Shown: in pieces, positions 1 through 64,000 of the stretch | How the letters are laid out: the number at the start of each line of letters is the position of its first letter | Numbering within the stretch: position 1 is the stretch's first letter | Assembly: GCF_039596395.1 (NCBI RefSeq) | Contig: NZ_JBCNJT010000003.1 | Location: forward strand, 310,001-374,000 | Direction: 5' to 3' | DNA: 64,000 nucleotides | Source of the DNA: Fluviicola sp. | Lineage (GTDB): Bacteria > Bacteroidota > Bacteroidia > Flavobacteriales_D > Crocinitomicaceae | Translations under genes and position numbers: made by a program | Notes under the pieces: generated by a model | What the model was told of the DNA's origin: nothing | Database searches by the model: none | What the model saw: the letters and a program-made list of their open reading frames with translations, nothing else

Positions 1-29
1 TTGCATATAGCGTTAAATAATTCAGGCCC

Positions 30-3000
30 ATGCCGACAATAAACTACTCCGGAAACCGCGTTTTCATCCTGCTACTTCTCCTGGTTGGAATGACTCCTTT
101 ATTTGCCCAGGAAAAGCATGCCCAGTCCGGGATGATTGCAACAACAAATAACCTGACTTCTTTTCCCGTTTCTGAATCCAGGCATTTGGATGACTGGAAA
201 AAATACAACGATCCCAGGTATTATTCGCATCCCGATTTCGGAAAACTTCCTGAAAATGCTCCATGTGAGAATTGTGTGGAGGTGTTGGAGAAACGAACCG
301 TTGATGAGCGTTACTTCATCGACCTCAATGACACGCACCAATTCTATTTGCAAAGAGCTTTAGGAGATTTACATCACCAGGTAAACGGAGATTGGGTGAC
401 TATTGATCCTACTTTGCGTCCCGTTTCCGGAACCCGCTACGAATCTGCTTATTTGCCGGATCAGCCTATCATTGATTTCGCAGCTGCGCGAACGGAATTG
501 AAAATGGCTAACGGAACACTTCGTTTTAACCAATGGAAACTGATCGTGATTCAAAACGGAACAGAAGCCCGGAAATATACCGCAGATTGGTCTGATTATA
601 CTGTTGGAACTGACGGAGCAATGATTCACCATATTTTCCCGGGAATAGATGCAGAAATGATCGTTCAGAAAGGAGCGATCAAAACAAGTTTCATTATAAA
701 GTCCAATGAGTTCGGTGTTTTTGATCAATTGCTTTTCCGGGAAGAGTTGGAAGCCGGATCACCGGTTCATGCCAAATTCACAGGAGGAACATACAGCCGT
801 GGTATAGGAAGCTTGAAATTAATGGCCGGTTCAACGGAATTGGCTGTCATGGATGAAGCGAAATTATTCGCAAAAGGCGGCCCTAAAAGTCTGGCGCGTT
901 CCGGAGAATATATCATTCATTCCAACCTGGTTGATTTAGCGGTTGATTACGATTGGATCAATGAAAACATTGGTCTGTATGAATTGGTTGTGGATCCTAC
1001 GGTATCTGCAGCAGGAACTTTAGGACAGGCTTCCATTACAGGATCCAGATACAATGGTTCGTGCAACTTTACGAACTCCTGCGATTACAACCTGACGTTT
1101 TCAAGTCCTGCCAATGCAACGATCACAGATGTGAATTTCTCCTTCACCTATTCTGCCAACGGAACTACCTGCTGGCTCCAGGATGGCGCAACCCGAATCG
1201 GATTAGGAGGTTGTAACAGCCCGTCTGCTGCGGGATACTATTGGTTCTGCAACGGAATCGGAGGGGGAACATGTACCGCTACCAATCAAACGATCTTTTC
1301 GGATATTTCAGGCTGTGTACCGGCACCAAGCTGTACTCCGCAGAGTATGACTTTCACTTTGAAATTCTACCGTTCCTGTTGGGGATCAACAGGCTGTTCC
1401 AACACATGCATCGGTGCTGCTTCGCCATTCGTTGTGAATGTAATCGGTAAAACACTGGAATATACGAATGTAACCACACCGATCACACTTTCCGCAACAA
1501 CTTTGTGTCAGGGTGGTTCGCTTACTGCTTCTACATCAGGAACAGGCGGTGTACCGGGATATACGTATAACTGGAGCTTCAGCCCGTCAGGAACACCGAG
1601 TGTTGGAAGCGGGGCAAGTGCAAGCATCACCTTCCCAACTTCCGGAACAGTGACACTGTATTCGATCGTGACGGATGCCTGCGGGAACCAGGTTACCAAT
1701 AGCAGAACAGTAACAGTTACGGCAGGAACTCCACCGACGATTACAGCAGGCGGTCCCACCACATTTTGTGCGGGAGGTTCTGTGGTATTGACTTCCTCTT
1801 CAGCGACCGGAAATACCTGGTCAAACGGAGCAACGACCCAATCGATCACCGTAACGGCAGGAGGTTCATATACCGTTACTGTTACAGGTGGAGGAGGATG
1901 TTCATCCACTTCTGCTGCAACCGTTGTTACAGTTACTCCGCTTCCGGCAACACCAACCGTTACAGCAAGCGGCCCAACGACTTTTTGTTCCGGCGGTTCT
2001 GTGACACTGACCTCTTCTTCGGCAACCGGGAATACCTGGTCAACAGGTGCCACCACACAGTCGATAACTGTGAGTACAAGCGGAACCTATACCTTGACAG
2101 TTACAGCCGGCGGTTGTACTTCCGCAGCTACATCGACAACTGTTACCGTGAATCCGCTTCCTGCTGCACCAACCATTACGGCAGGCGGGCCGACCACATT
2201 CTGCTCCGGAGGATCAGTAACTTTAACGTCATCAGCTGCAACCGGAAATACCTGGTCGACCGGCGCAACAACACAAGCAATTACTGTAACATCCAGTGGT
2301 TCCTACACCGTTACGTTTATGGATGCAAACGGGTGTTCTGCAACCTCTGCAGCAACTGTTGTTACAGTGAATCCGACTCCGGCCGTACCTACAATCACGG
2401 CAGGAGGGCCTACAACATTCTGTTCCGGAGGATCCGTTACATTAACTTCATCCGCTTCAACCGGAAATACCTGGTCGACCGGAGCGACGACGCAATCGAT
2501 TACGGTTACAACTTCCGGTTCTTACACGGTAACCGTATCCAGCGGATCGTGTTCTTCGATCTCTGCCGCAACGACCGTTACTGTTAATCCGCTTCCTGCA
2601 ACACCAACCATTGCTGCAGGTGGCCCAACAACTTTTTGTGCGGGAGGCTCAGTAACCTTGACTTCCTCGTCAGCGACAGGAAATACCTGGTCAACAGGAG
2701 CAACCACGCAATCGATTACAGTAACGACTTCAGGTTCTTATACGGTAACGGTTTCAAACGGATCTTGTTCGGCAACTTCTGCTGCAACTGCAGTTACGGT
2801 TAATCCACTTCCTGCAACACCAACAATTACTGCGGGTGGCCCAACAACTTTTTGTGCCGGTGGTTCCGTAACGTTGACTTCATCATCTGCAACCGGAAAT
2901 ACCTGGTCAACCGGAGCAACTACGCAATCGATTACAGTAACAACTTCGGGCTCTTACACCGTAACGGTTTCAAACGGGCCTTGTTCAGCGGTTTCTGCCG

Positions 3001-5132
3001 CAACTACTGTAACTGTGAATCCGCTTCCTGCAACGCCAACCATTACGGCAGGTGGCCCAACAACTTTTTGTTCGGGCGGTTCAGTAGTGTTGACTTCGTC
3101 ATCGGCAACCGGAAATACCTGGTCAACCGGAGCAACGACGCAATCGATTACAGCAACAACTTCAGGTTCTTATACGGTAACAGTTTCTAACGGATCGTGT
3201 TCGGCAACTTCCGCAGCAACTGCTGTTACGGTTAATCCACTTCCTGCAACACCAACAATCACAGCAGGAGGATCAACGACTTTTTGTGCCGGCGGTTCCG
3301 TGACATTGACTTCGTCATCGGCAACTGGAAACACCTGGTCAACCGGAGCAACGACGCAATCGATTACAGTAACGACTTCAGGCTCTTACACCGTAACCGT
3401 TTCAAACGGGCCTTGTTCGGCAACTTCCGCAGCAACTGCTGTAACTGTGAATCCACTTCCTGCAACGCCAACGATTACCGCTGGTGGCCCAACAACTTTT
3501 TGTGCAGGTGGTTCAGTGGTACTGACATCCTCTTCAGCGACAGGAAATACCTGGTCGACCGGAGCAACCACGCAATCGATTACAGTAACAGCTTCGGGTT
3601 CTTACACCGTGACGGTTTCAAACGGATCTTGTTCATCTACTTCCGCTGCTACGTCGGTAACAGTGAATCCTATTCCTGCAACACCAACCATTACAGCAGG
3701 CGGACCAACTACATTTTGTGCAGGAAGTTCAGTAGTTCTGACTTCTTCTGCTGCCAGCGGAAATACCTGGTCGGGTGGAGCAACCACACAGTCTATTACG
3801 GTTACTGCGAGCGGCTCTTATACGGTGACAGTTTCTTCTTTGGGATGTTCTTCCACGTCTGCTCCTACGGCAGTTACGGTGAATGCAATTCCAACAGTGA
3901 CGGCATCGAACAATGGTCCTTTGTGTGTGAACCAGCCATTGAATTTAACGGCAAACGGCACCACGGGAGGAACTTATTCCTGGACCGGGCCGAATTCGTT
4001 CAGTTCCACTTCGCAGAATCCGACAATTCCTGCCATTACGGGTGCTGATTTCGGGGTTTATACGGTGACCATTTCGCTAAATTCCTGTACGGCTACCGCA
4101 ACTACAACTGTTACTTCCAACTCTGGAGTTTCAACAGCCATCAATGCCGCAGGTCCTTTCTGTGCGAATGATGCTCCGGTTTCATTGGTTGCTGCCAGTC
4201 CGGGTGGAAATTGGTCCGGAACCGGTATCGTAAATACATCAACGGGCTTATTTGATCCGGGTGTTTCCGGTCCGGGTTCGTTTACGATTACATATGACAT
4301 TCCGGGATCCTGTTCGGGGCCTTCAACCAGAACAATTGTTGTGAATGCAATACCGGCTACCAACTTTATTGCCGATACGTTATCGGGTTGTGCACCTTTG
4401 CCGGTCACTTTTACCAATCAAACATCTTCAACAACCAGTGCTCAGTGGAATTTCGGGAATGGCCTGAATGCAACTTCACCTTTGAATGCTTCGACCACTT
4501 ATACTTCTTCCGGATGTTTTACAGTAGCTTTAACCGTAACGGATCTGAACGGATGTTCTGCCACTTCTACGAAGGTGAATTTTGTTTGTATCACGCCGGG
4601 TGCAGATGCTTCTTTTACACCATCTCCTTACGATGCAACGGTTACGCATTCTGAAATTCACTTTATCAATACGTCAACCAATGCGACTTCTTACACCTGG
4701 ACATTCGGTGACGGAGGGAACTCGGCAGCGGTTTCACCGACACATGAGTACGATGAGGTTGCAAGTAACTATACGGTTCAATTGGTTGCAACCAATGCTT
4801 TCGGATGTTCGGATACTGCCAGAGTGGTGGTGCGTGTACTGGATGAACTGGTTTATTACATACCGAATTCCTTTACGCCGAATGGTGACGAACACAACAA
4901 TACGTTCCAACCGGTCTTTACTTCCGGATTCGATCCCTATAGTTTTAGGTTGCTGATCTTTAATAAATGGGGAGAAACCATTTTCGAATCCAAAGATGCC
5001 AGCGTGGGGTGGGATGGAACTTATAACGGAGTATTGGTGCCCGAAGGAATGTATGTCTGGACGGTGAGCTTTAAAGATCCGAATACGGATAAAAAATACA
5101 CGAAAAGCGGCCACATGACACTGATTAAATAA
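30..5132 (+). CDS. Giant secreted repeat protein with type B T9SS (CHU_C) sorting domain
   Basis: A 1700 aa cell-surface or secreted protein. It begins with a signal peptide (hydrophobic core VFILLLLLVGM, likely cleavage after LFAQ near residue 27). Residues about 60-330 form an N-terminal region of the kind found in large Bacteroidota surface proteins, followed by a Cys-rich segment (about 335-470). Ten tandem Ig/PKD-like repeats of 72-73 aa fill residues 571-1291, each with a PTTFC(A/S)GGSV start and a GNTWS core. Two PKD-type domains (WNFGNG, WTFGDGG) follow. Residues about 1606-1700 are a gliding-motility-associated C-terminal domain (YYIPNSFTPNGD, FNKWGE, WDGTYNG), the type B T9SS signal. 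An adhesin or matrix role is inference; the substrate is unknown. It stands alone, with an inverted-repeat element after its stop. Start: first ATG before the signal peptide. Confidence 0.9.
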   Translation: MPTINYSGNRVFILLLLLVGMTPLFAQEKHAQSGMIATTNNLTSFPVSESRHLDDWKKYNDPRYYSHPDFGKLPENAPCENCVEVLEKRTVDERYFIDLNDTHQFYLQRALGDLHHQVNGDWVTIDPTLRPVSGTRYESAYLPDQPIIDFAAARTELKMANGTLRFNQWKLIVIQNGTEARKYTADWSDYTVGTDGAMIHHIFPGIDAEMIVQKGAIKTSFIIKSNEFGVFDQLLFREELEAGSPVHAKFTGGTYSRGIGSLKLMAGSTELAVMDEAKLFAKGGPKSLARSGEYIIHSNLVDLAVDYDWINENIGLYELVVDPTVSAAGTLGQASITGSRYNGSCNFTNSCDYNLTFSSPANATITDVNFSFTYSANGTTCWLQDGATRIGLGGCNSPSAAGYYWFCNGIGGGTCTATNQTIFSDISGCVPAPSCTPQSMTFTLKFYRSCWGSTGCSNTCIGAASPFVVNVIGKTLEYTNVTTPITLSATTLCQGGSLTASTSGTGGVPGYTYNWSFSPSGTPSVGSGASASITFPTSGTVTLYSIVTDACGNQVTNSRTVTVTAGTPPTITAGGPTTFCAGGSVVLTSSSATGNTWSNGATTQSITVTAGGSYTVTVTGGGGCSSTSAATVVTVTPLPATPTVTASGPTTFCSGGSVTLTSSSATGNTWSTGATTQSITVSTSGTYTLTVTAGGCTSAATSTTVTVNPLPAAPTITAGGPTTFCSGGSVTLTSSAATGNTWSTGATTQAITVTSSGSYTVTFMDANGCSATSAATVVTVNPTPAVPTITAGGPTTFCSGGSVTLTSSASTGNTWSTGATTQSITVTTSGSYTVTVSSGSCSSISAATTVTVNPLPATPTIAAGGPTTFCAGGSVTLTSSSATGNTWSTGATTQSITVTTSGSYTVTVSNGSCSATSAATAVTVNPLPATPTITAGGPTTFCAGGSVTLTSSSATGNTWSTGATTQSITVTTSGSYTVTVSNGPCSAVSAATTVTVNPLPATPTITAGGPTTFCSGGSVVLTSSSATGNTWSTGATTQSITATTSGSYTVTVSNGSCSATSAATAVTVNPLPATPTITAGGSTTFCAGGSVTLTSSSATGNTWSTGATTQSITVTTSGSYTVTVSNGPCSATSAATAVTVNPLPATPTITAGGPTTFCAGGSVVLTSSSATGNTWSTGATTQSITVTASGSYTVTVSNGSCSSTSAATSVTVNPIPATPTITAGGPTTFCAGSSVVLTSSAASGNTWSGGATTQSITVTASGSYTVTVSSLGCSSTSAPTAVTVNAIPTVTASNNGPLCVNQPLNLTANGTTGGTYSWTGPNSFSSTSQNPTIPAITGADFGVYTVTISLNSCTATATTTVTSNSGVSTAINAAGPFCANDAPVSLVAASPGGNWSGTGIVNTSTGLFDPGVSGPGSFTITYDIPGSCSGPSTRTIVVNAIPATNFIADTLSGCAPLPVTFTNQTSSTTSAQWNFGNGLNATSPLNASTTYTSSGCFTVALTVTDLNGCSATSTKVNFVCITPGADASFTPSPYDATVTHSEIHFINTSTNATSYTWTFGDGGNSAAVSPTHEYDEVASNYTVQLVATNAFGCSDTARVVVRVLDELVYYIPNSFTPNGDEHNNTFQPVFTSGFDPYSFRLLIFNKWGETIFESKDASVGWDGTYNGVLVPEGMYVWTVSFKDPNTDKKYTKSGHMTLIK
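1740..3905 (+). repeat. Ten tandem 216-219 bp in-frame repeats
   Basis: Units begin with the codon for I/V before TAGGPTTFC. I placed unit starts at 1740, 1959, 2610, 2826, 3042, 3258, 3474 and 3690; from 2610 on the spacing is exactly 216 bp. Units 4-9 are the most alike at nucleotide level, which points to recent duplication or gene conversion, while the first three and the last have diverged. Such arrays change copy number easily and can collapse in short-read assemblies. Confidence 0.93.
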
Positions 5133-5205
5133 AGTTCCAAATGGTTCAAAAGTTTAAAATGTTTTAGTTGTTGCTGATTAAGCTTTTGAACTCTTTGAAC
5201 CATTA
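5133..5205. repeat. AT-rich intergenic inverted repeat, family 'GGTTCAAA' (copy 1)
   Basis: The gap between two convergent genes holds GGTTCAAA (5143-5150) and its complement TTTGAACC (5194-5201), with further GTTCAAAAG/CTTTTGAAC pairing inside. Similar sequence recurs at 12361-12450 and 59811-59880. It may also stop transcription of both flanking genes. Confidence 0.6.
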
Positions 5206-5211
5206 AACCGG

Positions 5212-5922
5212 TTATAGTTTCCCCAGTGCAAACATCGTAGGTTGCTTGCTTAGGTCATAGGCATTTTCCCTCCAGTCTTTGATTGTTTTTGTCTGGATAC
5301 GCTCATTAAATAAAGTCAGGTTGGATGCTACACAAAGCAAGGTATCATCCGCCAGCATATTTAACAGGTCTTCGAACACGTGCATCGTTCTGAAAGGTGT
5401 ATCCATGAATAATTGGGTCTCACCGTTTCTTTTCACGCGTTGTTCCAGGTCTTTGAGTTTACGAATGCGTTCTTTTTGGTCTTTCGGCAAATAGCCGTGG
5501 AAAGAGAATTGCTGTCCGTTGAAACCGCTTCCGATCAGTGTGAGCAGAATAGAGCTTGGGCCCACGGTAGGGCAAACATGAATATCGTTTTCATGGGCCA
5601 GAGCAACCAGGATTGCTCCCGGGTCTGCGATGCCGGCACAACCCGCTTCGCTGATAATTCCTACACTTTTTCCCGATTTCATGGCTTTGATCAGGTGATA
5701 TACTTCCGTTGCCGCCGTTGCTTTGTTCAGTACAAAGAATTCGGATTCGTCAATGGGGAAAGTACGGTCAATTTTACGCAGTAAACGACGTGCAGATTTG
5801 ATGTCTTCCACAGCGAATACACGCAATCCACTGGCAATTTCGGCTACTTTTTGAGGGATGATATCTTCTGTGGATTCTCCACCAAGTGTATTGGGAATCA
5901 GGTATAAATTACCGGCGCTCAT
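5212..5922 (-). CDS. SAM-dependent methyltransferase, tetrapyrrole-methylase fold (RsmI-related)
   Basis: A 236 aa protein of the tetrapyrrole methylase superfamily, closest in look to RsmI (16S rRNA C1402 2'-O-methyltransferase) but shorter and of the separate Bacteroidota 'SAM-dependent methyltransferase' kind. Visible: NLYLIPNTLGG at the N-terminus, GKSVGIISEAGCAGIADPG (the SAM-binding region, RsmI-like SDAGTP.ISDPG), the VGPSSILLTLIGSGF segment, and FMDTPFRTMHVFEDLL near residue 170. The substrate is probably RNA, but the difference from true RsmI means this is inference. Its ATG overlaps the stop of the upstream phosphatase gene (ATGA, 4 nt), so the two are translationally coupled. Confidence 0.8.
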   Translation of the reverse strand: MSAGNLYLIPNTLGGESTEDIIPQKVAEIASGLRVFAVEDIKSARRLLRKIDRTFPIDESEFFVLNKATAATEVYHLIKAMKSGKSVGIISEAGCAGIADPGAILVALAHENDIHVCPTVGPSSILLTLIGSGFNGQQFSFHGYLPKDQKERIRKLKDLEQRVKRNGETQLFMDTPFRTMHVFEDLLNMLADDTLLCVASNLTLFNERIQTKTIKDWRENAYDLSKQPTMFALGKL

Positions 5923-6389
5923 GAATTTTCTATTAATTGGTTGTTCTTTAAAAATGCGTTCGTTGCCAGATCCAATAGTTCGATCACTTCTTTGAAATTC
6001 ATATCCGTTCCATAATATGGGTCCGGAACTTCCATGTCCTGGCCGGGGTACAATTCGTTCAGAAAAAGCCGTACTTTTTGTCTGTCCTGATCAGTTCTGG
6101 CTAAGCGCAGAATATTTTGCTCATTGCTTTTATCCATGGCAAAGATAATGTCATAATTGTCAAAATCCGCCACGGAAAATTGGCGTGCGCGCAATTCGTC
6201 GATGGAAACACCATATTCCAGGGAAAGTCTTCTCATCCGGTGATCGGGCTTTTCTCCGACATGATAATTAGCCGTTCCTGCAGAATCAACTTCTACCTGC
6301 AGATTGTGCTCTTTCACCCTGTGACGAAGCCATCCGTCTGCCATTGGAGAGCGGCAGATATTTCCCAAACAAACCATTAAAACACGCAT
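5919..6389 (-). CDS. Low-molecular-weight protein-tyrosine phosphatase
   Basis: A 156 aa cytoplasmic phosphatase of the LMW-PTP family, the usual length. The N-terminal P-loop CLGNICRS carries the catalytic Cys7 and Arg13, and VDSAGTANYHVG follows as in the family. The general acid is Asp123 in VPDPYYG. It hydrolyses phosphotyrosine or low-molecular-weight phosphate esters; the physiological target cannot be read from sequence. It is the first gene of a two-gene unit with the downstream methyltransferase, overlapping it by 4 nt. A TAACTTTG box lies 22 nt upstream of the ATG and the gene diverges from rpoD. Confidence 0.92.
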   Translation of the reverse strand: MRVLMVCLGNICRSPMADGWLRHRVKEHNLQVEVDSAGTANYHVGEKPDHRMRRLSLEYGVSIDELRARQFSVADFDNYDIIFAMDKSNEQNILRLARTDQDRQKVRLFLNELYPGQDMEVPDPYYGTDMNFKEVIELLDLATNAFLKNNQLIENS

Positions 6390-6411
6390 AGTATTCGCTT
6401 TAAATTGGCTG

Positions 6412-6419
6412 CAAAGTTA
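6412..6419 (-). promoter_or_regulatory. -7 box TAACTTTG for LMW phosphatase gene
   Basis: On the minus strand this matches the Bacteroidota -7 consensus TAnnTTTG, 22 nt before the ATG at 6389. I saw no clear TTG -33 element at the usual distance. Confidence 0.5.
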
Positions 6420-6571
6420 CTTTTTTAACTGGATTTTTCTAAATCTTCATTGATTCACACATTTTGTTAGTTTAAACAAACCGTTTATTCATTTAACATT
6501 TTTTGATTCCAACGAACACAACGAAGTGTATCTTATAATCGTTATATTCATGTAAATCAATAGTAAAGACC

Positions 6572-7441
6572 ATGAGACAGTTAAAGATTGTAAAGCAAGT
6601 TACCAATCGGGAGACGGCTTCTCTCGATAAATACCTTCAGGAAATTGGTCGCGTTGAATTAATTACTGCCGACGAAGAGGTAGAATTAGCTAAACGAATA
6701 AAGGCAGGGGACAAGAGGGCGTTGGAACGTTTAACAAAAGCTAATTTAAGATTCGTAGTATCTGTTTCCAAACAGTACCAAAATCAAGGATTATCACTTC
6801 CCGACTTAATCAATGAAGGGAATTTAGGTTTGATCAAGGCTGCAGAGCGCTTTGATGAAACAAGAGGATTTAAATTTATTTCCTATGCAGTTTGGTGGAT
6901 CCGTCAATCGATCCTGCAGGCTCTGGCAGAGCAGGCACGTATTGTCCGGCTTCCGTTGAACAAGATCGGGACCATTAATAAGATCAACAGGGCATACAGC
7001 GAGTTGGAGCAACTTTATGAACGTCCGCCTTCAGCAGATGAATTGGCTGAGTACCTGGAATGTTCGGTAGAAGATGTACGTCAGTCGCTGGCAAACACAG
7101 CACGTCATTTATCCATGGATGCACCTTTGGTAGATGGCGATGAAAGTTCATCAAGCATGTACGATGTATTGCCGAATGATTCGCTTCCGAGCCCGGAAAA
7201 TGAATTGACCAAAGAATCCCTGCGTAAAGAGATCGAACGTTCGCTTTCGTCCTTATCCGGCAGGGAAGGAGACGTAGTAAGACTTTATTACGGACTAAAC
7301 GGAAAACATCCGCTTACTCTGGAAGAGATCGGAGATTTATTCGATCTGACCAGAGAGCGTGTAAGACAAATAAAAGAAAAGGCAATTCGACGCCTGAAGC
7401 ATACATCCCGAAGCCGGATGCTTAAATCATACCTTGGTTAA
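6572..7441 (+). CDS. rpoD: RNA polymerase primary sigma factor, RpoD/SigA family
   Basis: A 289 aa sigma-70, the short form used as the housekeeping sigma in Bacteroidota (no long region 1.1). The order is region 1.2 ([19 protein letters not shown]), region 2 with [20 protein letters not shown] and [15 protein letters not shown] (2.3/2.4 promoter melting and -7 recognition), region 3, and region 4 with [20 protein letters not shown] (helix-turn-helix for -33 contact). This factor should read the TAnnTTTG boxes listed in this window. No clear TAnnTTTG box was found in its own 180 bp upstream region, which is shared with the divergent phosphatase gene. Its stop overlaps that of convergent priA by 4 nt. 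Confidence 0.97.
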
Positions 7442-9921
7442 GCGGGATCTACATCAGTAATCAGTCGAATAGGTTTGAAATGGGGAACGCTGAAAAATTG
7501 ATCCGTCAGCTCATGTAAGCGTTCCTTTACTTTCTTTTGTGGAGCGTCCTGCTCAATTTTTAAAACAATTTCTTTCAAATAAAAGTTCTGAATCCTCGCG
7601 ATAACCGGGGATTCAGGACCTAAAACGCGTTCGTGGAATTGCTCTTTCAGTAATTTCGCAAAATGTTGGGCACCTGAGTCTACCAAATCCCGGTCACGGT
7701 GTTTCAGGGTAAACCGGATCAATTTATAGAATGGCGGATAGTGATAATTCCTGCGTTCAACCACTTCGTTGATCGCAAAAGCATCGTAATCATGCGCCAT
7801 TACTTTTTGAATTACCCAATGATCCGGATTCCCGGTTTGGATAATGACCTTTCCGCGCTTGTTCCTGCGGCCTGATCTTCCCGCCACTTGTGTCATTAAC
7901 TGGAAGGCACGTTCAAATGCCCTGAAATCGGTTTTATTGAGCATGAGATCGGCATCCAGGATACCAACCAGGCCCACATGATCGAAATCCAGTCCTTTTG
8001 CTACCATTTGCGTACCGATCAACACATCGATTTCCCGGTTTTCAAAAGCCTGGATCAATTCCAGGTGGCTGTTTTTGTTACGGGTTGTATCCAGGTCCAT
8101 ACGCCCTAACCGGATATCCGGAAGGATTAATGACAGATCGTCTTCGATTTTTTCCGTTCCGAATCCCAGCATTTTCAAGCGGTTGCTTCCGCATGCCGGA
8201 CAAGTACCTATCGGAGGAGTCTGGTAACTGCAGTGGTGGCATTTCAATAAGTTCGAATGCTTGTGGTAATTCAAAGTCGTATCACAATTGATGCAATTCG
8301 GGCTGAAACCACAAATTTCGCAGGTCCAGATGGGAGTGTAGCCTCTCCGGTTCTGGAAAAGGATTACTTGTTCGCCGTTATTGAGAGTTTCAATGATATT
8401 TTCGAGCAGGAATTTGGAGAAATGGCCATTCAAACTTTTTTGACGACGTTCTTCTTTCATATCTGCACACAGGATTTCCGGAAGCTTCACCTGGGAATAG
8501 CGTTCCGTGAGCAACACATGTCCGTATTTGCCGTCGCGGGTGTTCTGGTAACTTTCTATGGAAGGCGTGGCAGAACCCAGCAATGTTTTTGTTTTGAAGT
8601 AATGCGCCAGCACGATGGCCATATCCCGGGCATTGTACCTGGGAGAAGGATCTTGTTGTTTGTAGGAAGATTCATGTTCTTCGTCCACAATGACCAGTCC
8701 TAAATCCTGGAACGGCAGGAAAATGGAAGAACGGGCCCCCACTACCAACCTGAATTGTCTCGGGTCGTTTTGAAGGACTTTGTTCCAGATCTCCACGCGC
8801 TCGTTGGAATTGAACCTGGAATGGTAAACCCCGATCTTTTCACCGAAATAGGCCGATAAACGCTGAATCAGCTGTGTGGTCAGCGCAATTTCAGGAACCA
8901 GGAACAAGACCTGTTTTCCCTGGTCGAGTACTTTTCGGATGAGTTCAATGTAAATTTCCGTTTTCCCCGATCCGGTAATTCCCTGCAAGAGAATCGTTTC
9001 TTTTTCTCCGAAACCCGTTTCAATTTCGCTGAGTGCTTTTGATTGGGCTTCGCTCAGTTCCGGGAAAGCGAATTTGCTCTGGTCCGCTGAGTTGATGCGG
9101 GAGATTTCAAGTCGTTCGGTACGTAGGATGCCTTGTTTTTCAAGCGTGTTAATAGCAGACAAAGAACAGCCTTGTTCTTCCAGCGATCTTCTGAGAATGG
9201 GTGTAACTGTTCCTTCATGAAAACCACCCAGTTGAAGGATTTTTAAAAGAACCTGTTCTTGTTTTTGGGTTGTTTTTTTCTGCGCAAGTTGTTCAAACAA
9301 CTCATTCAGAACGGCATCGGAACGGTAGTCTTCCTGGAGTACCACAAATAATCCCGTTTTGGGAGTGAATTTATTGGATACTTCTTCCAGGGTCAAAACA
9401 ATGTTCTTTTCTAGCAATGTTTTGATTAGCGGCTGAATTGTTTTGATTCCGATGATCTCGGAAATTTCCCGCAAGTCGAGTGTTTCTTTGATCTGAAGTG
9501 CTTCCACTACCAGGTATTCGCGGTCGGATAGCTGTGCTGTTTCCCCGTCAAAATCCGGGTGAACAACAATTTTGGTTTCACTAGCCAATTTGAAATTCGC
9601 AGGAAGAGCTGCATTCATGACATCGCCAATGGGTGCCATGTAGTATTCCGACATCCATTTCCAGAACGAGTATTGTTTTTTGCTGATAATGGGCGTTTCA
9701 TCGAGGATATGCTCGATGTATTTTGCCTGGTAGAGGCGAGGTGCTTCCTGGTGTATTTTCGTGATAATTCCGGTGTATAATTTGCCTTTTCCGAATGGAA
9801 CAATTACCCGAAGGTATTCCCGGACCTGGTCATTCATTTCGAAAGGAACCCGGTAGGTAAATTCCTGGCTTAACGGAATGGGTAAGATGATGTCGACGAA
9901 AAGAGTAACACGTTCGCTCAT
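7438..9921 (-). CDS. priA: Primosomal replication protein N' (PriA helicase)
   Basis: An 827 aa superfamily 2 DNA helicase that restarts stalled forks. An N-terminal 3'-end-binding domain ([21 protein letters not shown]) and a winged-helix region precede the helicase core with Walker [12 protein letters not shown], Walker [12 protein letters not shown], and the zinc module with eight cysteines ([14 protein letters not shown] and CHHC then CPAC), followed by GTEKIEDDL and [11 protein letters not shown]. All key motifs are intact. Transcription is convergent with rpoD, with a 4 nt overlap of stop codons and no visible terminator between them. A TAAATTTG box ends 4 nt before the ATG, so the mRNA is probably leaderless. 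Confidence 0.97.
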
Positions 9922-9925
9922 GGAA

Positions 9926-9933
9926 CAAATTTA
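9926..9933 (-). promoter_or_regulatory. -7 box TAAATTTG, leaderless arrangement for priA
   Basis: The box ends 4 nt before the priA ATG (9919-9921). With the usual 4-7 nt from box to transcription start, the mRNA would begin at or next to the A of the start codon. Confidence 0.5.
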
Positions 9934-9975
9934 GTGAACTAAAAACAATAAAAGGGTTTGTTGAGAGGATAAAAA

Positions 9976-10003
9976 AATCCCGCTTATCTGCTGACAAACG
10001 GGA
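9976..10003. terminator. Hairpin terminator between priA promoter and lipoprotein gene
   Basis: Stem TCCCG (9978-9982) pairs with CGGGA (9999-10003), with an A-run on the left that becomes a U-run for the minus-strand gene ending at 10030. The likely role is to end that lipoprotein transcript before the priA promoter. Confidence 0.65.
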
Positions 10004-10029
10004 CTTTTCTATGTTTCAGTTTTAATAGC

Positions 10030-11184
10030 TTATTGACAAACCCAGGATTCACCGTTATTGATATCAACCTGGTAGTCGCTGCAGAACATCAGCAATCCGG
10101 TTATCGTACCGATGCTCAATTCTTTTCGGGATAGATTATCAAGTATGACAGTGCTGTTTGTGTTGAATTTTTCTTGTTTATTGGTCATACGTGAACTGAA
10201 GACTCCGATTACAGGTCCACCGTCCGTACGGCTCAGGTTCGTATAGCTCGGTTTATTTTGAGCTAAAGAGGAACTTGGTTGGTTAACCAGAATGTATTTG
10301 CTCAATTCTGTGGACCCACCGGTCATAATCAATTGCACGGAAGTTAATTTACGTTTGGTGATAGTCGGGTCATTCGTACAATTGTTTTTAATAAGTGTAT
10401 AGAATGTTTCTCCGTTTGCCACAAAATTAGAGGTTGCACCCGTTAGTTGATCTCCGTTCAATTCTCCTACTTTCCAGGTAAATGATTTTTCTACCGGAAC
10501 ACCGTTGAAGTATTCGTCAAATTTGATTAACATACGTGCATCGACTACTTTCGCATTTCCATTGTTGGCTTTTAAACTAAGTGAATTATATTGCTGTACA
10601 CCGGCTACTGTTTTAACAAACTGATAGCTGGCAGCAGCTGAAGGCTGGCTGATTACCATTCCGGATACCAGTTTTGTTTCAGCATTCACTACGATTGATC
10701 CTCCGTTGATAGTTGCAATCAATTTGTAAGTGACGTCTTCTTTCAGGGCTGTGTTTAAGTTTGCATCAGCTACAGCCGGTGGATTGGAAATATTGAATGT
10801 TTCCGTTTTGAAATAGTATACTTTCTGGTTCGGGCTGTAGAAAGCGCCCGGAGCTTTATTGGTCAAAACCGTATCTTTCAAAATCCACGTTCTGACTTTC
10901 GTGAATACATTGTTGGGAGGCAAAGAAGCCCATTCTTCGATTTTGATCTCTGCATCCTGGAAATAACTGGAATCTTCGATCTGAGCCACTTCCAGGGAAT
11001 TGTTTGAACCTCCAAAAGTACGCGTCAGCTTTACATAGTGCAAAGAGTCGTTTTTATCCAGTAACCCGAACAAAACAGGTGTTTCCACATGCTCTCCGGC
11101 AAAATCAATATCGTCTTCACACGAAGTGATCAGTACCAGGGATGTCAGGATAATGGAGTAAAGTGAAAATTGGAGAAATTTCAT
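10030..11184 (-). CDS. Secreted lipoprotein, DUF4249-like
   Basis: A 384 aa predicted lipoprotein. A signal peptide MKFLQFSLYSIILTSLVL ends in lipobox LITSC, followed by acidic EDDID. The body (ETPVLFGLLDKNDSLHYVKLTR, then a domain-like region with repeated TYKLIATINGG-type strands) resembles the Bacteroidota DUF4249 lipoproteins often linked to TonB receptors, but no receptor is next to it here, so the family call is tentative. I chose ATG at 11184: the reading frame continues to a TTG at 11205, but that codon overlaps the -7 box TATTTTTG (11203-11210) and the signal peptide begins at 11184. It is monocistronic, with its own terminator. Confidence 0.7.
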   Translation of the reverse strand: MKFLQFSLYSIILTSLVLITSCEDDIDFAGEHVETPVLFGLLDKNDSLHYVKLTRTFGGSNNSLEVAQIEDSSYFQDAEIKIEEWASLPPNNVFTKVRTWILKDTVLTNKAPGAFYSPNQKVYYFKTETFNISNPPAVADANLNTALKEDVTYKLIATINGGSIVVNAETKLVSGMVISQPSAAASYQFVKTVAGVQQYNSLSLKANNGNAKVVDARMLIKFDEYFNGVPVEKSFTWKVGELNGDQLTGATSNFVANGETFYTLIKNNCTNDPTITKRKLTSVQLIMTGGSTELSKYILVNQPSSSLAQNKPSYTNLSRTDGGPVIGVFSSRMTNKQEKFNTNSTVILDNLSRKELSIGTITGLLMFCSDYQVDINNGESWVCQ

Positions 11185-11202
11185 GATGTATACAATTTGT
11201 CC

Positions 11203-11210
11203 CAAAAATA
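11203..11210 (-). promoter_or_regulatory. -7 box TATTTTTG for lipoprotein gene
   Basis: A perfect TAnnTTTG match 18 nt upstream of the ATG at 11184. Its position rules out the longer TTG-initiated reading of the gene. Confidence 0.5.
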
Positions 11211-11263
11211 CAATTTTAATTAATAGGATAAAACGATTAAAATAAACAGAAGCTACTGTTGAA

Positions 11264-12331
11264 TCAATCCTTTACGCGATTAAATCTCATCGCTTTCAGC
11301 ATCCAGTTGGGTAAAAACGCTCCCGGTTTTTTGTTTTTCAGATGGATGTACCATCCCAGTTTTTTCATAACAGGAACTTTGTGAGTCTCAACGAATTCAA
11401 TCCAGGTGCCATCCGGATCTTCAATGTAGCTGAATCTTCCGCCTGCTTCTCCCATGTCGAATGTTTTCCCGGAATCAACTGTAAAAGGAAAGCCTGCTTC
11501 TTCGCATTCTTTTTGCAGATCGTCCATTCCCTGAACATCAAAACACAGGTGAATGAAGCCCCAGTCGCCCCAGAAACGGTCTTTGAAAATGGATTTTGCA
11601 TCCGTGCGTTCCACTGCCTGAATCAATTCGATTTGAGTTGGTCCCAACAATTTTGCAAATGGCCCTTTGCGGTCTTCCGTATGTTGCAATAAGACTCTTC
11701 TGACTTTTTGGTTTCCGTTCGGAATGTTGTTGAAAGCATCGAAGGTATCCGTTACGTCGTAAACGATTTTGTCGTAGCCCAGAATTTTTTGATAAAGCGG
11801 CAAGGCTTTTTCGATAGAGCTGACACCGATCATAGATCCGGCAACTCCACCTGTTTTTCCTTCGAATTTGGTATCCATGAACCAACCAGACCCTTCCACG
11901 ATGTCAAATAAATTCCCGTTCGGGTCTTCTACCAGGAAATGATAGCTTCCGTTTGGAAGTTTCTGTGGTTCAGACAATACTTTTGCGCCTTTTTTCACTA
12001 AAAATGCATGTGTTGCTTTCACATCTTTGGATTTGATGCGGCAGGCATACAACCCGAAATCACCCAGGATGATGGGTTCGGTACTTTTTTCTGTCGGACG
12101 GGAAGTAAACTGCCAGATCTCGAATCCACCACCGCTTTCCATGGAAAGGGCCAGTGTTGCAGTTCTGGAATGGATAACGCCTCCGGTATATCTGGTCATC
12201 AAAGGAGCTTCAGCTGCTTCTTCAAAAATGCGTACATCCACACCGAAATGTTCTCTATACCATTTCCAGATTGATTGAACGTCGGGAACACCGATTCCCA
12301 TTTGCTGAATACCACAGATGATTTTTGCCAT
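11264..12331 (-). CDS. VOC-superfamily protein with two glyoxalase/dioxygenase modules
   Basis: A 355 aa cytoplasmic protein made of two vicinal-oxygen-chelate units. The first (residues 1-150) runs from IQQMGIGVPDVQSIWKWYREHFGVD to HFLVEDPNGNLFDIVE, and the second (about 160-320) from GVSSIEKALPLYQKILGYDKI to FSYIEDPDGTWIEFVE. The paired D-P-(N/D)-G and terminal Glu residues are typical metal-site strands, with IHLCFDV supplying a His. This is the architecture of glyoxalase I-like enzymes and ring-cleaving dioxygenases, but the substrate cannot be assigned. It is monocistronic; a TATATTCG variant -7 box lies 16 nt upstream. Confidence 0.8.
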   Translation of the reverse strand: MAKIICGIQQMGIGVPDVQSIWKWYREHFGVDVRIFEEAAEAPLMTRYTGGVIHSRTATLALSMESGGGFEIWQFTSRPTEKSTEPIILGDFGLYACRIKSKDVKATHAFLVKKGAKVLSEPQKLPNGSYHFLVEDPNGNLFDIVEGSGWFMDTKFEGKTGGVAGSMIGVSSIEKALPLYQKILGYDKIVYDVTDTFDAFNNIPNGNQKVRRVLLQHTEDRKGPFAKLLGPTQIELIQAVERTDAKSIFKDRFWGDWGFIHLCFDVQGMDDLQKECEEAGFPFTVDSGKTFDMGEAGGRFSYIEDPDGTWIEFVETHKVPVMKKLGWYIHLKNKKPGAFLPNWMLKAMRFNRVKD

Positions 12332-12347
12332 TTTTTCGAATTTGATG

Positions 12348-12355
12348 CGAATATA
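12348..12355 (-). promoter_or_regulatory. Variant -7 box TATATTCG for VOC gene
   Basis: It differs from TAnnTTTG by one base (C in place of the second-last T). The same variant sits before cmk, lpdA, the TonB receptor at 47707 and the gene at 45256, which supports it as a real form of the box. Confidence 0.4.
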
Positions 12356-12360
12356 CTAAA

Positions 12361-12450
12361 AGTTCAATCGTTCAAAAGTTCAATGGTTCAAAGTTTAGCT
12401 AATAAGCACTGATTTGAACTTTTAAACAGTTGGAACAATTTGAAACTTTT
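12361..12450. repeat. AT-rich intergenic inverted repeat, family 'GGTTCAAA' (copy 2)
   Basis: AAAAGTTCAA (12374-12383) pairs with TTGAACTTTT (12414-12423), and GGTTCAAAG lies between. The wording matches copy 1 at 5133 and copy 3 at 59811. It follows the stop of the patatin gene and may act as its terminator. Confidence 0.6.
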
Positions 12451-14737
12451 ACCGGAATGCCCGTTCGTGGAAAATGATAAACCCGTATGTAAACTGGAAC
12501 GCCAAAGGAGTTTTTTGCTTCGGGAAATAGTTAAGTGAAGCTCTGATCGGTCCCAATGGCGAATGGTAAATGGCTGATAAGGAAGCTACCTGGGATTCTC
12601 CTTTAAACGGTTTGGAATATCCGAATGTTCCGTCATCCTTTTGGGTGATTGAAATAAATGGCTGATACCAGTATCCGTCTACCCGGATATCGATGTTTTT
12701 CCGCAAGGAGAAAATGACGTTCAATCCACCTCCTACGTACTGCGGTGAACGGTATTCGGCAAAGAAATACGTTTGCAAATCCGGCAAAGGCTGGAATGCA
12801 TTCATATTGAGAAGTGTTGCCGTGTAATTCTTTAACAGGGAAAGGTTCGTGATGCTTGCCAATCCGTGGATACCAAATGAAAAATACCGGGTGCTTAACG
12901 GGAAACCTTGTATTTCACCGCGAATATTGAACCAATGGTGCCCGTTCCGGTAATCGTATTTTTCCAAAGATGTTGATCCCGCAACACTGTGTTCTCTTGC
13001 ATCACTGTAGATGGCTTTTAATTGGACAAGCGTCCCGGATGATGCCCATTGTTTCCTGTTCAGGGAATTGTGTTCCACTGTCAGGATCAGGGAATTTCCA
13101 TACAGAATGGTTCTGTCTGTGGTATCTTTATTCGTAAAATCGGAACTTTGGTAATAGCGGTCCTGTGTTTCAAAGTGCCTGTAATCCAGTGCAAATTTGG
13201 AGTTATTGAATATCGGCAGTTTGATTCCTGCTCCGACATAAGCTTCATTTTGTACCAGGAAAGAAGGTTTTTCGTCATCAAAGAAGGTAGTAAAGCTTTT
13301 GAAATAATCCCAGCGATTGATAACTCCGTAGAAACTTGCCGAAATAGGGTAGTAAGACGGAAAATGAAGGTCTACATTCGCTCTTCCCGAGTTATAGAAT
13401 TTCCCGAAATATCCCCCGGCCTGAAAAGTACTTGCAAACCGGTCCAAACGCATGTAGTTCAATTGAACAAAACCGGTGTTGATGGCTCGTGTGCTGACAA
13501 TTCCTCCCAGATCAATACGGAATGGTTTTGCTTCGGTGACTTTGATGTTCAATGCATAGGTAGAATCTGCTTTTACATCCAGGGTAGGGAACAAGTACTT
13601 GACTTGAGGAGTAGCGTATGTTCTGAAATACCGGCGTTTGAAGCGCATTCCGGTAATGGTTTCTGTTTTCTTGTTCTTCAGGATGGATTTCCGGACATAG
13701 CTCTCATCCATTCCATAGTTGTTCGTGGTATTTACTTCAGAAATAACCAGCGGATGAATGCTTGCTTTGAAAGCTGCTCTCCGTTTGTTCAGTTCTTCTG
13801 CAGAAACCCTTGCATCAAGCATGAGTTTGATACTGTCAATCATTGCAATGGTAGATTCGTAACCGGCATCAATGGCCTTGTCCACATCGTCAAAATCGAA
13901 AGTGCTGATGGCCGATTTGGGTTCGATGATAATTCCCGATTCACATGGAATTTTAAAGGAAGTATGCGTTACAAGCATGTTTGTCAGCTGACTGATCAAA
14001 TCGTCTTCCCTTGGAGGAGCAGCATTGTAGGAAACATTACTTCCGATGATGAAATCCACCGGAAAACTGTTATACATGACATCCGAGGGGAAGTTGTTAT
14101 AAAGACCGCCGTCAAAGTAAAGGACGCCGTTTATGCGGATCGGGTTGACGTAAAAAGGAAAGGTCATGGATGCCCTGACTGCCTCATTCAGCTGGCCGTT
14201 TGAAAATACGACTCCTTTTTTGGCTACGATATCACTGGCTACGCAACGGAAGGGGACAAAAAGACTGTCGAAATTGTAGTTGCGTGAAGCACCGCTTGCT
14301 CCGAACAGGCGCAACATTTCAAAATCCAGCAATTCCGGGCGGATAAAGTTGGTAGGAAGCGATTTGCTGAAAATACTATCGAGCGAAAAGGGAAAACTGA
14401 TCCCGGCGGCATTTTCATTGTCTTCGCGAAGCAGGAACTCGTAGCGCTGTTCAATGGCCCCCTGAGACATCAGCTGAAATTTATTGCTTAAAACATAATC
14501 TTCGATTTCCTGCGGGGAATAACCGCTTGCATACATGGCACCAACCAATGCTCCGGATGAAGTTCCTGTAATGTAATTGATCGGAATGTTGTTTTCTTCC
14601 AATGCTTTCAGGACTCCGATATGTGCAAAACCAGAAGCTCCACCACCACTCAATACAACTCCAACCCCTTGAGAATAAACGAAAAAGGGGGTGGTAATCA
14701 AAAATAAGATTATAGTTAGTCGCTTTGCTAATTGCAT
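12449..14737 (-). CDS. Patatin-like phospholipase fused to an Omp85-type outer-membrane barrel
   Basis: A 762 aa outer-membrane enzyme. A signal peptide (MQLAKRLTIILFLITTPFFVYS) precedes a patatin domain: GGGASGF (31-37) oxyanion loop, nucleophile Ser60 in GTSSG (58-62), and the DGG motif (FDGGLYNNFP) providing the Asp of the Ser-Asp dyad. A POTRA-like linker and a C-terminal 16-strand-type barrel of the surface-antigen D15 family follow, as in PlpD-type type Vd autotransporters and their Bacteroidota relatives. The likely activity is phospholipase A/lysophospholipase, with the patatin domain either secreted or periplasmic. I chose ATG 14737 over an in-frame ATG 51 codons upstream because the signal peptide starts here and a -7 box sits 6 nt before it. 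Confidence 0.9.
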   Translation of the reverse strand: MQLAKRLTIILFLITTPFFVYSQGVGVVLSGGGASGFAHIGVLKALEENNIPINYITGTSSGALVGAMYASGYSPQEIEDYVLSNKFQLMSQGAIEQRYEFLLREDNENAAGISFPFSLDSIFSKSLPTNFIRPELLDFEMLRLFGASGASRNYNFDSLFVPFRCVASDIVAKKGVVFSNGQLNEAVRASMTFPFYVNPIRINGVLYFDGGLYNNFPSDVMYNSFPVDFIIGSNVSYNAAPPREDDLISQLTNMLVTHTSFKIPCESGIIIEPKSAISTFDFDDVDKAIDAGYESTIAMIDSIKLMLDARVSAEELNKRRAAFKASIHPLVISEVNTTNNYGMDESYVRKSILKNKKTETITGMRFKRRYFRTYATPQVKYLFPTLDVKADSTYALNIKVTEAKPFRIDLGGIVSTRAINTGFVQLNYMRLDRFASTFQAGGYFGKFYNSGRANVDLHFPSYYPISASFYGVINRWDYFKSFTTFFDDEKPSFLVQNEAYVGAGIKLPIFNNSKFALDYRHFETQDRYYQSSDFTNKDTTDRTILYGNSLILTVEHNSLNRKQWASSGTLVQLKAIYSDAREHSVAGSTSLEKYDYRNGHHWFNIRGEIQGFPLSTRYFSFGIHGLASITNLSLLKNYTATLLNMNAFQPLPDLQTYFFAEYRSPQYVGGGLNVIFSLRKNIDIRVDGYWYQPFISITQKDDGTFGYSKPFKGESQVASLSAIYHSPLGPIRASLNYFPKQKTPLAFQFTYGFIIFHERAFR

Positions 14738-14743
14738 CAAAAT

Positions 14744-14751
14744 CAAAAGTA
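14744..14751 (-). promoter_or_regulatory. -7 box TACTTTTG for patatin-barrel gene
   Basis: It ends 6 nt before the ATG at 14737, so the transcript should be leaderless or nearly so. It also argues against the longer upstream start. Confidence 0.5.
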
Positions 14752-14914
14752 ATTTTTTTTTACCGAAACGCCTCTTCTTTTGGTTTATTTCTGCGGAAAC
14801 AAAAAAACTGCAGGATGTAAAATTTTCCGCCCTACAATTTTTATACAACGTTTTTTCTCCCTTTGTGCCTTCGTTGTAGCCATGCTGCAAACGTCGCGGT
14901 TGAAATATTATGTC

Positions 14915-14922
14915 TACTTTTG
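14915..14922 (+). promoter_or_regulatory. -7 box TACTTTTG for RNA methyltransferase gene
   Basis: A TAnnTTTG match 24 nt before the ATG at 14947. A TTG occurs at 14900-14902, closer than the usual -33 spacing. Confidence 0.45.
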
Positions 14923-14946
14923 TTCAGTAAATATTGAATTCGCTTT

Positions 14947-16092
14947 ATGAAAATTGTACTGAAAACGTTTTATGGTTTAGAGGATGTACTTGCTGATGAG
15001 TTAAAGGAGCTTGGATTTCCGGAAAGTACGAAACTGAATAGAGCCGTTCAGATTGAAGGTGAATGGAAAGATGTGTATTTTCTGAACCTGCATGTGCGCT
15101 GCGCGATCTCGGTATTGGTGGAGTTGCGCAAGTTCCCGGTTAAAACGGAGAAAGACCTATACAACGAAGCAAAGAAAATCAATTGGTCTTCTTTGTTTGA
15201 TGTCAAAAAGACCTTTGCTGTAAAAGGAGCGATCCATTCTACCATTTTCAAGCATTCCCAATTCCCGTTTTTGCTGATCAAAGATGCGATCGTGGACCAT
15301 TTCCGCGACTTAAAAGGTGAAAGACCGGATATCAACGTAAAATCGCCGCAAATTGTAGTGGATTTATACGTTCGTGAGAACGAAGGAGTAATTTCAGTGA
15401 ATACAAGCGGTTTGCCTTTGTTCCAGAGAGGTTACCGCCAATCGACCGGTGATGCACCTTTGAATGAAGTAGTGGCTGCGGCTCTTTTGCGTATGAGCGA
15501 ATGGGATAAAAAAACAACATTGATAGATCCTTTCTGCGGTTCAGGAACCATCCTGATCGAAGCTGCTTTGCTGGCTGCCGGAATTCCGTCGAATATCGAA
15601 AGAACGCATTATGCTTTCAAGAATATGGCGAATTTCGATGCCGATTTGTGGGATGAAATCCATTCCAAAGCCAATAAATTGGTGAAAGAACTTCCGTGTA
15701 CACTGATAGGGGGAGATATTGACTCTCAAATGGTCATGAAAACACGCAGAAATCTTCGCGGATTTTCCTTCGGGAGATTTGTGGAAGTACACAATGCTTC
15801 GGTAGATGAATTCCCGTTCCCGGAAGGCCCTGCTTTCATGATTACCAATCCTCCTTACGGAGAACGATTGGAAACGGATGTGGAAGAACTTTACGGAACT
15901 TTGGGAAGTATCATGAAGCACCAGTTACTGGGATATTCCTGTTTTGTAATCTCTTCCAGCGAAGAAGGATTCAAATACCTGGCTTTAAGACCGGATAAGA
16001 AGTACAAACTCTTCAATGGTGACCTGGAATGTTCTTTCCGCAAATACACCATTTACGAAGGTTCCAAAAAAGGGGAGAAGCAGGAAGATTAA
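14947..16092 (+). CDS. THUMP-domain class I SAM-dependent RNA methyltransferase (RlmL/TrmN-like)
   Basis: A 381 aa cytoplasmic methyltransferase. The N-terminal ferredoxin-like and THUMP region (MKIVLKTFYGLEDVLADELKEL to about residue 160) binds RNA. The C-terminal Rossmann domain has LIDPFCGSGTILIEAAL (SAM motif I) and ITNPPYGERL, the NPPY motif of N2-guanine or N6-adenine modification. It corresponds to the N-terminal half of E. coli RlmL (23S m2G2445) without the RlmK half. The exact modified base is inference. Its stop overlaps the stop of the convergent gene by 4 nt. Confidence 0.9.
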   Translation: MKIVLKTFYGLEDVLADELKELGFPESTKLNRAVQIEGEWKDVYFLNLHVRCAISVLVELRKFPVKTEKDLYNEAKKINWSSLFDVKKTFAVKGAIHSTIFKHSQFPFLLIKDAIVDHFRDLKGERPDINVKSPQIVVDLYVRENEGVISVNTSGLPLFQRGYRQSTGDAPLNEVVAAALLRMSEWDKKTTLIDPFCGSGTILIEAALLAAGIPSNIERTHYAFKNMANFDADLWDEIHSKANKLVKELPCTLIGGDIDSQMVMKTRRNLRGFSFGRFVEVHNASVDEFPFPEGPAFMITNPPYGERLETDVEELYGTLGSIMKHQLLGYSCFVISSSEEGFKYLALRPDKKYKLFNGDLECSFRKYTIYEGSKKGEKQED

Positions 16093-17141
16093 GGAGTTAC
16101 AACAATGCGCTCGGAGATCAGGTGTTCCTGGTTGAAATAAACGAAGGTGTAAACGCCTGCCGGTAAATCCGATATTGTCACCTGATTGCTTTCCGCTACA
16201 CCTTTTAAAGCAATTTCTCTTCCGGAAGCATCCAGTAACCTGGAAGCAAGCAAGGTTTTGGAATCTCCCGTGATTTGAATGGTTCCGCTGGAAGGATTCG
16301 GATAGATGGTGAGTTCATGTATGTTTTTTAATTTCACCGACCGGATCTCGTGAAAACGCGTAAACCCGTTGAAATCGGTTTGGGATAAACGGTAGTAGCT
16401 CACTACATCTGAATACGGATCGTAATCATAGATTTTATAACGCAGGGGCGCGCTACTGTTTCCTGCTCCGTCCATGTAGGCAAATGCTTCGAAATGAATT
16501 CCGTCCAAACTCCGTTCGATTGTAAAGAAATCATTGTTTAGTTCGGTTTCGGTCCACCATTCACAGGCAACAGCCCTTCCTTCCGGTGAAACCTGGAATG
16601 CGGTTAATTCAACCGGTAAAGTACTCATGCAGTTCACACAGGTCGGTCCGCTGGAAGTGGTTGTGTAGGTAATAATTTCATCGGCCCTGTTGGCTCTGCC
16701 GGAAACACGAATGGTTCCTGGTCCGGTTAAGGTATAACTGTCCACTAAGGTTGCATTGCTTCCTCCTTGCTGGAAGATCTTGGAACCGCCCGCAATATCT
16801 ACTTTAACCACGTCGCATGTCTGACAATTTCCATCCGCTCCCTGGGCGGAAGTACAACCGGGTCTGTCTGTCATGGTGGCGCTAACGGTGTAGGTACATC
16901 CCGCTGGCACGGTTATATCTGTCTGCATCGGTAGATAACCTGCACTGCAGTTTCCGGAAGTACCGCCGCCGCAATTTGGACCTCCCAAACTGGTTAAATT
17001 ACACCCTGCAATGCATCCGCAACCGGCACCGGATACCCCGATTGAGCCTGAAGGACATTGCGCAAATAAGTTCATTGAGCCGGTAAACCAAAACACCAGG
17101 AATACCGGAAGGTACGGAAGGATAGCTGTAGTTTTTTTCAT
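16089..17141 (-). CDS. Secreted Cys-rich protein with type A T9SS sorting domain
   Basis: A 350 aa exported protein of unknown role. A signal peptide (MKKTTAILPYLPVFLVFWFTGSMNLFAQ) is followed by a Gly/Cys-rich N-terminal region with about a dozen cysteines (GAGCGCIAGCNL, CQTCDVV, CVNCM), which could form disulfides or bind metal. A middle module, LPVELTAFQVSPEGRAVACEW to SQTDFNGFTRFHEIRSV, is the common Bacteroidota T9SS-associated linker. The C-terminus (IHELTIYPNPSSG to ISERIVVTP) is a type A T9SS sorting domain. The frame runs upstream to a TTG at 17180, but that lies inside the -7 box (17178-17185), so ATG 17141 is preferred. Confidence 0.82.
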   Translation of the reverse strand: MKKTTAILPYLPVFLVFWFTGSMNLFAQCPSGSIGVSGAGCGCIAGCNLTSLGGPNCGGGTSGNCSAGYLPMQTDITVPAGCTYTVSATMTDRPGCTSAQGADGNCQTCDVVKVDIAGGSKIFQQGGSNATLVDSYTLTGPGTIRVSGRANRADEIITYTTTSSGPTCVNCMSTLPVELTAFQVSPEGRAVACEWWTETELNNDFFTIERSLDGIHFEAFAYMDGAGNSSAPLRYKIYDYDPYSDVVSYYRLSQTDFNGFTRFHEIRSVKLKNIHELTIYPNPSSGTIQITGDSKTLLASRLLDASGREIALKGVAESNQVTISDLPAGVYTFVYFNQEHLISERIVVTP

Positions 17142-17177
17142 GTTGCAGAAGAAATATCCGTTCCAAAAGGAACAAAG

Positions 17178-17185
17178 CAAATGTA
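17178..17185 (-). promoter_or_regulatory. -7 box TACATTTG for Cys-rich T9SS protein
   Basis: A TAnnTTTG match on the minus strand, 36 nt before the ATG at 17141. The leader would be about 30 nt. Confidence 0.45.
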
Positions 17186-17332
17186 TGTCAAGGGTTTAGT
17201 TGTTTGTTTATGAGTAAGTTATATTATAGCTAAATCCGGAACGCTACTAAACTGATTTTGTTTAAAACAGTTTAAAGCCCATGTTATGGAAAAGAAAACC
17301 CGGTTTAAAATCATGAAAATGAAATCGAAGAT

Positions 17333-17362
17333 TTTGAAACCAACTATTTCGAATTACTTTTG
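17333..17362 (+). promoter_or_regulatory. Complete Bacteroidota promoter driving the cobalamin riboswitch
   Basis: TTTG (17333-17336) is separated by 18 nt from TACTTTTG (17355-17362), the -33/-7 arrangement known for Bacteroidota sigma-ABfr promoters. The predicted start near 17367-17369 falls just before the first conserved riboswitch bases. This is the best two-part promoter I found in the window. Confidence 0.75.
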
Positions 17363-17367
17363 CACCG

Positions 17368-17535
17368 CGATTCGGTTCCCCGCCCCGGCGGAGATTAAAA
17401 GGGAATCCGGTGTAAATCCGGAGCTGTTCCCGCAACTGTAAGAGTCCGTATTTAATTCGAAATACCACTGTGCAGACGATACTGTCAGCATGGGAAGGTG
17501 AATTGAAGGACTTAGCCAGGAGACCTGCCAATCTG
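17368..17535 (+). promoter_or_regulatory. Cobalamin (B12) riboswitch
   Basis: The conserved core is readable in order: GGTTCCCC near 17374, AAAAGGGAATCCGGTG (17397 on), AATCCGGAGCTG, TCCCGCAACTGT (17428-17439), then after a variable region the B12 box AGCCAGGAGACCTGCC (17514-17529). Downstream, GGTGAAAAAGT (17553-17563) can pair with ACTTTTTCATC (17603-17613), a candidate expression platform; there is no long U-run after it, so control may be at translation. By family rule, adenosyl- or related cobalamin binding should repress the downstream gene. Confidence 0.95.
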
Positions 17536-17631
17536 TATGTACTGTAACTTTCGGTGAAAAAGTGAAGGAACGGATTGTCAAGTCATGAATTGGCTTCGTC
17601 GTTACTTTTTCATCGTTCTTATAACCAATAA

Positions 17632-19581
17632 ATGATGAAAAAAGTCGGATTAGCTCTCTTTTCCTTAATCTTATCTGCTACACTTTCTGCCCAAACCACT
17701 TTTCGTTTGGAACTCATTGCCGAAGGAAACTTCGGAACTCCGAATGCCGACATTTTTGTACGGAATACGACCCTTACTCCTGCAGTAAACTCAGCAGGAA
17801 TGTACCAAACCGCCAATGGTGTCAGCACAGGCTATGACGTACTCCAGGATTATGTAATTGCCGGGAATAAGGCCATTATCGGTGAAAAACCTTCAGGTGC
17901 CGGGCGCATTACCATCGTGAATTATCCTGCAATGACGGAAATTCACACGTTTGCTCAATCCGCACAAACACTCGGAGTTGCCAGCCCAACAAAAGCTTAT
18001 GCTTGTTATCCGCAGGGTGGAGTAGTTGCTTTAATCGACCTGGTTAATAATACGCTGACGCCTGTTGCCGAGCCAAACGGAGAAATTACGACCTATTGTA
18101 ATTTCATGGAATATGCAAACGGGCACATGTATCTGGATCAGGCGGGCCAGCTTGTAAAGATTGATACGCTCACCAATGCGGTTGTTGCGAAATTCAATCC
18201 CGGCGTAGGTTCGATCAAAGGATTGGCTTATGACGGGCAGGGGAAATTATGGGTTTTGGGAGGTTCCTCCCTGGTTCCGGTTGATGTGTTGAACAATGAT
18301 GCTTTAGGAACTGTAGTAAACATGGGAGTAACCGCGAAATTGCTTCGCTACTACAACAACAAACTCTATTTCTGGGCAAATACCGCCAAAACACTTTATC
18401 AATACGATATCATAACTCCTCCGGCTTTGCCATTAACGCCCGTTTATACGAGTACATTGATCGGGAGTACCGGAAGTTTCGGGACTTTCGGGTACGGTAG
18501 GTCTTTCGATATCGATCAGTCGACGGGGGATTTTGTGATTGCTTCCGCAAATAATTACACGGCTCCGGGATATTACGAAGTAGTGGATGGTACAACGTTT
18601 ACGGTTATCGAATCCGGTTCTATGCCCGGATGTGCTATCCCGAATAAGTGTGTATTGAAAACATACCATACTCCGGTTGGTTCGGTTCCCGTTCCGGATC
18701 AGGCTGCGCTTTCAACGATTTCTGGCCAGTGCAGTGTGTCGGTAACAGCACCGACTGCTGATAATGGTTCGGTGACCGGCACAACAACCGATCCAATGAA
18801 TTATTCCGCCCAGGGAACCTATACGGTCAACTGGACTTATACCAATGCAAACGGAACAGCTACACAAACGCAGACTGTAGTGGTGGATGATACTACCGAT
18901 CCGGTTCTACCGGTTTTGGATGATCTGAGCGGAACATGTTCGGTTACACCGGTTGTTCCAACTACTTCGGATAATTGCGCAGGAACGATAACAGGCACCA
19001 CTACAAGTACTTTCCCGATCTCTGCTATCGGAACGACGGTTGTAACCTGGGTTTTTGATGACGGAAACGGAAATTCGATCAGTGTAAACCAGCAGGTAAT
19101 GGTCATTGATAACACGGCACCTGTAACTTCAGCGCTTCCAACTGTAAATGTAACGTGTAACCAGGTGGTAACTGTCCCGGTAGCAACGGATGATTGCGCA
19201 GGTGTGATTACTGCAACGACCAATGATCCTGTTTCGTATGCAACAGCAGGAACGTATACCATTACCTGGAATTTCAATGACGGAAACGGGAACACAGCTT
19301 CTCAAAGCCAAACGGTAGTTGTTTCCTGTTCAAGTGCCGGGTTGGATGATTTGAGTGCTTCTGCGCTGTTCGTTTATCCTGTTCCGGCTTCAGAGAATTT
19401 ATCGATCGGAACGACTTCTTTGATGGGAGAACAGGCAGTCATTTATGATGCAAAAGGCCAAAAGGTTGCGGAAGTTCGTTTGGAAAGCATGAAAACGGAC
19501 CTGAATGTTTCTCTTTTGGAAAATGGGTTTTATGTGCTGAAAGCAGGGAATTCCACTTCGCAGTTTGTAATCAGTAAGTAA
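17632..19581 (+). CDS. Secreted BtuG/DUF5074-like beta-propeller with HYR-type domains and type A T9SS tag, riboswitch-controlled
   Basis: A 649 aa surface protein. A signal peptide (MMKKVGLALFSLILSATLSA) is followed at residues about 25-355 by a YncE/DUF5074-type propeller: EGNFGTPNAD near residue 31, repeated strands such as KLWVLGGSSLVPVDV, and a C-terminal blade YGRSFDIDQSTGDFVIAS. This is the signature of BtuG, the surface B12-binding propeller of Bacteroides. About three HYR-like modules (TDPVLPVLDDLSGTC, DNTAPVTSALPTV) and a type A T9SS sorting domain (ALFVYPVPASENLSIG to SQFVISK) follow. BtuG is a lipoprotein; this one would instead be anchored through T9SS. Control by a B12 riboswitch supports a cobalamin-capture role, which remains inference. 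No btuB is adjacent. A terminator follows. Confidence 0.85.
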   Translation: MMKKVGLALFSLILSATLSAQTTFRLELIAEGNFGTPNADIFVRNTTLTPAVNSAGMYQTANGVSTGYDVLQDYVIAGNKAIIGEKPSGAGRITIVNYPAMTEIHTFAQSAQTLGVASPTKAYACYPQGGVVALIDLVNNTLTPVAEPNGEITTYCNFMEYANGHMYLDQAGQLVKIDTLTNAVVAKFNPGVGSIKGLAYDGQGKLWVLGGSSLVPVDVLNNDALGTVVNMGVTAKLLRYYNNKLYFWANTAKTLYQYDIITPPALPLTPVYTSTLIGSTGSFGTFGYGRSFDIDQSTGDFVIASANNYTAPGYYEVVDGTTFTVIESGSMPGCAIPNKCVLKTYHTPVGSVPVPDQAALSTISGQCSVSVTAPTADNGSVTGTTTDPMNYSAQGTYTVNWTYTNANGTATQTQTVVVDDTTDPVLPVLDDLSGTCSVTPVVPTTSDNCAGTITGTTTSTFPISAIGTTVVTWVFDDGNGNSISVNQQVMVIDNTAPVTSALPTVNVTCNQVVTVPVATDDCAGVITATTNDPVSYATAGTYTITWNFNDGNGNTASQSQTVVVSCSSAGLDDLSASALFVYPVPASENLSIGTTSLMGEQAVIYDAKGQKVAEVRLESMKTDLNVSLLENGFYVLKAGNSTSQFVISK

Positions 19582-19604
19582 AAATAAAAACCACCACTAT
19601 TCGC

Positions 19605-19642
19605 AAAAAAAAGGCTGTCTGCTTAGGTATGGCAGCCTTTTT
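19605..19642 (+). terminator. Rho-independent terminator of the BtuG-like gene
   Basis: AAAAAGGCTG (19608-19617) pairs with CAGCCTTTTT (19633-19642), leaving a 15 nt loop and ending in a U-run, 23 nt after the stop codon. Confidence 0.85.
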
Positions 19643-19652
19643 AGTTCGGTAT

Positions 19653-19862
19653 TTAACCATATAAATGAACCATATGGGTTAATCTAAAAACCACATTGGT
19701 AATAGAACACAGAGGTTTTGTTTTGATTAGTGCTATTCAAGCTGGCAATTTGTCGTTTCGCTCCGCTCTCATTTTCTTTTAACTACATAGGTACATAAGC
19801 CACATAGTTTTGAATGGGTTGTTTAAAAAAAACTATGTTCTATTGTGAACTATGTGGTTAAC
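19653..19862. repeat. Composite intergenic repeat cluster, family 'AACCACATAG'
   Basis: This gene-free stretch of about 210 bp holds four related units: TTAACCATAT...ATATGGGTTAA (from 19653), AACCACATTGG..AGAACACAGAGG (about 19690-19722), TTAACTACATAGG...CCACATAGTTTT (19779-19811), and an inverted copy AAAACTATG...CTATGTGGTTAA (19828-19861). The last two face each other and agree at about 25 of 33 positions, so the RNA would form a long imperfect hairpin. No coding sequence is visible here. Confidence 0.65.
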
Positions 19863-19890
19863 AAAAAAGGCGCCCATTTCTGAACGCCTT
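19863..19890 (-). terminator. Rho-independent terminator of gltA
   Basis: On the minus strand, AAGGCG (from 19890) pairs with CGCCTT (19867-19872) and is followed by a U-run (A-run 19863-19868 on the plus strand), about 20 nt after the gltA stop. Confidence 0.8.
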
Positions 19891-19910
19891 GTGCATATAA
19901 AGAGTGATTC

Positions 19911-21200
19911 TTATTTTCTGTCTTTGATAGCAACGTAATCTCTGGATACAGATCCAGTGTAGATTTGTCTTGGGCGACCGATCGGTTCTCCACCTTCAGA
20001 CATTTCTTTCCATTGTGCAATCCATCCCGGAAGACGTCCTAATGCGAACATTACGGTAAACATTTCAGATGGAATTCCAAGAGCTTTGTAGATGATTCCG
20101 GAGTAGAAATCTACGTTCGGGTACAAGCTTCTTGATTTGAAGTATTCGTCTTCCAAAGCTACTTTTTCCAATTTCTTGGCAATTTCCAATAACGGATCGT
20201 CGATTTTCAATTTCTCCAATACGTCATCTGCAGCTTTCTTAATGATCGTAGCACGCGGGTCAAAGTTTTTGTAAACGCGGTGACCGAATCCCATCAAACG
20301 GAATGGATCGTCCTTGTCTTTTGCTTTCAATACCCATTTGTCAACGTCTCCTCCGTCGTTGTGGATTTTCTCCAGCATTTCGATTACTGCCTGGTTAGCT
20401 CCACCGTGAAGCGGCCCCCAAAGAGCAGAAATACCTGCGGAAATGGATGCGTATAAGTTTGCCTGGGATGAACCTACGATACGAACTGTAGATGTAGAAC
20501 AGTTTTGTTCGTGATCCGCATGAAGGATCAACAATTTGTTCAATGCGTCAACAACAACCGGATCAACTTTGTAATCTTCCGTTGGCATTGCAAACATCAT
20601 GTACAGGAAGTTCTTTACGTAATCGTATTCGTTCTTAGGGTACATGAACGGGTGACGCATGGAGTTTTTGTATGACCATGCAGCCAGTGTAGGCAATTTC
20701 GCTAACAAACGTAAAATTGTTCTGTTCTTTTTCTCAGCACTTCTGTTCGGGTCCAAAGACTCCGGGTAGAAGGTAGAAAGTGAACAAACCATTGCAGATA
20801 ATACTCCCATTGGGTGTGCCTGAGCAGGATATGCTTCAAAGAATTGCTTCATATCTTCGTGCACCAATGTGTGTTTAGTGATGCTTGAGATAAACTCATC
20901 CAATTGCGCCTGAGTCGGCAAATCACCATAGATCAACAAATAAGCAACTTCAATAAAGCTTGCCTTCTCTGCCAATTGCTCGATCGGGTATCCACGGTAA
21001 TGAAGAATTCCTTCTTCACCATCTAAAAAAGTGATGGCACTGGTTGTAGCACCTGTATTTTTGTAACCTACATCTAAAGTTACATAACCCGTTTCCTGAC
21101 GAAGTTTTGAAATATCAATCGCCAATTCATTTTCAGTACCTTGTACAACCGGGAATTCATATACTTTCCCGTCTAATTCGATTTTCGCAATTTTGCTCAT
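19911..21200 (-). CDS. gltA: Citrate synthase
   Basis: A 429 aa enzyme of the TCA cycle that condenses acetyl-CoA with oxaloacetate. The length and the N-terminal beta-strand domain (MSKIAKIELDGKVYEFPVVQGTEN) match the hexameric type II bacterial form. Catalytic segments are present: GPLHGGANQAV (His), FGHRVYKNFDPRA (second His and the Asp region), and DFYSGIIYKALGIP. I chose ATG 21200, where family similarity begins; the frame continues 16 codons upstream to 21248 without family character. It is monocistronic, with terminators on both sides. Confidence 0.97.
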   Translation of the reverse strand: MSKIAKIELDGKVYEFPVVQGTENELAIDISKLRQETGYVTLDVGYKNTGATTSAITFLDGEEGILHYRGYPIEQLAEKASFIEVAYLLIYGDLPTQAQLDEFISSITKHTLVHEDMKQFFEAYPAQAHPMGVLSAMVCSLSTFYPESLDPNRSAEKKNRTILRLLAKLPTLAAWSYKNSMRHPFMYPKNEYDYVKNFLYMMFAMPTEDYKVDPVVVDALNKLLILHADHEQNCSTSTVRIVGSSQANLYASISAGISALWGPLHGGANQAVIEMLEKIHNDGGDVDKWVLKAKDKDDPFRLMGFGHRVYKNFDPRATIIKKAADDVLEKLKIDDPLLEIAKKLEKVALEDEYFKSRSLYPNVDFYSGIIYKALGIPSEMFTVMFALGRLPGWIAQWKEMSEGGEPIGRPRQIYTGSVSRDYVAIKDRK

Positions 21201-21316
21201 GATGAGATGATCTATAAGAGTGTTATCTAACAATTTTATTAGCCGCACTAAATTAGTAAAGAAATAAATACAATAAACTGCAAACGATAAACTTTTTTTG
21301 CCAAAAAAGGTTAGCT

Positions 21317-21350
21317 AAAAAGGCCTCCGGAAATGAATCCGGAGGCCTTT
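21317..21350 (-). terminator. Strong terminator of the dipeptidyl peptidase gene
   Basis: A perfect 13 bp stem (AAAGGCCTCCGGA 21319-21331 with TCCGGAGGCCTTT 21338-21350) with a 6 nt loop. On the minus strand it ends in a U-run, 30 nt after the stop at 21380. Confidence 0.9.
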
Positions 21351-21379
21351 GTCAATGCTATTAAATTGAACGGGTTGAT

Positions 21380-23542
21380 CTACAGGTTTTTCTCCGTATA
21401 ATCCAACATCATTGTAAACAGGTGGTTTCTTGTATTCCCACCATAAATACCATGGTTTTTATTCGGATAAATAAACAGGTCAAATTGCTTGTTCGCTTTT
21501 ACCAGTGCGGTAATGAATTCCATCGTGTTCTGGTAATGCACATTGTCATCAGCTGAACCGTGGATCAATAAGAATTTCCCTTTTAACTTGTCGGCATGAT
21601 TGACAGGGGAATTGTCGTCATAACCGCTGGCATTTTCCTGCGGAGTACGCATGAAACGCTCGGTATAGATATTGTCGTAATTTCTCCAGTTGGTAACCGG
21701 TGCCACTGCGATTCCCATTTTGAAAACGTCAGCACCTTTTGTCATAGCCAGTGAAGTCATGAAACCACCGTAACTCCAGCCCATGATCCCGATTCTGTTC
21801 GGATCAACGTAGGATTCTTTCTGAAGGTTTTTGGCTACCGCGATCAAATCTTCGGTTTCCAGTTTACCCAGTTGCAGGTACGTCGATTTTTTGAATTTAG
21901 CACCACGGAATTGTGTACCGCGGGTATCCACACAGAAAACAATGTATCCTTTACGGGTCAGTAACTGGTGGTACAGGTAGTTTGGCCCGTCGTAATCATT
22001 AGTCACCATGTTGCTTCCCGGCCCGCAGTAAACGTTGAAGTAAACCGGGTATTTTTTGTTCGGGTCGAAGTTTGCAGGTTTCATCATCCATGCGTTCAAT
22101 TTTCCGGCAGCGCCGTCCACTTGCATGAATTCTTTCTGACTGAAGCTCATACCATCGAATTTCTTTTGAAGTTCCGTATTTGCTTCCAATACCTGCAATT
22201 CTTTCCCCGTGCGGTCACAAAGGGAAGTGGTTGGTACGGTGTTGGCACTTGAACTGGTGCGGATAAAGTAATTGAATCCCGGAGCGAATTCCGCATCGTG
22301 GTATCCGGAAGCTTTTGAAAGCATTTTCTTGTCTGTTCCTTTCCAGTTGATGGAATACAACGTTTTATTGATCGCTCCGTTTTCGGAAGATGAATAAAAT
22401 ACGGTGCCTTTCTTTTCGTCGATTCCGTAAAGGTCGATCACATCCCAGTTCCCGGACGTTACCTGGCTCAGTTTTCCGGCAAAGGTCAGGTGATAGATGT
22501 GATTGTATCCGTCTTTTTCAGAAGTACGCAACATGGAATTTCCGTCTTTTAACAGGATGACATTGTCAGCATCCAGATACGTATCCGATGATTCTTCGTA
22601 GAAAATACGGTCTGCCGGATTATCCGGGTTTGTAACCAAATGGTATTTCACCTGGCTTTGGTGACGGTTCAGGGTAGAAACGAACACTTCATTCTTGATC
22701 GGTGACCATTGGAAGCGCGGCAGGTATTCATAAGTTCCCAGGTTTACTGCTTTTACAACAGCTGTTTCGCTATTGGCAATGTGGAAAGTTACTTTTGAAT
22801 TGTCTTCTCCTGCTTTCGGATATTTAAAGGTGTATTCATCCGGGTATAAATGTCCGTACATCGCCATCTGGAACTGCTTCACGTTTGTTTCGTCAAAACG
22901 CATAAAGGCCAGGTATTTGGAATCAGGTGACCATTCAAAACCTTGCGTGATCGCAAATTCTTCTTCGTAAACCCAATCGGTAGTACCGTTGATAATGCTG
23001 TTTTGTTTTCCGTCGGATGTGATTTGCTTATTGGTATGGTTTACCAAATCGTATACGAATAAGTTATTTCCCGCAACGTATCCCAGTTTGGTTTCATCGG
23101 GAGAGAAAGTTCCCAATGTTTGCGGAGCTTCTGCGTTACTTACTTTGTGAGTTTCCTTGCTTTGAATATTATAGACATAGTAAGTCGTTGAATAACTGTG
23201 GCGGTAGATCGGTGTTGTATTTGCCTGTACCAATAACCATTTTCCGCTTTTGCTCAATTTTACATCGTCAAATTCCAGTGCTTTTCCGTTGAATTGGATG
23301 GCAGACAGGTTTACCAGAACAGTTCCGGCTCCCTGGTAGTCCTTGAACTGGTACTTTTTTAAAAAATACTGACCGCCTTCTTCAACGATTTTGGTAAATG
23401 ACTGACCATCGCTTAAAGCTGTAAAGCCTTCCACGCGATTCGGATAGAACTCTCCAGACTTCCAAATGCTTTCAACGGTCAGGTTTTGAGCATATCCGAA
23501 TGAGAGGATGCAGATAAAAGAAATGAATAATTTAATTTTCAT
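21380..23542 (-). CDS. Dipeptidyl peptidase IV (family S9B)
   Basis: A 720 aa exported serine peptidase that removes X-Pro/X-Ala dipeptides. A signal peptide (MKIKLFISFICILSFGYAQ) is followed by an eight-bladed propeller with the substrate-anchoring Glu pair in DWVYEEEF, then the alpha/beta hydrolase domain. The triad is visible: Ser590 in GWSYGG, Asp665 in HGSADDNVH, His697 in NKNHGI. The full length matches Bacteroidota DPP IV/PTP enzymes. It is periplasmic (no T9SS tag) and likely completes degradation of imported peptides. A TACTTTTG box lies 16 nt before the start. Confidence 0.95.
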   Translation of the reverse strand: MKIKLFISFICILSFGYAQNLTVESIWKSGEFYPNRVEGFTALSDGQSFTKIVEEGGQYFLKKYQFKDYQGAGTVLVNLSAIQFNGKALEFDDVKLSKSGKWLLVQANTTPIYRHSYSTTYYVYNIQSKETHKVSNAEAPQTLGTFSPDETKLGYVAGNNLFVYDLVNHTNKQITSDGKQNSIINGTTDWVYEEEFAITQGFEWSPDSKYLAFMRFDETNVKQFQMAMYGHLYPDEYTFKYPKAGEDNSKVTFHIANSETAVVKAVNLGTYEYLPRFQWSPIKNEVFVSTLNRHQSQVKYHLVTNPDNPADRIFYEESSDTYLDADNVILLKDGNSMLRTSEKDGYNHIYHLTFAGKLSQVTSGNWDVIDLYGIDEKKGTVFYSSSENGAINKTLYSINWKGTDKKMLSKASGYHDAEFAPGFNYFIRTSSSANTVPTTSLCDRTGKELQVLEANTELQKKFDGMSFSQKEFMQVDGAAGKLNAWMMKPANFDPNKKYPVYFNVYCGPGSNMVTNDYDGPNYLYHQLLTRKGYIVFCVDTRGTQFRGAKFKKSTYLQLGKLETEDLIAVAKNLQKESYVDPNRIGIMGWSYGGFMTSLAMTKGADVFKMGIAVAPVTNWRNYDNIYTERFMRTPQENASGYDDNSPVNHADKLKGKFLLIHGSADDNVHYQNTMEFITALVKANKQFDLFIYPNKNHGIYGGNTRNHLFTMMLDYTEKNL

Positions 23543-23558
23543 ATAAATCGTGTTTCGG

Positions 23559-23566
23559 CAAAAGTA
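23559..23566 (-). promoter_or_regulatory. -7 box TACTTTTG for dipeptidyl peptidase gene
   Basis: A TAnnTTTG match 16 nt upstream of the ATG at 23542; no clear -33. Confidence 0.45.
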
Positions 23567-23717
23567 ATTAAAAAGGTTTCCGACGGGAGTGAATTATTGA
23601 TGAGTGGTGTAAAATAGTTAACAGCTTGTTTAATATAGGGTTGATTGATTGAATTCTCAGTGTATAACCTTAGTTGATTGTTAACAATTATGTAATGTAG
23701 GAATAGATTATTTGCCG

Positions 23718-23725
23718 TAACTTTG
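23718..23725 (+). promoter_or_regulatory. -7 box TAACTTTG, candidate promoter of the nucleic-acid scavenging operon
   Basis: It lies in the 403 bp divergent gap 23543-23945, about 220 nt before the first operon ATG. If used, it gives a long leader of about 210 nt that contains a 41-codon open frame (23818-23943) ending 2 nt before the next ATG. The -33 element is not evident. I saw no other gene in this gap. Confidence 0.4.
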
Positions 23726-23945
23726 CGTCGTAAATTTCTGAATGTTCTCCTTGACGCTGTAATTTTATGCAGACTGAAACCATTTAGAAATACAATATTT
23801 GGTATAATGAAATAGAAATGAAACGCATCCATAATAGCAAGGACTTCACCCGAAGTTATATGCGCTATTTTTCAGCAAATAAGCTGAATGGATTTGTTAT
23901 ACCGTTACTCTGTAATTTATCTGTAAATTTAATAATCAATTAGTT

Positions 23946-24854
23946 ATGAAAAAAGCATTACTTTTTTTAGGTGTTTTATCTTCTGCTGTTGCTCAAGCTC
24001 AGAATTGTCAGGAAATTTTTATTTCTGAATACGTAGAAGGATCAGGAAATGATAAGGCAATCGAGTTGTACAACCCGACTGCAAACGCAATCAGCTTGTC
24101 AGGGTATCGCATTGAGCGTTTCTCTAACGGGGATGCAACTTCAAATGCTGGTGGGGTAACAAACCTTACAGGAACTATCCAGCCGTTTTCAACTTTTGTT
24201 ATTGTGAATGGCCAGACAACAACTCAACCGAATTCACCTGCTGCTTCACCTGCTTTACAGGCAATGGCAGATCAGTTGGATCATGCATACCCGGCTCCGA
24301 CTTACATGAACGGAAATGATGCAATCGCATTGTTCAAGAATACGGTAATGATCGATTTGATGGGTAAGATCGGTGATGCTGCTATGATCAGCGCATACGG
24401 TTGGGGAGATCAGCCTCCATACGACGGATCTGTTGGTCGTATCTGGACTGAAAACCACACATTGATCCGTAAAGCATCTGTTAAAGCAGGAGTTACAGTA
24501 AACCCGGATCCGTTTATCGTGAACCAGCAATGGGATTCATTACCGAAAGATACATGGACAAACTTAGGACAGCACTCTTGTGATTGTTTCTTAAGTGTTG
24601 GTGAAAATACATTGAATTCAGTTTCTGTTTTCCCGAATCCATCTGCAAACGGAGTTTTGTATGTAAACACAAACAACACAATCGCTACAATTGAGGTGAT
24701 TGACTTGCTTGGAAAAGTAGTTGTTTCAGAGGTTAAAAACGACCAAAGTACAGCTGCAGTTGTGATTACTGACAAATTGAGAAAAGGAGCGTACTTGTTG
24801 AGAATCAATTTCGCTGATAAGTCTTCTTCTCAACAAAGCATTATAATTGAGTAA
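23946..24854 (+). CDS. Secreted lamin-tail-domain protein with type A T9SS tag
   Basis: A 302 aa exported protein. The signal peptide is MKKALLFLGVLSSAVAQA. Residues about 20-215 are a lamin-tail (LTD) domain: IFISEYVEGSGNDKAIELYN, LSGYRIERFSNGD, TFVIVNG and NDAIALFKN, close to the LTD found at the front of secreted nucleases such as ExeM-type enzymes. The C-terminus (NSVSVFPNPSANGVLYV to SSQQSIIIE) is a type A T9SS domain. No catalytic domain is visible, so a binding or scaffold role is likely. It is the first gene of a five-gene operon with a TonB receptor, an endonuclease and nucleotidase parts, which suggests DNA binding (inference). Confidence 0.85.
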   Translation: MKKALLFLGVLSSAVAQAQNCQEIFISEYVEGSGNDKAIELYNPTANAISLSGYRIERFSNGDATSNAGGVTNLTGTIQPFSTFVIVNGQTTTQPNSPAASPALQAMADQLDHAYPAPTYMNGNDAIALFKNTVMIDLMGKIGDAAMISAYGWGDQPPYDGSVGRIWTENHTLIRKASVKAGVTVNPDPFIVNQQWDSLPKDTWTNLGQHSCDCFLSVGENTLNSVSVFPNPSANGVLYVNTNNTIATIEVIDLLGKVVVSEVKNDQSTAAVVITDKLRKGAYLLRINFADKSSSQQSIIIE

Positions 24855-24896
24855 TTGATTCATTTTCAAATCTTATAATGTCCTTTAACTGATTTT

Positions 24897-27632
24897 ATGA
24901 AAAATCTGCTAGTCTTCTTTTGCCTGCTCATTGGGTTGTCTGCTTTCTCCCAGGAGAAGGTTGCACTGACCGGTGTAGTGATGGATCCTGAAACCAATGA
25001 GCCGGTAATCGGTGCGGTGGTAGCATGTGATTCAACATCTAAAGCAATTACTGATATTGATGGAAAATACACTTTCCAGGTTGATAAAAATACGAAGCAC
25101 ACGATCACCATGGAATACTACGGCTTTGAAAATTACAAAGCGGAAGTAGCAGTTGGCAATACAGATTACGTTCATGACTTTACACTGAAAGTAAGTGGAA
25201 ATATCATTGATGAGGTAGAGATCGTTCGCGATGTTGCAAAACTGAGAGAAACGCCGATTGCCTTTTCGAATATTTCAGCAAAACAAATTGCGGAAGAATT
25301 GGGTACGCGCGACTTACCGATGATCCTTAACTCAACACCAGGTGTTTATGCAACCGAGCAGGGTGGAGGAACCGGGGATTCCCGTATTTCAATCCGTGGA
25401 TTTGATCAGCGAAATGTAGCTGTTCTGGTTGATGGTGTTCCGGTAAATGACATGGAAAACGGTCAGGTTTACTGGAGTAACTGGGACGGTTTGGGTGATA
25501 TTACAAGAACTGTTCAGGTACAAAGAGGATTGGGAGCTTCCAAACTGGCAATTACTTCTGTGGGTGGTACAATGAATATCATGACCAAAGGAATTGACCA
25601 AAAGTTTGGCGTTCACGTGAAGGGTGAAGTAAACAGTTATGGATTATATAAAGCGTCTTTCGGTTTAAATACCGGAATGATGAAAGGAAACTGGGGAATT
25701 TCAGTTGCCGGTTCCAGAAAATGGGGTTCCAGCTATGCAGATGCTACATTTGATGATGCATGGTCTTATTTCTTCAAAGTTCAAAAGAAGTTTGGAAAAC
25801 ACCACATCATGAGTTTGGGAGTAAACGGTGCACCACAGTCGCACGGTCAGAGAACTACCAAATTACCGATTTCAGTCGTAGACGAGAAATTGGCTAAAAA
25901 GACGGGAGTTGATTACCAGCGTCAAATTGATTCGGTTGCAGGTACAAGTAACTTGTATTACACCACTTCAGAGATCGGAGCACGCGGGAATAAGTATAAT
26001 CCGAATTACGGATTTATTAATGGAGAAGTTTACAATGAAAAAGTAAACTACTTCCACAAACCGCAGTTCAACTTATCTCACTCCTGGAACCCGAACGAAA
26101 AATTCAACTGGACAACGATTGCTTACCTGTCAATTGGTAAAGGAGGAGGTACTTCTTTCAGAAATACACCGGCAAGGGATACAACTACCGGATTGTATAA
26201 CTTACAAAAGATTTACGATCAGAACTCCAGCAGCTATTCCAGTTTGTACAGTACAACGGAGCATTCTTCTTCCAATTACCTGAGATCTGCCAATAACGAC
26301 CACAAATGGGTCGGTTTGATTTCCTCGATCTCTTATAAGATCAATAAAAATATCTCAACGCTTTTCGGTATCGATGCACGTTATTACAGAGGAAGCCACT
26401 ATCAAACGATTTATGACCTGGTAGGTGGTGATTATGCAATCGACAATTCGGACAAGAACCAACCAAAAGGAATAGCAAACCTAAGCTATGCGATGAAACG
26501 TAAAGGAGACAAGGTTTCCTATTACAACGATGCGATCGTGATGTGGGGAGGAGCTTTTGCGCAGGTTGAGTACAAAAAAGACAAGTGGTCTACTTTCCTG
26601 ACCGGTTCACTTTCTGAAACAGGAAACCAGCGAATCGATTACTTCAAGAAAAAAGACCTTGTGTTATCGGATACCTTGATGAGACAAGCAGTAGGTTACG
26701 GAGATACGGTAGAATACAAGGGTCAGAAGTACACCAACCAGTCACCGGAAGCCAGAACTGCTACAACAGACAGAAAATGGTTTTTGGGAGGAACGGTTAA
26801 AGGAGGTGTGAATTATAACATCAACCTGCACCACAATGTGTTCCTGAATGTTGGATACTTAAGTATTGCTCCGAAAATGAATACCGTTTTCGATAACAAT
26901 AACCTGCCGTTTTTAGAAACGAAAAACCAAAAAGTATATTCCGTAGAATTAGGATATGGTTACAGAACCAAGAAATTTGCGGCGAACCTGAACCTGTATT
27001 ATACTTTGTGGAAAAACAAACCGCCGCAGTATACTCCTACGGTAGTTACTCCAGACGGGACATTCTCCTACAACATCAACGGTTTGGATGCATTGCACAA
27101 AGGAGTTGAAGTCGACTTCAATTACAACATCACTAAGAACCTGAATGTGGAAGGTGTTGTAACAGTTGCAGACTGGAAGACTATTTCCGGATCCAAAGTA
27201 TATATCGTGGATAATAACGGGGTGATGGTTGACTCCGTTGACTTTAGTGCGAAAAACGTTCACGTAGGTGATGCCGCACAGCTTCAGATCGGAGGTTCCG
27301 TAAGATATGAGATCATTAAAGACCTTTATGTGAAAGTAAGGTACACTTACTTCGGCAGAAACTTCGCGAATTTCGATCCTTTGGCACTTGTTGGGCCAAA
27401 TAAGGACAGGGAATCCTGGCAGATGCCAAGCTACGGATTATTAGATTTTAATGTGGGATATACATTCAGAGTTTCTAAAATGTATTTCACATTGAACGGT
27501 GGTATCATGAACGTTTTGGATAACGTTTACATCACTGATTCACAAAACGGGTTAAACTTCGATGCCAGTTCCGCATTGGTTTTTGTGGGGATGGGAAGAA
27601 GATTTAACCTTGGTTTAAAAATAGGAATATGA
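24897..27632 (+). CDS. TonB-dependent outer-membrane receptor
   Basis: A 911 aa receptor. After the signal peptide (MKNLLVFFCLLIGLSAFSQ) comes a carboxypeptidase-regulatory-like domain (VALTGVVMDPETNEPVIGAVV), then the plug (GTRDLPMILNSTPGVYATEQGGGTGDSRISIRGFDQRNVAVLVDGVPVNDMENG, given here only as location about residues 130-190), then a 22-strand barrel ending in aromatic LGLKIGI. There is no SusD-type partner. It overlaps the following endonuclease gene by 4 nt (ATGA), so the substrate is likely a product of that enzyme, such as oligonucleotides or nucleosides; this is inference from context. Confidence 0.92.
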   Translation: MKNLLVFFCLLIGLSAFSQEKVALTGVVMDPETNEPVIGAVVACDSTSKAITDIDGKYTFQVDKNTKHTITMEYYGFENYKAEVAVGNTDYVHDFTLKVSGNIIDEVEIVRDVAKLRETPIAFSNISAKQIAEELGTRDLPMILNSTPGVYATEQGGGTGDSRISIRGFDQRNVAVLVDGVPVNDMENGQVYWSNWDGLGDITRTVQVQRGLGASKLAITSVGGTMNIMTKGIDQKFGVHVKGEVNSYGLYKASFGLNTGMMKGNWGISVAGSRKWGSSYADATFDDAWSYFFKVQKKFGKHHIMSLGVNGAPQSHGQRTTKLPISVVDEKLAKKTGVDYQRQIDSVAGTSNLYYTTSEIGARGNKYNPNYGFINGEVYNEKVNYFHKPQFNLSHSWNPNEKFNWTTIAYLSIGKGGGTSFRNTPARDTTTGLYNLQKIYDQNSSSYSSLYSTTEHSSSNYLRSANNDHKWVGLISSISYKINKNISTLFGIDARYYRGSHYQTIYDLVGGDYAIDNSDKNQPKGIANLSYAMKRKGDKVSYYNDAIVMWGGAFAQVEYKKDKWSTFLTGSLSETGNQRIDYFKKKDLVLSDTLMRQAVGYGDTVEYKGQKYTNQSPEARTATTDRKWFLGGTVKGGVNYNINLHHNVFLNVGYLSIAPKMNTVFDNNNLPFLETKNQKVYSVELGYGYRTKKFAANLNLYYTLWKNKPPQYTPTVVTPDGTFSYNINGLDALHKGVEVDFNYNITKNLNVEGVVTVADWKTISGSKVYIVDNNGVMVDSVDFSAKNVHVGDAAQLQIGGSVRYEIIKDLYVKVRYTYFGRNFANFDPLALVGPNKDRESWQMPSYGLLDFNVGYTFRVSKMYFTLNGGIMNVLDNVYITDSQNGLNFDASSALVFVGMGRRFNLGLKIGI

Positions 27633-29815
27633 AACAAATAACAGGGATGAGAAAATCAATTTTAACGGTGCTGTTGGCTGCATTTGCGGCGGGCACTTCA
27701 TTAGCACAAGCAGTGCTTCCTACAAGTTGGAGTTTTACAACTACAACACTTCCAACTGGGTGGACAGAGTCCGGAACTGCATTTTACACGGCTTCAGGTA
27801 ATACACCTCCGGCTATGAAATTTGACAACACCGGTGATTACCTGATCATCAATTTTGCAAGTGCTCCGGGTGCATTGACTTACTACCTGGCAGGAAACTC
27901 TTTCTCAGGTGGAACATTTACCGTTCAGGAATCTGCTGATGGTGTTGCTTACACCACGTTGCATGCACATACAGCACCTCCGGCAGGTGTATACCAGCAA
28001 TATACGGATAACCCGAACACGTTGACACGTTTTATCAAGTTCATTTACACCAATAAAGTGAGTGGAAATATCGGGTTGGATGACGTGAATATTGCAGTTG
28101 GTGCTGCAACTCCGGCTCAGGAAATCAATGTGAAATACGGAACTACAACAATCGTTTCAGGAGGTACACAAGCTGTAAATTCCCCGGTTGCTACCATGAC
28201 TCCGGTTACTTTTACAGTTGAGAACCTGGGAACATCCAATACTTTGAACCTTTCAAGTGCAGTTATTTCAGGAGCAAATGCTGCTGATTTTACAGTTGCT
28301 TCTCCTGCTTTCCCTGCAACAGTTGCTGCAGGAGCTACTCAGGCTTTGACAGTAAACTTTACTCCGGCTGCAGCAGGTAACAGAAACGCTGTTTTGACAA
28401 TCAACAGCGATGATGCTGATGAGGCTGCTTATGTTATTAACTTGTATGGTATCGGTGGTAACTTTGCGACAGAACCGGCTGCTCAGGCAACTAACCTGGT
28501 TTTCTCCAACGTGAAATCATACCGCTTGACAGGTACATTTACTCCTGCAACAGCAGAAGGGTATTTGGTACTTCGTAAAAAAGGATCTGCCATTACAGGA
28601 GTTCCTGCCGACGGAATGGTTTACCAGCGTGGTGACATGGTTGGAGACGGTCAGGTTGTTTTCTCCGGAAACAGCACGTCTTTCACACCGAATAACATCG
28701 TAGCAAGCACAGGATACTACTTCGCGGTATACGCTTACAATGGTCCTGGAACTTACAGAAATTACAACACAACTGCTCCATTGACAGGGAATGTTACTTC
28801 TTCAGGATCTATGATGCCTGCAGGTTATTATTCTGCGATTTCTACAAGCAGCCCGACATTCGTTGCGGATCTTCACAACCTGACAAATCCGCACGATATG
28901 CAATTCTATAGCAACTACGGACCATTGATGGTTGCTAAATTTGCTGCAAGAGATACTACTTTGAACCGTCGTGTAGTGACTTGTGTTTACAGTGGTGAAA
29001 ACATCATCTATACAGAACCGTTTGACTTTACAGCAACTGGAACAAGCCGCGAGCACACATACTGCCACAGCTGGATGCCTACATATGATGCAAGTGCTCT
29101 TCCTGAATACAATGACTACCATCATTTGTTCCCTACAAACCAAAATGATGCAAATGCTTTGAGAAGCAACTACCCGTTAGGAAAAGTGGTAACTCCGACA
29201 ACGACTTATTTGGGATGTAAATTCGGATTTGATGCAAATGGTCACAAAGTTTTCGAACCAAGAGATGAGCACAAAGGTGACGCTGCACGCGCAATGATGT
29301 ACGAAGCGATTTGTTACACAACTGTTTCAGGAAACAACTGGGGATTCCCGAATCCTATCAGCAGTTCCATTGCATACGGACAAGACCAGGCTATTTTGAA
29401 ACAATGGAACTTACAGGATATGCCGGATGCATGGGAAATTTCCAGAAACGATTACATCGATTCTCTACAGGAAAACCGTAACCCATTCGTTGATAACCCG
29501 AACTTTGCTTGTTTTGTGAACTTTACAAACATGAGCTACGAGACTTTAGGATGTACTGCAGCAGTTGAAGAAGCATTGTTGAACGGATTTATCCTGTACC
29601 CGAACCCGGTTACAAATAAATTGCTGATGAATGTAGACGCTACAACTATTACAGCTTACGAGATTGTTTCTATGGATGGTAAAGTGGTGAAATCAGCTAA
29701 CAATATCAATGAAGTTTTAATTGAGTTAAACATTCAGGATTTGAAAACAGGTTCGTATCTTGTGAAAGTAAGTACTCCATACGGATCAACTCAAAAAACG
29801 ATCGTTAAAAACTAA
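27629..29815 (+). CDS. Secreted endonuclease I (EndA/NucM family) with choice-of-anchor domain and type A T9SS tag
   Basis: A 728 aa exported nuclease. A signal peptide (MRKSILTVLLAAFAAGTSLAQ, after a possible six-residue extension) precedes an N-terminal adhesion-like region (30-160), a choice-of-anchor D domain (about 165-285; ITNSDDADEAAYVINL-type end), a fibronectin-like segment, and the endonuclease I domain (about 395-640). Key nuclease positions are Glu475-His476 in REHTYCHS and His498-His499 in DYHHLFPT, with ALRSNYPLG, as in periplasmic and extracellular DNA/RNA endonucleases. The C-terminus (GFILYPNPVTNKLLM to STQKTIVKN) is a T9SS type A domain. ATG 27629 overlaps the TonB receptor stop; ATG 27647 is a possible alternative start. 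Confidence 0.9.
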   Translation: MKQITGMRKSILTVLLAAFAAGTSLAQAVLPTSWSFTTTTLPTGWTESGTAFYTASGNTPPAMKFDNTGDYLIINFASAPGALTYYLAGNSFSGGTFTVQESADGVAYTTLHAHTAPPAGVYQQYTDNPNTLTRFIKFIYTNKVSGNIGLDDVNIAVGAATPAQEINVKYGTTTIVSGGTQAVNSPVATMTPVTFTVENLGTSNTLNLSSAVISGANAADFTVASPAFPATVAAGATQALTVNFTPAAAGNRNAVLTINSDDADEAAYVINLYGIGGNFATEPAAQATNLVFSNVKSYRLTGTFTPATAEGYLVLRKKGSAITGVPADGMVYQRGDMVGDGQVVFSGNSTSFTPNNIVASTGYYFAVYAYNGPGTYRNYNTTAPLTGNVTSSGSMMPAGYYSAISTSSPTFVADLHNLTNPHDMQFYSNYGPLMVAKFAARDTTLNRRVVTCVYSGENIIYTEPFDFTATGTSREHTYCHSWMPTYDASALPEYNDYHHLFPTNQNDANALRSNYPLGKVVTPTTTYLGCKFGFDANGHKVFEPRDEHKGDAARAMMYEAICYTTVSGNNWGFPNPISSSIAYGQDQAILKQWNLQDMPDAWEISRNDYIDSLQENRNPFVDNPNFACFVNFTNMSYETLGCTAAVEEALLNGFILYPNPVTNKLLMNVDATTITAYEIVSMDGKVVKSANNINEVLIELNIQDLKTGSYLVKVSTPYGSTQKTIVKN

Positions 29816-29816
29816 T

Positions 29817-30524
29817 ATGAAGAAACAAGTTTTTCTTTTTTTTCTAATAGGAGCAGGTCTTACGGCCTGCTCTTATCATTTACAGGTGAAAGGATCGAAA
29901 CAGGATGTGAACGATTCAAGCAAATCATCTGTGGAAATGGATTCACTGATAGCGCCCTACAGAAGGGAAATGCTGAAGGAATTCGGTTTGGTGCTCGGTG
30001 AAACCACCACAGACCTGGTGGTCGGAAGACCGAATTCTACGCTCGGGTTCTGGCTGTGCGACGAATTGATCAAACATGCTAAGGACAGTGTGATCTTTAA
30101 AAATGAGCCTGTAGTAGCCTTTATCAATATCGGAGGCTTGAGAGCCGATTTGCCGAAAGGACCGATTACGGTCGGAGATATTTATAAAGTCATGCCCTTT
30201 GATAACCGCATGGTCTTTCTGAAACTTTCGCTGGATAAAATTCCGGAAATGGAAGCTTATTTAAAAGAAAAAGGCGGAGAACCGATCGGTGGATTTAAAC
30301 TGGAAAAGGGGAAACTGGTATTCCCGGATAATCTTGCCAAAGAGAAAAATTATTTCTGGGTGGTTACTTCCGACTTTTTGGCAAACGGGGGCGATAATAT
30401 GTTCTTCTTTAACAATCCCTTGCAGCGATTTGACACCAATATTCTCTTCAGGGATCTCATTATTGATGCTGTTAAAAAAGAGCAAAAAATTGCTTTTTAT
30501 CCCGAAGAAAGAATAAATTGGTAA
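29817..30524 (+). CDS. Lipoprotein with 5'-nucleotidase C-terminal domain
   Basis: A 235 aa predicted lipoprotein (signal MKKQVFLFFLIGAGL, lipobox LTAC). The mature part is the substrate-binding C-terminal domain of UshA-type 5'-nucleotidases: VVGRPNSTLGFWLCDEL, FINIGGLRADLPKGPITVGD, VMPFDNRMVFLKL, and FLANGGDNMF, which places the nucleobase. The catalytic metallophosphatase domain is missing from this gene but is encoded by the next one, 1 nt away. Together they probably form one two-subunit nucleotidase that strips phosphate from nucleotides produced by the upstream endonuclease. Confidence 0.9.
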   Translation: MKKQVFLFFLIGAGLTACSYHLQVKGSKQDVNDSSKSSVEMDSLIAPYRREMLKEFGLVLGETTTDLVVGRPNSTLGFWLCDELIKHAKDSVIFKNEPVVAFINIGGLRADLPKGPITVGDIYKVMPFDNRMVFLKLSLDKIPEMEAYLKEKGGEPIGGFKLEKGKLVFPDNLAKEKNYFWVVTSDFLANGGDNMFFFNNPLQRFDTNILFRDLIIDAVKKEQKIAFYPEERINW

Positions 30525-30525
30525 G

Positions 30526-31443
30526 ATGGAAAGAAGATTATTTTTACAACAGACAGGAGTGGTCGCCGGTGCTTCTATGGTGGTGCCTTCATTGATCAGC
30601 GCTAAGAAAAAGCCAAACAAATTAGTGATCCTCCATACCAACGATACACATTCCAATATTGACCCTTTCCCGGTAAATCACCCCAAATTCCCGAATATGG
30701 GAGGCGTTTCCAGAAGAGCCACTATGATCCAATCTGTTCGTGAGCAGGAAGAACACGTATTATTGCTCGATGCCGGAGATATTTTCCAGGGAACTCCTTA
30801 CTTCAATAAGTTTAAAGGAGTACTTGAAATGAAAACCATGGCAGCTATGAATTACGATATCGTAACACTTGGTAATCATGATTTTGATATCGGGATGGAG
30901 GCTTATAAAAGAGCTTTGTCGCATGCTTCTTTCCAGGTAGTGAATGCGAATTATGAATTGAGCTCAACTCCGCTTGCAGAAGTAGTAAAACCTTATACCA
31001 TCGTTAAAAAAGCAGGATTTAAGATCGGAGTTTTTGGATTGGGAGTAAATCTTCAGGGATTGGTTCCTGTTGAGAATTGGAAAGGATTGACTTACCAGGA
31101 CCCGATTGCCGCAGCGCAGGCGCAGGCGGATGCTTTGCGCAAAGAAGGGTGTGATGTGGTGATTTGTTTGTCGCATTTAGGCTATGAATACAACACCAAC
31201 CAGGTTTCCGATAAGGTTTTGGCGGCATCAACTCACGGAATTCACGTTATCATCGGCGGGCATACGCATACTTTCCTCGACGATATGCAGGAATTCAAAA
31301 ACAAAGAAGGAAAAGCAGTTTTTGTGAACCAGGTTGGTTACGGAGGTCTGAAATTAGGCCGTATCGATATCGAATTGTGCCCCGACTCCGGCAAATTCAC
31401 GATTGCATCGATTAATCATCTGCTGGATGAGACTATCGTATAA
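30526..31443 (+). CDS. 5'-nucleotidase N-terminal metallophosphatase domain, Tat-type signal
   Basis: A 305 aa exported phosphatase. The N-terminus MERRLFLQQTGVVAGAS has a twin-Arg signal pattern. All metal motifs of the calcineurin-like 5'-nucleotidase domain are present: LHTNDTHSN, DAGDIFQGTPY, LGNHDFDIG, CLSHLGY, GGHTHT. The C-terminal substrate-binding domain is absent and is supplied by the preceding gene, so the normal one-chain enzyme is split and in reversed gene order. It is the last gene of the operon and ends at a 38 bp palindrome that serves as a bidirectional terminator. Confidence 0.92.
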   Translation: MERRLFLQQTGVVAGASMVVPSLISAKKKPNKLVILHTNDTHSNIDPFPVNHPKFPNMGGVSRRATMIQSVREQEEHVLLLDAGDIFQGTPYFNKFKGVLEMKTMAAMNYDIVTLGNHDFDIGMEAYKRALSHASFQVVNANYELSSTPLAEVVKPYTIVKKAGFKIGVFGLGVNLQGLVPVENWKGLTYQDPIAAAQAQADALRKEGCDVVICLSHLGYEYNTNQVSDKVLAASTHGIHVIIGGHTHTFLDDMQEFKNKEGKAVFVNQVGYGGLKLGRIDIELCPDSGKFTIASINHLLDETIV

Positions 31444-31448
31444 ATTTT

Positions 31449-31486
31449 AAAAGGTAGGCACGCGATTAATCGCGTGCCTACCTTTT
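31449..31486. repeat. GC-rich interspersed palindrome (copy 1), also terminator
   Basis: A perfect 38 nt palindrome with no loop, core GGCACGCGATTAATCGCG and outer AAAAGGTA/TACCTTTT. It lies between convergent genes, has U-runs in both directions, and touches the stop codon of the minus-strand lipoprotein gene (TAA at 31486-31488). Confidence 0.9.
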
Positions 31487-32664
31487 TATATCATTGCTTC
31501 CAACTGATCTTTGGATAATTTCAGGATGGCAATCCGGTCGAAACTTCCCATAATTTTGGCCTGGACCAGGATATTCAATTCGCCTGTTTCAGTTTGTATA
31601 AAATCACAGGCTGTAAGCGGAATGTTCTTCCCCAGGTATTTTTTCCCGGCAAGCGTTCCTCCCGATTTGTCATAAATACTCAACAGCAACTGGTTGCTCC
31701 GGGTTGAAGACAGGAATGCTTTGTAAGTAGTTCCACCAACCGAAAGCTCTTTGATCAATACCGGTTTTTGCGCATCCAGTTCGGAGTGTCCCTGCGCGGA
31801 AATGGATTCTGTGATATCGATCGCAGCAGGATTCAAAGCAGCATTTGCATTGTAATACAGGTTGTCATAAGAAAAACGCGCCAGTGAAAACTGGTTTCCT
31901 CCCGAAGGTGAAATAGCAGCCAATCCTCCGTTAAATCCGGCACCGTTGTAAACGCCTGCAAAATTCAGGTTCTGATCCAGGAAGATCAGTGAAAAACTGT
32001 AGTTATAGAAACCGTTCATGACGATGTAATTATTCTCAGGCGTTGAACTGATAAAGAACGGCATGCGTTTTCCGTTGAAAGTAATGTGCTCCACAATGCG
32101 ATCCTCCACATCCGTGAAAATATCCAGGTCTGTCGATTGTACAATGGAAGCCAGGTCCGGAGTCAGTTTGTGAATGCCTGTTTGCATGCTCAGTCGGTTG
32201 TAATTCTGGATGTACACGTTTTGCCCGGAACTGTAAGCGTAAGTAGGGTACAGGACATTCGCAAAGGAAGTTACCTCGGTAGTTGAATGATTGCTTTCAT
32301 CAATTTTCAGCACATACGTAAACAATCCGACGGCATCCATACAAACCAGATAGTTTTGTCCGTTGCTTTTGATCAGGTTCGGAACGGCATTGACATAGTT
32401 TTCAGGCAATTCGTAATTCCAGACAAATTCGCCGGCCTTGTCAACCATCATCAAATGAATGCGCCATCCGTCATAAGCGCTCATGACCAGATATCCGTCA
32501 TTGTTTGCGGAAGTGGTGATACTCAGCGGATGGAAATGCTTGTTTCCGTTCTGATCGTCGTAGATCTTGATAAAAGGACCTTCTTCGTCGGTGACTTTCT
32601 TTTTGCAGCTTGAAAAACCCATTCCCAGTGCCAAAAAGATCATTGAATAAATAGCTAATTTCAT
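31486..32664 (-). CDS. Uncharacterised lipoprotein, possible beta-propeller
   Basis: A 392 aa predicted lipoprotein (signal MKLAIYSMIFLALGMG, lipobox FSSC followed by KKK). Repeated strand units with small-residue turns (DGYLVMSAYDG, NYLVCMDAVGL, NNYIVMNGFYNY, GELNILVQAKI) suggest a propeller-like fold. I do not recognise a family. It is the last gene of the DUF1800/DUF1501 operon, 10 nt after the beta-barrel gene, so it probably works with them at the outer membrane or surface. Confidence 0.6.
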   Translation of the reverse strand: MKLAIYSMIFLALGMGFSSCKKKVTDEEGPFIKIYDDQNGNKHFHPLSITTSANNDGYLVMSAYDGWRIHLMMVDKAGEFVWNYELPENYVNAVPNLIKSNGQNYLVCMDAVGLFTYVLKIDESNHSTTEVTSFANVLYPTYAYSSGQNVYIQNYNRLSMQTGIHKLTPDLASIVQSTDLDIFTDVEDRIVEHITFNGKRMPFFISSTPENNYIVMNGFYNYSFSLIFLDQNLNFAGVYNGAGFNGGLAAISPSGGNQFSLARFSYDNLYYNANAALNPAAIDITESISAQGHSELDAQKPVLIKELSVGGTTYKAFLSSTRSNQLLLSIYDKSGGTLAGKKYLGKNIPLTACDFIQTETGELNILVQAKIMGSFDRIAILKLSKDQLEAMI

Positions 32665-32674
32665 ACTGTTCGGA

Positions 32675-33541
32675 TTAATGTCTGCTTTTTCTAAGGATTC
32701 CTAATGAAATGGAGTTGTCAATCGGGAACATCACCGACAATTGAATATCCAGGTTCATGAATTTCAATTGATCCGGAACATCCAGGTATTGCATACTCAA
32801 ACCGGTAAAATCGGCATAGCGGTTCTGGTCGTTCACCATGGAGCGGAACCCGTAGCGGAAATTACTTTCCAGGCTGATCGCAAAATAATTGGCAAAATAG
32901 GTAAATCCGACACCGGCTGTAAGTCCGAAATTGGCTTTGAGCAGATGCTCCGTAAAATCGGTTTCTCCTGTGCGATCTGCGGTTTCTTTGTCCACATCTT
33001 CGTCAATGGTATAATCGTAGAAAATGGTTTTTCTTGCCTGGTGGTTGAAGTTGGTGAAGATTCCACCCTGGATGTAAGGCGAAAATTGGGAAACGGTAAA
33101 ATCCCAGCGGACCAGTAAGGGCAGATTTACCGAAGATACCTTTTGCTGATGCATCATTTCCATCGCAAAATCAGCTTCGTTTACCGTATCCGACCAGGAA
33201 TAAGCTGTGCGGTAGTTGAAACTGCTTATTTGATAGGCAGGCTGGAAAACGATTGACAGGTTCTTTTTGAAAGAATAGGAAAAGTAAAGCCCGAATTGAG
33301 AACCTTTGTTTTTAAACAATCCCTGGTAATCTTTTTCCGAATTGGTATTCTCACTCGACGATTGCGGCGTGGTCGTAAGCAGGTTGTAATCCTTTACGAC
33401 GTGAGTTGCGCTGAAATTCATTCCGCCGGTAATCCCAAGGTAAATCCTGTTTTTGCGGTGAACCGTGTATTTTGTTTGTGCTATTCCCTGGAAAGCCAGG
33501 AAGAACAGCAGTGAAAGAATGGTAATTCTGTTTAACATCAT
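32675..33541 (-). CDS. Outer-membrane beta-barrel protein (PorT-like family)
   Basis: A 288 aa exported protein with signal peptide MMLNRITILSLLFFLAFQGIAQ. The mature sequence alternates as short amphipathic strands typical of Bacteroidota small barrels (YLGITGGMNFS, FGLYFSYSFKKNLSIVFQPAYQ, FGLTAGVGFTYFANYFAISLE, MNLDIQLSVMFPI). Its start overlaps the stop of the DUF1501 gene by one base (TAATG), a sign of translational coupling. The role is unknown; its operon partners suggest a membrane component of the DUF1800/DUF1501 system. Confidence 0.75.
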   Translation of the reverse strand: MMLNRITILSLLFFLAFQGIAQTKYTVHRKNRIYLGITGGMNFSATHVVKDYNLLTTTPQSSSENTNSEKDYQGLFKNKGSQFGLYFSYSFKKNLSIVFQPAYQISSFNYRTAYSWSDTVNEADFAMEMMHQQKVSSVNLPLLVRWDFTVSQFSPYIQGGIFTNFNHQARKTIFYDYTIDEDVDKETADRTGETDFTEHLLKANFGLTAGVGFTYFANYFAISLESNFRYGFRSMVNDQNRYADFTGLSMQYLDVPDQLKFMNLDIQLSVMFPIDNSISLGILRKSRH

Positions 33542-35187
33542 TATTTGGAAAGGATTACTTTTTCAGTGAGGACTACGCTGTCGTTTGCGACTAAAGTGAC
33601 AAAATAAGTTCCGTCAGCATAGCGGGATAAATTGAAATCGAGTACGTGTTCTCCCGGAACAGTAGGTGCATTGGTAATATTCCCGATCGTACGCCCGGAA
33701 ATGTCCTTGATTTCAATATGTACCTTGGTTTCTTTTTTCAGCACATACGAAATACTGATGCTGGAATTCGCCGGGTTCGGATAGCATTTGAGCCACAGAT
33801 TTTCTTTGAAGAGCTCGGTTACGCTTAGTTCCTTACAGCGGACATAATCCACGCGGTTAGCTACGAAATTCTCGAATTTGATGTGCTCAATGGCCGCATC
33901 CGGTGCACCGAACCAGTCTTTGACCACCGAGGTGAACACTTGCCGGTAATCGTGCTGTAAAGGAACATTACCGTTTTGCAGGTTCGATAAGTCGGGATTG
34001 TCTCCGTAAACTCCCGGATTTAAGCATGTTCCGTATATCAGCATAGGAGCGGCATTTCCGTGGTCCGTTCCGTAACTGGCATTGGAAGCCACGCGGCGCC
34101 CGAATTCGGAGAAAGTCATGGTCAATACCCTGTCTGCCAATCCGAGGTTGGTCAAATCGTCGTAAAATGCTTTTACAGCCGAAGAAATGTGATACATCAA
34201 AGCGGCATGTGATCCCATGGTTGTGTTGTTGTTGACAACCTGGTTGGCATGCGTGTCAAATCCTCCGATCCGGCACAGGAAGATCTTTGTGCCGATTCCT
34301 CCGCTGATCAAACGGGAAACGATCTTCAATTGCGGTGCCAGCGGATTGTTCAATGAACCGCTTGGTGCAATATACGGGTACAAATCCGGGTAAACCGTTC
34401 CGGAATTTGTTCCGGCATCGTAAACGTCACGTAGGCGCTCTGCGTAGTTATTGGATTGTCTTTCGATCTGCATGATGTATTCGATCTCATCACCGGCATG
34501 CGTAGGAGGGAAGTTCGTAGGTTCTTCAGCGCCCACACTGTTGATCAGGTTGTAAAATGCATCCGGGTTTTGAATGGAAAGTCCTGCAGGAATGCCCTGG
34601 CTTCTGTGGAAGGCCAGAGAAACTCCCGTACCCATTTCCAATGCCAGCGGATCGGGAACAGTTGCATTCGGGTAACCGGTCGGATAATCCGGGTAATAAT
34701 GTTCGAAATAGCGTCCCATCCAACCCGAATTGAAATAGTCGTCGTAATTTCCACCCATGTACCACACATCCCGGCTGCGGAAATGTGAACCGTTCATATT
34801 CTCGTAGGAAACATTCTGAACGATTGCCATATTCCCGGCATCATACATGGCTTTTGAACCGACCATGTCCGGGTGAAGTCCTACCTGTTTATTCGCAGGT
34901 AAATTCGGGTCCAATGTAATATAGTGCCGCGTTCCGCTTTGCGGAATTGCAATATTTGGTCTCAGATTGTAGTAATTGCCGTACTGATTGATCGGAATAA
35001 CCATGTTCAATCCGTCATTTCCACCGTGCATCTGGATCAATACCAGTATTTTATCGTTCAAGCTGGACTTGGCCATGGATTCCAGGATTCCGTCCGGTTG
35101 AACCATGTTTAATGCAATACCATTGAATTTTAAGAGCATTCCTGTTCCCAGTAAAGATGAAATGCGTACAAAGTCTCTTCTATCCAT
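33541..35187 (-). CDS. DUF1501 protein with Tat-like signal and type A T9SS tag
   Basis: A 548 aa protein. The N-terminus MDRRDFVRISSLLGTGMLL looks like a twin-arginine signal. The DUF1501 domain (about 45-440) belongs to the alkaline-phosphatase/sulfatase-like fold: LVLIQMHGGNDGLNMVIP, GLHPDMVGSKAMYDAGNMA, FLCRIGGFDTHANQ, MTFSEFGRRVASNASYGTDHGNAAPM. The C-terminus (LKCYPNPANSSISI to LTEKVILSK) is a T9SS type A domain. The pairing with DUF1800, 12 nt upstream, is widespread in bacteria; the reaction is not known to me. The combination of Tat-like entry and T9SS exit is notable. Confidence 0.9.
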   Translation of the reverse strand: MDRRDFVRISSLLGTGMLLKFNGIALNMVQPDGILESMAKSSLNDKILVLIQMHGGNDGLNMVIPINQYGNYYNLRPNIAIPQSGTRHYITLDPNLPANKQVGLHPDMVGSKAMYDAGNMAIVQNVSYENMNGSHFRSRDVWYMGGNYDDYFNSGWMGRYFEHYYPDYPTGYPNATVPDPLALEMGTGVSLAFHRSQGIPAGLSIQNPDAFYNLINSVGAEEPTNFPPTHAGDEIEYIMQIERQSNNYAERLRDVYDAGTNSGTVYPDLYPYIAPSGSLNNPLAPQLKIVSRLISGGIGTKIFLCRIGGFDTHANQVVNNNTTMGSHAALMYHISSAVKAFYDDLTNLGLADRVLTMTFSEFGRRVASNASYGTDHGNAAPMLIYGTCLNPGVYGDNPDLSNLQNGNVPLQHDYRQVFTSVVKDWFGAPDAAIEHIKFENFVANRVDYVRCKELSVTELFKENLWLKCYPNPANSSISISYVLKKETKVHIEIKDISGRTIGNITNAPTVPGEHVLDFNLSRYADGTYFVTLVANDSVVLTEKVILSK

Positions 35188-35199
35188 AGGGCGTAGTTT

Positions 35200-36837
35200 T
35201 TAAAATAATTGGTATTCAGGTGTTTGCATCATGGCCGTGAAGAGCGATTCCAGTTGTAAACGCACGTTGACATCGCTGCTTGTATTCACGTAATTATTCC
35301 ATTCAGTTGTCCAGTTGGCTGCCGAAAGCTGATCCAGTAAAACCTCGTCGCGGAAGTAATTGAAACGGGTGGTGTCGATGGTAATGGGGAAAAGCCAGTC
35401 GACCAGTTCCTGAACAAGCGTTGTTGCATTTCCCGGATCTGAGCAGTTGGTATCTACAAATGCCACTACATCGAGTTTCAGAAGGTTTCCGCTCATACCT
35501 GTAAATCCGGAGATGAGCAGTTCCGAAAATTTATACCGGTTCGCCAGGTAATTGGAGGAAATCCAGTAACGGTGATAGTCCGGGAATTGATAATACGGTT
35601 CGTATCCCGCTACATCGTATGGTTCGAAGAACTGAAGTCCCTGGAGATCCAATTGTTCGATCAGCTGCGCATACATTTCATAGTTTGCAGCAAGCTGTGT
35701 GCTGACACTCGGAACGGTCAGATTGAATAAGCGCATTGTTCCGATGACCAGGTCCATCGGTGATTTAATGATCGCGCCGATGTTGTTGTCTTCCGTAATC
35801 GGTGTATCGAGGTCGTAGAAATGCTCGCTTTGGAACAACACCTCCAATACCGAAGTAATGTTGTAATTGTTGCTGACCAAAGTGGCTGCCAGCGGTTCGA
35901 TGATGTCGGTTTCAATTTCCGGTGTTATATCGTAGTAAACGAATTCGCGGTAAATTCTCCTGCAAATGTGTTTTGCCGTATGCGGTGAGTTGAAAACCAT
36001 GTTTACGACATCGTCCAATTCCGTATAAACAGCCGTTACAGCGGCATTTGAACCGGTAACGCTTCCAGTTTGAATAAGGGTATTGTTAAAAGCACTTGAA
36101 AACTGTTTTCCGTTGACGTCGTGTTGCGAGGAAGTGGTGGCAGAACCTTTCACTTTCCCTGTTGGAATAGTAGTTACCGGATCAACGGTCTGGAAAGTCG
36201 GATCGATTCCCCATCCGGTTAAAGCTTTGGTCAATGCCTGTACATCCTGCTCGGTGAAATTGGTGTAATTCCCCAAACTCACTTCTTCTCCTTTACCGAC
36301 TGTGTATAATTCCAGGAATTCACGCGCAAAGTTCTCCTGCGGAACACCTTTAATATTCAGGTTCCCGTCCAGGTGCAGGAGCATGGCATTGTCGATGATG
36401 AGTGCTTTTGTGAGGTCTTTGTAATTCCCCAGAGCATAATAGCGCAACAGGCGCAGGTAATCGATCGCAAACTGCGGATTGTTCTCGATCCGGCTCATGA
36501 TCATCGGGAAATGCGTATGGTAAAACCAGATCATCCGTTCGGTGAGGTTTGCTCCGCCGGTACGCATGTTTTCCATCCACCAGCTGCGGGTGTAATCAGA
36601 AAGGTTTGTACTGGTCGGACTTACCGTATTGGGATACACCCAATCTGTTCCGCTTGAAGGATCGACCGGAAGTGCCGGAACGGATTGTGTTTGCACGAGT
36701 GTATTGAAAGCTGCCTGGGCGGTCATTCCAGCAAAGCTGGTAATATCCTGCAGTCTAGGTCCCATTGTAGCACGACGCAGTAAATGTGCTGCTTTTTGGG
36801 CGCCCAGAGCTCCTGTGATCGGATTGAGTGAAGCCAT
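35200..36837 (-). CDS. DUF1800 protein
   Basis: A 545 aa protein of the DUF1800 family: AAHLLRRATMGPRLQDI near the N-terminus, WWMENMRTGGANLTERMIWFYHTHFP, LRYYALGNYKDLTKALIIDNAML, NENFAREFLELYTVG-type segment (QENFAREFLELYTVGKGE), HDVNGKQF, and HICRRIYREFVYYDI. These are the usual family landmarks. It is the first gene of a four-gene operon with DUF1501, a barrel and a lipoprotein. Unlike many relatives it shows no clear signal peptide from the ATG at 36837; the upstream sequence has stops, so either it stays inside the cell or it leaves by another route. Function is unknown. Confidence 0.88.
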   Translation of the reverse strand: MASLNPITGALGAQKAAHLLRRATMGPRLQDITSFAGMTAQAAFNTLVQTQSVPALPVDPSSGTDWVYPNTVSPTSTNLSDYTRSWWMENMRTGGANLTERMIWFYHTHFPMIMSRIENNPQFAIDYLRLLRYYALGNYKDLTKALIIDNAMLLHLDGNLNIKGVPQENFAREFLELYTVGKGEEVSLGNYTNFTEQDVQALTKALTGWGIDPTFQTVDPVTTIPTGKVKGSATTSSQHDVNGKQFSSAFNNTLIQTGSVTGSNAAVTAVYTELDDVVNMVFNSPHTAKHICRRIYREFVYYDITPEIETDIIEPLAATLVSNNYNITSVLEVLFQSEHFYDLDTPITEDNNIGAIIKSPMDLVIGTMRLFNLTVPSVSTQLAANYEMYAQLIEQLDLQGLQFFEPYDVAGYEPYYQFPDYHRYWISSNYLANRYKFSELLISGFTGMSGNLLKLDVVAFVDTNCSDPGNATTLVQELVDWLFPITIDTTRFNYFRDEVLLDQLSAANWTTEWNNYVNTSSDVNVRLQLESLFTAMMQTPEYQLF

Positions 36838-37144
36838 AAGAACTAGTTGTGTTCGTTATTACAAATCAAGGTACTAATAGTCATTAACGCCGGTTAGACT
36901 TATCAGGAGAGAGAAGAGAATCAGTTCTGTTTTGTGTTTTAGAGAAACCAAGGTAGAATTTTTGTTTTACAATTTCAATAAAAATTGAACTGTCAGGCGA
37001 AGTTTTAGAACTATTCAAATAAGTTGATTAGTGCTCAGTGGTTGATTGTTCCGGCAGATGAGCGAAACTGAACGAATTCAGTAGTTGGTGATTTTTTTGC
37101 AAATTATTTTTTGCTAGGAGATCCTGCAAAGCGTTGGTATAAAA
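36838..37144. other. Gene-free AT-rich region upstream of DUF1800 operon
   Basis: About 300 bp between the DUF1800 start and the palindrome after lpdA. It should hold the operon promoter, but I found no perfect TAnnTTTG box close to the ATG and no convincing small gene, tRNA or hairpin. Confidence 0.5.
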
Positions 37145-37184
37145 AAAACAGCAGGGACGCGATGCGTCGCGTCCCTGCTGTTTT
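37145..37184. repeat. GC-rich interspersed palindrome (copy 2), likely lpdA terminator
   Basis: A 40 nt palindrome with arms AAAACAGCAGGGACGCGA and TCGCGTCCCTGCTGTTTT and a single T-G mismatch at the centre. It lies 18 nt after the lpdA stop (minus strand), with a U-run on that strand. Confidence 0.88.
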
Positions 37185-37202
37185 CAATGATTTATTTATC
37201 TC

Positions 37203-38594
37203 TTACAAATGGATCACTTCTCCGTATGCAGCTGCTGCAGCTTCCATCACTGCTTCAGACATGGTTGGGTGTGGGTGAACCGTTTTGATCAATTCATGAC
37301 CCGTTACTTCCAGTTTGCGGATAGCAACGATCTCAGCGATCATTTCAGTAACGTTTGCCCCGATCATGTGAGCTCCCAGCAATTCACCGTATTTCGCGTC
37401 AAAGATCAACTTCACGAAACCGTCTTTTGCTCCGGCGGCAGATGCTTTACCGGATGCTGAGAACGGGAATTTCCCCACTTTGATTTCCATTCCTGCTTCT
37501 TTCGCTGCTTTTTCTGTCATACCAACAGACGCAACTTCCGGAGAACAGTAAGTACATCCAGGGATATTTCCGTAATCCAGTGGTTCCGGATGGTGACCCG
37601 CGATTTTCTCTACACAGATAATTCCTTCGGCAGAAGCAACGTGTGCCAGTGCAGCCGTAGGAATAACGTCTCCGATTGCGAAGTAACCCGGGATATTGGT
37701 CTGGTAGAAATCGTTTACGAGGATTCTTCCCTTGTCAACAACAATTCCCAATTCTTCCAATCCGATATTTTCAATGTTTGCCTGGATTCCAACAGCAGAA
37801 AGAACCACATCACATTCGATCTTTTCTTCCCCTTTAGCTGTTTTGATAGTCACAACACATCCTTTTCCGGAAGTATCAACCGCTTCAACAGATGCGTTCG
37901 TCATAATATTGATTCCAGCCTTCTTGAAGGATTTTTCCAATTGCTTGGATACTTCTTCGTCTTCGATCGGAACTACGTTCGGTAAATATTCTACGATCGT
38001 TACTTCTGTTCCGATTGCATTGTAGAAATAAGCAAATTCCACACCGATTGCACCTGAACCAACAACCACCATTTTCTTAGGTTGCGTTTTCATGCTCATT
38101 GCTTCACGGTACCCGATGATTTTGGATCCGTCCTGAGGCAAATTCGGCAACTGACGTGAACGTGCACCTGTTGCGATGATGATTCCTTTGTCAGCAGAAT
38201 ACTCAGTCACTTTCCCGTCTTCTCCGGTAACAGCTACTTTTTTTCCTGCTTTCAGAACACCTGTTCCTTTGATCACATCAATCTTGTTTTTTTTCATCAG
38301 GAACTGGATTCCCTGGCTCATTCCGTTGGCAACACCTCTGGAACGATCAACCATTCCTCCGAAATCTGCTTTTGAATCCTTTACGGTAATTCCGTAGTCA
38401 GATGCATGTTGAATGTATTCAAACACGTTTGCACTCTTCAATAGCGCTTTTGTTGGAATACATCCCCAGTTCAAACAGATTCCACCCAATGCATCACGCT
38501 CTACAACTGCAGTTTTCAAACCCAATTGCGATGCGCGAATAGCGGTAACATATCCGCCGGGACCACTCCCAATAACTATGATATCGTAATTCAT
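37203..38594 (-). CDS. lpdA: Dihydrolipoyl dehydrogenase (E3)
   Basis: A 463 aa flavoprotein that reoxidises dihydrolipoyl groups of the pyruvate and oxoglutarate dehydrogenase complexes. FAD-binding VIGSGPGGYVTAIRASQLG is followed by the redox disulfide in GGICLNWGCIPTKALL, the NAD-binding VVVGSGAIGVEFAYFY, YFAIGDVIPTAALAHVA, and the catalytic His-Glu at HPHPTMSEAV. I chose ATG 38594, where the FAD motif starts in register; the frame extends 13 codons upstream without family character. E1alpha and E2 are at 55-57 kb, so E3 is not in their operon and is probably shared. Confidence 0.97.
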   Translation of the reverse strand: MNYDIIVIGSGPGGYVTAIRASQLGLKTAVVERDALGGICLNWGCIPTKALLKSANVFEYIQHASDYGITVKDSKADFGGMVDRSRGVANGMSQGIQFLMKKNKIDVIKGTGVLKAGKKVAVTGEDGKVTEYSADKGIIIATGARSRQLPNLPQDGSKIIGYREAMSMKTQPKKMVVVGSGAIGVEFAYFYNAIGTEVTIVEYLPNVVPIEDEEVSKQLEKSFKKAGINIMTNASVEAVDTSGKGCVVTIKTAKGEEKIECDVVLSAVGIQANIENIGLEELGIVVDKGRILVNDFYQTNIPGYFAIGDVIPTAALAHVASAEGIICVEKIAGHHPEPLDYGNIPGCTYCSPEVASVGMTEKAAKEAGMEIKVGKFPFSASGKASAAGAKDGFVKLIFDAKYGELLGAHMIGANVTEMIAEIVAIRKLEVTGHELIKTVHPHPTMSEAVMEAAAAAYGEVIHL

Positions 38595-38620
38595 TTCTCT
38601 TTTCAATAAATGTAACGGGA

Positions 38621-38628
38621 CGAAATTA
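38621..38628 (-). promoter_or_regulatory. Variant -7 box TAATTTCG for lpdA
   Basis: A TAnnTTCG form, 26 nt before the ATG at 38594. Confidence 0.4.
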
Positions 38629-38682
38629 ATCAATTCTCAGGAATTGTGAGTCAATATAGTATCGAATTGAAAATTTCTTAAG

Positions 38683-38766
38683 TTTCCCTCCTTGAGGAGG
38701 GATTAAGGGAGGTGGTTAACGATCTGCGCAGCCACCCTCCTTGGTCCTCCCTCAAGGGAGGAAGTC
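38683..38766. repeat. Nested inverted-repeat element, family 'CCCTCCTTGAGG'
   Basis: The left arm holds its own hairpin CCCTCC-TTGA-GGAGGG (38686-38701) followed by GGGAGGTGG. The right arm holds CCACCCTCC and a second hairpin CCTCCCT-CA-AGGGAGG (38746-38761). The two arms are also complementary to each other, so the roughly 84 nt unit can fold as one long stem or as a cloverleaf. It sits between divergent promoters (lpdA and the M61 gene), so it is not a simple terminator. Confidence 0.7.
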
Positions 38767-38805
38767 CTTATTTCAAAAAACGTAATTAATTCAACAGGGA
38801 TTTTC

Positions 38806-38813
38806 TAATTTTG
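38806..38813 (+). promoter_or_regulatory. -7 box TAATTTTG for M61 peptidase gene
   Basis: A TAnnTTTG match 16 nt before the ATG at 38830. Confidence 0.45.
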
Positions 38814-38829
38814 AGCAAAAATTGATAAA

Positions 38830-40539
38830 ATGGCTCAGTATCATATCGGGATCGAACAGGCAAACCAGCAGTACATCCAATTCAAGGTAATTTTTGAACA
38901 GGTGGCGCCGAATTCCATCATTCATTTACCGAAATGGAGGCCCGGAAGATATGAACTGGGAAATTTTGCAAAGAATGTCAGAGGATTTAAAGTATTCAAT
39001 GCAGAAGGTAAAGCCGTGGATTTTCGAAAAGTGGATTTGTCTTCCTGGGAAATCCTGGTAAAAGAACCTACGGACATTCGTGTGGAATACAGTTATTATG
39101 CCGCTGAATTGAACGCCGGTTCGACTTACCTGAGCAAAGAAATGTTGTATTCCAACCCGGTAAATTGTTTTATTTACCAGGACGGAAAAAAAGAGGAAGC
39201 ATGTGAAGTCATCCTGAATATTCCTGCCGACTGGAATATTGCCGGTTCCATGGAACGCGAAGGAAACGTGCTGAGAGCAGCCAACTTCGATGAACTGGCA
39301 GATTCTCCGTTTATTTGTTCGGCTACTTTACAATACAACCAATACGAATCACACGGAACGATTTTCCATTTGTGGTTCCAGGGCGATTGCGCCGTTGAGT
39401 GGCCGCGACTGATCAAAGATTTCAAAGCATTTACGGATAAGCAGATTGAGAAGTTCCTGGAATTTCCGGTACCGCATTACCATTTCCTCTTCCACATTCT
39501 TCCTTATAAAGCATATCATGGAGTGGAACACCAGAAATCAACGGTGATTGCTCTCGGCCCGACTTATGATGTATTCGGAGCGCTTTATACCGAATTATTG
39601 GGCGTTTCTTCCCACGAATTGTACCATACCTGGAATGTGAAAGCCATTCGCCCGATCGAAATGTTCCCTTACGATTATCAGAAAGAGAATTTGTCGAAGC
39701 TGGGATATTTGTGTGAAGGTGTGACTACGTATATGGGAGATTTGATGCTGTACAAGTCCGGGGTATTTGATTTGAAACAGTACTTGCATGAATTCACCGG
39801 TCAATTGCAGAAACACTTTGACAATTTCGGCCGTTTTCACTATTCGGTGGCGGATTCTTCTTACGATACCTGGCTGGATGGATATATTCCGGGCGCTCCG
39901 GGAAGAAAGGTGTCGATCTACACGGAAGGTTGTTTGCTGGCATTCGTTTGTGATGTAAAAATCCGCGAATATTCTGCAAATAAACACGGTTTGGATGAAT
40001 TGATGAAACGCCTGTATTTCAATTTTGCATTAAACGGAAAAGGAGTCAGCGAGGAAGATTATCTGGGCTTACTGAAAGAATTGGCAGGCCCTGAAATCGA
40101 AGAACTGATCACCGATTATTTCTATGGAACACGGCCGTTTGAAGCGATTCTAACGGAAGCACTTGAAACCATTGGATTGGAGTTGACCCACAGACCGAAC
40201 CAGAAATATTCAGCGGGAAGGATTGGATTTAAAGCATTGCCACATGGAGCACATTTCCTGGTGGCTGCCATTTACCCGGGTTCGCCGGCAGATTTGGCCG
40301 GACTTATGATCAATGACGAAATCATTGGGGTCAATGAATTCAAACTGAATGGCGATATCGATAATTGGCTGAACTATTTGGACGATCAGAACAAACGATT
40401 GAACGTTATTCGCCAGGGAAGAATCCTCGAATTGCCTTTACCGGAAGTTCAAAGAAGCTTCTACCTGGAATACGGGGTGAATGTGATTGAAAATCCGAAC
40501 AACGCTCAGAAAAAAGCCTTCGAATATTGGGAAAAATAG
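38830..40539 (+). CDS. M61 family metallopeptidase (glycyl aminopeptidase-like) with PDZ domain
   Basis: A 569 aa peptidase. The N-terminal beta-domain (YHIGIEQANQQYIQFKV, HLPKWRPGRYELGNF) is followed by the catalytic domain with zinc motif HELYH (His262, Glu263, His266), the NVKAIRP extension typical of M61, and a third ligand Glu296 in CEGVTTY. YHGVEHQ near residue 235 corresponds to the family GxEH loop. A C-terminal PDZ domain (about 465-545; GSPADLAGLMINDEIIGVN) completes the usual architecture. No signal peptide is visible, so it appears cytoplasmic, unlike many exported relatives. Expected activity is removal of N-terminal Gly/Ala residues. Confidence 0.92.
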   Translation: MAQYHIGIEQANQQYIQFKVIFEQVAPNSIIHLPKWRPGRYELGNFAKNVRGFKVFNAEGKAVDFRKVDLSSWEILVKEPTDIRVEYSYYAAELNAGSTYLSKEMLYSNPVNCFIYQDGKKEEACEVILNIPADWNIAGSMEREGNVLRAANFDELADSPFICSATLQYNQYESHGTIFHLWFQGDCAVEWPRLIKDFKAFTDKQIEKFLEFPVPHYHFLFHILPYKAYHGVEHQKSTVIALGPTYDVFGALYTELLGVSSHELYHTWNVKAIRPIEMFPYDYQKENLSKLGYLCEGVTTYMGDLMLYKSGVFDLKQYLHEFTGQLQKHFDNFGRFHYSVADSSYDTWLDGYIPGAPGRKVSIYTEGCLLAFVCDVKIREYSANKHGLDELMKRLYFNFALNGKGVSEEDYLGLLKELAGPEIEELITDYFYGTRPFEAILTEALETIGLELTHRPNQKYSAGRIGFKALPHGAHFLVAAIYPGSPADLAGLMINDEIIGVNEFKLNGDIDNWLNYLDDQNKRLNVIRQGRILELPLPEVQRSFYLEYGVNVIENPNNAQKKAFEYWEK

Positions 40540-40566
40540 AATGCTCTTAATGAAACCAACTATGTC

Positions 40567-40590
40567 AGGGACGCGATGCATCGTGTCCCT
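40567..40590. repeat. GC-rich interspersed palindrome (copy 3)
   Basis: A 24 nt palindrome AGGGACGCGATG/CATCGTGTCCCT with one G-T pair. It lies 28 nt after the M61 stop and before the next same-strand gene. It lacks a strong U-run. Confidence 0.8.
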
Positions 40591-40670
40591 TTCTGTTTAT
40601 CGGCTTTTAGCGCTTACCAATTAGGCTTCGGCGAATATCAATTCCGGGGAAAAAAGGCAATTTGATTGAG

Positions 40671-40678
40671 TAGTTTTG
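40671..40678 (+). promoter_or_regulatory. -7 box TAGTTTTG for exported protein gene
   Basis: A TAnnTTTG match. The last three bases form a TTG that could be misread as a start codon (40676); transcription would begin after it. Confidence 0.5.
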
Positions 40679-40696
40679 CCGAAAATTTTTCAAAAA

Positions 40697-41656
40697 ATGG
40701 TCAATCAAAAATGGTTTAAAATAGCCCTGGCAGGTGCTGTTTTTATTTTCGCGAATTCGGTTAACGCACAATTCAAATTTTCAAAAGTAAATATCGCCGA
40801 CGGTGTTAAAACAGGAGTGAAGTCCGGTGATAAAGTAGATTTACGTTTAAGCCCGACAGGGAATGTGGAGCAAAACTTCGTAGTTGATCTTGATATTGCA
40901 GCATTTAGAAAGGCTTACAAGTACGATGTGGTAATGATTGCTTATTTGCGCAATGACCAGGTGAACTTTTCTTATGTTCATGAGTTTGAGTCCGTCCTGA
41001 ACACTAAAAAATATGGCGGGAAGGGAATCATTCCGATTTATGCGTACGATACCAAAAAATTCAAAGAAACAGATTACCGGACACTGGCAAAAAATGAGAT
41101 CACATACGAGGGCCCGACTCCTGTTTCACGTAAAATTGCGGTATATGGCAGCTTCATCACAGGTGAAGAGGGGTATTTTGATGCAAACGATATGTACCAG
41201 TTCAGAAATAAATATTCCCCGGGCGAATTGTTGGGATACATCGAGTTGAATACCATCTACAACAAAAAACAACTGGATGATTACAGCGCTCAACAGAAAA
41301 AGGAGAGCTACTATCAGGCTGAAAGAGACCTGGATCGTATGCAGTCTTCATTTAAACGAAATGTCGTGGAGAATGTGAACCAGTATCTTGCTCCGGTTGT
41401 AGCAACACCTATGTACGGAGCATTATCCGAAGGAATGACAGAGGTTTGGAATTCAAAGGTGAAAGCCGTTGAAGCAAATAAGTCTCCGGAGAATGCAGAG
41501 AAATTCATCGCATCAGTTACAGAATTGAACAAAGATTTGGAAATCATGTATGCAGTGGCTAAAAAGGACAAAAATGTGTTGAAAACGCTGAACAAAGAAA
41601 TCAAGACAAAGAAAACCACCGAGGAAAAGTGGGAGTACATTCAGGCAAATAAATAA
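40697..41656 (+). CDS. Uncharacterised exported protein
   Basis: A 319 aa protein with a signal peptide (MVNQKWFKIALAGAVFIFANSVNAQ). Residues about 30-190 look like mixed beta structure with conserved-looking YKYDVVMIAYLRND and DANDMYQFRNKYSPGELLGYI; residues about 195-319 are helical and charged (KKESYYQAERDLDRMQSSFKRN, then a Lys/Glu-rich tail EIKTKKTTEEKWEY). I recognise no family. The frame starts with TTG at 40676, but this lies in the -7 box, so ATG 40697 just before the signal peptide is chosen. It is monocistronic and ends in palindrome copy 4. Confidence 0.6.
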   Translation: MVNQKWFKIALAGAVFIFANSVNAQFKFSKVNIADGVKTGVKSGDKVDLRLSPTGNVEQNFVVDLDIAAFRKAYKYDVVMIAYLRNDQVNFSYVHEFESVLNTKKYGGKGIIPIYAYDTKKFKETDYRTLAKNEITYEGPTPVSRKIAVYGSFITGEEGYFDANDMYQFRNKYSPGELLGYIELNTIYNKKQLDDYSAQQKKESYYQAERDLDRMQSSFKRNVVENVNQYLAPVVATPMYGALSEGMTEVWNSKVKAVEANKSPENAEKFIASVTELNKDLEIMYAVAKKDKNVLKTLNKEIKTKKTTEEKWEYIQANK

Positions 41657-41668
41657 ATAAATTATTCC

Positions 41669-41708
41669 AAACACATAGGGGCGCGATGAATCGCGCCCCT
41701 ATGTGTTT
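41669..41708. repeat. GC-rich interspersed palindrome (copy 4), bidirectional terminator
   Basis: A 40 nt palindrome, arms AACACATAGGGGCGCGAT and ATCGCGCCCCTATGTGTT with only the two central bases unpaired. It lies between convergent genes 13 nt after one stop and 17 nt from the other. Confidence 0.9.
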
Positions 41709-41724
41709 TTATGCTGTTCAATGG

Positions 41725-44700
41725 TTATCTCAACAATTGGATATGTCCCGTTTTCGTATTCTTTTTATCCGATCCCGAAGACTTGAAACGTACTGTCCAG
41801 GTGTATACTCCGGCTTTGCATAATTCACCGTTGTATGTGCCGTCCCAGCCGTATTGCGTATCGTTCGATTCAAACAGCGTTTCTCCCCAGCGGTTATAAA
41901 TCGTCAATGTATAATTGAAAGGATCAAATCCGGAAGTAAATACCGGAGTGAATACGTTGTTGAACTCATCTCCGTCCGGAGTAAAGGTATTCGGAACGTA
42001 GTAAACCAATTCTTCCTGGATTGTTACCGTAACTTTGGCCGTATCCGGACAATTTCCTGCATTATTTGCAATCAATGTAATCACATAGTTTCCTGCATCT
42101 TCCGTATACGTATGACTTGGATTGAACAAATTGCTCATTTCTCCGTCACCGAAATCCCAGGAATAAACAGAAGCATTGGAAGAAGTATTAAATGTATGGA
42201 ATTCCGGATTCATCAAACCATGCACCGGGTCGTTTACAGAAAATGCTGCAACGGCATTCGGCAAAGCACAAATAAAGCTTGGGAATAAAGTGGTGGTAGC
42301 ACATCCCGCCTGGCTGGTAGAAGTAACCGTAATATCATAGCATCCGGCACTGTTGAAAGTATGATTCACACTGTCCAACTGATTTGAGTTTGGAGAACCG
42401 TCTCCGAAATTCCAGGTAACGGAACCTGAAGGATTGCTCTCGTCTACAATGTAAGTAGAGAATGGAACGCAACCGCTGGAGCGTAGTGTCGAAATCTGAA
42501 CAACAGGCATTGGGTTGATAAGAATGCTGGAAGTTGCCGGTGTTGCACATCCGCTCGTAACGGTATATGTTATGGAATGAGAACCTGCTCCTGCCTGTGT
42601 GGGTGAGAATTCACCGGTAGTGGCATCCACAATTCCGTCTCCCGACCAGGTTCCCCCTGAAATGCTTGCAGAAAGCATCGTGTTGGCTGCTGCTTCACAG
42701 AACGGACCCGCAGGAGTAATAACAGGTACTTGCCCGGAATTGACAACTACGTCGGTTGTTGTGGAAGAGGTACAGCCGTTGAGGGATGTGGTAACTGTAT
42801 AAGTCCCGCCTGCGCTTACTGTAACCGAAGGAATAGAACCGTTTTGAGTACCCGCGCTGAATCCGTTTGGCCCTGACCAGCTGTAATTAGTTCCCGGTAA
42901 ACTAGTCGCTTGAAGTTGCATGGTGCCTCCTTCACACAGCGGACCGTTATTCGTTGCGCTAACCGTTGGAACCGGGTTAACCGTTAAGGTCATGCTTGCG
43001 GTTGCAGAGCAAGATCCTGTTGTTCCGGTTACGGTATAAGTAGTGGTAACTGTTGGATTTGCCGTGACACTTGCTCCTGTAGCAGAAGATAACCCGGTAG
43101 AAGGGCTCCAGCTGTAATTGGTAGCTCCTGACGCGGTTAATGTCGTTGAAGCTCCGCTGCAAATACTTGTATTCGGTGAAACCGAAACAACCACCGGAGT
43201 AACAGTAACCGTTACCGGTAAAGAAGCCGTACAGCTTCCGCTGGTTCCGGAAACCGTATACGTTGTGGTTGTCGTCGGACTGGCGGTAACACTGGCTCCC
43301 GTAGTAGACGATAATCCTGTTGAAGGTGACCAGGAATAGTTGGTTGCTCCACTGGCAGTCAAAACGGTAGAACCACCGGTGCAAATACTTGCGTTGGGAG
43401 AAACCGTGAGCGCAAGTGGAGTAACTGTTACAGTAACCGTTTGAGTAGCTGTACAGGATCCGTTTGTACCGGTCACTGTGTAAGTGGTCGTTGAAGCAGG
43501 AGTTGCCGTAACACTTGCTCCCGTGGAAGCCGACAATCCGGTTGCAGGCGACCAGGAATAACTGCTTGCTCCGCCGGCTGTTAATGTAGTTGATGCACCG
43601 CTGCAAATACTTGCATTGGGTGAAACGGTCAGGTTCAATGGAGTTACGGTAACGGTTGTTGTAGCCGTTGCCGAGCAGGATCCGGTTGTTCCTGTTACGG
43701 TATACGTAGTTGTTGTCGTTGGATTAGCAGTTACCGTAGCGCCGGTTGTCGACGATAATCCAGTGGCCGGAGACCAGGTATAATTGGTTGCACCTGTTGC
43801 TGTTAAGGTAGTAGAAGCACCCGAACAAATGGTTGTACTTGGTGTAACACCAACGGTGATCGGGGCGACTGTTACGGTGACCGTTGCATTACTGGTACAG
43901 CCGGCTGTATTTCCGGTAACGGTATACGTGGTCGTTGATGCCGGACTGGCGGTGACCGTGGCTCCCGTTGTGGATGATAATCCTGTTGGCGGCGACCAGG
44001 TATAGGTTCCTGCACCGCTTGCAGTCAATGTTGCACTTCCTCCCGCACAAATGGTTTGTGCAGGTGGTGGAGTTACTGTTGCGCTGTTTACAGTAATGGT
44101 TGTGGTGGAAACCGGTGAAGTACATGCACCTGATCCTACTACATAACTGATGGTATGTGTACCGATACCTGCAGTTGCAGGATTGAATACTCCTGTCGGG
44201 GAAACTCCCGGTCCAGACCAGGTTCCTCCCATGTCGGCAGCAATTAATTGCGTGGAACCGGATGTTACACAAAATGGCCCTGCCGGGGTAATGGTCGAAT
44301 TCGGAAGGCCCGTTTGAGCTCCTGTTGGCCCGAGTGACATGGTAAAAGTGCTGGAACTTCCACTCCAGTTTTCAACCACGATCATGATTTCCTGTCCTGC
44401 TGTAACCATCGGAGCCGGAACAGACGATGAACAAGGGAAAGAGTTCCCGAACTGGTTACATCCGCTGGATGCACTCGCATAGTTACAACCGATTTGGTTG
44501 CTGGTATTTTGAATGGCAGTACATGGAGATTGCCCGTTCGGAATATTGAAAACAGCTACATCCAGGAAACCCGAGTTGGAATTTCCGTCGATCAGCATGT
44601 TCAGTGGCCCCGAAGTCGTAATGTGCAGGATGATGTATCCCATATTCGGGCCGAAGAAATCCAGACAGGTACTCACAACCGGCCCAGGAGACACAAACGT

Positions 44701-44835
44701 GTATGGCCCTGCGGTTCCTGCCGTACAAATGGAGGTGTTGGTATTACACTGTGCATTTGCCGATTGGGTTCCGGTGAAAAGAGAAAAGGAAAAAGAGAAT
44801 AGGAGAGTAACGAGTAGTAACTTAATGTATTTCAT
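41725..44835 (-). CDS. Secreted repeat protein with type B T9SS (CHU_C) domain
   Basis: A 1036 aa surface protein with signal peptide MKYIKLLLVTLLFSFSFSLFTGTQSANAQ. After an N-terminal lectin-like or jellyroll-type region (about 30-200, Cys-rich), five Ig-like repeats of exactly 74 aa (NASICSGASTTLTA, YSWSPATGLSS, TTTYTVTG) occupy about residues 256-625, followed by further Ig-like and two PKD-type domains (WNFGDGSPN, WDFGDGE). The last 95 residues (LVYYVPNTFTPDGDEFNNV to TGHIQLLR) are a type B T9SS domain. It resembles the protein at 30-5132 in plan but not in repeat sequence. ATG 44835 is chosen over a TTG at 44850; it overlaps the stop of the upstream small gene by 14 nt. Confidence 0.9.
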   Translation of the reverse strand: MKYIKLLLVTLLFSFSFSLFTGTQSANAQCNTNTSICTAGTAGPYTFVSPGPVVSTCLDFFGPNMGYIILHITTSGPLNMLIDGNSNSGFLDVAVFNIPNGQSPCTAIQNTSNQIGCNYASASSGCNQFGNSFPCSSSVPAPMVTAGQEIMIVVENWSGSSSTFTMSLGPTGAQTGLPNSTITPAGPFCVTSGSTQLIAADMGGTWSGPGVSPTGVFNPATAGIGTHTISYVVGSGACTSPVSTTTITVNSATVTPPPAQTICAGGSATLTASGAGTYTWSPPTGLSSTTGATVTASPASTTTYTVTGNTAGCTSNATVTVTVAPITVGVTPSTTICSGASTTLTATGATNYTWSPATGLSSTTGATVTANPTTTTTYTVTGTTGSCSATATTTVTVTPLNLTVSPNASICSGASTTLTAGGASSYSWSPATGLSASTGASVTATPASTTTYTVTGTNGSCTATQTVTVTVTPLALTVSPNASICTGGSTVLTASGATNYSWSPSTGLSSTTGASVTASPTTTTTYTVSGTSGSCTASLPVTVTVTPVVVSVSPNTSICSGASTTLTASGATNYSWSPSTGLSSATGASVTANPTVTTTYTVTGTTGSCSATASMTLTVNPVPTVSATNNGPLCEGGTMQLQATSLPGTNYSWSGPNGFSAGTQNGSIPSVTVSAGGTYTVTTSLNGCTSSTTTDVVVNSGQVPVITPAGPFCEAAANTMLSASISGGTWSGDGIVDATTGEFSPTQAGAGSHSITYTVTSGCATPATSSILINPMPVVQISTLRSSGCVPFSTYIVDESNPSGSVTWNFGDGSPNSNQLDSVNHTFNSAGCYDITVTSTSQAGCATTTLFPSFICALPNAVAAFSVNDPVHGLMNPEFHTFNTSSNASVYSWDFGDGEMSNLFNPSHTYTEDAGNYVITLIANNAGNCPDTAKVTVTIQEELVYYVPNTFTPDGDEFNNVFTPVFTSGFDPFNYTLTIYNRWGETLFESNDTQYGWDGTYNGELCKAGVYTWTVRFKSSGSDKKNTKTGHIQLLR
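42961..44070 (-). repeat. Five tandem 222 bp in-frame repeats
   Basis: The block is 1110 bp, exactly five 222 bp units, each encoding a 74 aa Ig-like module with TICSGASTTLTA and TTTYTVTGT landmarks. The units are less alike than those at 1740-3905. Confidence 0.85.
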
Positions 44836-45256
44836 AACCGTTGTATCCAAAATGTAAAACTAATTCATTGATCATTGCAGGCGTAAGCTGCACGTTACAG
44901 TTGATGCGCACGGAAGTGAAGTCATCACTGAAATCGATTACGTTTAAATAGGGGTAATGGGATTTTAAACGAAGATTCACCCGTTCTTCGCGCTGTGCAT
45001 CTCCCAAGGGGCGATAAGACACAAACGTAAAGGTGAAATCATCCAGTTGCTGAATGATGCATTTAGAGTTGCTTCCTGCCTGATGGAGCAGCATATCCAC
45101 TTCAGAAGTAGATTGACCGTTCGAGATCAGTTGAGAACGAACCGAGTTTAAAGAATCAACATGTGCGGATGTTTGACCGAACGATATAGTTGAAAAAACC
45201 ATAGTCGAAACGGAAAGAACGTAGCGTAGAAGCCTTGTTTTGTAGCAGTAGTACAT
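44822..45256 (-). CDS. Small exported protein of unknown function
   Basis: A 144 aa protein with a likely signal peptide (LLRYVLSVSTMVFSTISFGQ, preceded by MYYCYKTR). The mature part, about 115 aa, has LNSVRSQLISNGQSTSEVDMLLHQAG and a beta-rich C-terminus (LNVIDFSDDFTSVRINCNVQL, ELVLHFGYNGYEIH), with two cysteines. I recognise no family. It overlaps the large type B T9SS gene by 14 nt, so the two are co-translated and probably act together; small partner proteins before T9SS cargo genes are common in this group. A TATATTCG box lies 19 nt upstream. Confidence 0.65.
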   Translation of the reverse strand: MYYCYKTRLLRYVLSVSTMVFSTISFGQTSAHVDSLNSVRSQLISNGQSTSEVDMLLHQAGSNSKCIIQQLDDFTFTFVSYRPLGDAQREERVNLRLKSHYPYLNVIDFSDDFTSVRINCNVQLTPAMINELVLHFGYNGYEIH

Positions 45257-45275
45257 TATAAATTAGTTTCGTGTT

Positions 45276-45283
45276 CGAATATA
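45276..45283 (-). promoter_or_regulatory. Variant -7 box TATATTCG for small gene/T9SS operon
   Basis: The same TAnnTTCG variant as at 12348-12355; it ends 19 nt before the ATG at 45256. Confidence 0.4.
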
Positions 45284-45325
45284 CAACGAAACAATTGATT
45301 CCTGGTTGCCTAAATTGTTAATTAA

Positions 45326-45356
45326 AAAAAGCGTGTTGTAAAGTAACACGCTTTTT
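45326..45356 (-). terminator. Terminator of the TonB receptor gene
   Basis: A 12 bp stem AAAAAGCGTGTT (45326-45337) with AACACGCTTTTT (45345-45356) and a 7 nt loop, 8 nt after the stop at 45365, with U-runs on both strands. Confidence 0.88.
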
Positions 45357-45364
45357 AACTGAAG

Positions 45365-47707
45365 TTAGAATTTATAACTGATCCCCAAACTCGGAAGTAG
45401 CGGGAACTGGTAAATCTTTTCATTGGTAACCCGGTTCACATAGAAAATATTCTTTCTGTTGTAAGCATTGGTTACTGCAGCGATGATTTCAAGTTCTGTT
45501 TTGTTCTTGAATTTGAACTGTTTTTTGATCGTGATATCCAATCGGTGGTAAGTAGGAAGTCTTTTCGAGTTGAAATCTCCTAACAATACCCCGACACCTG
45601 ATGAATTGGTGGACGTATAATCTGTTGTTACACCTTGTCCGAATGTTTCAGGCTGGTAGTAACCTGCAGTCGGAGTGAACGGAAGCCCTGATCCGAAGTT
45701 CCAGCGTACGTTTACCTCCAGGTCTTTTTTCTTTCCGAAAGCATAGGAAGCAACTAAGTTTACGTTATGACGACGGTCAAATACAGGAGCGTAAGTGGTA
45801 AATCCGTCCCAGCGTGTATTCTTTCCGTAGGAATAAACTCCCCATAAGAACAACCTGTTCAAGGTGTATTTCAACAATACGTCAACCCCGTAAGATTTTC
45901 CGCTTTCGATCAGGAAGTCTTTTTTATACACGTCGTCTTCTTTGGAGAACTCGGAAACGTCTTCGTATAATTTGTTTATATTGATATTACTCAGTTGCGG
46001 GAAGTACTTGAAGTATCCTTCGATGTTCAGCATCAGGTTCTTGGTCAGGTCAAGTTCACCACCGATGATCGCATGCCAGGAGTATTGGATCCCGTTCTTC
46101 GGGTTTTTCGTTTTTCCGTTTTCAGTAATGAAATTTGCCTGAACATTTGACGGAGCACTTAATAACCCGTTAAACAAATTCACGATATCCCTGTCTGAAG
46201 AAGCGGTCGTAAAGTTTTGAGAGTAACGTCCTCCGGATAATTTCAAACGGAATATATCGCTTGCGTTGTATTTGATACCCAAACGCGGTTCCAGTGAAAT
46301 GGTGCTCAAACTTGCATAAGCCTGAACGCGCATTCCCGGTTGAACCACAAATCTTTTGGTAACGAATTTGTAATTGGCATAAGCCCCGATCTCAACCGTG
46401 TTGTTTTGGTCCTGGATTTTGGATGCCACTTCGTTGTAGGTCAAATAATCTGTTTTGAAAATATTGATCCCGATTCCGTAATCGATCTGGCTTTCATTTT
46501 TCAGGAAGTAAGAGAAATCAAATCCAAGATCTGTTCCCACGATAGAGCTGGTACGTGGCTGAGAACCTACTTCGTTGAAGTTGGTCTTGTAGCTGGAAGC
46601 TGTTAAGTGACCTTTGATGAATGTTTTTCCTCCACCGGGCAATAAGATCCACGACAATCCTCCACCTGCCTGCTGGAAATCCAAAGCTGCAGATTCGTTG
46701 TAGTTTACCTTGTCGGTATTGCTGAACCCGAAGACGGAGATTTTGGATCCCTGTCCGGTTGCGAACGTCAATTTTCCGTATAAATCCGTGAAGTTATAAG
46801 GCAACCCGTTTCCGTTGTTTACTCCGCGGTATAAGTCTTTGGAGGTGTAATCCAGTAAGGAATGCTTTGCTGAAAAGATAAACGATCCTGCTCCCGGTCT
46901 TCCTTCTTTGGCGCGGTACATAGGTCCTTCTACTACTAATTTTGCAAGGAAAGGAGACACGGAAACTTTTCCTCCGAAATTCTTTTTATTTCCGTCGCGG
47001 TAGGTAATATCCATGACAGAAGAAATTCTTCCTCCGTACTTGGAATCAAATCCTCCGGTGTAAATATCCACGTTCTTCACCAATTCCGTTTCAAAGATTG
47101 AGAAGAAACCAATGGAGTGGAAGGGGTTATAAATCGTCATTCCGTCCAAAAGCACTTTATTCTGGATTGGTGTTCCCCCACGAACATACAACTGACCTCC
47201 CTGGTCACCTGTTGTAACAACCCCCGGAGTTACCGAGAAAGCTGCCGTAATATCGTTTTCTGCACCTACCGCCGGAATTCGCTCCAATCCTTTTTTGTCC
47301 AATTTGATCACGGACATGAGTACCTCGGTGGTTTTTGCTTTGGTTTCAGCTGAAATTTCCACTTCACCGATATCGGTAGCATCTTCTTCCAGTAATTCGA
47401 TTCTCAATTCGGTAATACCTCCTTTTTCAATAACCTTGATCTCCTGGTTGTATTCTTTGAAATCAGCCGATTGTATTTTCAACAGATAAGTCCCGATCGG
47501 AACTTTCGGAATGGAAAAGAATCCATTCACATCCGCACTTGCTCCAAGGATAGCCTGAGTTTTTTCGGTCGGAACAAGAATTACTTTTTCAAACGGAACA
47601 ACTTCGCTGTTTACGTTATTGAATAAGAATCCGCGAACGGTATGATCTTGAGAAAATGAGATAATTGAAACGGTTAAGAATGCAAATAAGGAGAGTATTT
47701 GTTTCAT
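45365..47707 (-). CDS. TonB-dependent receptor with carboxypeptidase-like regulatory domain
   Basis: A 780 aa outer-membrane receptor. A signal peptide (MKQILSLFAFLTVSIISFSQ), an N-terminal regulatory-like beta-sandwich (about 22-110; VRGFLFNNVNSEVVPFEKV), the plug (RIPAVGAENDITAAFSV, GQLYVRGGTPIQNKVLLDG) and a barrel ending LPSLGISYKF. The plug signature is the common Bacteroidota kind with no SusD partner. The substrate cannot be told; there are no transport or catabolic neighbours. It is flanked by a terminator and by its own promoter (TAACTTCG, 28 nt before the ATG), so it is transcribed alone. Confidence 0.92.
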   Translation of the reverse strand: MKQILSLFAFLTVSIISFSQDHTVRGFLFNNVNSEVVPFEKVILVPTEKTQAILGASADVNGFFSIPKVPIGTYLLKIQSADFKEYNQEIKVIEKGGITELRIELLEEDATDIGEVEISAETKAKTTEVLMSVIKLDKKGLERIPAVGAENDITAAFSVTPGVVTTGDQGGQLYVRGGTPIQNKVLLDGMTIYNPFHSIGFFSIFETELVKNVDIYTGGFDSKYGGRISSVMDITYRDGNKKNFGGKVSVSPFLAKLVVEGPMYRAKEGRPGAGSFIFSAKHSLLDYTSKDLYRGVNNGNGLPYNFTDLYGKLTFATGQGSKISVFGFSNTDKVNYNESAALDFQQAGGGLSWILLPGGGKTFIKGHLTASSYKTNFNEVGSQPRTSSIVGTDLGFDFSYFLKNESQIDYGIGINIFKTDYLTYNEVASKIQDQNNTVEIGAYANYKFVTKRFVVQPGMRVQAYASLSTISLEPRLGIKYNASDIFRLKLSGGRYSQNFTTASSDRDIVNLFNGLLSAPSNVQANFITENGKTKNPKNGIQYSWHAIIGGELDLTKNLMLNIEGYFKYFPQLSNININKLYEDVSEFSKEDDVYKKDFLIESGKSYGVDVLLKYTLNRLFLWGVYSYGKNTRWDGFTTYAPVFDRRHNVNLVASYAFGKKKDLEVNVRWNFGSGLPFTPTAGYYQPETFGQGVTTDYTSTNSSGVGVLLGDFNSKRLPTYHRLDITIKKQFKFKNKTELEIIAAVTNAYNRKNIFYVNRVTNEKIYQFPLLPSLGISYKF

Positions 47708-47735
47708 ATGTTTTATCCTAGTTTTAAAGAAGTTC

Positions 47736-47743
47736 CGAAGTTA
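47736..47743 (-). promoter_or_regulatory. Variant -7 box TAACTTCG for TonB receptor gene
   Basis: A TAnnTTCG form, 28 nt before the ATG at 47707. Confidence 0.4.
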
Positions 47744-47824
47744 CATAATTAACACTAATTAACGAGTGAAAACTTCGAAAAATGATTAAACGTGCAGATT
47801 ATTGATTAAACGGACTTTAATTTG

Positions 47825-47890
47825 AATGATCAATTGTGAATGGATCAATTATCAAGAATTCCCCGGTCTGATAATTTATCATTGATCATT
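47825..47890. repeat. Intergenic inverted repeat after mazG
   Basis: AATGATCAAT (47825-47834) pairs with ATTGATCATT (47881-47890), and AATTATCA (47847-47854) with TGATAATT (47869-47876). The right arm covers part of the mazG stop codon. Composition and layout resemble the element at 59745-59810. It may terminate mazG. Confidence 0.6.
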
Positions 47891-48692
47891 AACTGTTGCG
47901 CAGCAACACTTTCGCTTTCTCCCAATAAACATCCATTTCTTCCAGCGACATTTCTCCCATGTTTTTAGCATCTCCGGCAATCAATTCTTCCATTTTCTGG
48001 AAACGGGATTTGAATTTCCGGTTAGTGGATTCCAGGGCATCTTCGGGATTGATGTTGATGAAACGGGCATAATTTACCAGTGAGAACATCACGTCTCCGA
48101 ATTCGTCTTCGATCTTTTCCGGATCCAAAGTCTGCTGAGCTTCGTGCAATTCCGAGAATTCTTCGATCACTTTATTTTTGACGTCTTCAATATCAGACCA
48201 TTCAAAACCGATTCCCTTGACTTTTTCCTGGATGCGCATCGCTTTGATTAAAGCGGGTAACGTATTCGGTACGCCTTCCAGCACAGATTTTTTGCCTTCT
48301 TTCAGTTTGATCTTTTCCCAGTTTGCTTTCACTTCTTCTTCCGAATCAGCGGTTACGTTGCCGTAAATGTGCGGGTGACGATGGATTAACTTGTCGCAAA
48401 TTCCGTTGAGGACGCTGGTCACATCAAAAGCTCCCAGTTCCGACCCGATTTTAGCATAAAAAACCAAATGCAGGAACAAGTCTCCCAATTCGCCCTGGAT
48501 ACCGGCTAAATCGTTGGCTTGGATCGCATCTGCCAATTCGTATGTTTCCTCAATGGTCAGATGCCGCAGCGATTGGATGGTTTGTTTTTTATCCCACGGA
48601 CATTTTTCGCGCAGGTCGTCCATAATGGTTAATAAACGCGCAAAAGCTTCCAGTCTCGGGTCCTGATTTAAATTATTATTAGCTAATTCCAT
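47889..48692 (-). CDS. mazG: Nucleoside triphosphate pyrophosphohydrolase MazG
   Basis: A 267 aa enzyme that hydrolyses NTPs to NMP and pyrophosphate, cleaning the nucleotide pool. It has two tandem MazG domains: CPWDKKQTIQSLRHLTIEETYELADAI with EGELGDLFLHLVFYA-type motif (QGELGDLFLHLVFYAKIG), and a second half with IEEFSELHEAQ and EDEFGDVMFSLVNYA, each giving the ExxE and ExxD metal ligands. I chose ATG 48692 rather than 48707 because the -7 box TACATTTG (48697-48704) lies between them, ending 4 nt before 48692. The mRNA is probably leaderless. It diverges from the PagL-like gene. Confidence 0.95.
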   Translation of the reverse strand: MELANNNLNQDPRLEAFARLLTIMDDLREKCPWDKKQTIQSLRHLTIEETYELADAIQANDLAGIQGELGDLFLHLVFYAKIGSELGAFDVTSVLNGICDKLIHRHPHIYGNVTADSEEEVKANWEKIKLKEGKKSVLEGVPNTLPALIKAMRIQEKVKGIGFEWSDIEDVKNKVIEEFSELHEAQQTLDPEKIEDEFGDVMFSLVNYARFININPEDALESTNRKFKSRFQKMEELIAGDAKNMGEMSLEEMDVYWEKAKVLLRNS

Positions 48693-48696
48693 ACTG

Positions 48697-48704
48697 CAAA
48701 TGTA
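48697..48704 (-). promoter_or_regulatory. -7 box TACATTTG, leaderless arrangement for mazG
   Basis: It ends 4 nt before the chosen mazG ATG. It is back to back with the box of the divergent gene; the two are only 16 bp apart. Confidence 0.55.
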
Positions 48705-48720
48705 CATAGAACAAAATTTG

Positions 48721-48728
48721 TAATTTTG
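48721..48728 (+). promoter_or_regulatory. -7 box TAATTTTG, leaderless arrangement for PagL-like gene
   Basis: It ends 4 nt before the ATG at 48733, the same spacing as mazG on the other strand. Confidence 0.55.
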
Positions 48729-48732
48729 GATT

Positions 48733-49836
48733 ATGAAAATTGCCTTGCTGTTTTTTTTACTTCCTGTTTTTTGCTACTCCCAGGAAAGTAGAATCGATGA
48801 TTGGGCTTTCTCCCTGAAAGGAAAGTCCGGTTTTTTAGCTGCACATCGTGGTACGATGGGACATCTTGCCAAAGACCGTCTTTTTGCCGGAGAACTTTCG
48901 TTCAGTAAGCGTTTGCGCTCAAAGAACTGGTGCGAAGAATACCGGAATCCTTACGCGGGAATAACACTTTACGGATCTAATTTAGGAAACAGGGAAATAT
49001 TGGGTTACGGCTTCGGAGCTTACGGATTTATTGAATTCCCATGGACAAGAGGCGAAAAACATGTATTTACCTGTAAGTTGGGGGCCGGCTTGGGTGCCGT
49101 TACCAAAGTGTATGATGTAGCCAAAAACCCGAAGAACGTACCGATGAGTACCTATCTGAATGCGTTGATTTGCCTGGGAATCCAGGGAAGATGGTACATG
49201 AAGCCGCAACACGCTTTGATTTACAGCCTGGATATGACGCATTTTTCGAACGGGTCCAGTAAAGTTCCGAACCTCGGGTTAAACATGCCCTATATCGGAT
49301 TGGGCTATGAATATACCTTCAAAAAGAAAGAAGTAACGAACCTGAACCTGACGACGTTCGAACGTGTTCCTTTCTTCAAAAACTGGAATGTTTCGGTGGT
49401 CGGGATTATTTCCGATAAACAGATTTTCCCCACCGGAGGTAGACGCTACCCGGTTTACGCATTGAGCGGAATGCTTTTCAAGCAGTTCAAGCCGAAAGTG
49501 GGAATGGAGATCGCCTTGGATGTCATTTCGAAACAATCGATTACCTATTACCGCGAATATATCCCGAAAACGCAGTGGGACATTTTACAGATCGGTGGTT
49601 TTATCGGATACAATATTCCGCTGGATAAATTCCGTTTTGTGATCGGGATGGGAGCATATATGAAGGACCGCTACCAGCCGGATGCTATGTTCTATCACCG
49701 GGTTGGAATGCGTTACCAGTTCGGGAACGGCTTGTTGCTGAACCTGGTTTTGAAATCACACTGGGCAAAAGCGGATTATATTGAATATGGTGTTGGATAC
49801 ACTTTTAACTACAAAGGAAGGTATCATGCGAAATAA
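48733..49836 (+). CDS. Acyloxyacyl hydrolase / PagL-like outer-membrane lipid A deacylase
   Basis: A 367 aa outer-membrane protein with signal peptide MKIALLFFLLPVFCYSQ. The first half has the PagL barrel pattern with LDMTHFSNGSSKVPNLGLNM, containing the His-x-Ser pair of PagL and the conserved Asn-Gly, followed by a second barrel-like half of about 170 residues. PagL removes the 3-O acyl chain of lipid A, and Bacteroidota annotate this group as acyloxyacyl hydrolase. The length is about double that of PagL, so the C-terminal half is an addition of unknown role. The downstream lipoprotein gene overlaps its 3' end by 11 nt. Confidence 0.8.
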   Translation: MKIALLFFLLPVFCYSQESRIDDWAFSLKGKSGFLAAHRGTMGHLAKDRLFAGELSFSKRLRSKNWCEEYRNPYAGITLYGSNLGNREILGYGFGAYGFIEFPWTRGEKHVFTCKLGAGLGAVTKVYDVAKNPKNVPMSTYLNALICLGIQGRWYMKPQHALIYSLDMTHFSNGSSKVPNLGLNMPYIGLGYEYTFKKKEVTNLNLTTFERVPFFKNWNVSVVGIISDKQIFPTGGRRYPVYALSGMLFKQFKPKVGMEIALDVISKQSITYYREYIPKTQWDILQIGGFIGYNIPLDKFRFVIGMGAYMKDRYQPDAMFYHRVGMRYQFGNGLLLNLVLKSHWAKADYIEYGVGYTFNYKGRYHAK

Positions 49837-50566
49837 CTGGATAGTGTTGATCGTAACAAGTTTGCTTGTTTTTTCCTGTAAAAAACCGGAAAACAGGACC
49901 TGTTTCAAATTATTGGGATCTGAAACTACAAAAGAGATCCAGCTGGCATCATTTAATCAGTTGGATTTGAGAGAACACGTGGAATACGTGCTGATCCAGG
50001 ATTCGTTGGATAAAGTGGTGCTGAAAGGCGGGAAGAACCTGTTGAACCTGATTGAAGTGAAGTCTGAAGGGGGGATATTGACCATCGAGAACAAGAACCG
50101 TTGCGGATTCCTCCGGAATGCGAAAAAAGTGGTGGTGGCCGAAATCCATTTTACACACCTCATCAATATCCGGTTTATCGGAACGGAACCTTTGACGAAT
50201 GTTGGAACCATCAACACCGATTATTTTACTTTTTACAGCCGCGATGGTGCCGGAGATGTGATCCTGGATATCAATGCGATACAAATCGATGCGGAAGCAA
50301 ATCATGGCTGGTGTAATTTTACCTTTACGGGAACTGCCCAAAAAGCACGTATTTGTGCAAAGAGCAACAGCTATTGCGATGTAAGCGGGTTAACGGTTTC
50401 CGATTCCATTTACGTAGCGTCGGAAACGGTCGGGGATATTAAGATCAATGCTGATAACCTGGTTATTCACGGGTATATTACCGAATCCGGGAATATTTTG
50501 TACAAGGGAACACCGCTGGGACAGGATGTACTGATCAATGGAACAGGGACTGTGAAAGCATTTTGA
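49826..50566 (+). CDS. Lipoprotein with GIN (DUF2807) domain
   Basis: A 246 aa predicted lipoprotein (signal MRNNWIVLIVTSLL, lipobox VFSC then KKPE). The mature part is a beta-helix-like head GIN/DUF2807 domain: FNQLDLREHVEYVLIQD, VKSEGGILTIENKN, then repeated strand units ending GYITESGNILYKGTP. Such proteins are surface or periplasmic and of unknown function. ATG 49826 is chosen over 49781: the signal peptide starts here and AAGGAAGG lies upstream as a ribosome site. The 11 nt overlap with the PagL-like gene indicates coupled translation. It ends before palindrome copy 5. Confidence 0.85.
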   Translation: MRNNWIVLIVTSLLVFSCKKPENRTCFKLLGSETTKEIQLASFNQLDLREHVEYVLIQDSLDKVVLKGGKNLLNLIEVKSEGGILTIENKNRCGFLRNAKKVVVAEIHFTHLINIRFIGTEPLTNVGTINTDYFTFYSRDGAGDVILDINAIQIDAEANHGWCNFTFTGTAQKARICAKSNSYCDVSGLTVSDSIYVASETVGDIKINADNLVIHGYITESGNILYKGTPLGQDVLINGTGTVKAF

Positions 50567-50577
50567 AATAAATATTT

Positions 50578-50629
50578 GTAGGGACGCGATGCATTGAAAA
50601 AGTAGGGACGCGATGCATCGCGTCCCTAC
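50578..50629. repeat. GC-rich interspersed palindrome (copy 5) with adjacent half copy
   Basis: A perfect 28 nt palindrome (50602-50629), arms GTAGGGACGCGATG and CATCGCGTCCCTAC, preceded at 50578-50594 by a direct half copy GTAGGGACGCGATGCAT. The 24 nt spacing of full and half copy suggests a duplication event during spread of the element. It lies between convergent genes. Confidence 0.9.
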
Positions 50630-50636
50630 AGGAAAA

Positions 50637-50675
50637 TAAAAAAATGCCCGGTGATTTTCACCGGGCATTTTTTTA
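50637..50675. terminator. Strong bidirectional terminator overlapping a stop codon
   Basis: An 18-19 bp stem around GCCCGGTGA/TCACCGGGC with a 3 nt loop and A/U tracts on both sides. Its right end runs into the stop codon of the ACT-domain gene (50673-50675). Confidence 0.92.
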
Positions 50676-51335
50676 TTTTCCTCTTTTCAATTGCATCAGC
50701 ACTTTAAAGGCTTTGTCTACATGATCTTGTTTCACAATGATCGTAAACTCATTGGCTGTAGAAACGATCTCAACAATGTTCAGGCCTTCCCATGCCAAAT
50801 GCTTCAGGATGTAATAATAAATTCCATATACCTCGGAGTTCACGGCAGGAAGTTTTACTGTGATCGAAGCCAAATCCCTGGTGTGAGACTTTAAGCGTTC
50901 ATTGATCAATAAGTTCTCAACGCGCGGAGAGATGCTTTGAGAACAAATAACGGTAGTTTCAGTAACTCCTCTGCAGATCGTATAGAAAATATCCGATTCC
51001 GAATTCACGAGTTGAACCAGGTCTGCTTGTTTCAGGCGCAGTGATTCCGTGTTTTCGAATGTAAAGTCTTCTAAGTTCGAGCGAACCAGGAAATCTCCCA
51101 ATTCACCGATGATATTGGTGATTTTGATGTTAAGACGGTGGTAAAGTCCCGGAGACATCCGTTTGATTGCCATCACGATCGCACCTTCTTTGACTTCTTT
51201 ACCTAAAGCTTCTTCAATTTCTGGTTTGATCTTACGCGCAAGTGAAGAAATATTGATCAGATCATCCGTCATAGCTTCACGCAAAAACGGACTTCTTCCG
51301 ATAATTTCTTCTGTTATTTTTCCAATTGATAACAT
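50673..51335 (-). CDS. ACT-domain protein (aspartokinase regulatory-domain-like)
   Basis: A 220 aa cytoplasmic protein. The C-terminal half has two ACT-like beta-alpha-beta units: VNSESDIFYTICRGVTETTVICSQS and DLASITVKLPAVNSEVYGIYYYILKHLAWEGLNIVEIVS with FTIIVKQDHVDKAFKVL, similar to the regulatory tail of aspartate kinases but without a kinase domain. The N-terminal 90 residues are helical (ITEEIIGRSPFLREAMTDD). It may sense an amino acid; the target is unknown. A TAAATTTG box lies 25 nt before the ATG. Confidence 0.65.
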   Translation of the reverse strand: MLSIGKITEEIIGRSPFLREAMTDDLINISSLARKIKPEIEEALGKEVKEGAIVMAIKRMSPGLYHRLNIKITNIIGELGDFLVRSNLEDFTFENTESLRLKQADLVQLVNSESDIFYTICRGVTETTVICSQSISPRVENLLINERLKSHTRDLASITVKLPAVNSEVYGIYYYILKHLAWEGLNIVEIVSTANEFTIIVKQDHVDKAFKVLMQLKRGK

Positions 51336-51355
51336 AATTTGGTTTGAATTAATAG

Positions 51356-51496
51356 GTGTGCAAATTTAAACAAAAGGATACAGAAAAGGCGGTAAAACTG
51401 TTAGATATTATACAAAATGAACAAACTATTGATTTCAACGAAGAAAACTTAATGTTTGATGAATATTCTATTTCTCTAAGATTACGAAGCAGTTAA
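51356..51496 (+). pseudogene. Possible gene remnant or 46-codon small ORF
   Basis: The 188 bp gap before cmk contains a plus-strand open frame from GTG 51356 to TAA 51494-51496 with protein-like composition (KAVKLLDIIQNEQTIDFNEE, then a basic end). It looks like the C-terminal end of a lost gene more than random DNA, but I cannot name a family. It overlaps the minus-strand promoter box at 51361-51368, and there is no ribosome site. Weak call. Confidence 0.2.
51361..51368 (-). promoter_or_regulatory. -7 box TAAATTTG for ACT-domain gene
   Basis: A perfect TAnnTTTG match, 25 nt before the ATG at 51335. Confidence 0.5.
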
Positions 51497-51523
51497 ATCC
51501 CTAAACGTTAGTTATAGTTAGTG

Positions 51524-52225
51524 TTATGCACGCGTATGATTTTTAACGAGATTCAGCACATAATCCAGCTGTTCTGTTTCGCTCATTTCTGAGTTGTCAA
51601 CCACCAATGCATCCTTGGCTTGTGTCAGCGGACTGATTGAGCGGGTGCTGTCAATACGGTCCCGGTGTTTGAGATTTTCCAGGATTTCATCCAGGCTGTT
51701 TGTTTCACCTTTTGCCTGCAATTCCAGGAACCTTCTTTGTGCACGGATTTCCGGTTTGGCAGTGATAAAAAGCTTCAATTCCGCATGCGGGAATACAACC
51801 GTCCCGATGTCTCTTCCGTCCATGACAACACCTCCGTTTTTGCCCAGTTCCTGCTGTTGTTTCACTAAAAATTCGCGTACTTCCTTGATGGCTGCCACTT
51901 CACTGACAATGTTCGCTACTTCCAGCTGCCGAATAGCATCGGAAACATCTTTGCTGTTTAACAAAACGGGCCGGTTTCCGTTTATATCGGGTGTTCCGAA
52001 TTGAATCCGGATGTGGGGAAGGCTGTTGACCACGCAACTCAGGTTGATTTTATGTGCTCCGAGCGCACAGCCGTTTTGAATGGCATAAAGTGCTACACAA
52101 CGGTACATCGCTCCCGAATCGATAAAGGTGTAGTTCATTTTCTTTGCCAGTGCCTTTGCCAGCGTACTTTTCCCGCAGGAAGAAAATCCATCAATTGCGA
52201 TTGTAATGTGTTGCGTCGATTGCAT
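51524..52225 (-). CDS. cmk: (d)CMP kinase
   Basis: A 233 aa P-loop kinase that phosphorylates CMP and dCMP. Walker A is GFSSCGKSTLAKAL near the N-terminus, FIDSGAMYRCVAL is the family NMP-binding signature, VVMDGRDIGTVVFP is the second one, and RAQRRFLELQAKGE with RDRIDSTRSISPL forms the lid and Arg-rich substrate contacts. Full length for the short bacterial type. The start is preceded at 4 nt by TAAATTCG, so a leaderless mRNA is likely. Close to porQ, as often in Bacteroidota, but with its own promoter. Confidence 0.97.
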   Translation of the reverse strand: MQSTQHITIAIDGFSSCGKSTLAKALAKKMNYTFIDSGAMYRCVALYAIQNGCALGAHKINLSCVVNSLPHIRIQFGTPDINGNRPVLLNSKDVSDAIRQLEVANIVSEVAAIKEVREFLVKQQQELGKNGGVVMDGRDIGTVVFPHAELKLFITAKPEIRAQRRFLELQAKGETNSLDEILENLKHRDRIDSTRSISPLTQAKDALVVDNSEMSETEQLDYVLNLVKNHTRA

Positions 52226-52229
52226 GCTG

Positions 52230-52237
52230 CGAATTTA
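52230..52237 (-). promoter_or_regulatory. Variant -7 box TAAATTCG, leaderless arrangement for cmk
   Basis: It ends 4 nt before the cmk ATG (52223-52225), the same spacing as at priA and mazG, but with C in the TTCG end. Confidence 0.45.
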
Positions 52238-52271
52238 ATTTAAAATCGAGGAAACGGCAATTGATTTCAAT

Positions 52272-52303
52272 AAAAAAGGGCTTTCGCCTTAGCGAAAACC
52301 CTT
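52272..52303 (-). terminator. Terminator of the beta-barrel gene
   Basis: AAGGG-C-TTTCGC (52276-52287) pairs with GCGAAA-A-CCCTT (52292-52303), with one internal mismatch and a U-run on the minus strand, 25 nt after the stop at 52328. Confidence 0.82.
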
Positions 52304-52327
52304 CATATTTTTAGATGAGTTCTGGTA

Positions 52328-53065
52328 TTAGAATCTCCATCCTAAACGGAACATACCCATAACGTTGTTAGAGAATCCGCTTTGTTTCATTTCATTTCCT
52401 GTAGTTTCAGTAGTTACACCAGCAACTGTAGTTGAGAAAGAACCTTCTTTCATAGTGTAAGAATTAAATCCTAATCCTAATTCAACTCCTAAGTAGAAGT
52501 TCTCTACGAAGTAGTAATCAGTACCAGCGATCAATCCAACTCCGAAACCTGCAGTTTTTTGCTCTCCTTTTTCAGAGTAATCAGCAGCAACCCAAGTAAC
52601 ACCGTCAGTTTGCTCACCTTCTACAGACATTTTACCCATACCGAAGTTGATATCCAAACCAGCGTAAGGAGACAATTTCTCAGTTCCTTTGAAGTGGTAT
52701 TCTCCACCGATTCCGATAGTTGTTGTTCCCATACGAGATACGTAAGTACCAGCACCTCCTGAGTTATCAACTTCATTTTCGTAGAAATTGTTAGTAGTCT
52801 TGCTGCTGCTGAATCCTAAAGACAAACGAATTGCGATGTTGTCAGTAGCAAAGTAACGGAAACGTAATCCTGGAGCAACGATAGATGGAGTAGTACCCCC
52901 GTTAGTTGTAGGATTCAAGTTTGTAGCAGAAGAGTTCATAAACCCGAATGCAGCTAAACCAGCAACGTTTCCTTCCAATGTCATTGGAGCTCCTTCAGTT
53001 GGTTTTTGTGCCATTACAGCAGTTGTTAAAATCATTCCACCTAAAAGTAAACTTAACTTTTTCAT
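52328..53065 (-). CDS. Outer-membrane beta-barrel protein
   Basis: A 245 aa exported protein with signal peptide MKKLSLLLGGMILTTAVMAQ. The mature part alternates short strands and glycine turns (LRFRYFATDNIAIRLSLGFS, GGEYHFKGTEKLSPYAGLDINFG, FYLGVELGLGFNSYTM) and ends NVMGMFRLGWRF with a terminal Phe, the mark of BAM-inserted barrels. It is probably abundant (AT-rich wobble choices and a strong terminator), which is inference. The function is unknown, OmpA-barrel or OmpW-like. ATG 53065 is chosen at the signal peptide; a TAGATTTG box is 24 nt upstream. Confidence 0.85.
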   Translation of the reverse strand: MKKLSLLLGGMILTTAVMAQKPTEGAPMTLEGNVAGLAAFGFMNSSATNLNPTTNGGTTPSIVAPGLRFRYFATDNIAIRLSLGFSSSKTTNNFYENEVDNSGGAGTYVSRMGTTTIGIGGEYHFKGTEKLSPYAGLDINFGMGKMSVEGEQTDGVTWVAADYSEKGEQKTAGFGVGLIAGTDYYFVENFYLGVELGLGFNSYTMKEGSFSTTVAGVTTETTGNEMKQSGFSNNVMGMFRLGWRF

Positions 53066-53089
53066 GTTATAAATTATTATTGGTTTGGG

Positions 53090-53097
53090 CAAATCTA
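53090..53097 (-). promoter_or_regulatory. -7 box TAGATTTG for beta-barrel gene
   Basis: A TAnnTTTG match, 24 nt before the ATG at 53065, with TTTG (53120-53123 on the minus strand) 22 nt further upstream as a possible -33. Confidence 0.5.
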
Positions 53098-53205
53098 CGT
53101 ATTAAAAAGATTCAGGTTACAAAAACATGTTAACAAATTTCGGTGAATAACTTAAAAATAAGTTGCTCGAAAACTTGTAAATCCTTGATTTAAAAAGAGG
53201 TAAGT

Positions 53206-54231
53206 TTATTTTTTGGAGAGCAGAAAATTTAATGTCAGGCCGTGCTGGCCACCTGCTACCGAGTACACATACCAGCCATAATCGATGCTGAAACGCTTGA
53301 AAGCCATTCCTGCTCCGAAACTGAATCCGGCCAGTCCGCCACGGCCCACAATGGCCAGTTCTTTCCTGCGCTGGTAGTCGAAAGCTGTTCTTATTTGTAG
53401 TTTCTTACCGATCAGGATCTCCAGTTGCACTTTGGCGTGGCGCGCAAGGTTGTCGAAGAAACCGGATTGTTTTACCTGGATGGTATCACCGGTCAATGGA
53501 TCTACACGCGGTTTTGCGTTCGGGTCGACATATGAAAGGTTCCATTTCTGCAAATGCTGGGCAACCAAACTGATGCGGAAAGGTGCGTGTCTTAATTTGT
53601 GGGAAATTCCCAATTGAACTTCCAGTGGCAATGGGTTTTTCTCTGTGGTAAATCCTTTCCACTGAACTCCCAGGTTTTTGATCACACCGACTACATTCAG
53701 GTTTCTGGCGGAATCCCTGTAAAGTCCTGCAATGTCCAAACTGGTCCCGAAAGCGGTATAGGTATCCAATTGAGAATATAAAATGTTCAGTGTTGCACCC
53801 ACAGACATCCGTTCGTTGAAAGCGTGTTGTGCACTTGCGCCCAATATAAAGTCACCTGGTGTGAAGGTTCCCAAATCAGTTCCGTCGATATCTGTGCGCT
53901 TCATTTTTCCGTAGGAAGAATAGCGGAAATGAACCATTCCCATAGTGCGTCTGATCCTGCGAGCATAAGTCAGTGCTCCTGTATTGACACCGCTTGCCAT
54001 GATCGACTGGTTGAATCCGAAGCGTCCGTGCATGCCGTAATTCATAATCGCCGGATTGTTCAGTCCCAGGTTCAGGTCGTTGTCGTAAATCGTGATCGCA
54101 TCACCGCCAAGTCCCATTGTTCGTGCATTGTACTGGGAGTTCAGGTTCTGGAACGAATGAATTCCTCCTGTTTGTGCAGTAGTAACAACAGGAAGTGTAA
54201 TAAGTAATATGAGCGCCAGTTTATATTTCAT
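53206..54231 (-). CDS. porQ: Type IX secretion system protein PorQ
   Basis: A 341 aa outer-membrane protein with signal peptide MKYKLALILLITLPVVTTAQ. It has the PorQ landmarks: GGIHSFQNLNSQYNARTMGLGGDAI at the start, NNPAIMN, barrel strands such as MGMVHFRYSSYG, GVQWKGFT, and the C-terminal SIDYGWYVYSVAGGQHGLTLNF. PorQ belongs to the FadL-like barrels linked to T9SS attachment-complex function (with PorU, PorV and PorZ) and would serve the many T9SS substrates in this window. The gene starts 15 nt after the upstream phosphodiesterase stop, so they form an operon. A TTG at 54240 is an unlikely start. Confidence 0.88.
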   Translation of the reverse strand: MKYKLALILLITLPVVTTAQTGGIHSFQNLNSQYNARTMGLGGDAITIYDNDLNLGLNNPAIMNYGMHGRFGFNQSIMASGVNTGALTYARRIRRTMGMVHFRYSSYGKMKRTDIDGTDLGTFTPGDFILGASAQHAFNERMSVGATLNILYSQLDTYTAFGTSLDIAGLYRDSARNLNVVGVIKNLGVQWKGFTTEKNPLPLEVQLGISHKLRHAPFRISLVAQHLQKWNLSYVDPNAKPRVDPLTGDTIQVKQSGFFDNLARHAKVQLEILIGKKLQIRTAFDYQRRKELAIVGRGGLAGFSFGAGMAFKRFSIDYGWYVYSVAGGQHGLTLNFLLSKK

Positions 54232-54246
54232 ATGTGGCAATAACGT

Positions 54247-54768
54247 TTAAATGTTGTCTTCATTGTTCAGGCTCGATCTTTTTCCGAATTCAATCACTTC
54301 CATCTGTTCAATTTTGGTCCCGTTAATCTGAAACCGCAAAGCCGTTTGGATGGAATGGAATCCTTTGTTTCCGCATGCGCCGGGATTCAGCCAAAGGGTG
54401 TTTTTGCTTTTGTCGTGCTGTACGAGTAAAACGTGCGAATGCCCGCAAACAAAGATATTCGGTTTCGTTTCACGGATAAAGTCGACGGCGTTCTTGCTGT
54501 ATCTTCCCGGCTTTCCTGCAATATGCGTCATCGAAACGGAAAGCCCTTCCACCCGGAAAGTCAGGTATTCCGGGAATTCGGAACGGATCGTCTGGTCATC
54601 GATATTCCCGAAAACGGCTCTCAGCGGTTTAAATGCTTTTAAACGGTCGGTCACGTCCAGGCTTCCGATATCTCCGGCATGCCAGATTTCGTCCACATCT
54701 TTGAATAACTCAAAAACGCGTTCGGGAAGAAATCCGTGTGTATCTGAAAGTAAGCCGATTTTTACCAT
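54247..54768 (-). CDS. Metallophosphoesterase, YfcE/MJ0936 phosphodiesterase family
   Basis: A 173 aa cytoplasmic phosphodiesterase with every family motif: LLSDTHG, HAGDIGS, VFGNIDD, MTHIAGKPG, VCGHSH, and NPGACGNKG near the C-terminus. The length is usual. Members hydrolyse small phosphodiesters; the natural substrate is not known. It is the first gene of a unit with porQ. A TAGTTTTG box lies 16 nt before the ATG and the gene diverges from pdhA. Confidence 0.93.
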   Translation of the reverse strand: MVKIGLLSDTHGFLPERVFELFKDVDEIWHAGDIGSLDVTDRLKAFKPLRAVFGNIDDQTIRSEFPEYLTFRVEGLSVSMTHIAGKPGRYSKNAVDFIRETKPNIFVCGHSHVLLVQHDKSKNTLWLNPGACGNKGFHSIQTALRFQINGTKIEQMEVIEFGKRSSLNNEDNI

Positions 54769-54784
54769 GATGATCGAATGCCTG

Positions 54785-54792
54785 CAAAACTA
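54785..54792 (-). promoter_or_regulatory. -7 box TAGTTTTG for phosphodiesterase-porQ operon
   Basis: A TAnnTTTG match, 16 nt upstream of the ATG at 54768. Confidence 0.5.
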
Positions 54793-54814
54793 ATGATTCA
54801 ACCTGCAAAATGCG

Positions 54815-54847
54815 AAAGTAGGGGCGTAAATTTTTACGCCCTACTTT
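54815..54847. repeat. GC-rich interspersed palindrome (copy 6, diverged) in a divergent promoter region
   Basis: Arms AAAGTAGGGGCGTAAA and TTTTACGCCCTACTTT with one bulged G. It keeps the GTAGGG/CCCTAC outer arms of the family but has GCGTAAA inside. Unlike the other copies it lies between two gene starts, so it cannot be a gene-end terminator. Confidence 0.75.
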
Positions 54848-54998
54848 GATACATGAAAGGTTTTAAATTATCTTATTGTAGTTTGTACTATAATTTATTT
54901 CCTGCTCATTCAAAGAACCTGCAAGACTTTCTGTTGGTTTGTGTTTTGAATTTTACATTTTGAATTGAATCCGTGATGCCTATCTAAGGAGTTCTTTT

Positions 54999-55006
54999 TA
55001 TATTTG
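54999..55006 (+). promoter_or_regulatory. -7 box TATATTTG for pdhA operon
   Basis: A TAnnTTTG match, 28 nt before the ATG at 55035. Confidence 0.5.
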
Positions 55007-55034
55007 TCCGTTAAACAAACAAAAACGGGTAAGC

Positions 55035-56087
55035 ATGGCTACGAAAACAGCTTCAAAACCATCAAAAACAACAAATAAGAGTGCCTTGAAAAGCACATCT
55101 AAATTTTCGAAAGAGACTTACATTAAATGGTATAAGGACATGCTTTTAATGCGTCGCTTTGAAGAGAAAGCAGGACAATTGTACATTCAGCAAAAATTTG
55201 GTGGATTTTGCCACTTATATATTGGTCAGGAAGCAATCGTTGCCGGAACTGTCAGTGCGTCAAAACCAACTGACTCACACATGACGGCTTACCGCGATCA
55301 CGCTCATCCGATCGGGTTGGGAACGGACGTTCGCGTATTGATGGCGGAATTGTACGGTCGTTCTACCGGATGTTCCAAAGGAAAAGGTGGATCGATGCAC
55401 TTCTTCGATAAAGAGAAAAATTTCATGGGTGGACACGGAATCGTTGGAGCGCAAATTCCAATGGGAACAGGTGTTGCCTTTGCAGAGAAATACAACGGTA
55501 CCGATAACGTAGTATTCGTTTCCATGGGAGACGGAGCGGTTCGCCAGGGAGCTTTGCACGAAACATTCAACATGGCGATGAACTGGAAATTACCGGTAAT
55601 CTACATCATTGAAAATAACAATTACGCCATGGGGACTTCCGTTGAGCGTACAACCAACGTAACAGACTTGTCTAAAATCGGTGATTCTTACGAAATGCCT
55701 TCCAAATCAGTAAACGGAATGTCTCCGGAAGCTGTTCACGAAGCAGTGGAAGAAGCAGTTGCAAGAGCAAGAAGAGGTGACGGGCCAACTTTATTGGATA
55801 TTCGCACTTACCGCTATAAAGGTCACTCCATGTCCGATCCGCAAAAATACCGTACGAAAGAAGAGGTAGCGGAGTGGATGGAGCAGGATCCGATCGAGCA
55901 CTGTTTGAATGTGATCAAAGAAAACAAGTGGTTGACGGCAAAAGAAATCGAAGAAATCGATGCCTGGGTGAAAAACGAAGTGGAAGACTCCGTGAAATTC
56001 GCAGAAGAATCTCCGTACCCGGATGCAGATGATCTGTACGAGGACATCTACCAGGAACCGAACTACCCTTACATTATTGAATATTAA
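55035..56087 (+). CDS. pdhA: Pyruvate dehydrogenase E1 component, alpha subunit
   Basis: A 350 aa subunit of the thiamine diphosphate-dependent E1 that decarboxylates pyruvate. After a Lys/Ser/Thr-rich N-terminal tail (residues 1-25), the domain starts at YKDMLLMRRFEEKAGQLY. The ThDP motif runs from GDGAVRQGALHE to ENNNYAMGT, and RTYRYKGHSMSDPQKYRTKEE carries the phosphorylation-loop region with the conserved His. The length is usual. E1beta is not beside it; E2 follows after 21 nt in the same operon. Confidence 0.96.
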   Translation: MATKTASKPSKTTNKSALKSTSKFSKETYIKWYKDMLLMRRFEEKAGQLYIQQKFGGFCHLYIGQEAIVAGTVSASKPTDSHMTAYRDHAHPIGLGTDVRVLMAELYGRSTGCSKGKGGSMHFFDKEKNFMGGHGIVGAQIPMGTGVAFAEKYNGTDNVVFVSMGDGAVRQGALHETFNMAMNWKLPVIYIIENNNYAMGTSVERTTNVTDLSKIGDSYEMPSKSVNGMSPEAVHEAVEEAVARARRGDGPTLLDIRTYRYKGHSMSDPQKYRTKEEVAEWMEQDPIEHCLNVIKENKWLTAKEIEEIDAWVKNEVEDSVKFAEESPYPDADDLYEDIYQEPNYPYIIEY

Positions 56088-56108
56088 TTAGACTATAATA
56101 AATCGCAG

Positions 56109-57401
56109 ATGGCTGAGGTTATATACATGCCCAAATTGAGCGACACCATGACAGAAGGTGTTGTTGCTGAATGGCACAAAAAAGTTGGTGACGCTGTTAA
56201 ATCAGGTGAATTGTTGGCTGAAATTGAAACAGATAAAGCAACCATGGAGTTCGAATCTTTTTACGACGGTGTGTTGTTGCACATTGGTGTGGAAAAAGGA
56301 AAAACAGCTCCCGTAAACGCATTATTGGCAATCATTGGCGAAAAAGGAGAAGATATCAAGTCTTTGATCGGTTCTTCTGCAGGTAAAGCAGAGGCTCCGG
56401 CAGAGGAAAAGACCGAAGAGAAAAAAGCGGAAGAGCCGAAAAAAGAGGAGGCAAAAGAAGTAAAAGCAGAGGAAAAAGCTCCTGCAGCGGTTGCTTCAGC
56501 TCCGAAAACAACAGCTCCGGCAGTTTCAAATACATCCGCAAACGGACGTATTTTGGCTTCACCGCTTGCTAAGAAATTAGCAGAAGAGAAAGGGGTAGAC
56601 CTTAGCTTTGTCACCGGAACGGGAGAGGGCGGAAGAATCACCAAAAGAGACGTAGACCATTACGTTCCTTACGATGCGCCGGCAAGACCTGCTGCTGCTT
56701 CAGGAGGAGGCGCAATGAGCGAATCGTATACAGATGAACCGGTGTCTCAAATGCGTAAAACCATTGCACGCCGTTTGGGTGAGTCCAAATTTACGGCTCC
56801 GCATTTCTACCTGACGATCTCATTGGATATGGATAATGCAATTGCTGCACGTAAATCCATGAACAGCAACGAAGGAGTGAAGGTTTCATTCAACGATATG
56901 GTGATCAAAGCGGCTTCCATGGCACTTCGCAAGCATCCTGCAATCAATTCATCCTGGTTGGGTGATGTGATCCGCAGAAACAATCACGTACACATCGGGG
57001 TGGCAGTTGCAGTTGAAGAAGGGTTGTTGGTTCCGGTTATCCGTTTTGCAGACAGCAAAGGATTGACCCAGATCGGTGAAGAAGTGAAAGTATTGGCTCA
57101 AAAAGCAAAAGATAAGAAATTACAGCCTGCTGAATGGGAAGGAAATACATTTACGATTTCGAACCTGGGAATGTTCGGTATCGAGCAGTTTACGGCGATC
57201 ATTAATTCACCTGACAGCTGTATTTTGGCTGTAGGAGGAATTTCCCAGGAGCCTGTAGTGAAAAACGGACAAGTTGTTCCCGGAAATATTATGAAAGTGA
57301 CACTTTCCTGTGATCACCGGGTAGTAGACGGAGCTACAGGAGCCGCATTCTTACAGACATTTAAACAGTATATGGAAAACCCGGTTATGATGCTGGTTTA
57401 G
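56109..57401 (+). CDS. pdhC: Pyruvate dehydrogenase E2, dihydrolipoyl acetyltransferase
   Basis: A 430 aa core subunit. A single lipoyl domain (1-76) has the lipoylated Lys43 in ETDKATMEF, a Lys/Glu/Ala-Pro-rich linker (about 95-145) follows, then the E3/E1-binding domain (about 148-188; ILASPLAKKLAEEKGV, GRITKRDVD), and the catalytic domain (about 205-430) with the active-site DHRVVDG near the C-terminus. It moves the acetyl group from E1 to CoA. It sits 21 nt after pdhA; a hairpin terminator follows. Confidence 0.96.
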   Translation: MAEVIYMPKLSDTMTEGVVAEWHKKVGDAVKSGELLAEIETDKATMEFESFYDGVLLHIGVEKGKTAPVNALLAIIGEKGEDIKSLIGSSAGKAEAPAEEKTEEKKAEEPKKEEAKEVKAEEKAPAAVASAPKTTAPAVSNTSANGRILASPLAKKLAEEKGVDLSFVTGTGEGGRITKRDVDHYVPYDAPARPAAASGGGAMSESYTDEPVSQMRKTIARRLGESKFTAPHFYLTISLDMDNAIAARKSMNSNEGVKVSFNDMVIKAASMALRKHPAINSSWLGDVIRRNNHVHIGVAVAVEEGLLVPVIRFADSKGLTQIGEEVKVLAQKAKDKKLQPAEWEGNTFTISNLGMFGIEQFTAIINSPDSCILAVGGISQEPVVKNGQVVPGNIMKVTLSCDHRVVDGATGAAFLQTFKQYMENPVMMLV

Positions 57402-57418
57402 AAATTGATAGTTCCAGG

Positions 57419-57447
57419 AAATGGTCGCTCAAACGAGCGGCCATTTT
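57419..57447 (+). terminator. Terminator of the pdhA-pdhC operon
   Basis: AAATGGTCGCTC (57419-57430) pairs with GAGCGGCCATTT (57435-57446), including one T-G pair, with a 4 nt loop, then TTAATTTT. It lies 18 nt after the stop. Confidence 0.82.
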
Positions 57448-57526
57448 AATTTTACGTCTTTTTTTTTAAATAAATAACTCGTATTCAATTTATTATTACA
57501 TCTTTGTTTATCAAATAAACGAGAAT

Positions 57527-57718
57527 ATGAATAAAGGAACTATTAAGTTCTTTAATGAAACGAAAGGTTTTGGTTTTGTTAAAGAAGAGGAAACTAACAA
57601 AGAGTACTTTGTACACGTTTCAGGATTGGTGGACAAAGTGAATGAAAACGACGCCGTTACATTTGACTTGGAAGAAGGAAGAAAAGGATTGATGGCGGTT
57701 AACGTGAAGCACGCATAA
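57527..57718 (+). CDS. Cold-shock domain protein (CspA family)
   Basis: A 63 aa RNA/DNA-binding OB-fold protein. RNP1 is GFGFV (15-19, in KGFGFVKEE) and RNP2 is YFVHVSGL, where the usual FVHxS is kept. Acts as an RNA chaperone; it may be constitutive or stress-induced. Its upstream region has TTACATCTTTG (a near match to the -7 box, CATCTTTG at 57499-57506), and a clear terminator follows, so it is monocistronic. Confidence 0.95.
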   Translation: MNKGTIKFFNETKGFGFVKEEETNKEYFVHVSGLVDKVNENDAVTFDLEEGRKGLMAVNVKHA

Positions 57719-57740
57719 ACGATATATATTTTTCTTTTAG

Positions 57741-57773
57741 CCCCGACATTCACCATGAATCGTCGGGGTTTTT
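57741..57773 (+). terminator. Terminator of the cold-shock gene
   Basis: CCCCGAC (57741-57747) pairs with GTCGGGG (57762-57768); ATTCA/TGAAT pairs inside, with one bulge. A U-run follows. Confidence 0.88.
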
Positions 57774-57854
57774 AGTTTGTACGGATGTTCAAATTCCGTT
57801 TTTGAATCATTTCTGCTTGCTGCCTTTTCGAAAAGTCCTGGAGCGTATTTCCGA

Positions 57855-58454
57855 TTATCCTTTTTTGATAGCCTCCCACGTCTGGTACATCTTTTCCTGA
57901 CTCGGGCGGTTCGGCTCTATTTCTTCCAGCGGTTCGCACGGGATAAGTGTTTCGTAACATTCTTTCGGCAAAGCCTGGTAAAGAGCGGTTCCTTTGGTTT
58001 TCCAGGCAATCATTTCATCGGAAACTTCCTTGATTATTTTTGCCGGGTTCCCTACAACGAGGCTCCGGCGCGGAATCACCGTGTTTGCGGGTACGAAGCA
58101 CAAAGCCCCGATGATGCATTCTTCTTCGATTACCACGTCGTCCATAATCACGGCATTCATCCCGATCAGGCAATTCTCACCGATCGTTCCGCCGTGCACA
58201 ATAGCTCCATGACCGATGTGCGCTCCTTTTTTCAGGGTAACGGTCGTTCCCGGAAACATGTGAATGGTGCAGTTTTCCTGGACATTGCATCCGTCTTCGA
58301 TGATAATCTGACCCCAATCACCGCGGATCGCAGCACCCGGACCGATGTATACATTTTCCCCGATAATCACATTGCCCGTTACGGCAGCCTGCGGGTGAAT
58401 AAAACTGGATTTTTTAACAACCGGAACAAAGCCATTGAATGAATATACCGCCAT
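57855..58454 (-). CDS. Hexapeptide-repeat protein, PaaY/CaiE (gamma-carbonic-anhydrase-like) family
   Basis: A 199 aa left-handed beta-helix protein. Hexapeptide turns are visible from residue 20 to 135 (GNVIIGENVYIGPGAAIRGD, GAHIGHGAIVHGG, GENCLIGMNAVIMDD), with the metal-site histidines in NCTIHMFPG and HIGHGAIVHGG as in gamma-class carbonic anhydrases. The length and C-terminal helix (PRRSLVVGNPAKIIKEVS to MYQTWEAIKK) match PaaY, a thioesterase-like member, and CaiE. No phenylacetate or carnitine genes are nearby, so the role is open. Confidence 0.85.
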   Translation of the reverse strand: MAVYSFNGFVPVVKKSSFIHPQAAVTGNVIIGENVYIGPGAAIRGDWGQIIIEDGCNVQENCTIHMFPGTTVTLKKGAHIGHGAIVHGGTIGENCLIGMNAVIMDDVVIEEECIIGALCFVPANTVIPRRSLVVGNPAKIIKEVSDEMIAWKTKGTALYQALPKECYETLIPCEPLEEIEPNRPSQEKMYQTWEAIKKG

Positions 58455-58461
58455 GAATACC

Positions 58462-58469
58462 TATTTTTG
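58462..58469 (+). promoter_or_regulatory. -7 box TATTTTTG for tag
   Basis: A TAnnTTTG match, 27 nt before the ATG at 58497. Confidence 0.45.
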
Positions 58470-58496
58470 GTAAAAATATGAAATCAAACTGGCAAA

Positions 58497-59015
58497 ATGA
58501 GTTATTGCGATTATGTTTTAACCAAACCAAAAGACGACCTTCACCGTATCTATCACGATTTTCATTATGGAACACCTATTGAAGATGATAATGAGCTTTT
58601 CGGGCGTTTGATTCTTGAAATTAACCAGGCAGGTTTGTCCTGGGACATCATTTTAAAGAAGCAAGCAAACTTTTCCGAAGCTTTTGACGTTTATAGGATA
58701 GATAAAATTGCTAATTATCAGGAAGATAAAGTGAATGAATTACTTCAGAATTCCGGTATCATACGAAATAAACTGAAAATAAATGCCGTTATTTACAATG
58801 CGAACCAGGTATTGTTATTGCAAAAAGAATTTGGTAGTTTTAAGCAATGGTTAGACAGCCACTTAGGGAAATCCAAAGAAGAGTGGGTGAAGTTGTTTAA
58901 AAAGCATTTTAAATTCGTCGGTGGAGAAATTGTGAACGAATTTTTGATGAGTACCGGCTACCTCCCGGGAGCACATCATCCGGGTTGTTTTAGATATAAA
59001 GAAGAAAAAGCATAG
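58497..59015 (+). CDS. tag: DNA-3-methyladenine glycosylase I
   Basis: A 172 aa base-excision repair enzyme. Cys4 and His17-type residues at the start (MSYCDYVL, RIYHDFHYGTP), then LFGRLILEINQAGLSWDIILKK, which is the family core, followed by GIIRNKLKINAVIYNA (helix-hairpin-helix region) and the C-terminal HHPGC that completes the structural zinc site. The length is close to that of E. coli Tag (187 aa). It removes 3-methyladenine from DNA. The divergent neighbour is the PaaY-like gene; the next gene downstream is unrelated. Confidence 0.9.
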   Translation: MSYCDYVLTKPKDDLHRIYHDFHYGTPIEDDNELFGRLILEINQAGLSWDIILKKQANFSEAFDVYRIDKIANYQEDKVNELLQNSGIIRNKLKINAVIYNANQVLLLQKEFGSFKQWLDSHLGKSKEEWVKLFKKHFKFVGGEIVNEFLMSTGYLPGAHHPGCFRYKEEKA

Positions 59016-59087
59016 CTTTTGATTGGATCGCCCACAGTGGTGGGGAAAAGTCCGGTTGAAAGCAAACTGAAACTAAAAATAAGAGTC

Positions 59088-59744
59088 ATGAAAGCAAAAT
59101 TAATACTTCCAATACTTCTTGTGATGCTGGGTTTTTCAGCAAAATCACAGGTTGGGCTGATGATAGGTCCAGGTTTAAATTATGGATTCGGCTCTGGTCA
59201 GTTGTTCAAAACACTGAATTTAGGAGTGGAAATCCCGCGTGATGAGAACGCTTCTATTTTGATCCGCGCTTATGCGAGTCTGAAAAATTCAAGAACCGAT
59301 TCTACCTATGCAGAAGCAATCGATTTGATGACGAGCCCGTCCGTATTGATGGTAAAAATTAAAAACGGTGTTACACAATTCGGGATCCAGGGAGGAACAA
59401 GAAGGTATTTCATCGGTTCCAACTTCGATTACGGTTTCGGTTTGTACGGAGGTACTGTTTTTGATTTTTCATTCTACAAGCTTTCTACCAAAGTCATGGA
59501 TCCGATCGATGTAAATGCTTACCGTTTGCAGGCTTCCAACAGCGGAAGTGTATTCCTGCTAAGCTTCGGGCTTCAGGGCGGTGTGAAAAAGCAATTCGCA
59601 TTCGGGACTTTATTCACGGACCTTTCGCTGTCTTACGCCATTGTAGCAGCTGGTTCAGCTAAACTATCTGGAGACGCAAGTTCCCAGGTTTCAGCACTGA
59701 ATTTCGGGTTTACTATCGGGTATCGGAAAGACTTGTTTTTTTAA
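59088..59744 (+). CDS. Outer-membrane beta-barrel protein
   Basis: A 218 aa exported protein with signal peptide MKAKLILPILLVMLGFSAKSQ and short barrel strands (VGLMIGPGLNYGFGS, FGIQGGTRRYFIGSNFDYGFGLYGG, LLSFGLQGGVKKQFAFGTLFTDLSLSYAIV, NFGFTIGYRKDLFF with terminal Phe). I recognise no specific family. The frame opens with TTG at 59019, but the signal peptide begins at ATG 59088. The upstream region is short and shows no convincing -7 box, so it may be read through from tag. Confidence 0.75.
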   Translation: MKAKLILPILLVMLGFSAKSQVGLMIGPGLNYGFGSGQLFKTLNLGVEIPRDENASILIRAYASLKNSRTDSTYAEAIDLMTSPSVLMVKIKNGVTQFGIQGGTRRYFIGSNFDYGFGLYGGTVFDFSFYKLSTKVMDPIDVNAYRLQASNSGSVFLLSFGLQGGVKKQFAFGTLFTDLSLSYAIVAAGSAKLSGDASSQVSALNFGFTIGYRKDLFF

Positions 59745-59810
59745 TGGATAATTGAAAATGGACAATTGAAAAGTCTTTTCAATTGCCACTTTTACATTTT
59801 CAATTTTATC
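59745..59810. repeat. Intergenic inverted repeat, family 'GACAATTGAAAA'
   Basis: GATAATTGAAAATG pairs with CATTTTCAATTTTATC, and GACAATTGAAAAG with CTTTTCAATTGCC inside it, giving a long AT-rich hairpin directly after the stop at 59744. The layout resembles 47825-47890. Confidence 0.65.
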
Positions 59811-59880
59811 AGAAGTTCAAAAAGTTGAAGTTATTCAATGGTTTAAACATATGAACCCTTTGAACCTTTTAAACTTGGTT
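59811..59880. repeat. AT-rich intergenic inverted repeat, family 'GGTTCAAA' (copy 3)
   Basis: AAGTTCAAAAAGTTGAAG and GGTTTAAACATATGAACC, then TTTGAACCTTTTAAACTT, the same wording as at 5133 and 12361. It ends at the kinase stop codon, so two repeat families fill this convergent gap side by side. Confidence 0.6.
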
Positions 59881-60767
59881 TAAAATGGCCACCAACCTTT
59901 TTTCTGGCTCAGCCTGTTTTCAAAATCTGAGATAAAGGTCGAATACGAGTTGTAGCGTTTGTCCATTCCTTTTACCAATGCCGTCTTCAGTTCGTTGGCG
60001 TTTAATTTGTTCGGAGGAACGGTAAATTGATGTTTTGCTGCCAGCTTCTGGATCACTTCACTGAAAGCTTTGTATTTGGAATCCAGGTTCGGTAACGGAT
60101 AAGTCAGTTGCAGGTTGGTCGTAATACTCGGATTCGGATCAATCAGTGGCATTCTTCCCTGCAGACAAGTCCAGCAGGTAACACCCAGTGCAAAGTAATC
60201 GGTTCGGTGATCCACGAGATCCAATTCATTCAGCAGTAATTCCGGTGCGGCAAATCCCAATGGGAAAAGCGTTTTGCGTGTTTCTGTTTCATTCTTATTC
60301 AAAGCCAGCCCGAAATCGATCAGTGACACCCGGATTCCTTTGGAAGAATCCACAATGATATTCCCGGGTTTGATGTCCAGATGGTATTGCTTGTTCTGAT
60401 GAATGTGTTCCAGGATCGGTTCCAGCCGTTCCAGCACTTCGAAAAGTTTTTGTGCTTTCTCTTTGGTTCGGAACTGGTCGAGGTAATCTGCCAGTGTTAT
60501 TCCGGGTTGGAAGGATTTGAACAGGAAAATTTCTGAATCGCTTTCAAAAAAGTCGAGTGTTTCCGGTAAACCGTCTACGATGAACGAAAACCCGGCTTCT
60601 TTTCTTAGGCGGTCCTGAACAACGCTGTTTTCTTCCGTTTTTTGAACGGTTTTCAGAATGGACTTTACTCCCGAAATCTTATTTTCGGTCAGGAAGATGT
60701 GAGCAAATTTCCGCTTCTTTTTGGCATCTATTTGTTCTAAAATCCGGTATTTCTCAGCAGGGTTCAT
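59880..60767 (-). CDS. Eukaryote-like protein kinase
   Basis: A 295 aa protein with a single kinase domain. The catalytic loop is HLDIKPGN (129-136, Asp131 and Lys133), the metal-binding motif DFG is at 151-153, and APE (174-176) follows. Lys35 in SGVKSILK and Glu57 are candidates for the ATP-anchoring pair. The Gly-rich loop is not recognisable, so nucleotide binding may be unusual. No transmembrane segment or signal peptide is seen, so it is cytoplasmic. It overlaps the upstream TonB receptor gene by 4 nt (ATGA), an unusual partner for a kinase. Confidence 0.85.
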   Translation of the reverse strand: MNPAEKYRILEQIDAKKKRKFAHIFLTENKISGVKSILKTVQKTEENSVVQDRLRKEAGFSFIVDGLPETLDFFESDSEIFLFKSFQPGITLADYLDQFRTKEKAQKLFEVLERLEPILEHIHQNKQYHLDIKPGNIIVDSSKGIRVSLIDFGLALNKNETETRKTLFPLGFAAPELLLNELDLVDHRTDYFALGVTCWTCLQGRMPLIDPNPSITTNLQLTYPLPNLDSKYKAFSEVIQKLAAKHQFTVPPNKLNANELKTALVKGMDKRYNSYSTFISDFENRLSQKKGWWPF

Positions 60768-63178
60768 CGCTTTACTTCAATCGTAAACTGCAATGTACCA
60801 TAAAAAGTGATTCCATCCGAAGGAAGGATTCCCGGACCCGGATAAGCAGTTGCTCTCCTTGTGTAATAAGATGTATTCAATAAATTGTTGACACCTGCTT
60901 CCAGTTGGAAATACTTTTTGAAAGTGTAGCGCGCGCTCAGGTCCATCACGAAGTAAGCCGGTATTTCCCCGATGACCGCATCACCGCTTCCGAGTTTGGA
61001 ATTCGTTGCATCACTGAACTGCGCCGAGTTGTAAGATCCCTGGATTTGTACCTGCCAGTTTTTGGCGCGTACCTTCAAACCGCTTTTCAGCATGATCGGA
61101 CTCACGTATTCGACCTGCTTGCCGATATAACTTTGTTCCCTGGATGAAATGTAGGTAGCGTGAATGTAGGAGAAGTTCACGAAAATGGAAGAGCCGATTT
61201 TGGAACTGTCGATAAATGCTTTGATGAAATCGAACTCTACAAAACATTCCACACCGGTGTTCAATGCGTTCCCGATATTGGTCCGGATCTTCTTCGTGGT
61301 GTTCGGTTGAGGTGCCAACCCGATCTTGTCTCCGTAGAATAGGGTGAATACCGCTAAATCGGTGTAAAAGTATTTCCCGATAAAGCCACGCCAGCCCAAT
61401 TCAGTAGTGTTCCCGTATTCGTCTTTGATTAGTGAATCGACCACGATATTGGGGTTTGCCACGCGAATGTCGGAGAAGTTGACCGCCCGGTAATTCTGAC
61501 AGAAATTCAAGTAAGCGTTCGAATATTTCCCCGTTTTGAAAGATGCCCCGGCTCCGCCCAAAGGAATGGAACGGCTGATGGTATTGGAACTTTCAATGCG
61601 GGACACGTTTAAGGTGTCGAGGGTAAGCGGGTGAATGGCGTATTGGTAATAATAGCCTTTTGCCGAACTTTTGATGTATTCAAAACGCAAACCGGCATTG
61701 ATGGTCCAGCGGTTTCCTAAAAACCAGATATTGTCGGTAAAAGCAGCGAAGTTTTCGGAAGGGAAACTGAAATCCGAGTTTTCCATGTTGTCCGGGTGCT
61801 CGAATTTGAAATCAGCCCGGTCGCCGTCTGTTGCAAGTCCCTGGAGATTGGTGGTCTGGCCTCTGTAATAACGCGCTCCGACCAGGAAGGCGCTTTCGTG
61901 CTTTTGTTTTTTAGTGACTTTGTAGCGATGCAAAACACGCGCTTCTACACCGGTGTTTTTGAATTCTCCGGCAATCATGTCGCGTTTGCCTCCCGGGTCA
62001 GCTGTGCTGATTTTTCCCAGGTATCCCAACGAATAGCGATCGGATAGCATGCCGAAAGCGCGGATATTCAGGTAAGTCTTTTTGGAAAGTTTCGAATCGT
62101 AATGAAGGGCCAGGATATTCCAGTCTACTTTGAACCAGTTGCGGTCGCGCACGCTTTGTTTCGGATCTTCTTCGAATTGCTTATCGGTTAATCCGCCAGG
62201 CTGTTTTGCCAGGTAGCTCATGCGCGTGTATTCGAGCCGGATTTGGTTGTTCTCGTTGATGCGGTAGCCCAACTGAACAAATCCCTGCTGTTGATTGAAA
62301 TCCGAATTGGGACGGTAACCGTTCCCGGTTTTCAATTGGTAGTATGCCTGGTACTCAAAGCGCCCTGCTGTTCCTGAAATGCGGTTGAAGGTACCGAAAT
62401 AGCCGTAGTTTCCTACCGTGTTGCGGGAAGTAAACTGGAACGGGCTGGTTTGAACCGGATCTTTGATGATGAAGTTCATGAGTCCGCCAAATTGTGTTCC
62501 GTACTGCAAACTTGCCGACCCGCGGATGATTTCGATGGCCTGAAGTGCCTCCAGGGGTGGCGTGTAATAACTTTCCGGGTATCCGAGTGCATCGGCCGAA
62601 ATATCGTAGCCATTTTGACGCGTGTTGAAATTGGCGGCGCGGTTCGGGCTTAATCCTCTTCCTCCGACACCCATCTGGATTCCGGCACCGTCGCTCTCCC
62701 AAATATTTAAGCCGGGAACTTTAGCGAATAATTCTCTCGGATTCGCGCTCGATTTAGCACCGCCCTGGCGTTCTGTTTCAATCAGTGTATTGGTACCGGT
62801 GGCAATCTGCACTCCTTTGATAGGAGGAATGAAACCAATGTCGAAATAATGCAGGCGTTTTCCGCGAACTTCTACTTCTTCCACGGCTGCCGACGTTTGT
62901 ACCTGTATAATGGGATTCGGAGCTACGATTCCGTTCAGTACATAAACCAGTGTATCGATTTGATCGCCGTAAATGATCAGCGGGCCTTTGTCGCAGGGAA
63001 CCCGGAATTTTCCCTGTTCATCCGTCATGGTTTTCTGATTGCCGCATTGCACAAAAATCCCGAATTGCGGGCTCTTCGTCTGATCGATGATTGTTCCTTC
63101 GAAATTCTGGGACCAGGAAAAGGACACAAGCACAGAAAACAGGAAAGAAAGGCTTAATTTTCGAGAGGTAAAATCCAT
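60764..63178 (-). CDS. TonB-dependent receptor, FecA-like
   Basis: An 804 aa outer-membrane receptor with signal peptide MDFTSRKLSLSFLFSVLVSFSWSQ, a short carboxypeptidase-like N-terminal region (about 25-110; FEGTIIDQTKSPQFGIFVQ), the plug (KVPGLNIWESDGAGIQMGVGG at about 150-170, AIEIIRGSASLQYG), and the barrel with a typical C-terminus (LEAGVNNLLNTSYYTRR, GTLQFTIEVKR). The plug wording is that of metal or siderophore receptors of the FecA/FhuA group. The HTTM gene ahead of it and the kinase after it overlap by 25 and 4 nt. An iron substrate is inference from gene context in other Bacteroidota. Confidence 0.9.
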   Translation of the reverse strand: MDFTSRKLSLSFLFSVLVSFSWSQNFEGTIIDQTKSPQFGIFVQCGNQKTMTDEQGKFRVPCDKGPLIIYGDQIDTLVYVLNGIVAPNPIIQVQTSAAVEEVEVRGKRLHYFDIGFIPPIKGVQIATGTNTLIETERQGGAKSSANPRELFAKVPGLNIWESDGAGIQMGVGGRGLSPNRAANFNTRQNGYDISADALGYPESYYTPPLEALQAIEIIRGSASLQYGTQFGGLMNFIIKDPVQTSPFQFTSRNTVGNYGYFGTFNRISGTAGRFEYQAYYQLKTGNGYRPNSDFNQQQGFVQLGYRINENNQIRLEYTRMSYLAKQPGGLTDKQFEEDPKQSVRDRNWFKVDWNILALHYDSKLSKKTYLNIRAFGMLSDRYSLGYLGKISTADPGGKRDMIAGEFKNTGVEARVLHRYKVTKKQKHESAFLVGARYYRGQTTNLQGLATDGDRADFKFEHPDNMENSDFSFPSENFAAFTDNIWFLGNRWTINAGLRFEYIKSSAKGYYYQYAIHPLTLDTLNVSRIESSNTISRSIPLGGAGASFKTGKYSNAYLNFCQNYRAVNFSDIRVANPNIVVDSLIKDEYGNTTELGWRGFIGKYFYTDLAVFTLFYGDKIGLAPQPNTTKKIRTNIGNALNTGVECFVEFDFIKAFIDSSKIGSSIFVNFSYIHATYISSREQSYIGKQVEYVSPIMLKSGLKVRAKNWQVQIQGSYNSAQFSDATNSKLGSGDAVIGEIPAYFVMDLSARYTFKKYFQLEAGVNNLLNTSYYTRRATAYPGPGILPSDGITFYGTLQFTIEVKR

Positions 63179-64000
63179 TTCCGGTGTTTCAAATTGTATT
63201 CTTCTTGCATTAAATCAGTTTCCCGGCTCACAAAATGCCGGTTCGGCCTTCCGTTTAAGGTGACGTAAACATCTGCGGTTACCCTTGGTCGCGACAAATG
63301 TACGCTTTTGCTGCCGAAATGAAGCGTGGTATCCCGGTACTTTTTCCCCAGGAAGTGTGCGAATTGCAGGATCATATCCGGCTGGCGCGACATCTGGTCG
63401 ATCTGTTGCGGCGTTAAGTAATCCGAGTTCGTGATCTCAATGGAACGGCGCGTATGGCGGTCTTCCACGTAAAAAGTGGCGTATCCTTTCTTTTCCATCA
63501 GCATAACCCTCCAGGAAAACCGGAACCCTTCCTCGTGCCAGAACAGGTTTTCAGGGTAAAGCAGGTAACGGAACGGGAGAATCAACTGAACCGCCAGAAA
63601 TACAGACAAACAGCTGGTAATGGTGCGTGAGCGCGAAATGTATTTTTGAGAAGGCCGGCTGGTCCAGCGGAATAGTTTTTTTAGCGGGTTGAGCCATTTG
63701 TGGTGGAAACCGGCCGGGAAGAAAATAAGCGTGCTCAGGATCATAACCCATGGAAAAACTCCGATAGGGAACAAAAGCCAGGTCAGAATGTGAAAGACAA
63801 CCACGAACAAATAGGCGATATTCCGGGTTTTATTGCCGGAAAGGAAAAAAGGGATCGTGAGGTCGTAAAAGCAGGAAAACCAGGAAAAAACGAAGGCCAG
63901 CCAGGAAGTTGCCAGTAAATCACCGACCAGCGGTAAATCGCGGAATGCCTGCAGCCACATGCGCAGCGGTTGTGCTTCCAGCAGCCAGTCGGGGTTGATT
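63154..64000 (-). CDS. HTTM-domain membrane protein (vitamin K-dependent gamma-carboxylase-like), 5' end outside window
   Basis: The C-terminal 281 or so residues of an integral membrane protein. The ATG at 63960 is not the start: the frame stays open to the window end, reading NPDWLLEAQPLRMWLQAF. Several hydrophobic segments are seen (LLATSWLAFVFSWFSCF, NIAYLFVVVFHILTWLLFP, ITSCLSVFLAVQLILPF), followed by PFRYLLYPENLFWHEEGFRFSWRVMLMEK, given as location about residues 125-155 of the visible part, the family hallmark, and YATFYVEDRHTRR. HTTM proteins in Bacteroidota often sit beside TonB receptors and imelysin-type peptidases. The reaction is unknown; its stop overlaps the receptor start by 25 nt. 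Confidence 0.85.
   Translation of the reverse strand, partial: INPDWLLEAQPLRMWLQAFRDLPLVGDLLATSWLAFVFSWFSCFYDLTIPFFLSGNKTRNIAYLFVVVFHILTWLLFPIGVFPWVMILSTLIFFPAGFHHKWLNPLKKLFRWTSRPSQKYISRSRTITSCLSVFLAVQLILPFRYLLYPENLFWHEEGFRFSWRVMLMEKKGYATFYVEDRHTRRSIEITNSDYLTPQQIDQMSRQPDMILQFAHFLGKKYRDTTLHFGSKSVHLSRPRVTADVYVTLNGRPNRHFVSRETDLMQEEYNLKHRKWILPLEN

Follow-up and report, generated by a model that had tools for sequence, protein, structure and literature searches.

The locus lies in a 64-kb stretch of DNA, referred to below as the window, and consists of a promoter, a cobalamin riboswitch and one gene on the forward strand. The promoter, TTTG-N18-TACTTTTG (17333-17362), reported in the initial annotation, can be read directly from the sequence: TTTG is found at 17333-17336, the spacer is 18 nt long, and TACTTTTG occupies 17355-17362. 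We take it to be a promoter of the Bacteroidota type, a type that lies outside the coverage of the sigma-70 scan. The full strict TTTG-N18-box pattern is present in three of the 13 homologous leaders, including the one studied here, and the -7 box TAnnTTTG, named as a promoter element in the available text of PMC9723704, is present in eight of them.

The aptamer (RF00174, 17355-17546, forward strand) matches the whole covariance model, positions 1-189 of 189, and scores 112.6 bits where the cut-off is 31.5 (E 2e-27 in a search of the whole 64-kb window), which bears out the full cobalamin riboswitch described initially. Among the matches listed for the window, it is the only Rfam match at gathering score. 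Its 5' edge as drawn by Rfam coincides with the -7 box of the promoter. The region between the aptamer and the start codon (17546-17631, forward strand) is the putative expression platform and contains a hairpin at 17552-17615 with a minimum free energy of -24.2 kcal/mol (z -3.97 versus shuffled sequences). The motif CTTTCGGnGAAAAA ahead of this hairpin recurs in 10 of the 13 homologous leaders, and GAAAAAGU, the 5' arm of the hairpin, can pair either with ACUUUC upstream or with ACUUUUUC downstream, as read by eye. The leader thus looks like two alternative hairpins with a presumed role in switching. By analogy with the switches of Bacteroides, the RF00174 element would leave the gene on at low cobalamin levels and repress it in the presence of B12.

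The gene (17632-19581, forward strand) encodes a secreted 649-aa protein and is alone behind the riboswitch, as originally claimed, with the next ORF (19911-21248) on the opposite strand. A terminator-like hairpin followed by a T run is located 3' of the gene (19619-19645, hairpin 19619-19635, forward strand); on its own this signal is weak, because the region gave five such sites versus 2.8 +/- 1.7 in shuffled sequences. Reading of the translation by eye indicates that the protein starts with a Sec signal peptide lacking a lipobox cysteine (residues ~1-21, 17632-17694). This is followed by a BtuG-like beta-propeller domain (residues ~21-345, 17692-18666), delimited by the structural model and profile comparisons described below, and by three HYR/Ig-like modules of ~70 aa each (residues ~358-566, 18703-19329). 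HYR_4C of Pfam covers two stretches of the latter region, in agreement with the HYR-like modules noted before, and visual inspection of the alignment gives three modules, of which the Taishania and Brumimicrobium relatives lack the middle one. The protein ends with a type A sorting domain of the type IX secretion system (T9SS; residues 581-646, 19372-19569), for which both PF18962 (Por_Secre_tail, 35.6 bits) and TIGR04183 (30.2 bits) score above cut-off, so that the sorting domain recognized initially is confirmed. HYR_4C and Por_Secre_tail are the only Pfam matches above cut-off. The Pfam search of the window protein gave no match to PF16819 (DUF5074) at E <= 1, and the label "DUF5074-type" that had been given to the propeller is therefore rejected as far as Pfam is concerned.

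A BtuG homologue with a putative, partly altered binding site

The AlphaFold2 model of residues 21-353, built with 10 sequences, has a pLDDT of 88.8 and a pTM of 0.88. When this model was compared with the PDB using Foldseek, the first 19 rows were all BtuG or BtuK1 chains, including 3dsm of Bacteroides uniformis. The expectation that the propeller superimposes on BtuG held: with VIA, a BtuG chain aligned to it over 298 residues with a Z score of 29.8 and an rmsd of 2.6. Among chains that are not known to bind B12, the highest Z score was still 25.5, and for that reason the fold by itself argues only moderately for kinship with BtuG.

At the level of sequence, an hmmsearch profile built from ten proteins of the propeller family, none of them DUF5074-positive, placed BtuG chains at nine of ten places (best E 9.5e-7). 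BtuG was retrieved by profiles only; a plain sequence search of the PDB with the window protein found none. For comparison we collected 55 ORFs similar to the BtuG encoded by the same genome from the loci examined, of which 49 were kept after dropping six duplicates or fragments. Aligned by hhalign with these 49 BtuGs, the propeller family gave a probability of 99.7% and an E value of 6e-26 over 311 columns. Together, the profile search, hhalign, Foldseek and VIA demonstrate that the propeller is a BtuG homologue. In the tree, one strongly supported branch separates the propeller family from 50 BtuG rows, the 49 plus BtuG2; the tree is midpoint-rooted and carries a long-branch warning, above all for the G063 protein, and the family can be called a clade only if the root lies outside it. 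A broken copy (G025) does not enter the tree, the family alignments or the count of tails.

The ligand contacts named for BtuG2 are the loop Asn54-Thr64 and residues Trp194, Tyr239, Trp272, Tyr316 and Tyr335 (PMC10404256, available text). These positions were mapped by profile alignment of 11 family rows, from which the G063 and G025 proteins were left out, onto the 50 BtuG rows. The BtuG2 loop NEGNFQYSNAT corresponds to AEGNFGTPNAD in the window protein, the positions kept being Glu55, Gly56, Asn57, Phe58 (Phe/Tyr) and Asn62. The Tyr316 position is a Tyr in 11 of 11 rows, and that of Tyr335 is a Tyr or Phe in all 11. Trp194 and Trp272 are not retained in the family, nor are they general among the 50 BtuGs, and Tyr239 has no counterpart. 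Arg133, present in 92% of the BtuGs, is replaced by Gln in every row; Glu180 and Ser109 are retained in none of the 11, Asn107 in two and Pro132 in six, the window protein not being among these six. On this alignment, which is itself biased towards matches, the family retains 10 of the 15 BtuG columns conserved at 90%, 16 of the 28 conserved at 80% and 39 of the 179 conserved at less than 50%.

The stretch of the beta5A loop has 7-11 residues in the family versus 14-25 in the 50 BtuGs. This loop helps to hold B12 in BtuG, and in simulations of BtuG3 it moves together with loop EL8 of BtuB when B12 is handed over (PMC10404256, available text). The same source describes the attraction of B12 by BtuG2 as electrostatic; the net charge of the propeller is -6, compared with -15 for BtuG2 and -6 for the BtuG of the same genome. 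Since the corrin-holding loop and the Tyr316 and Tyr335 positions are kept while other contacts are changed and the beta5A loop is short, the predicted pocket is partly kept and partly remodelled. Judged by the length of this loop in the alignment, the BtuB-facing gate is reduced in the propeller family.

These changes bear on the identity of the ligand. Ala30, Asp40 and Gln112, the last replacing the conserved Arg, are family-specific invariants at positions equivalent to the pocket (11 of 11 rows each), and they look like a site that has changed but is under selection. They would suit a protein that binds something else under B12 shortage, such as an incomplete corrinoid, a B12-carrying protein or, as an adhesin, the surface of a B12-producing neighbour, and Ig-like modules combined with T9SS export would also befit an adhesin. 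Given that the closest solved folds are those of cobamide binders and that the corrin-holding loop is kept, we consider a different ligand unlikely.

Conservation of the unit and B12 uptake genes elsewhere

A search of 99 relatives' genomes, including the one studied here, gave ten with a match; one of these matches (G009) was rejected as PorZ, leaving nine genomes with the propeller. A scan of GTDB contigs gave nine loci, six of which were already known, adding three copies. In a draw of 392 genomes of the phylum, 29 had a match, most of them weak, and only two, including our own, matched strongly over the whole propeller; one copy (G274) was added from this draw. RF00174 is located directly ahead of all 13 copies, one of them the broken G025 copy, at 85-118 nt from the start codon; the scan of relatives covered those of 37 places, among the matches listed, for which a locus was scanned. 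All 12 full-length proteins have a T9SS tail, 11 have HYR_4C, and two have a DUF5074 match.

We searched the neighbourhoods of the 13 genes (9-17 kb, and 64 kb for the window) by tblastn with the genome's own BtuB, BtuG, BtuH and X proteins (see below), and found relatives of these in none, the contig of G063 stopping ~0.5 kb 3' of the gene. As a control, the same search finds all four genes in the genome's own operon and in two other operons; distant relatives could be missed, because tblastn with the genome's own BtuG misses the propeller itself. The presence of RF00174 at all 13 loci and the lack of btu neighbours therefore indicate that the unit is conserved as a riboswitch plus one gene.

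Such conservation is relevant to whether the gene might be a decaying paralogue that has lost ligand binding and is kept by chance. The G025 copy, with an internal stop and an apparently missing tail, would be in line with decay, and there is a precedent in BtuK2, which did not bind B12 whereas BtuK1 did (PMC12751083, available text). Twelve full-length copies from several genera nevertheless keep both the riboswitch and the tail, and propeller identity inside the genus is 73-88%, which makes this explanation very improbable.

RF00174 matches the genome itself (4.64 Mb, 100% complete) at three places. One of them precedes a second B12-riboswitch operon, btuH-btuB-btuG-X, at C1:905000-917000. 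BtuH is a DUF4465 protein with a T9SS tail, and protein X is a 325-aa T9SS protein. The TonB receptor is btuB-like, its best NCBIfam match being the B12 receptor model TIGR01779 with an E value of 7.6e-18, below cut-off. BtuG is a 353-aa DUF5074 protein that matches the BtuG1 chain 8blw_B (E 6e-70) and has, by eye, a lipoprotein-type signal with a Cys. The usual B12 uptake apparatus is thus present, and the possibility of a genome without btuB or BtuG was rejected. The initial statement that no btuB adjoins the gene is thus correct at the locus but does not extend to the genome, where a btuB-like gene has its own riboswitch.

Within the window, a TonB receptor gene at 24897-27632 was considered as the missing btuB and rejected: two ORFs on the opposite strand separate it from the propeller gene, at a distance of 5.3 kb, and it has no riboswitch of its own and does not match the genome's BtuB. 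Its failure to reach the cut-off of the NCBIfam B12-receptor model is no argument in this respect, because the BtuB-like receptor of the operon fails as well.

Among the matches listed, seven of the eight other propeller genomes of the 99-genome set have a separate DUF5074 match, the exception being G058 (87% complete), in which none was found; G274 also has one. This count covers our genome and nine others, the genomes behind the three contig copies (L061-L063) not being included, and nine of these ten have a separate match. In our genome, the activation domain of MetH and methylmalonyl-CoA mutase were both matched and CbiC was not, which fits a B12 scavenger; judged by the lack of a CbiC match, these bacteria apparently cannot synthesize the corrin ring. 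SprA, the T9SS component searched for, was found with 2384 bits.

Export through T9SS is not limited to the propeller. Riboswitch-linked DUF4465 (BtuH-type) proteins, our own plus 14 from 30 riboswitch loci scanned in relatives, have a T9SS tail in 14 of 15 cases, the one at L037 lacking it. Outside the class, three genomes (G359, G367 and G509) encode a T9SS-tailed DUF5074 protein directly behind a TonB receptor under RF00174, the receptor being assigned by Pfam in G359 and by eye in the other two; in the tree, these proteins and the window family occupy different places. On the basis of the DUF4465 tails and these three genomes, T9SS export of B12-capture proteins seems to be a repeated theme. 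Longer DUF5074 frames in the order were also considered as T9SS-tailed and mostly rejected: of seven examined among the matches listed, six (L095-L099 and L101) are lipoprotein-type by eye, mostly with a 5' extension of the frame, and the seventh (L100) lies inside a different T9SS-type protein. A literature search, with most subscription papers outside its scope, found no paper on T9SS-exported B12-capture proteins, and the available main-text parts of PMC13398666 and PMC8941943 do not mention T9SS.

The same data address the initial view in its strong form, according to which the protein is a BtuG in function, i.e., a BtuB lid supplied in trans from a separate locus and attached by way of T9SS rather than by a lipid. 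Its homology and fold would allow this, and the arrangement in G359, G367 and G509 means that a T9SS-exported BtuG could act as a lid elsewhere. Against it, btuB is directly followed by a gene for a lipoprotein BtuG in this genome, a separate DUF5074 match is present in eight of the nine other propeller genomes examined (among the matches listed), and two features of the BtuBG complex, its beta5A loop and its N-terminal lipid linker, are missing from the protein (PMC10404256, available text). We regard a lid in trans as quite improbable. The initial proposal that the protein does the job of BtuG in its place finds no support, given the btuH-btuB-btuG operon with its lipoprotein BtuG, the position of the propeller apart from the BtuGs in the tree and its much shorter beta5A loop.

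Proposed role and comparison with known B12-capture systems

Taken together, the observation made initially is confirmed and its interpretation partly supported: the window protein is a variant within the BtuG kind of propeller that probably serves as an accessory cobamide catcher. In full, we propose, with a probability of about 0.6, a B12-repressed stand-alone unit whose T9SS-exported product would bind cobamides and feed a separate BtuB-BtuG pair. We favour an accessory catcher because of the riboswitch at all 13 loci, the homology with BtuG, the kept loop, the tails of all 12 full-length proteins, SprA, the matches to B12-dependent enzymes without one to CbiC, the T9SS tails of 14 of the 15 DUF4465 proteins and the published supply of B12 in trans by BtuG2 (see below). 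Counted against it are the changes at Arg133, Glu180, Ser109, Asn107, Pro132, Tyr239, Trp194 and Trp272, the retention of only 16 of 28 BtuG columns at 80% conservation, the short beta5A loop, the lower charge, the BtuK2 precedent, the rarity of the family and the outcome of the plain PDB search.

According to this proposal, the riboswitch would leave the gene on when cobalamin is scarce, and the product would cross the inner membrane through Sec and, as the tail and SprA suggest, the outer membrane through T9SS, which would either fix it to the surface or release it. The order along the protein would be binding domain, stalk and T9SS anchor, so that the N-terminal propeller, on a short Ig-like stalk, could capture cobamides with its remodelled BtuG pocket. 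For uptake, the cobamide would then be handed on to BtuB and the lipoprotein BtuG, which are encoded elsewhere in the genome.

A broader proposal, to which we give slightly less than even odds, has three parts. First, the cobamide catchers with a BtuG fold would include a second kind that acts independently of BtuB and in addition to the BtuB-BtuG lid, is exported through T9SS, and either stays on its Ig-like stalk or is shed to act as a shuttle. Second, T9SS would be the main route for the extracellular B12-capture proteins of this family of Bacteroidota (the propeller, the DUF4465 BtuH and the 325-aa protein). Third, some genomes of other classes would have T9SS-anchored BtuGs beside btuB where lipoprotein BtuGs are otherwise found. 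The group of relatives apparently sends its B12 catchers through T9SS, whereas the characterised extracellular B12 catchers of gut Bacteroides are lipoproteins (PMC12751083 and PMC8941943, available texts). One BtuG-type propeller is now found outside the btuB operon with a shortened version of a loop that is used both at the binding site and on the BtuB side. If cobamide binding is true, capture and gating would be separated within one fold, and a free-standing B12 catcher could be tested in bacteria that apparently do not make the corrin ring.

The system most closely related is BtuG itself (BtuG1-3 of Bacteroides thetaiotaomicron; PF16819). The two have in common a homologous propeller, control by a B12 riboswitch, the corrin-holding N-terminal loop and the Tyr316 and Tyr335 positions, and export to the cell surface is expected in both. 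In contrast to BtuG, which has an N-terminal lipid, the window protein has a T9SS tail and Ig-like modules; its gene is outside any btuB operon and on a separate branch, its beta5A loop is short, and several conserved polar residues are lost. Supply in trans has been published for BtuG2: supernatant containing it can feed cells, an effect that protein purified from E. coli could not produce (PMC6143338, available text).

The proteins of G359, G367 and G509 likewise combine a BtuG-type propeller and a T9SS tail under RF00174, but theirs adjoin a receptor gene, score above cut-off for PF16819 and have another position in the tree. BtuK1 (9s6c), a B12-binding propeller among the top structural matches of the window protein, shares 12-13% identity with it and differs in being a lipoprotein encoded in a btu operon (PMC12751083, available text).

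BtuH2, a DUF4465 protein, offers the closest parallel in mode of action. It combines a B12-binding domain with Ig-like domains, is held at the surface and controlled by a riboswitch, and is needed for efficient transport, although no stable complex with BtuB2 or BtuG2 was seen (PMC8941943, available text). In the proposed model, the window protein would likewise be a stalked, riboswitch-controlled binder, with a different fold; BtuH2 of Bacteroides is lipid-anchored at its N terminus. By this analogy, a BtuH2-like role is most likely the simplest mode of action: the protein would work without a stable BtuB complex, as BtuH2 does, but with the fold of BtuG and the anchor at the other end.

Neighbours and relatives of the propeller gene

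Divergent to the propeller gene lies a gene at 16089-17123 (minus strand), which a domain match identifies as encoding a T9SS-tailed protein of unassigned function. By eye, this protein is kept next to the propeller in three near relatives (L014-L016). The genome of another relative, CP034120.1 (locus L056), is titled Glaciecola amylolytica but is listed as G003 under the window's own genus; the label looks wrong.

In genome G025, the propeller copy (L020:6698-7720, minus strand) contains an internal stop and apparently lacks a T9SS tail, and its upstream riboswitch is intact.

Other genes behind cobalamin riboswitches

The last gene of the btuH-btuB-btuG operon encodes a 325-aa T9SS-tailed protein, in which the domain search found no known domain besides the tail. 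Domain search and riboswitch scan placed it and its counterparts at L023:2949-3926 (minus), L052:1774-2751 (plus) and L054:22-1041 (minus). Such a gene directly follows a B12 riboswitch in G063, and in G009 the order is riboswitch, thioesterase, 325-aa-type T9SS-tailed protein. We consider it a candidate new B12-capture protein.

The third RF00174 match of the genome is short (contig C1, 1774007-1774150, minus) and precedes genes whose products match Cys_rich_CWC and the thioesterase family 4HBT (L024:5186-5872, minus). Among 30 riboswitch loci scanned, CWC adjoins RF00174 in 4 loci of relatives (L043, L050, L051 and L053), and in L048 and L054 the first ORF after RF00174 was judged by eye to be thioesterase-like. 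Speculatively, this unit is perhaps a CoA-saving response to methylmalonyl-CoA mutase lacking B12.

T9SS-tailed propellers in other classes

In three genomes of other classes than the window's, a riboswitch is followed by a TonB receptor and then immediately by a DUF5074 BtuG-type propeller with a T9SS tail (L137:5130-6479, L138:4742-6067 and L139:5065-6576, all minus). Judged from sequence, these would be T9SS-anchored BtuGs replacing lipoprotein BtuGs.
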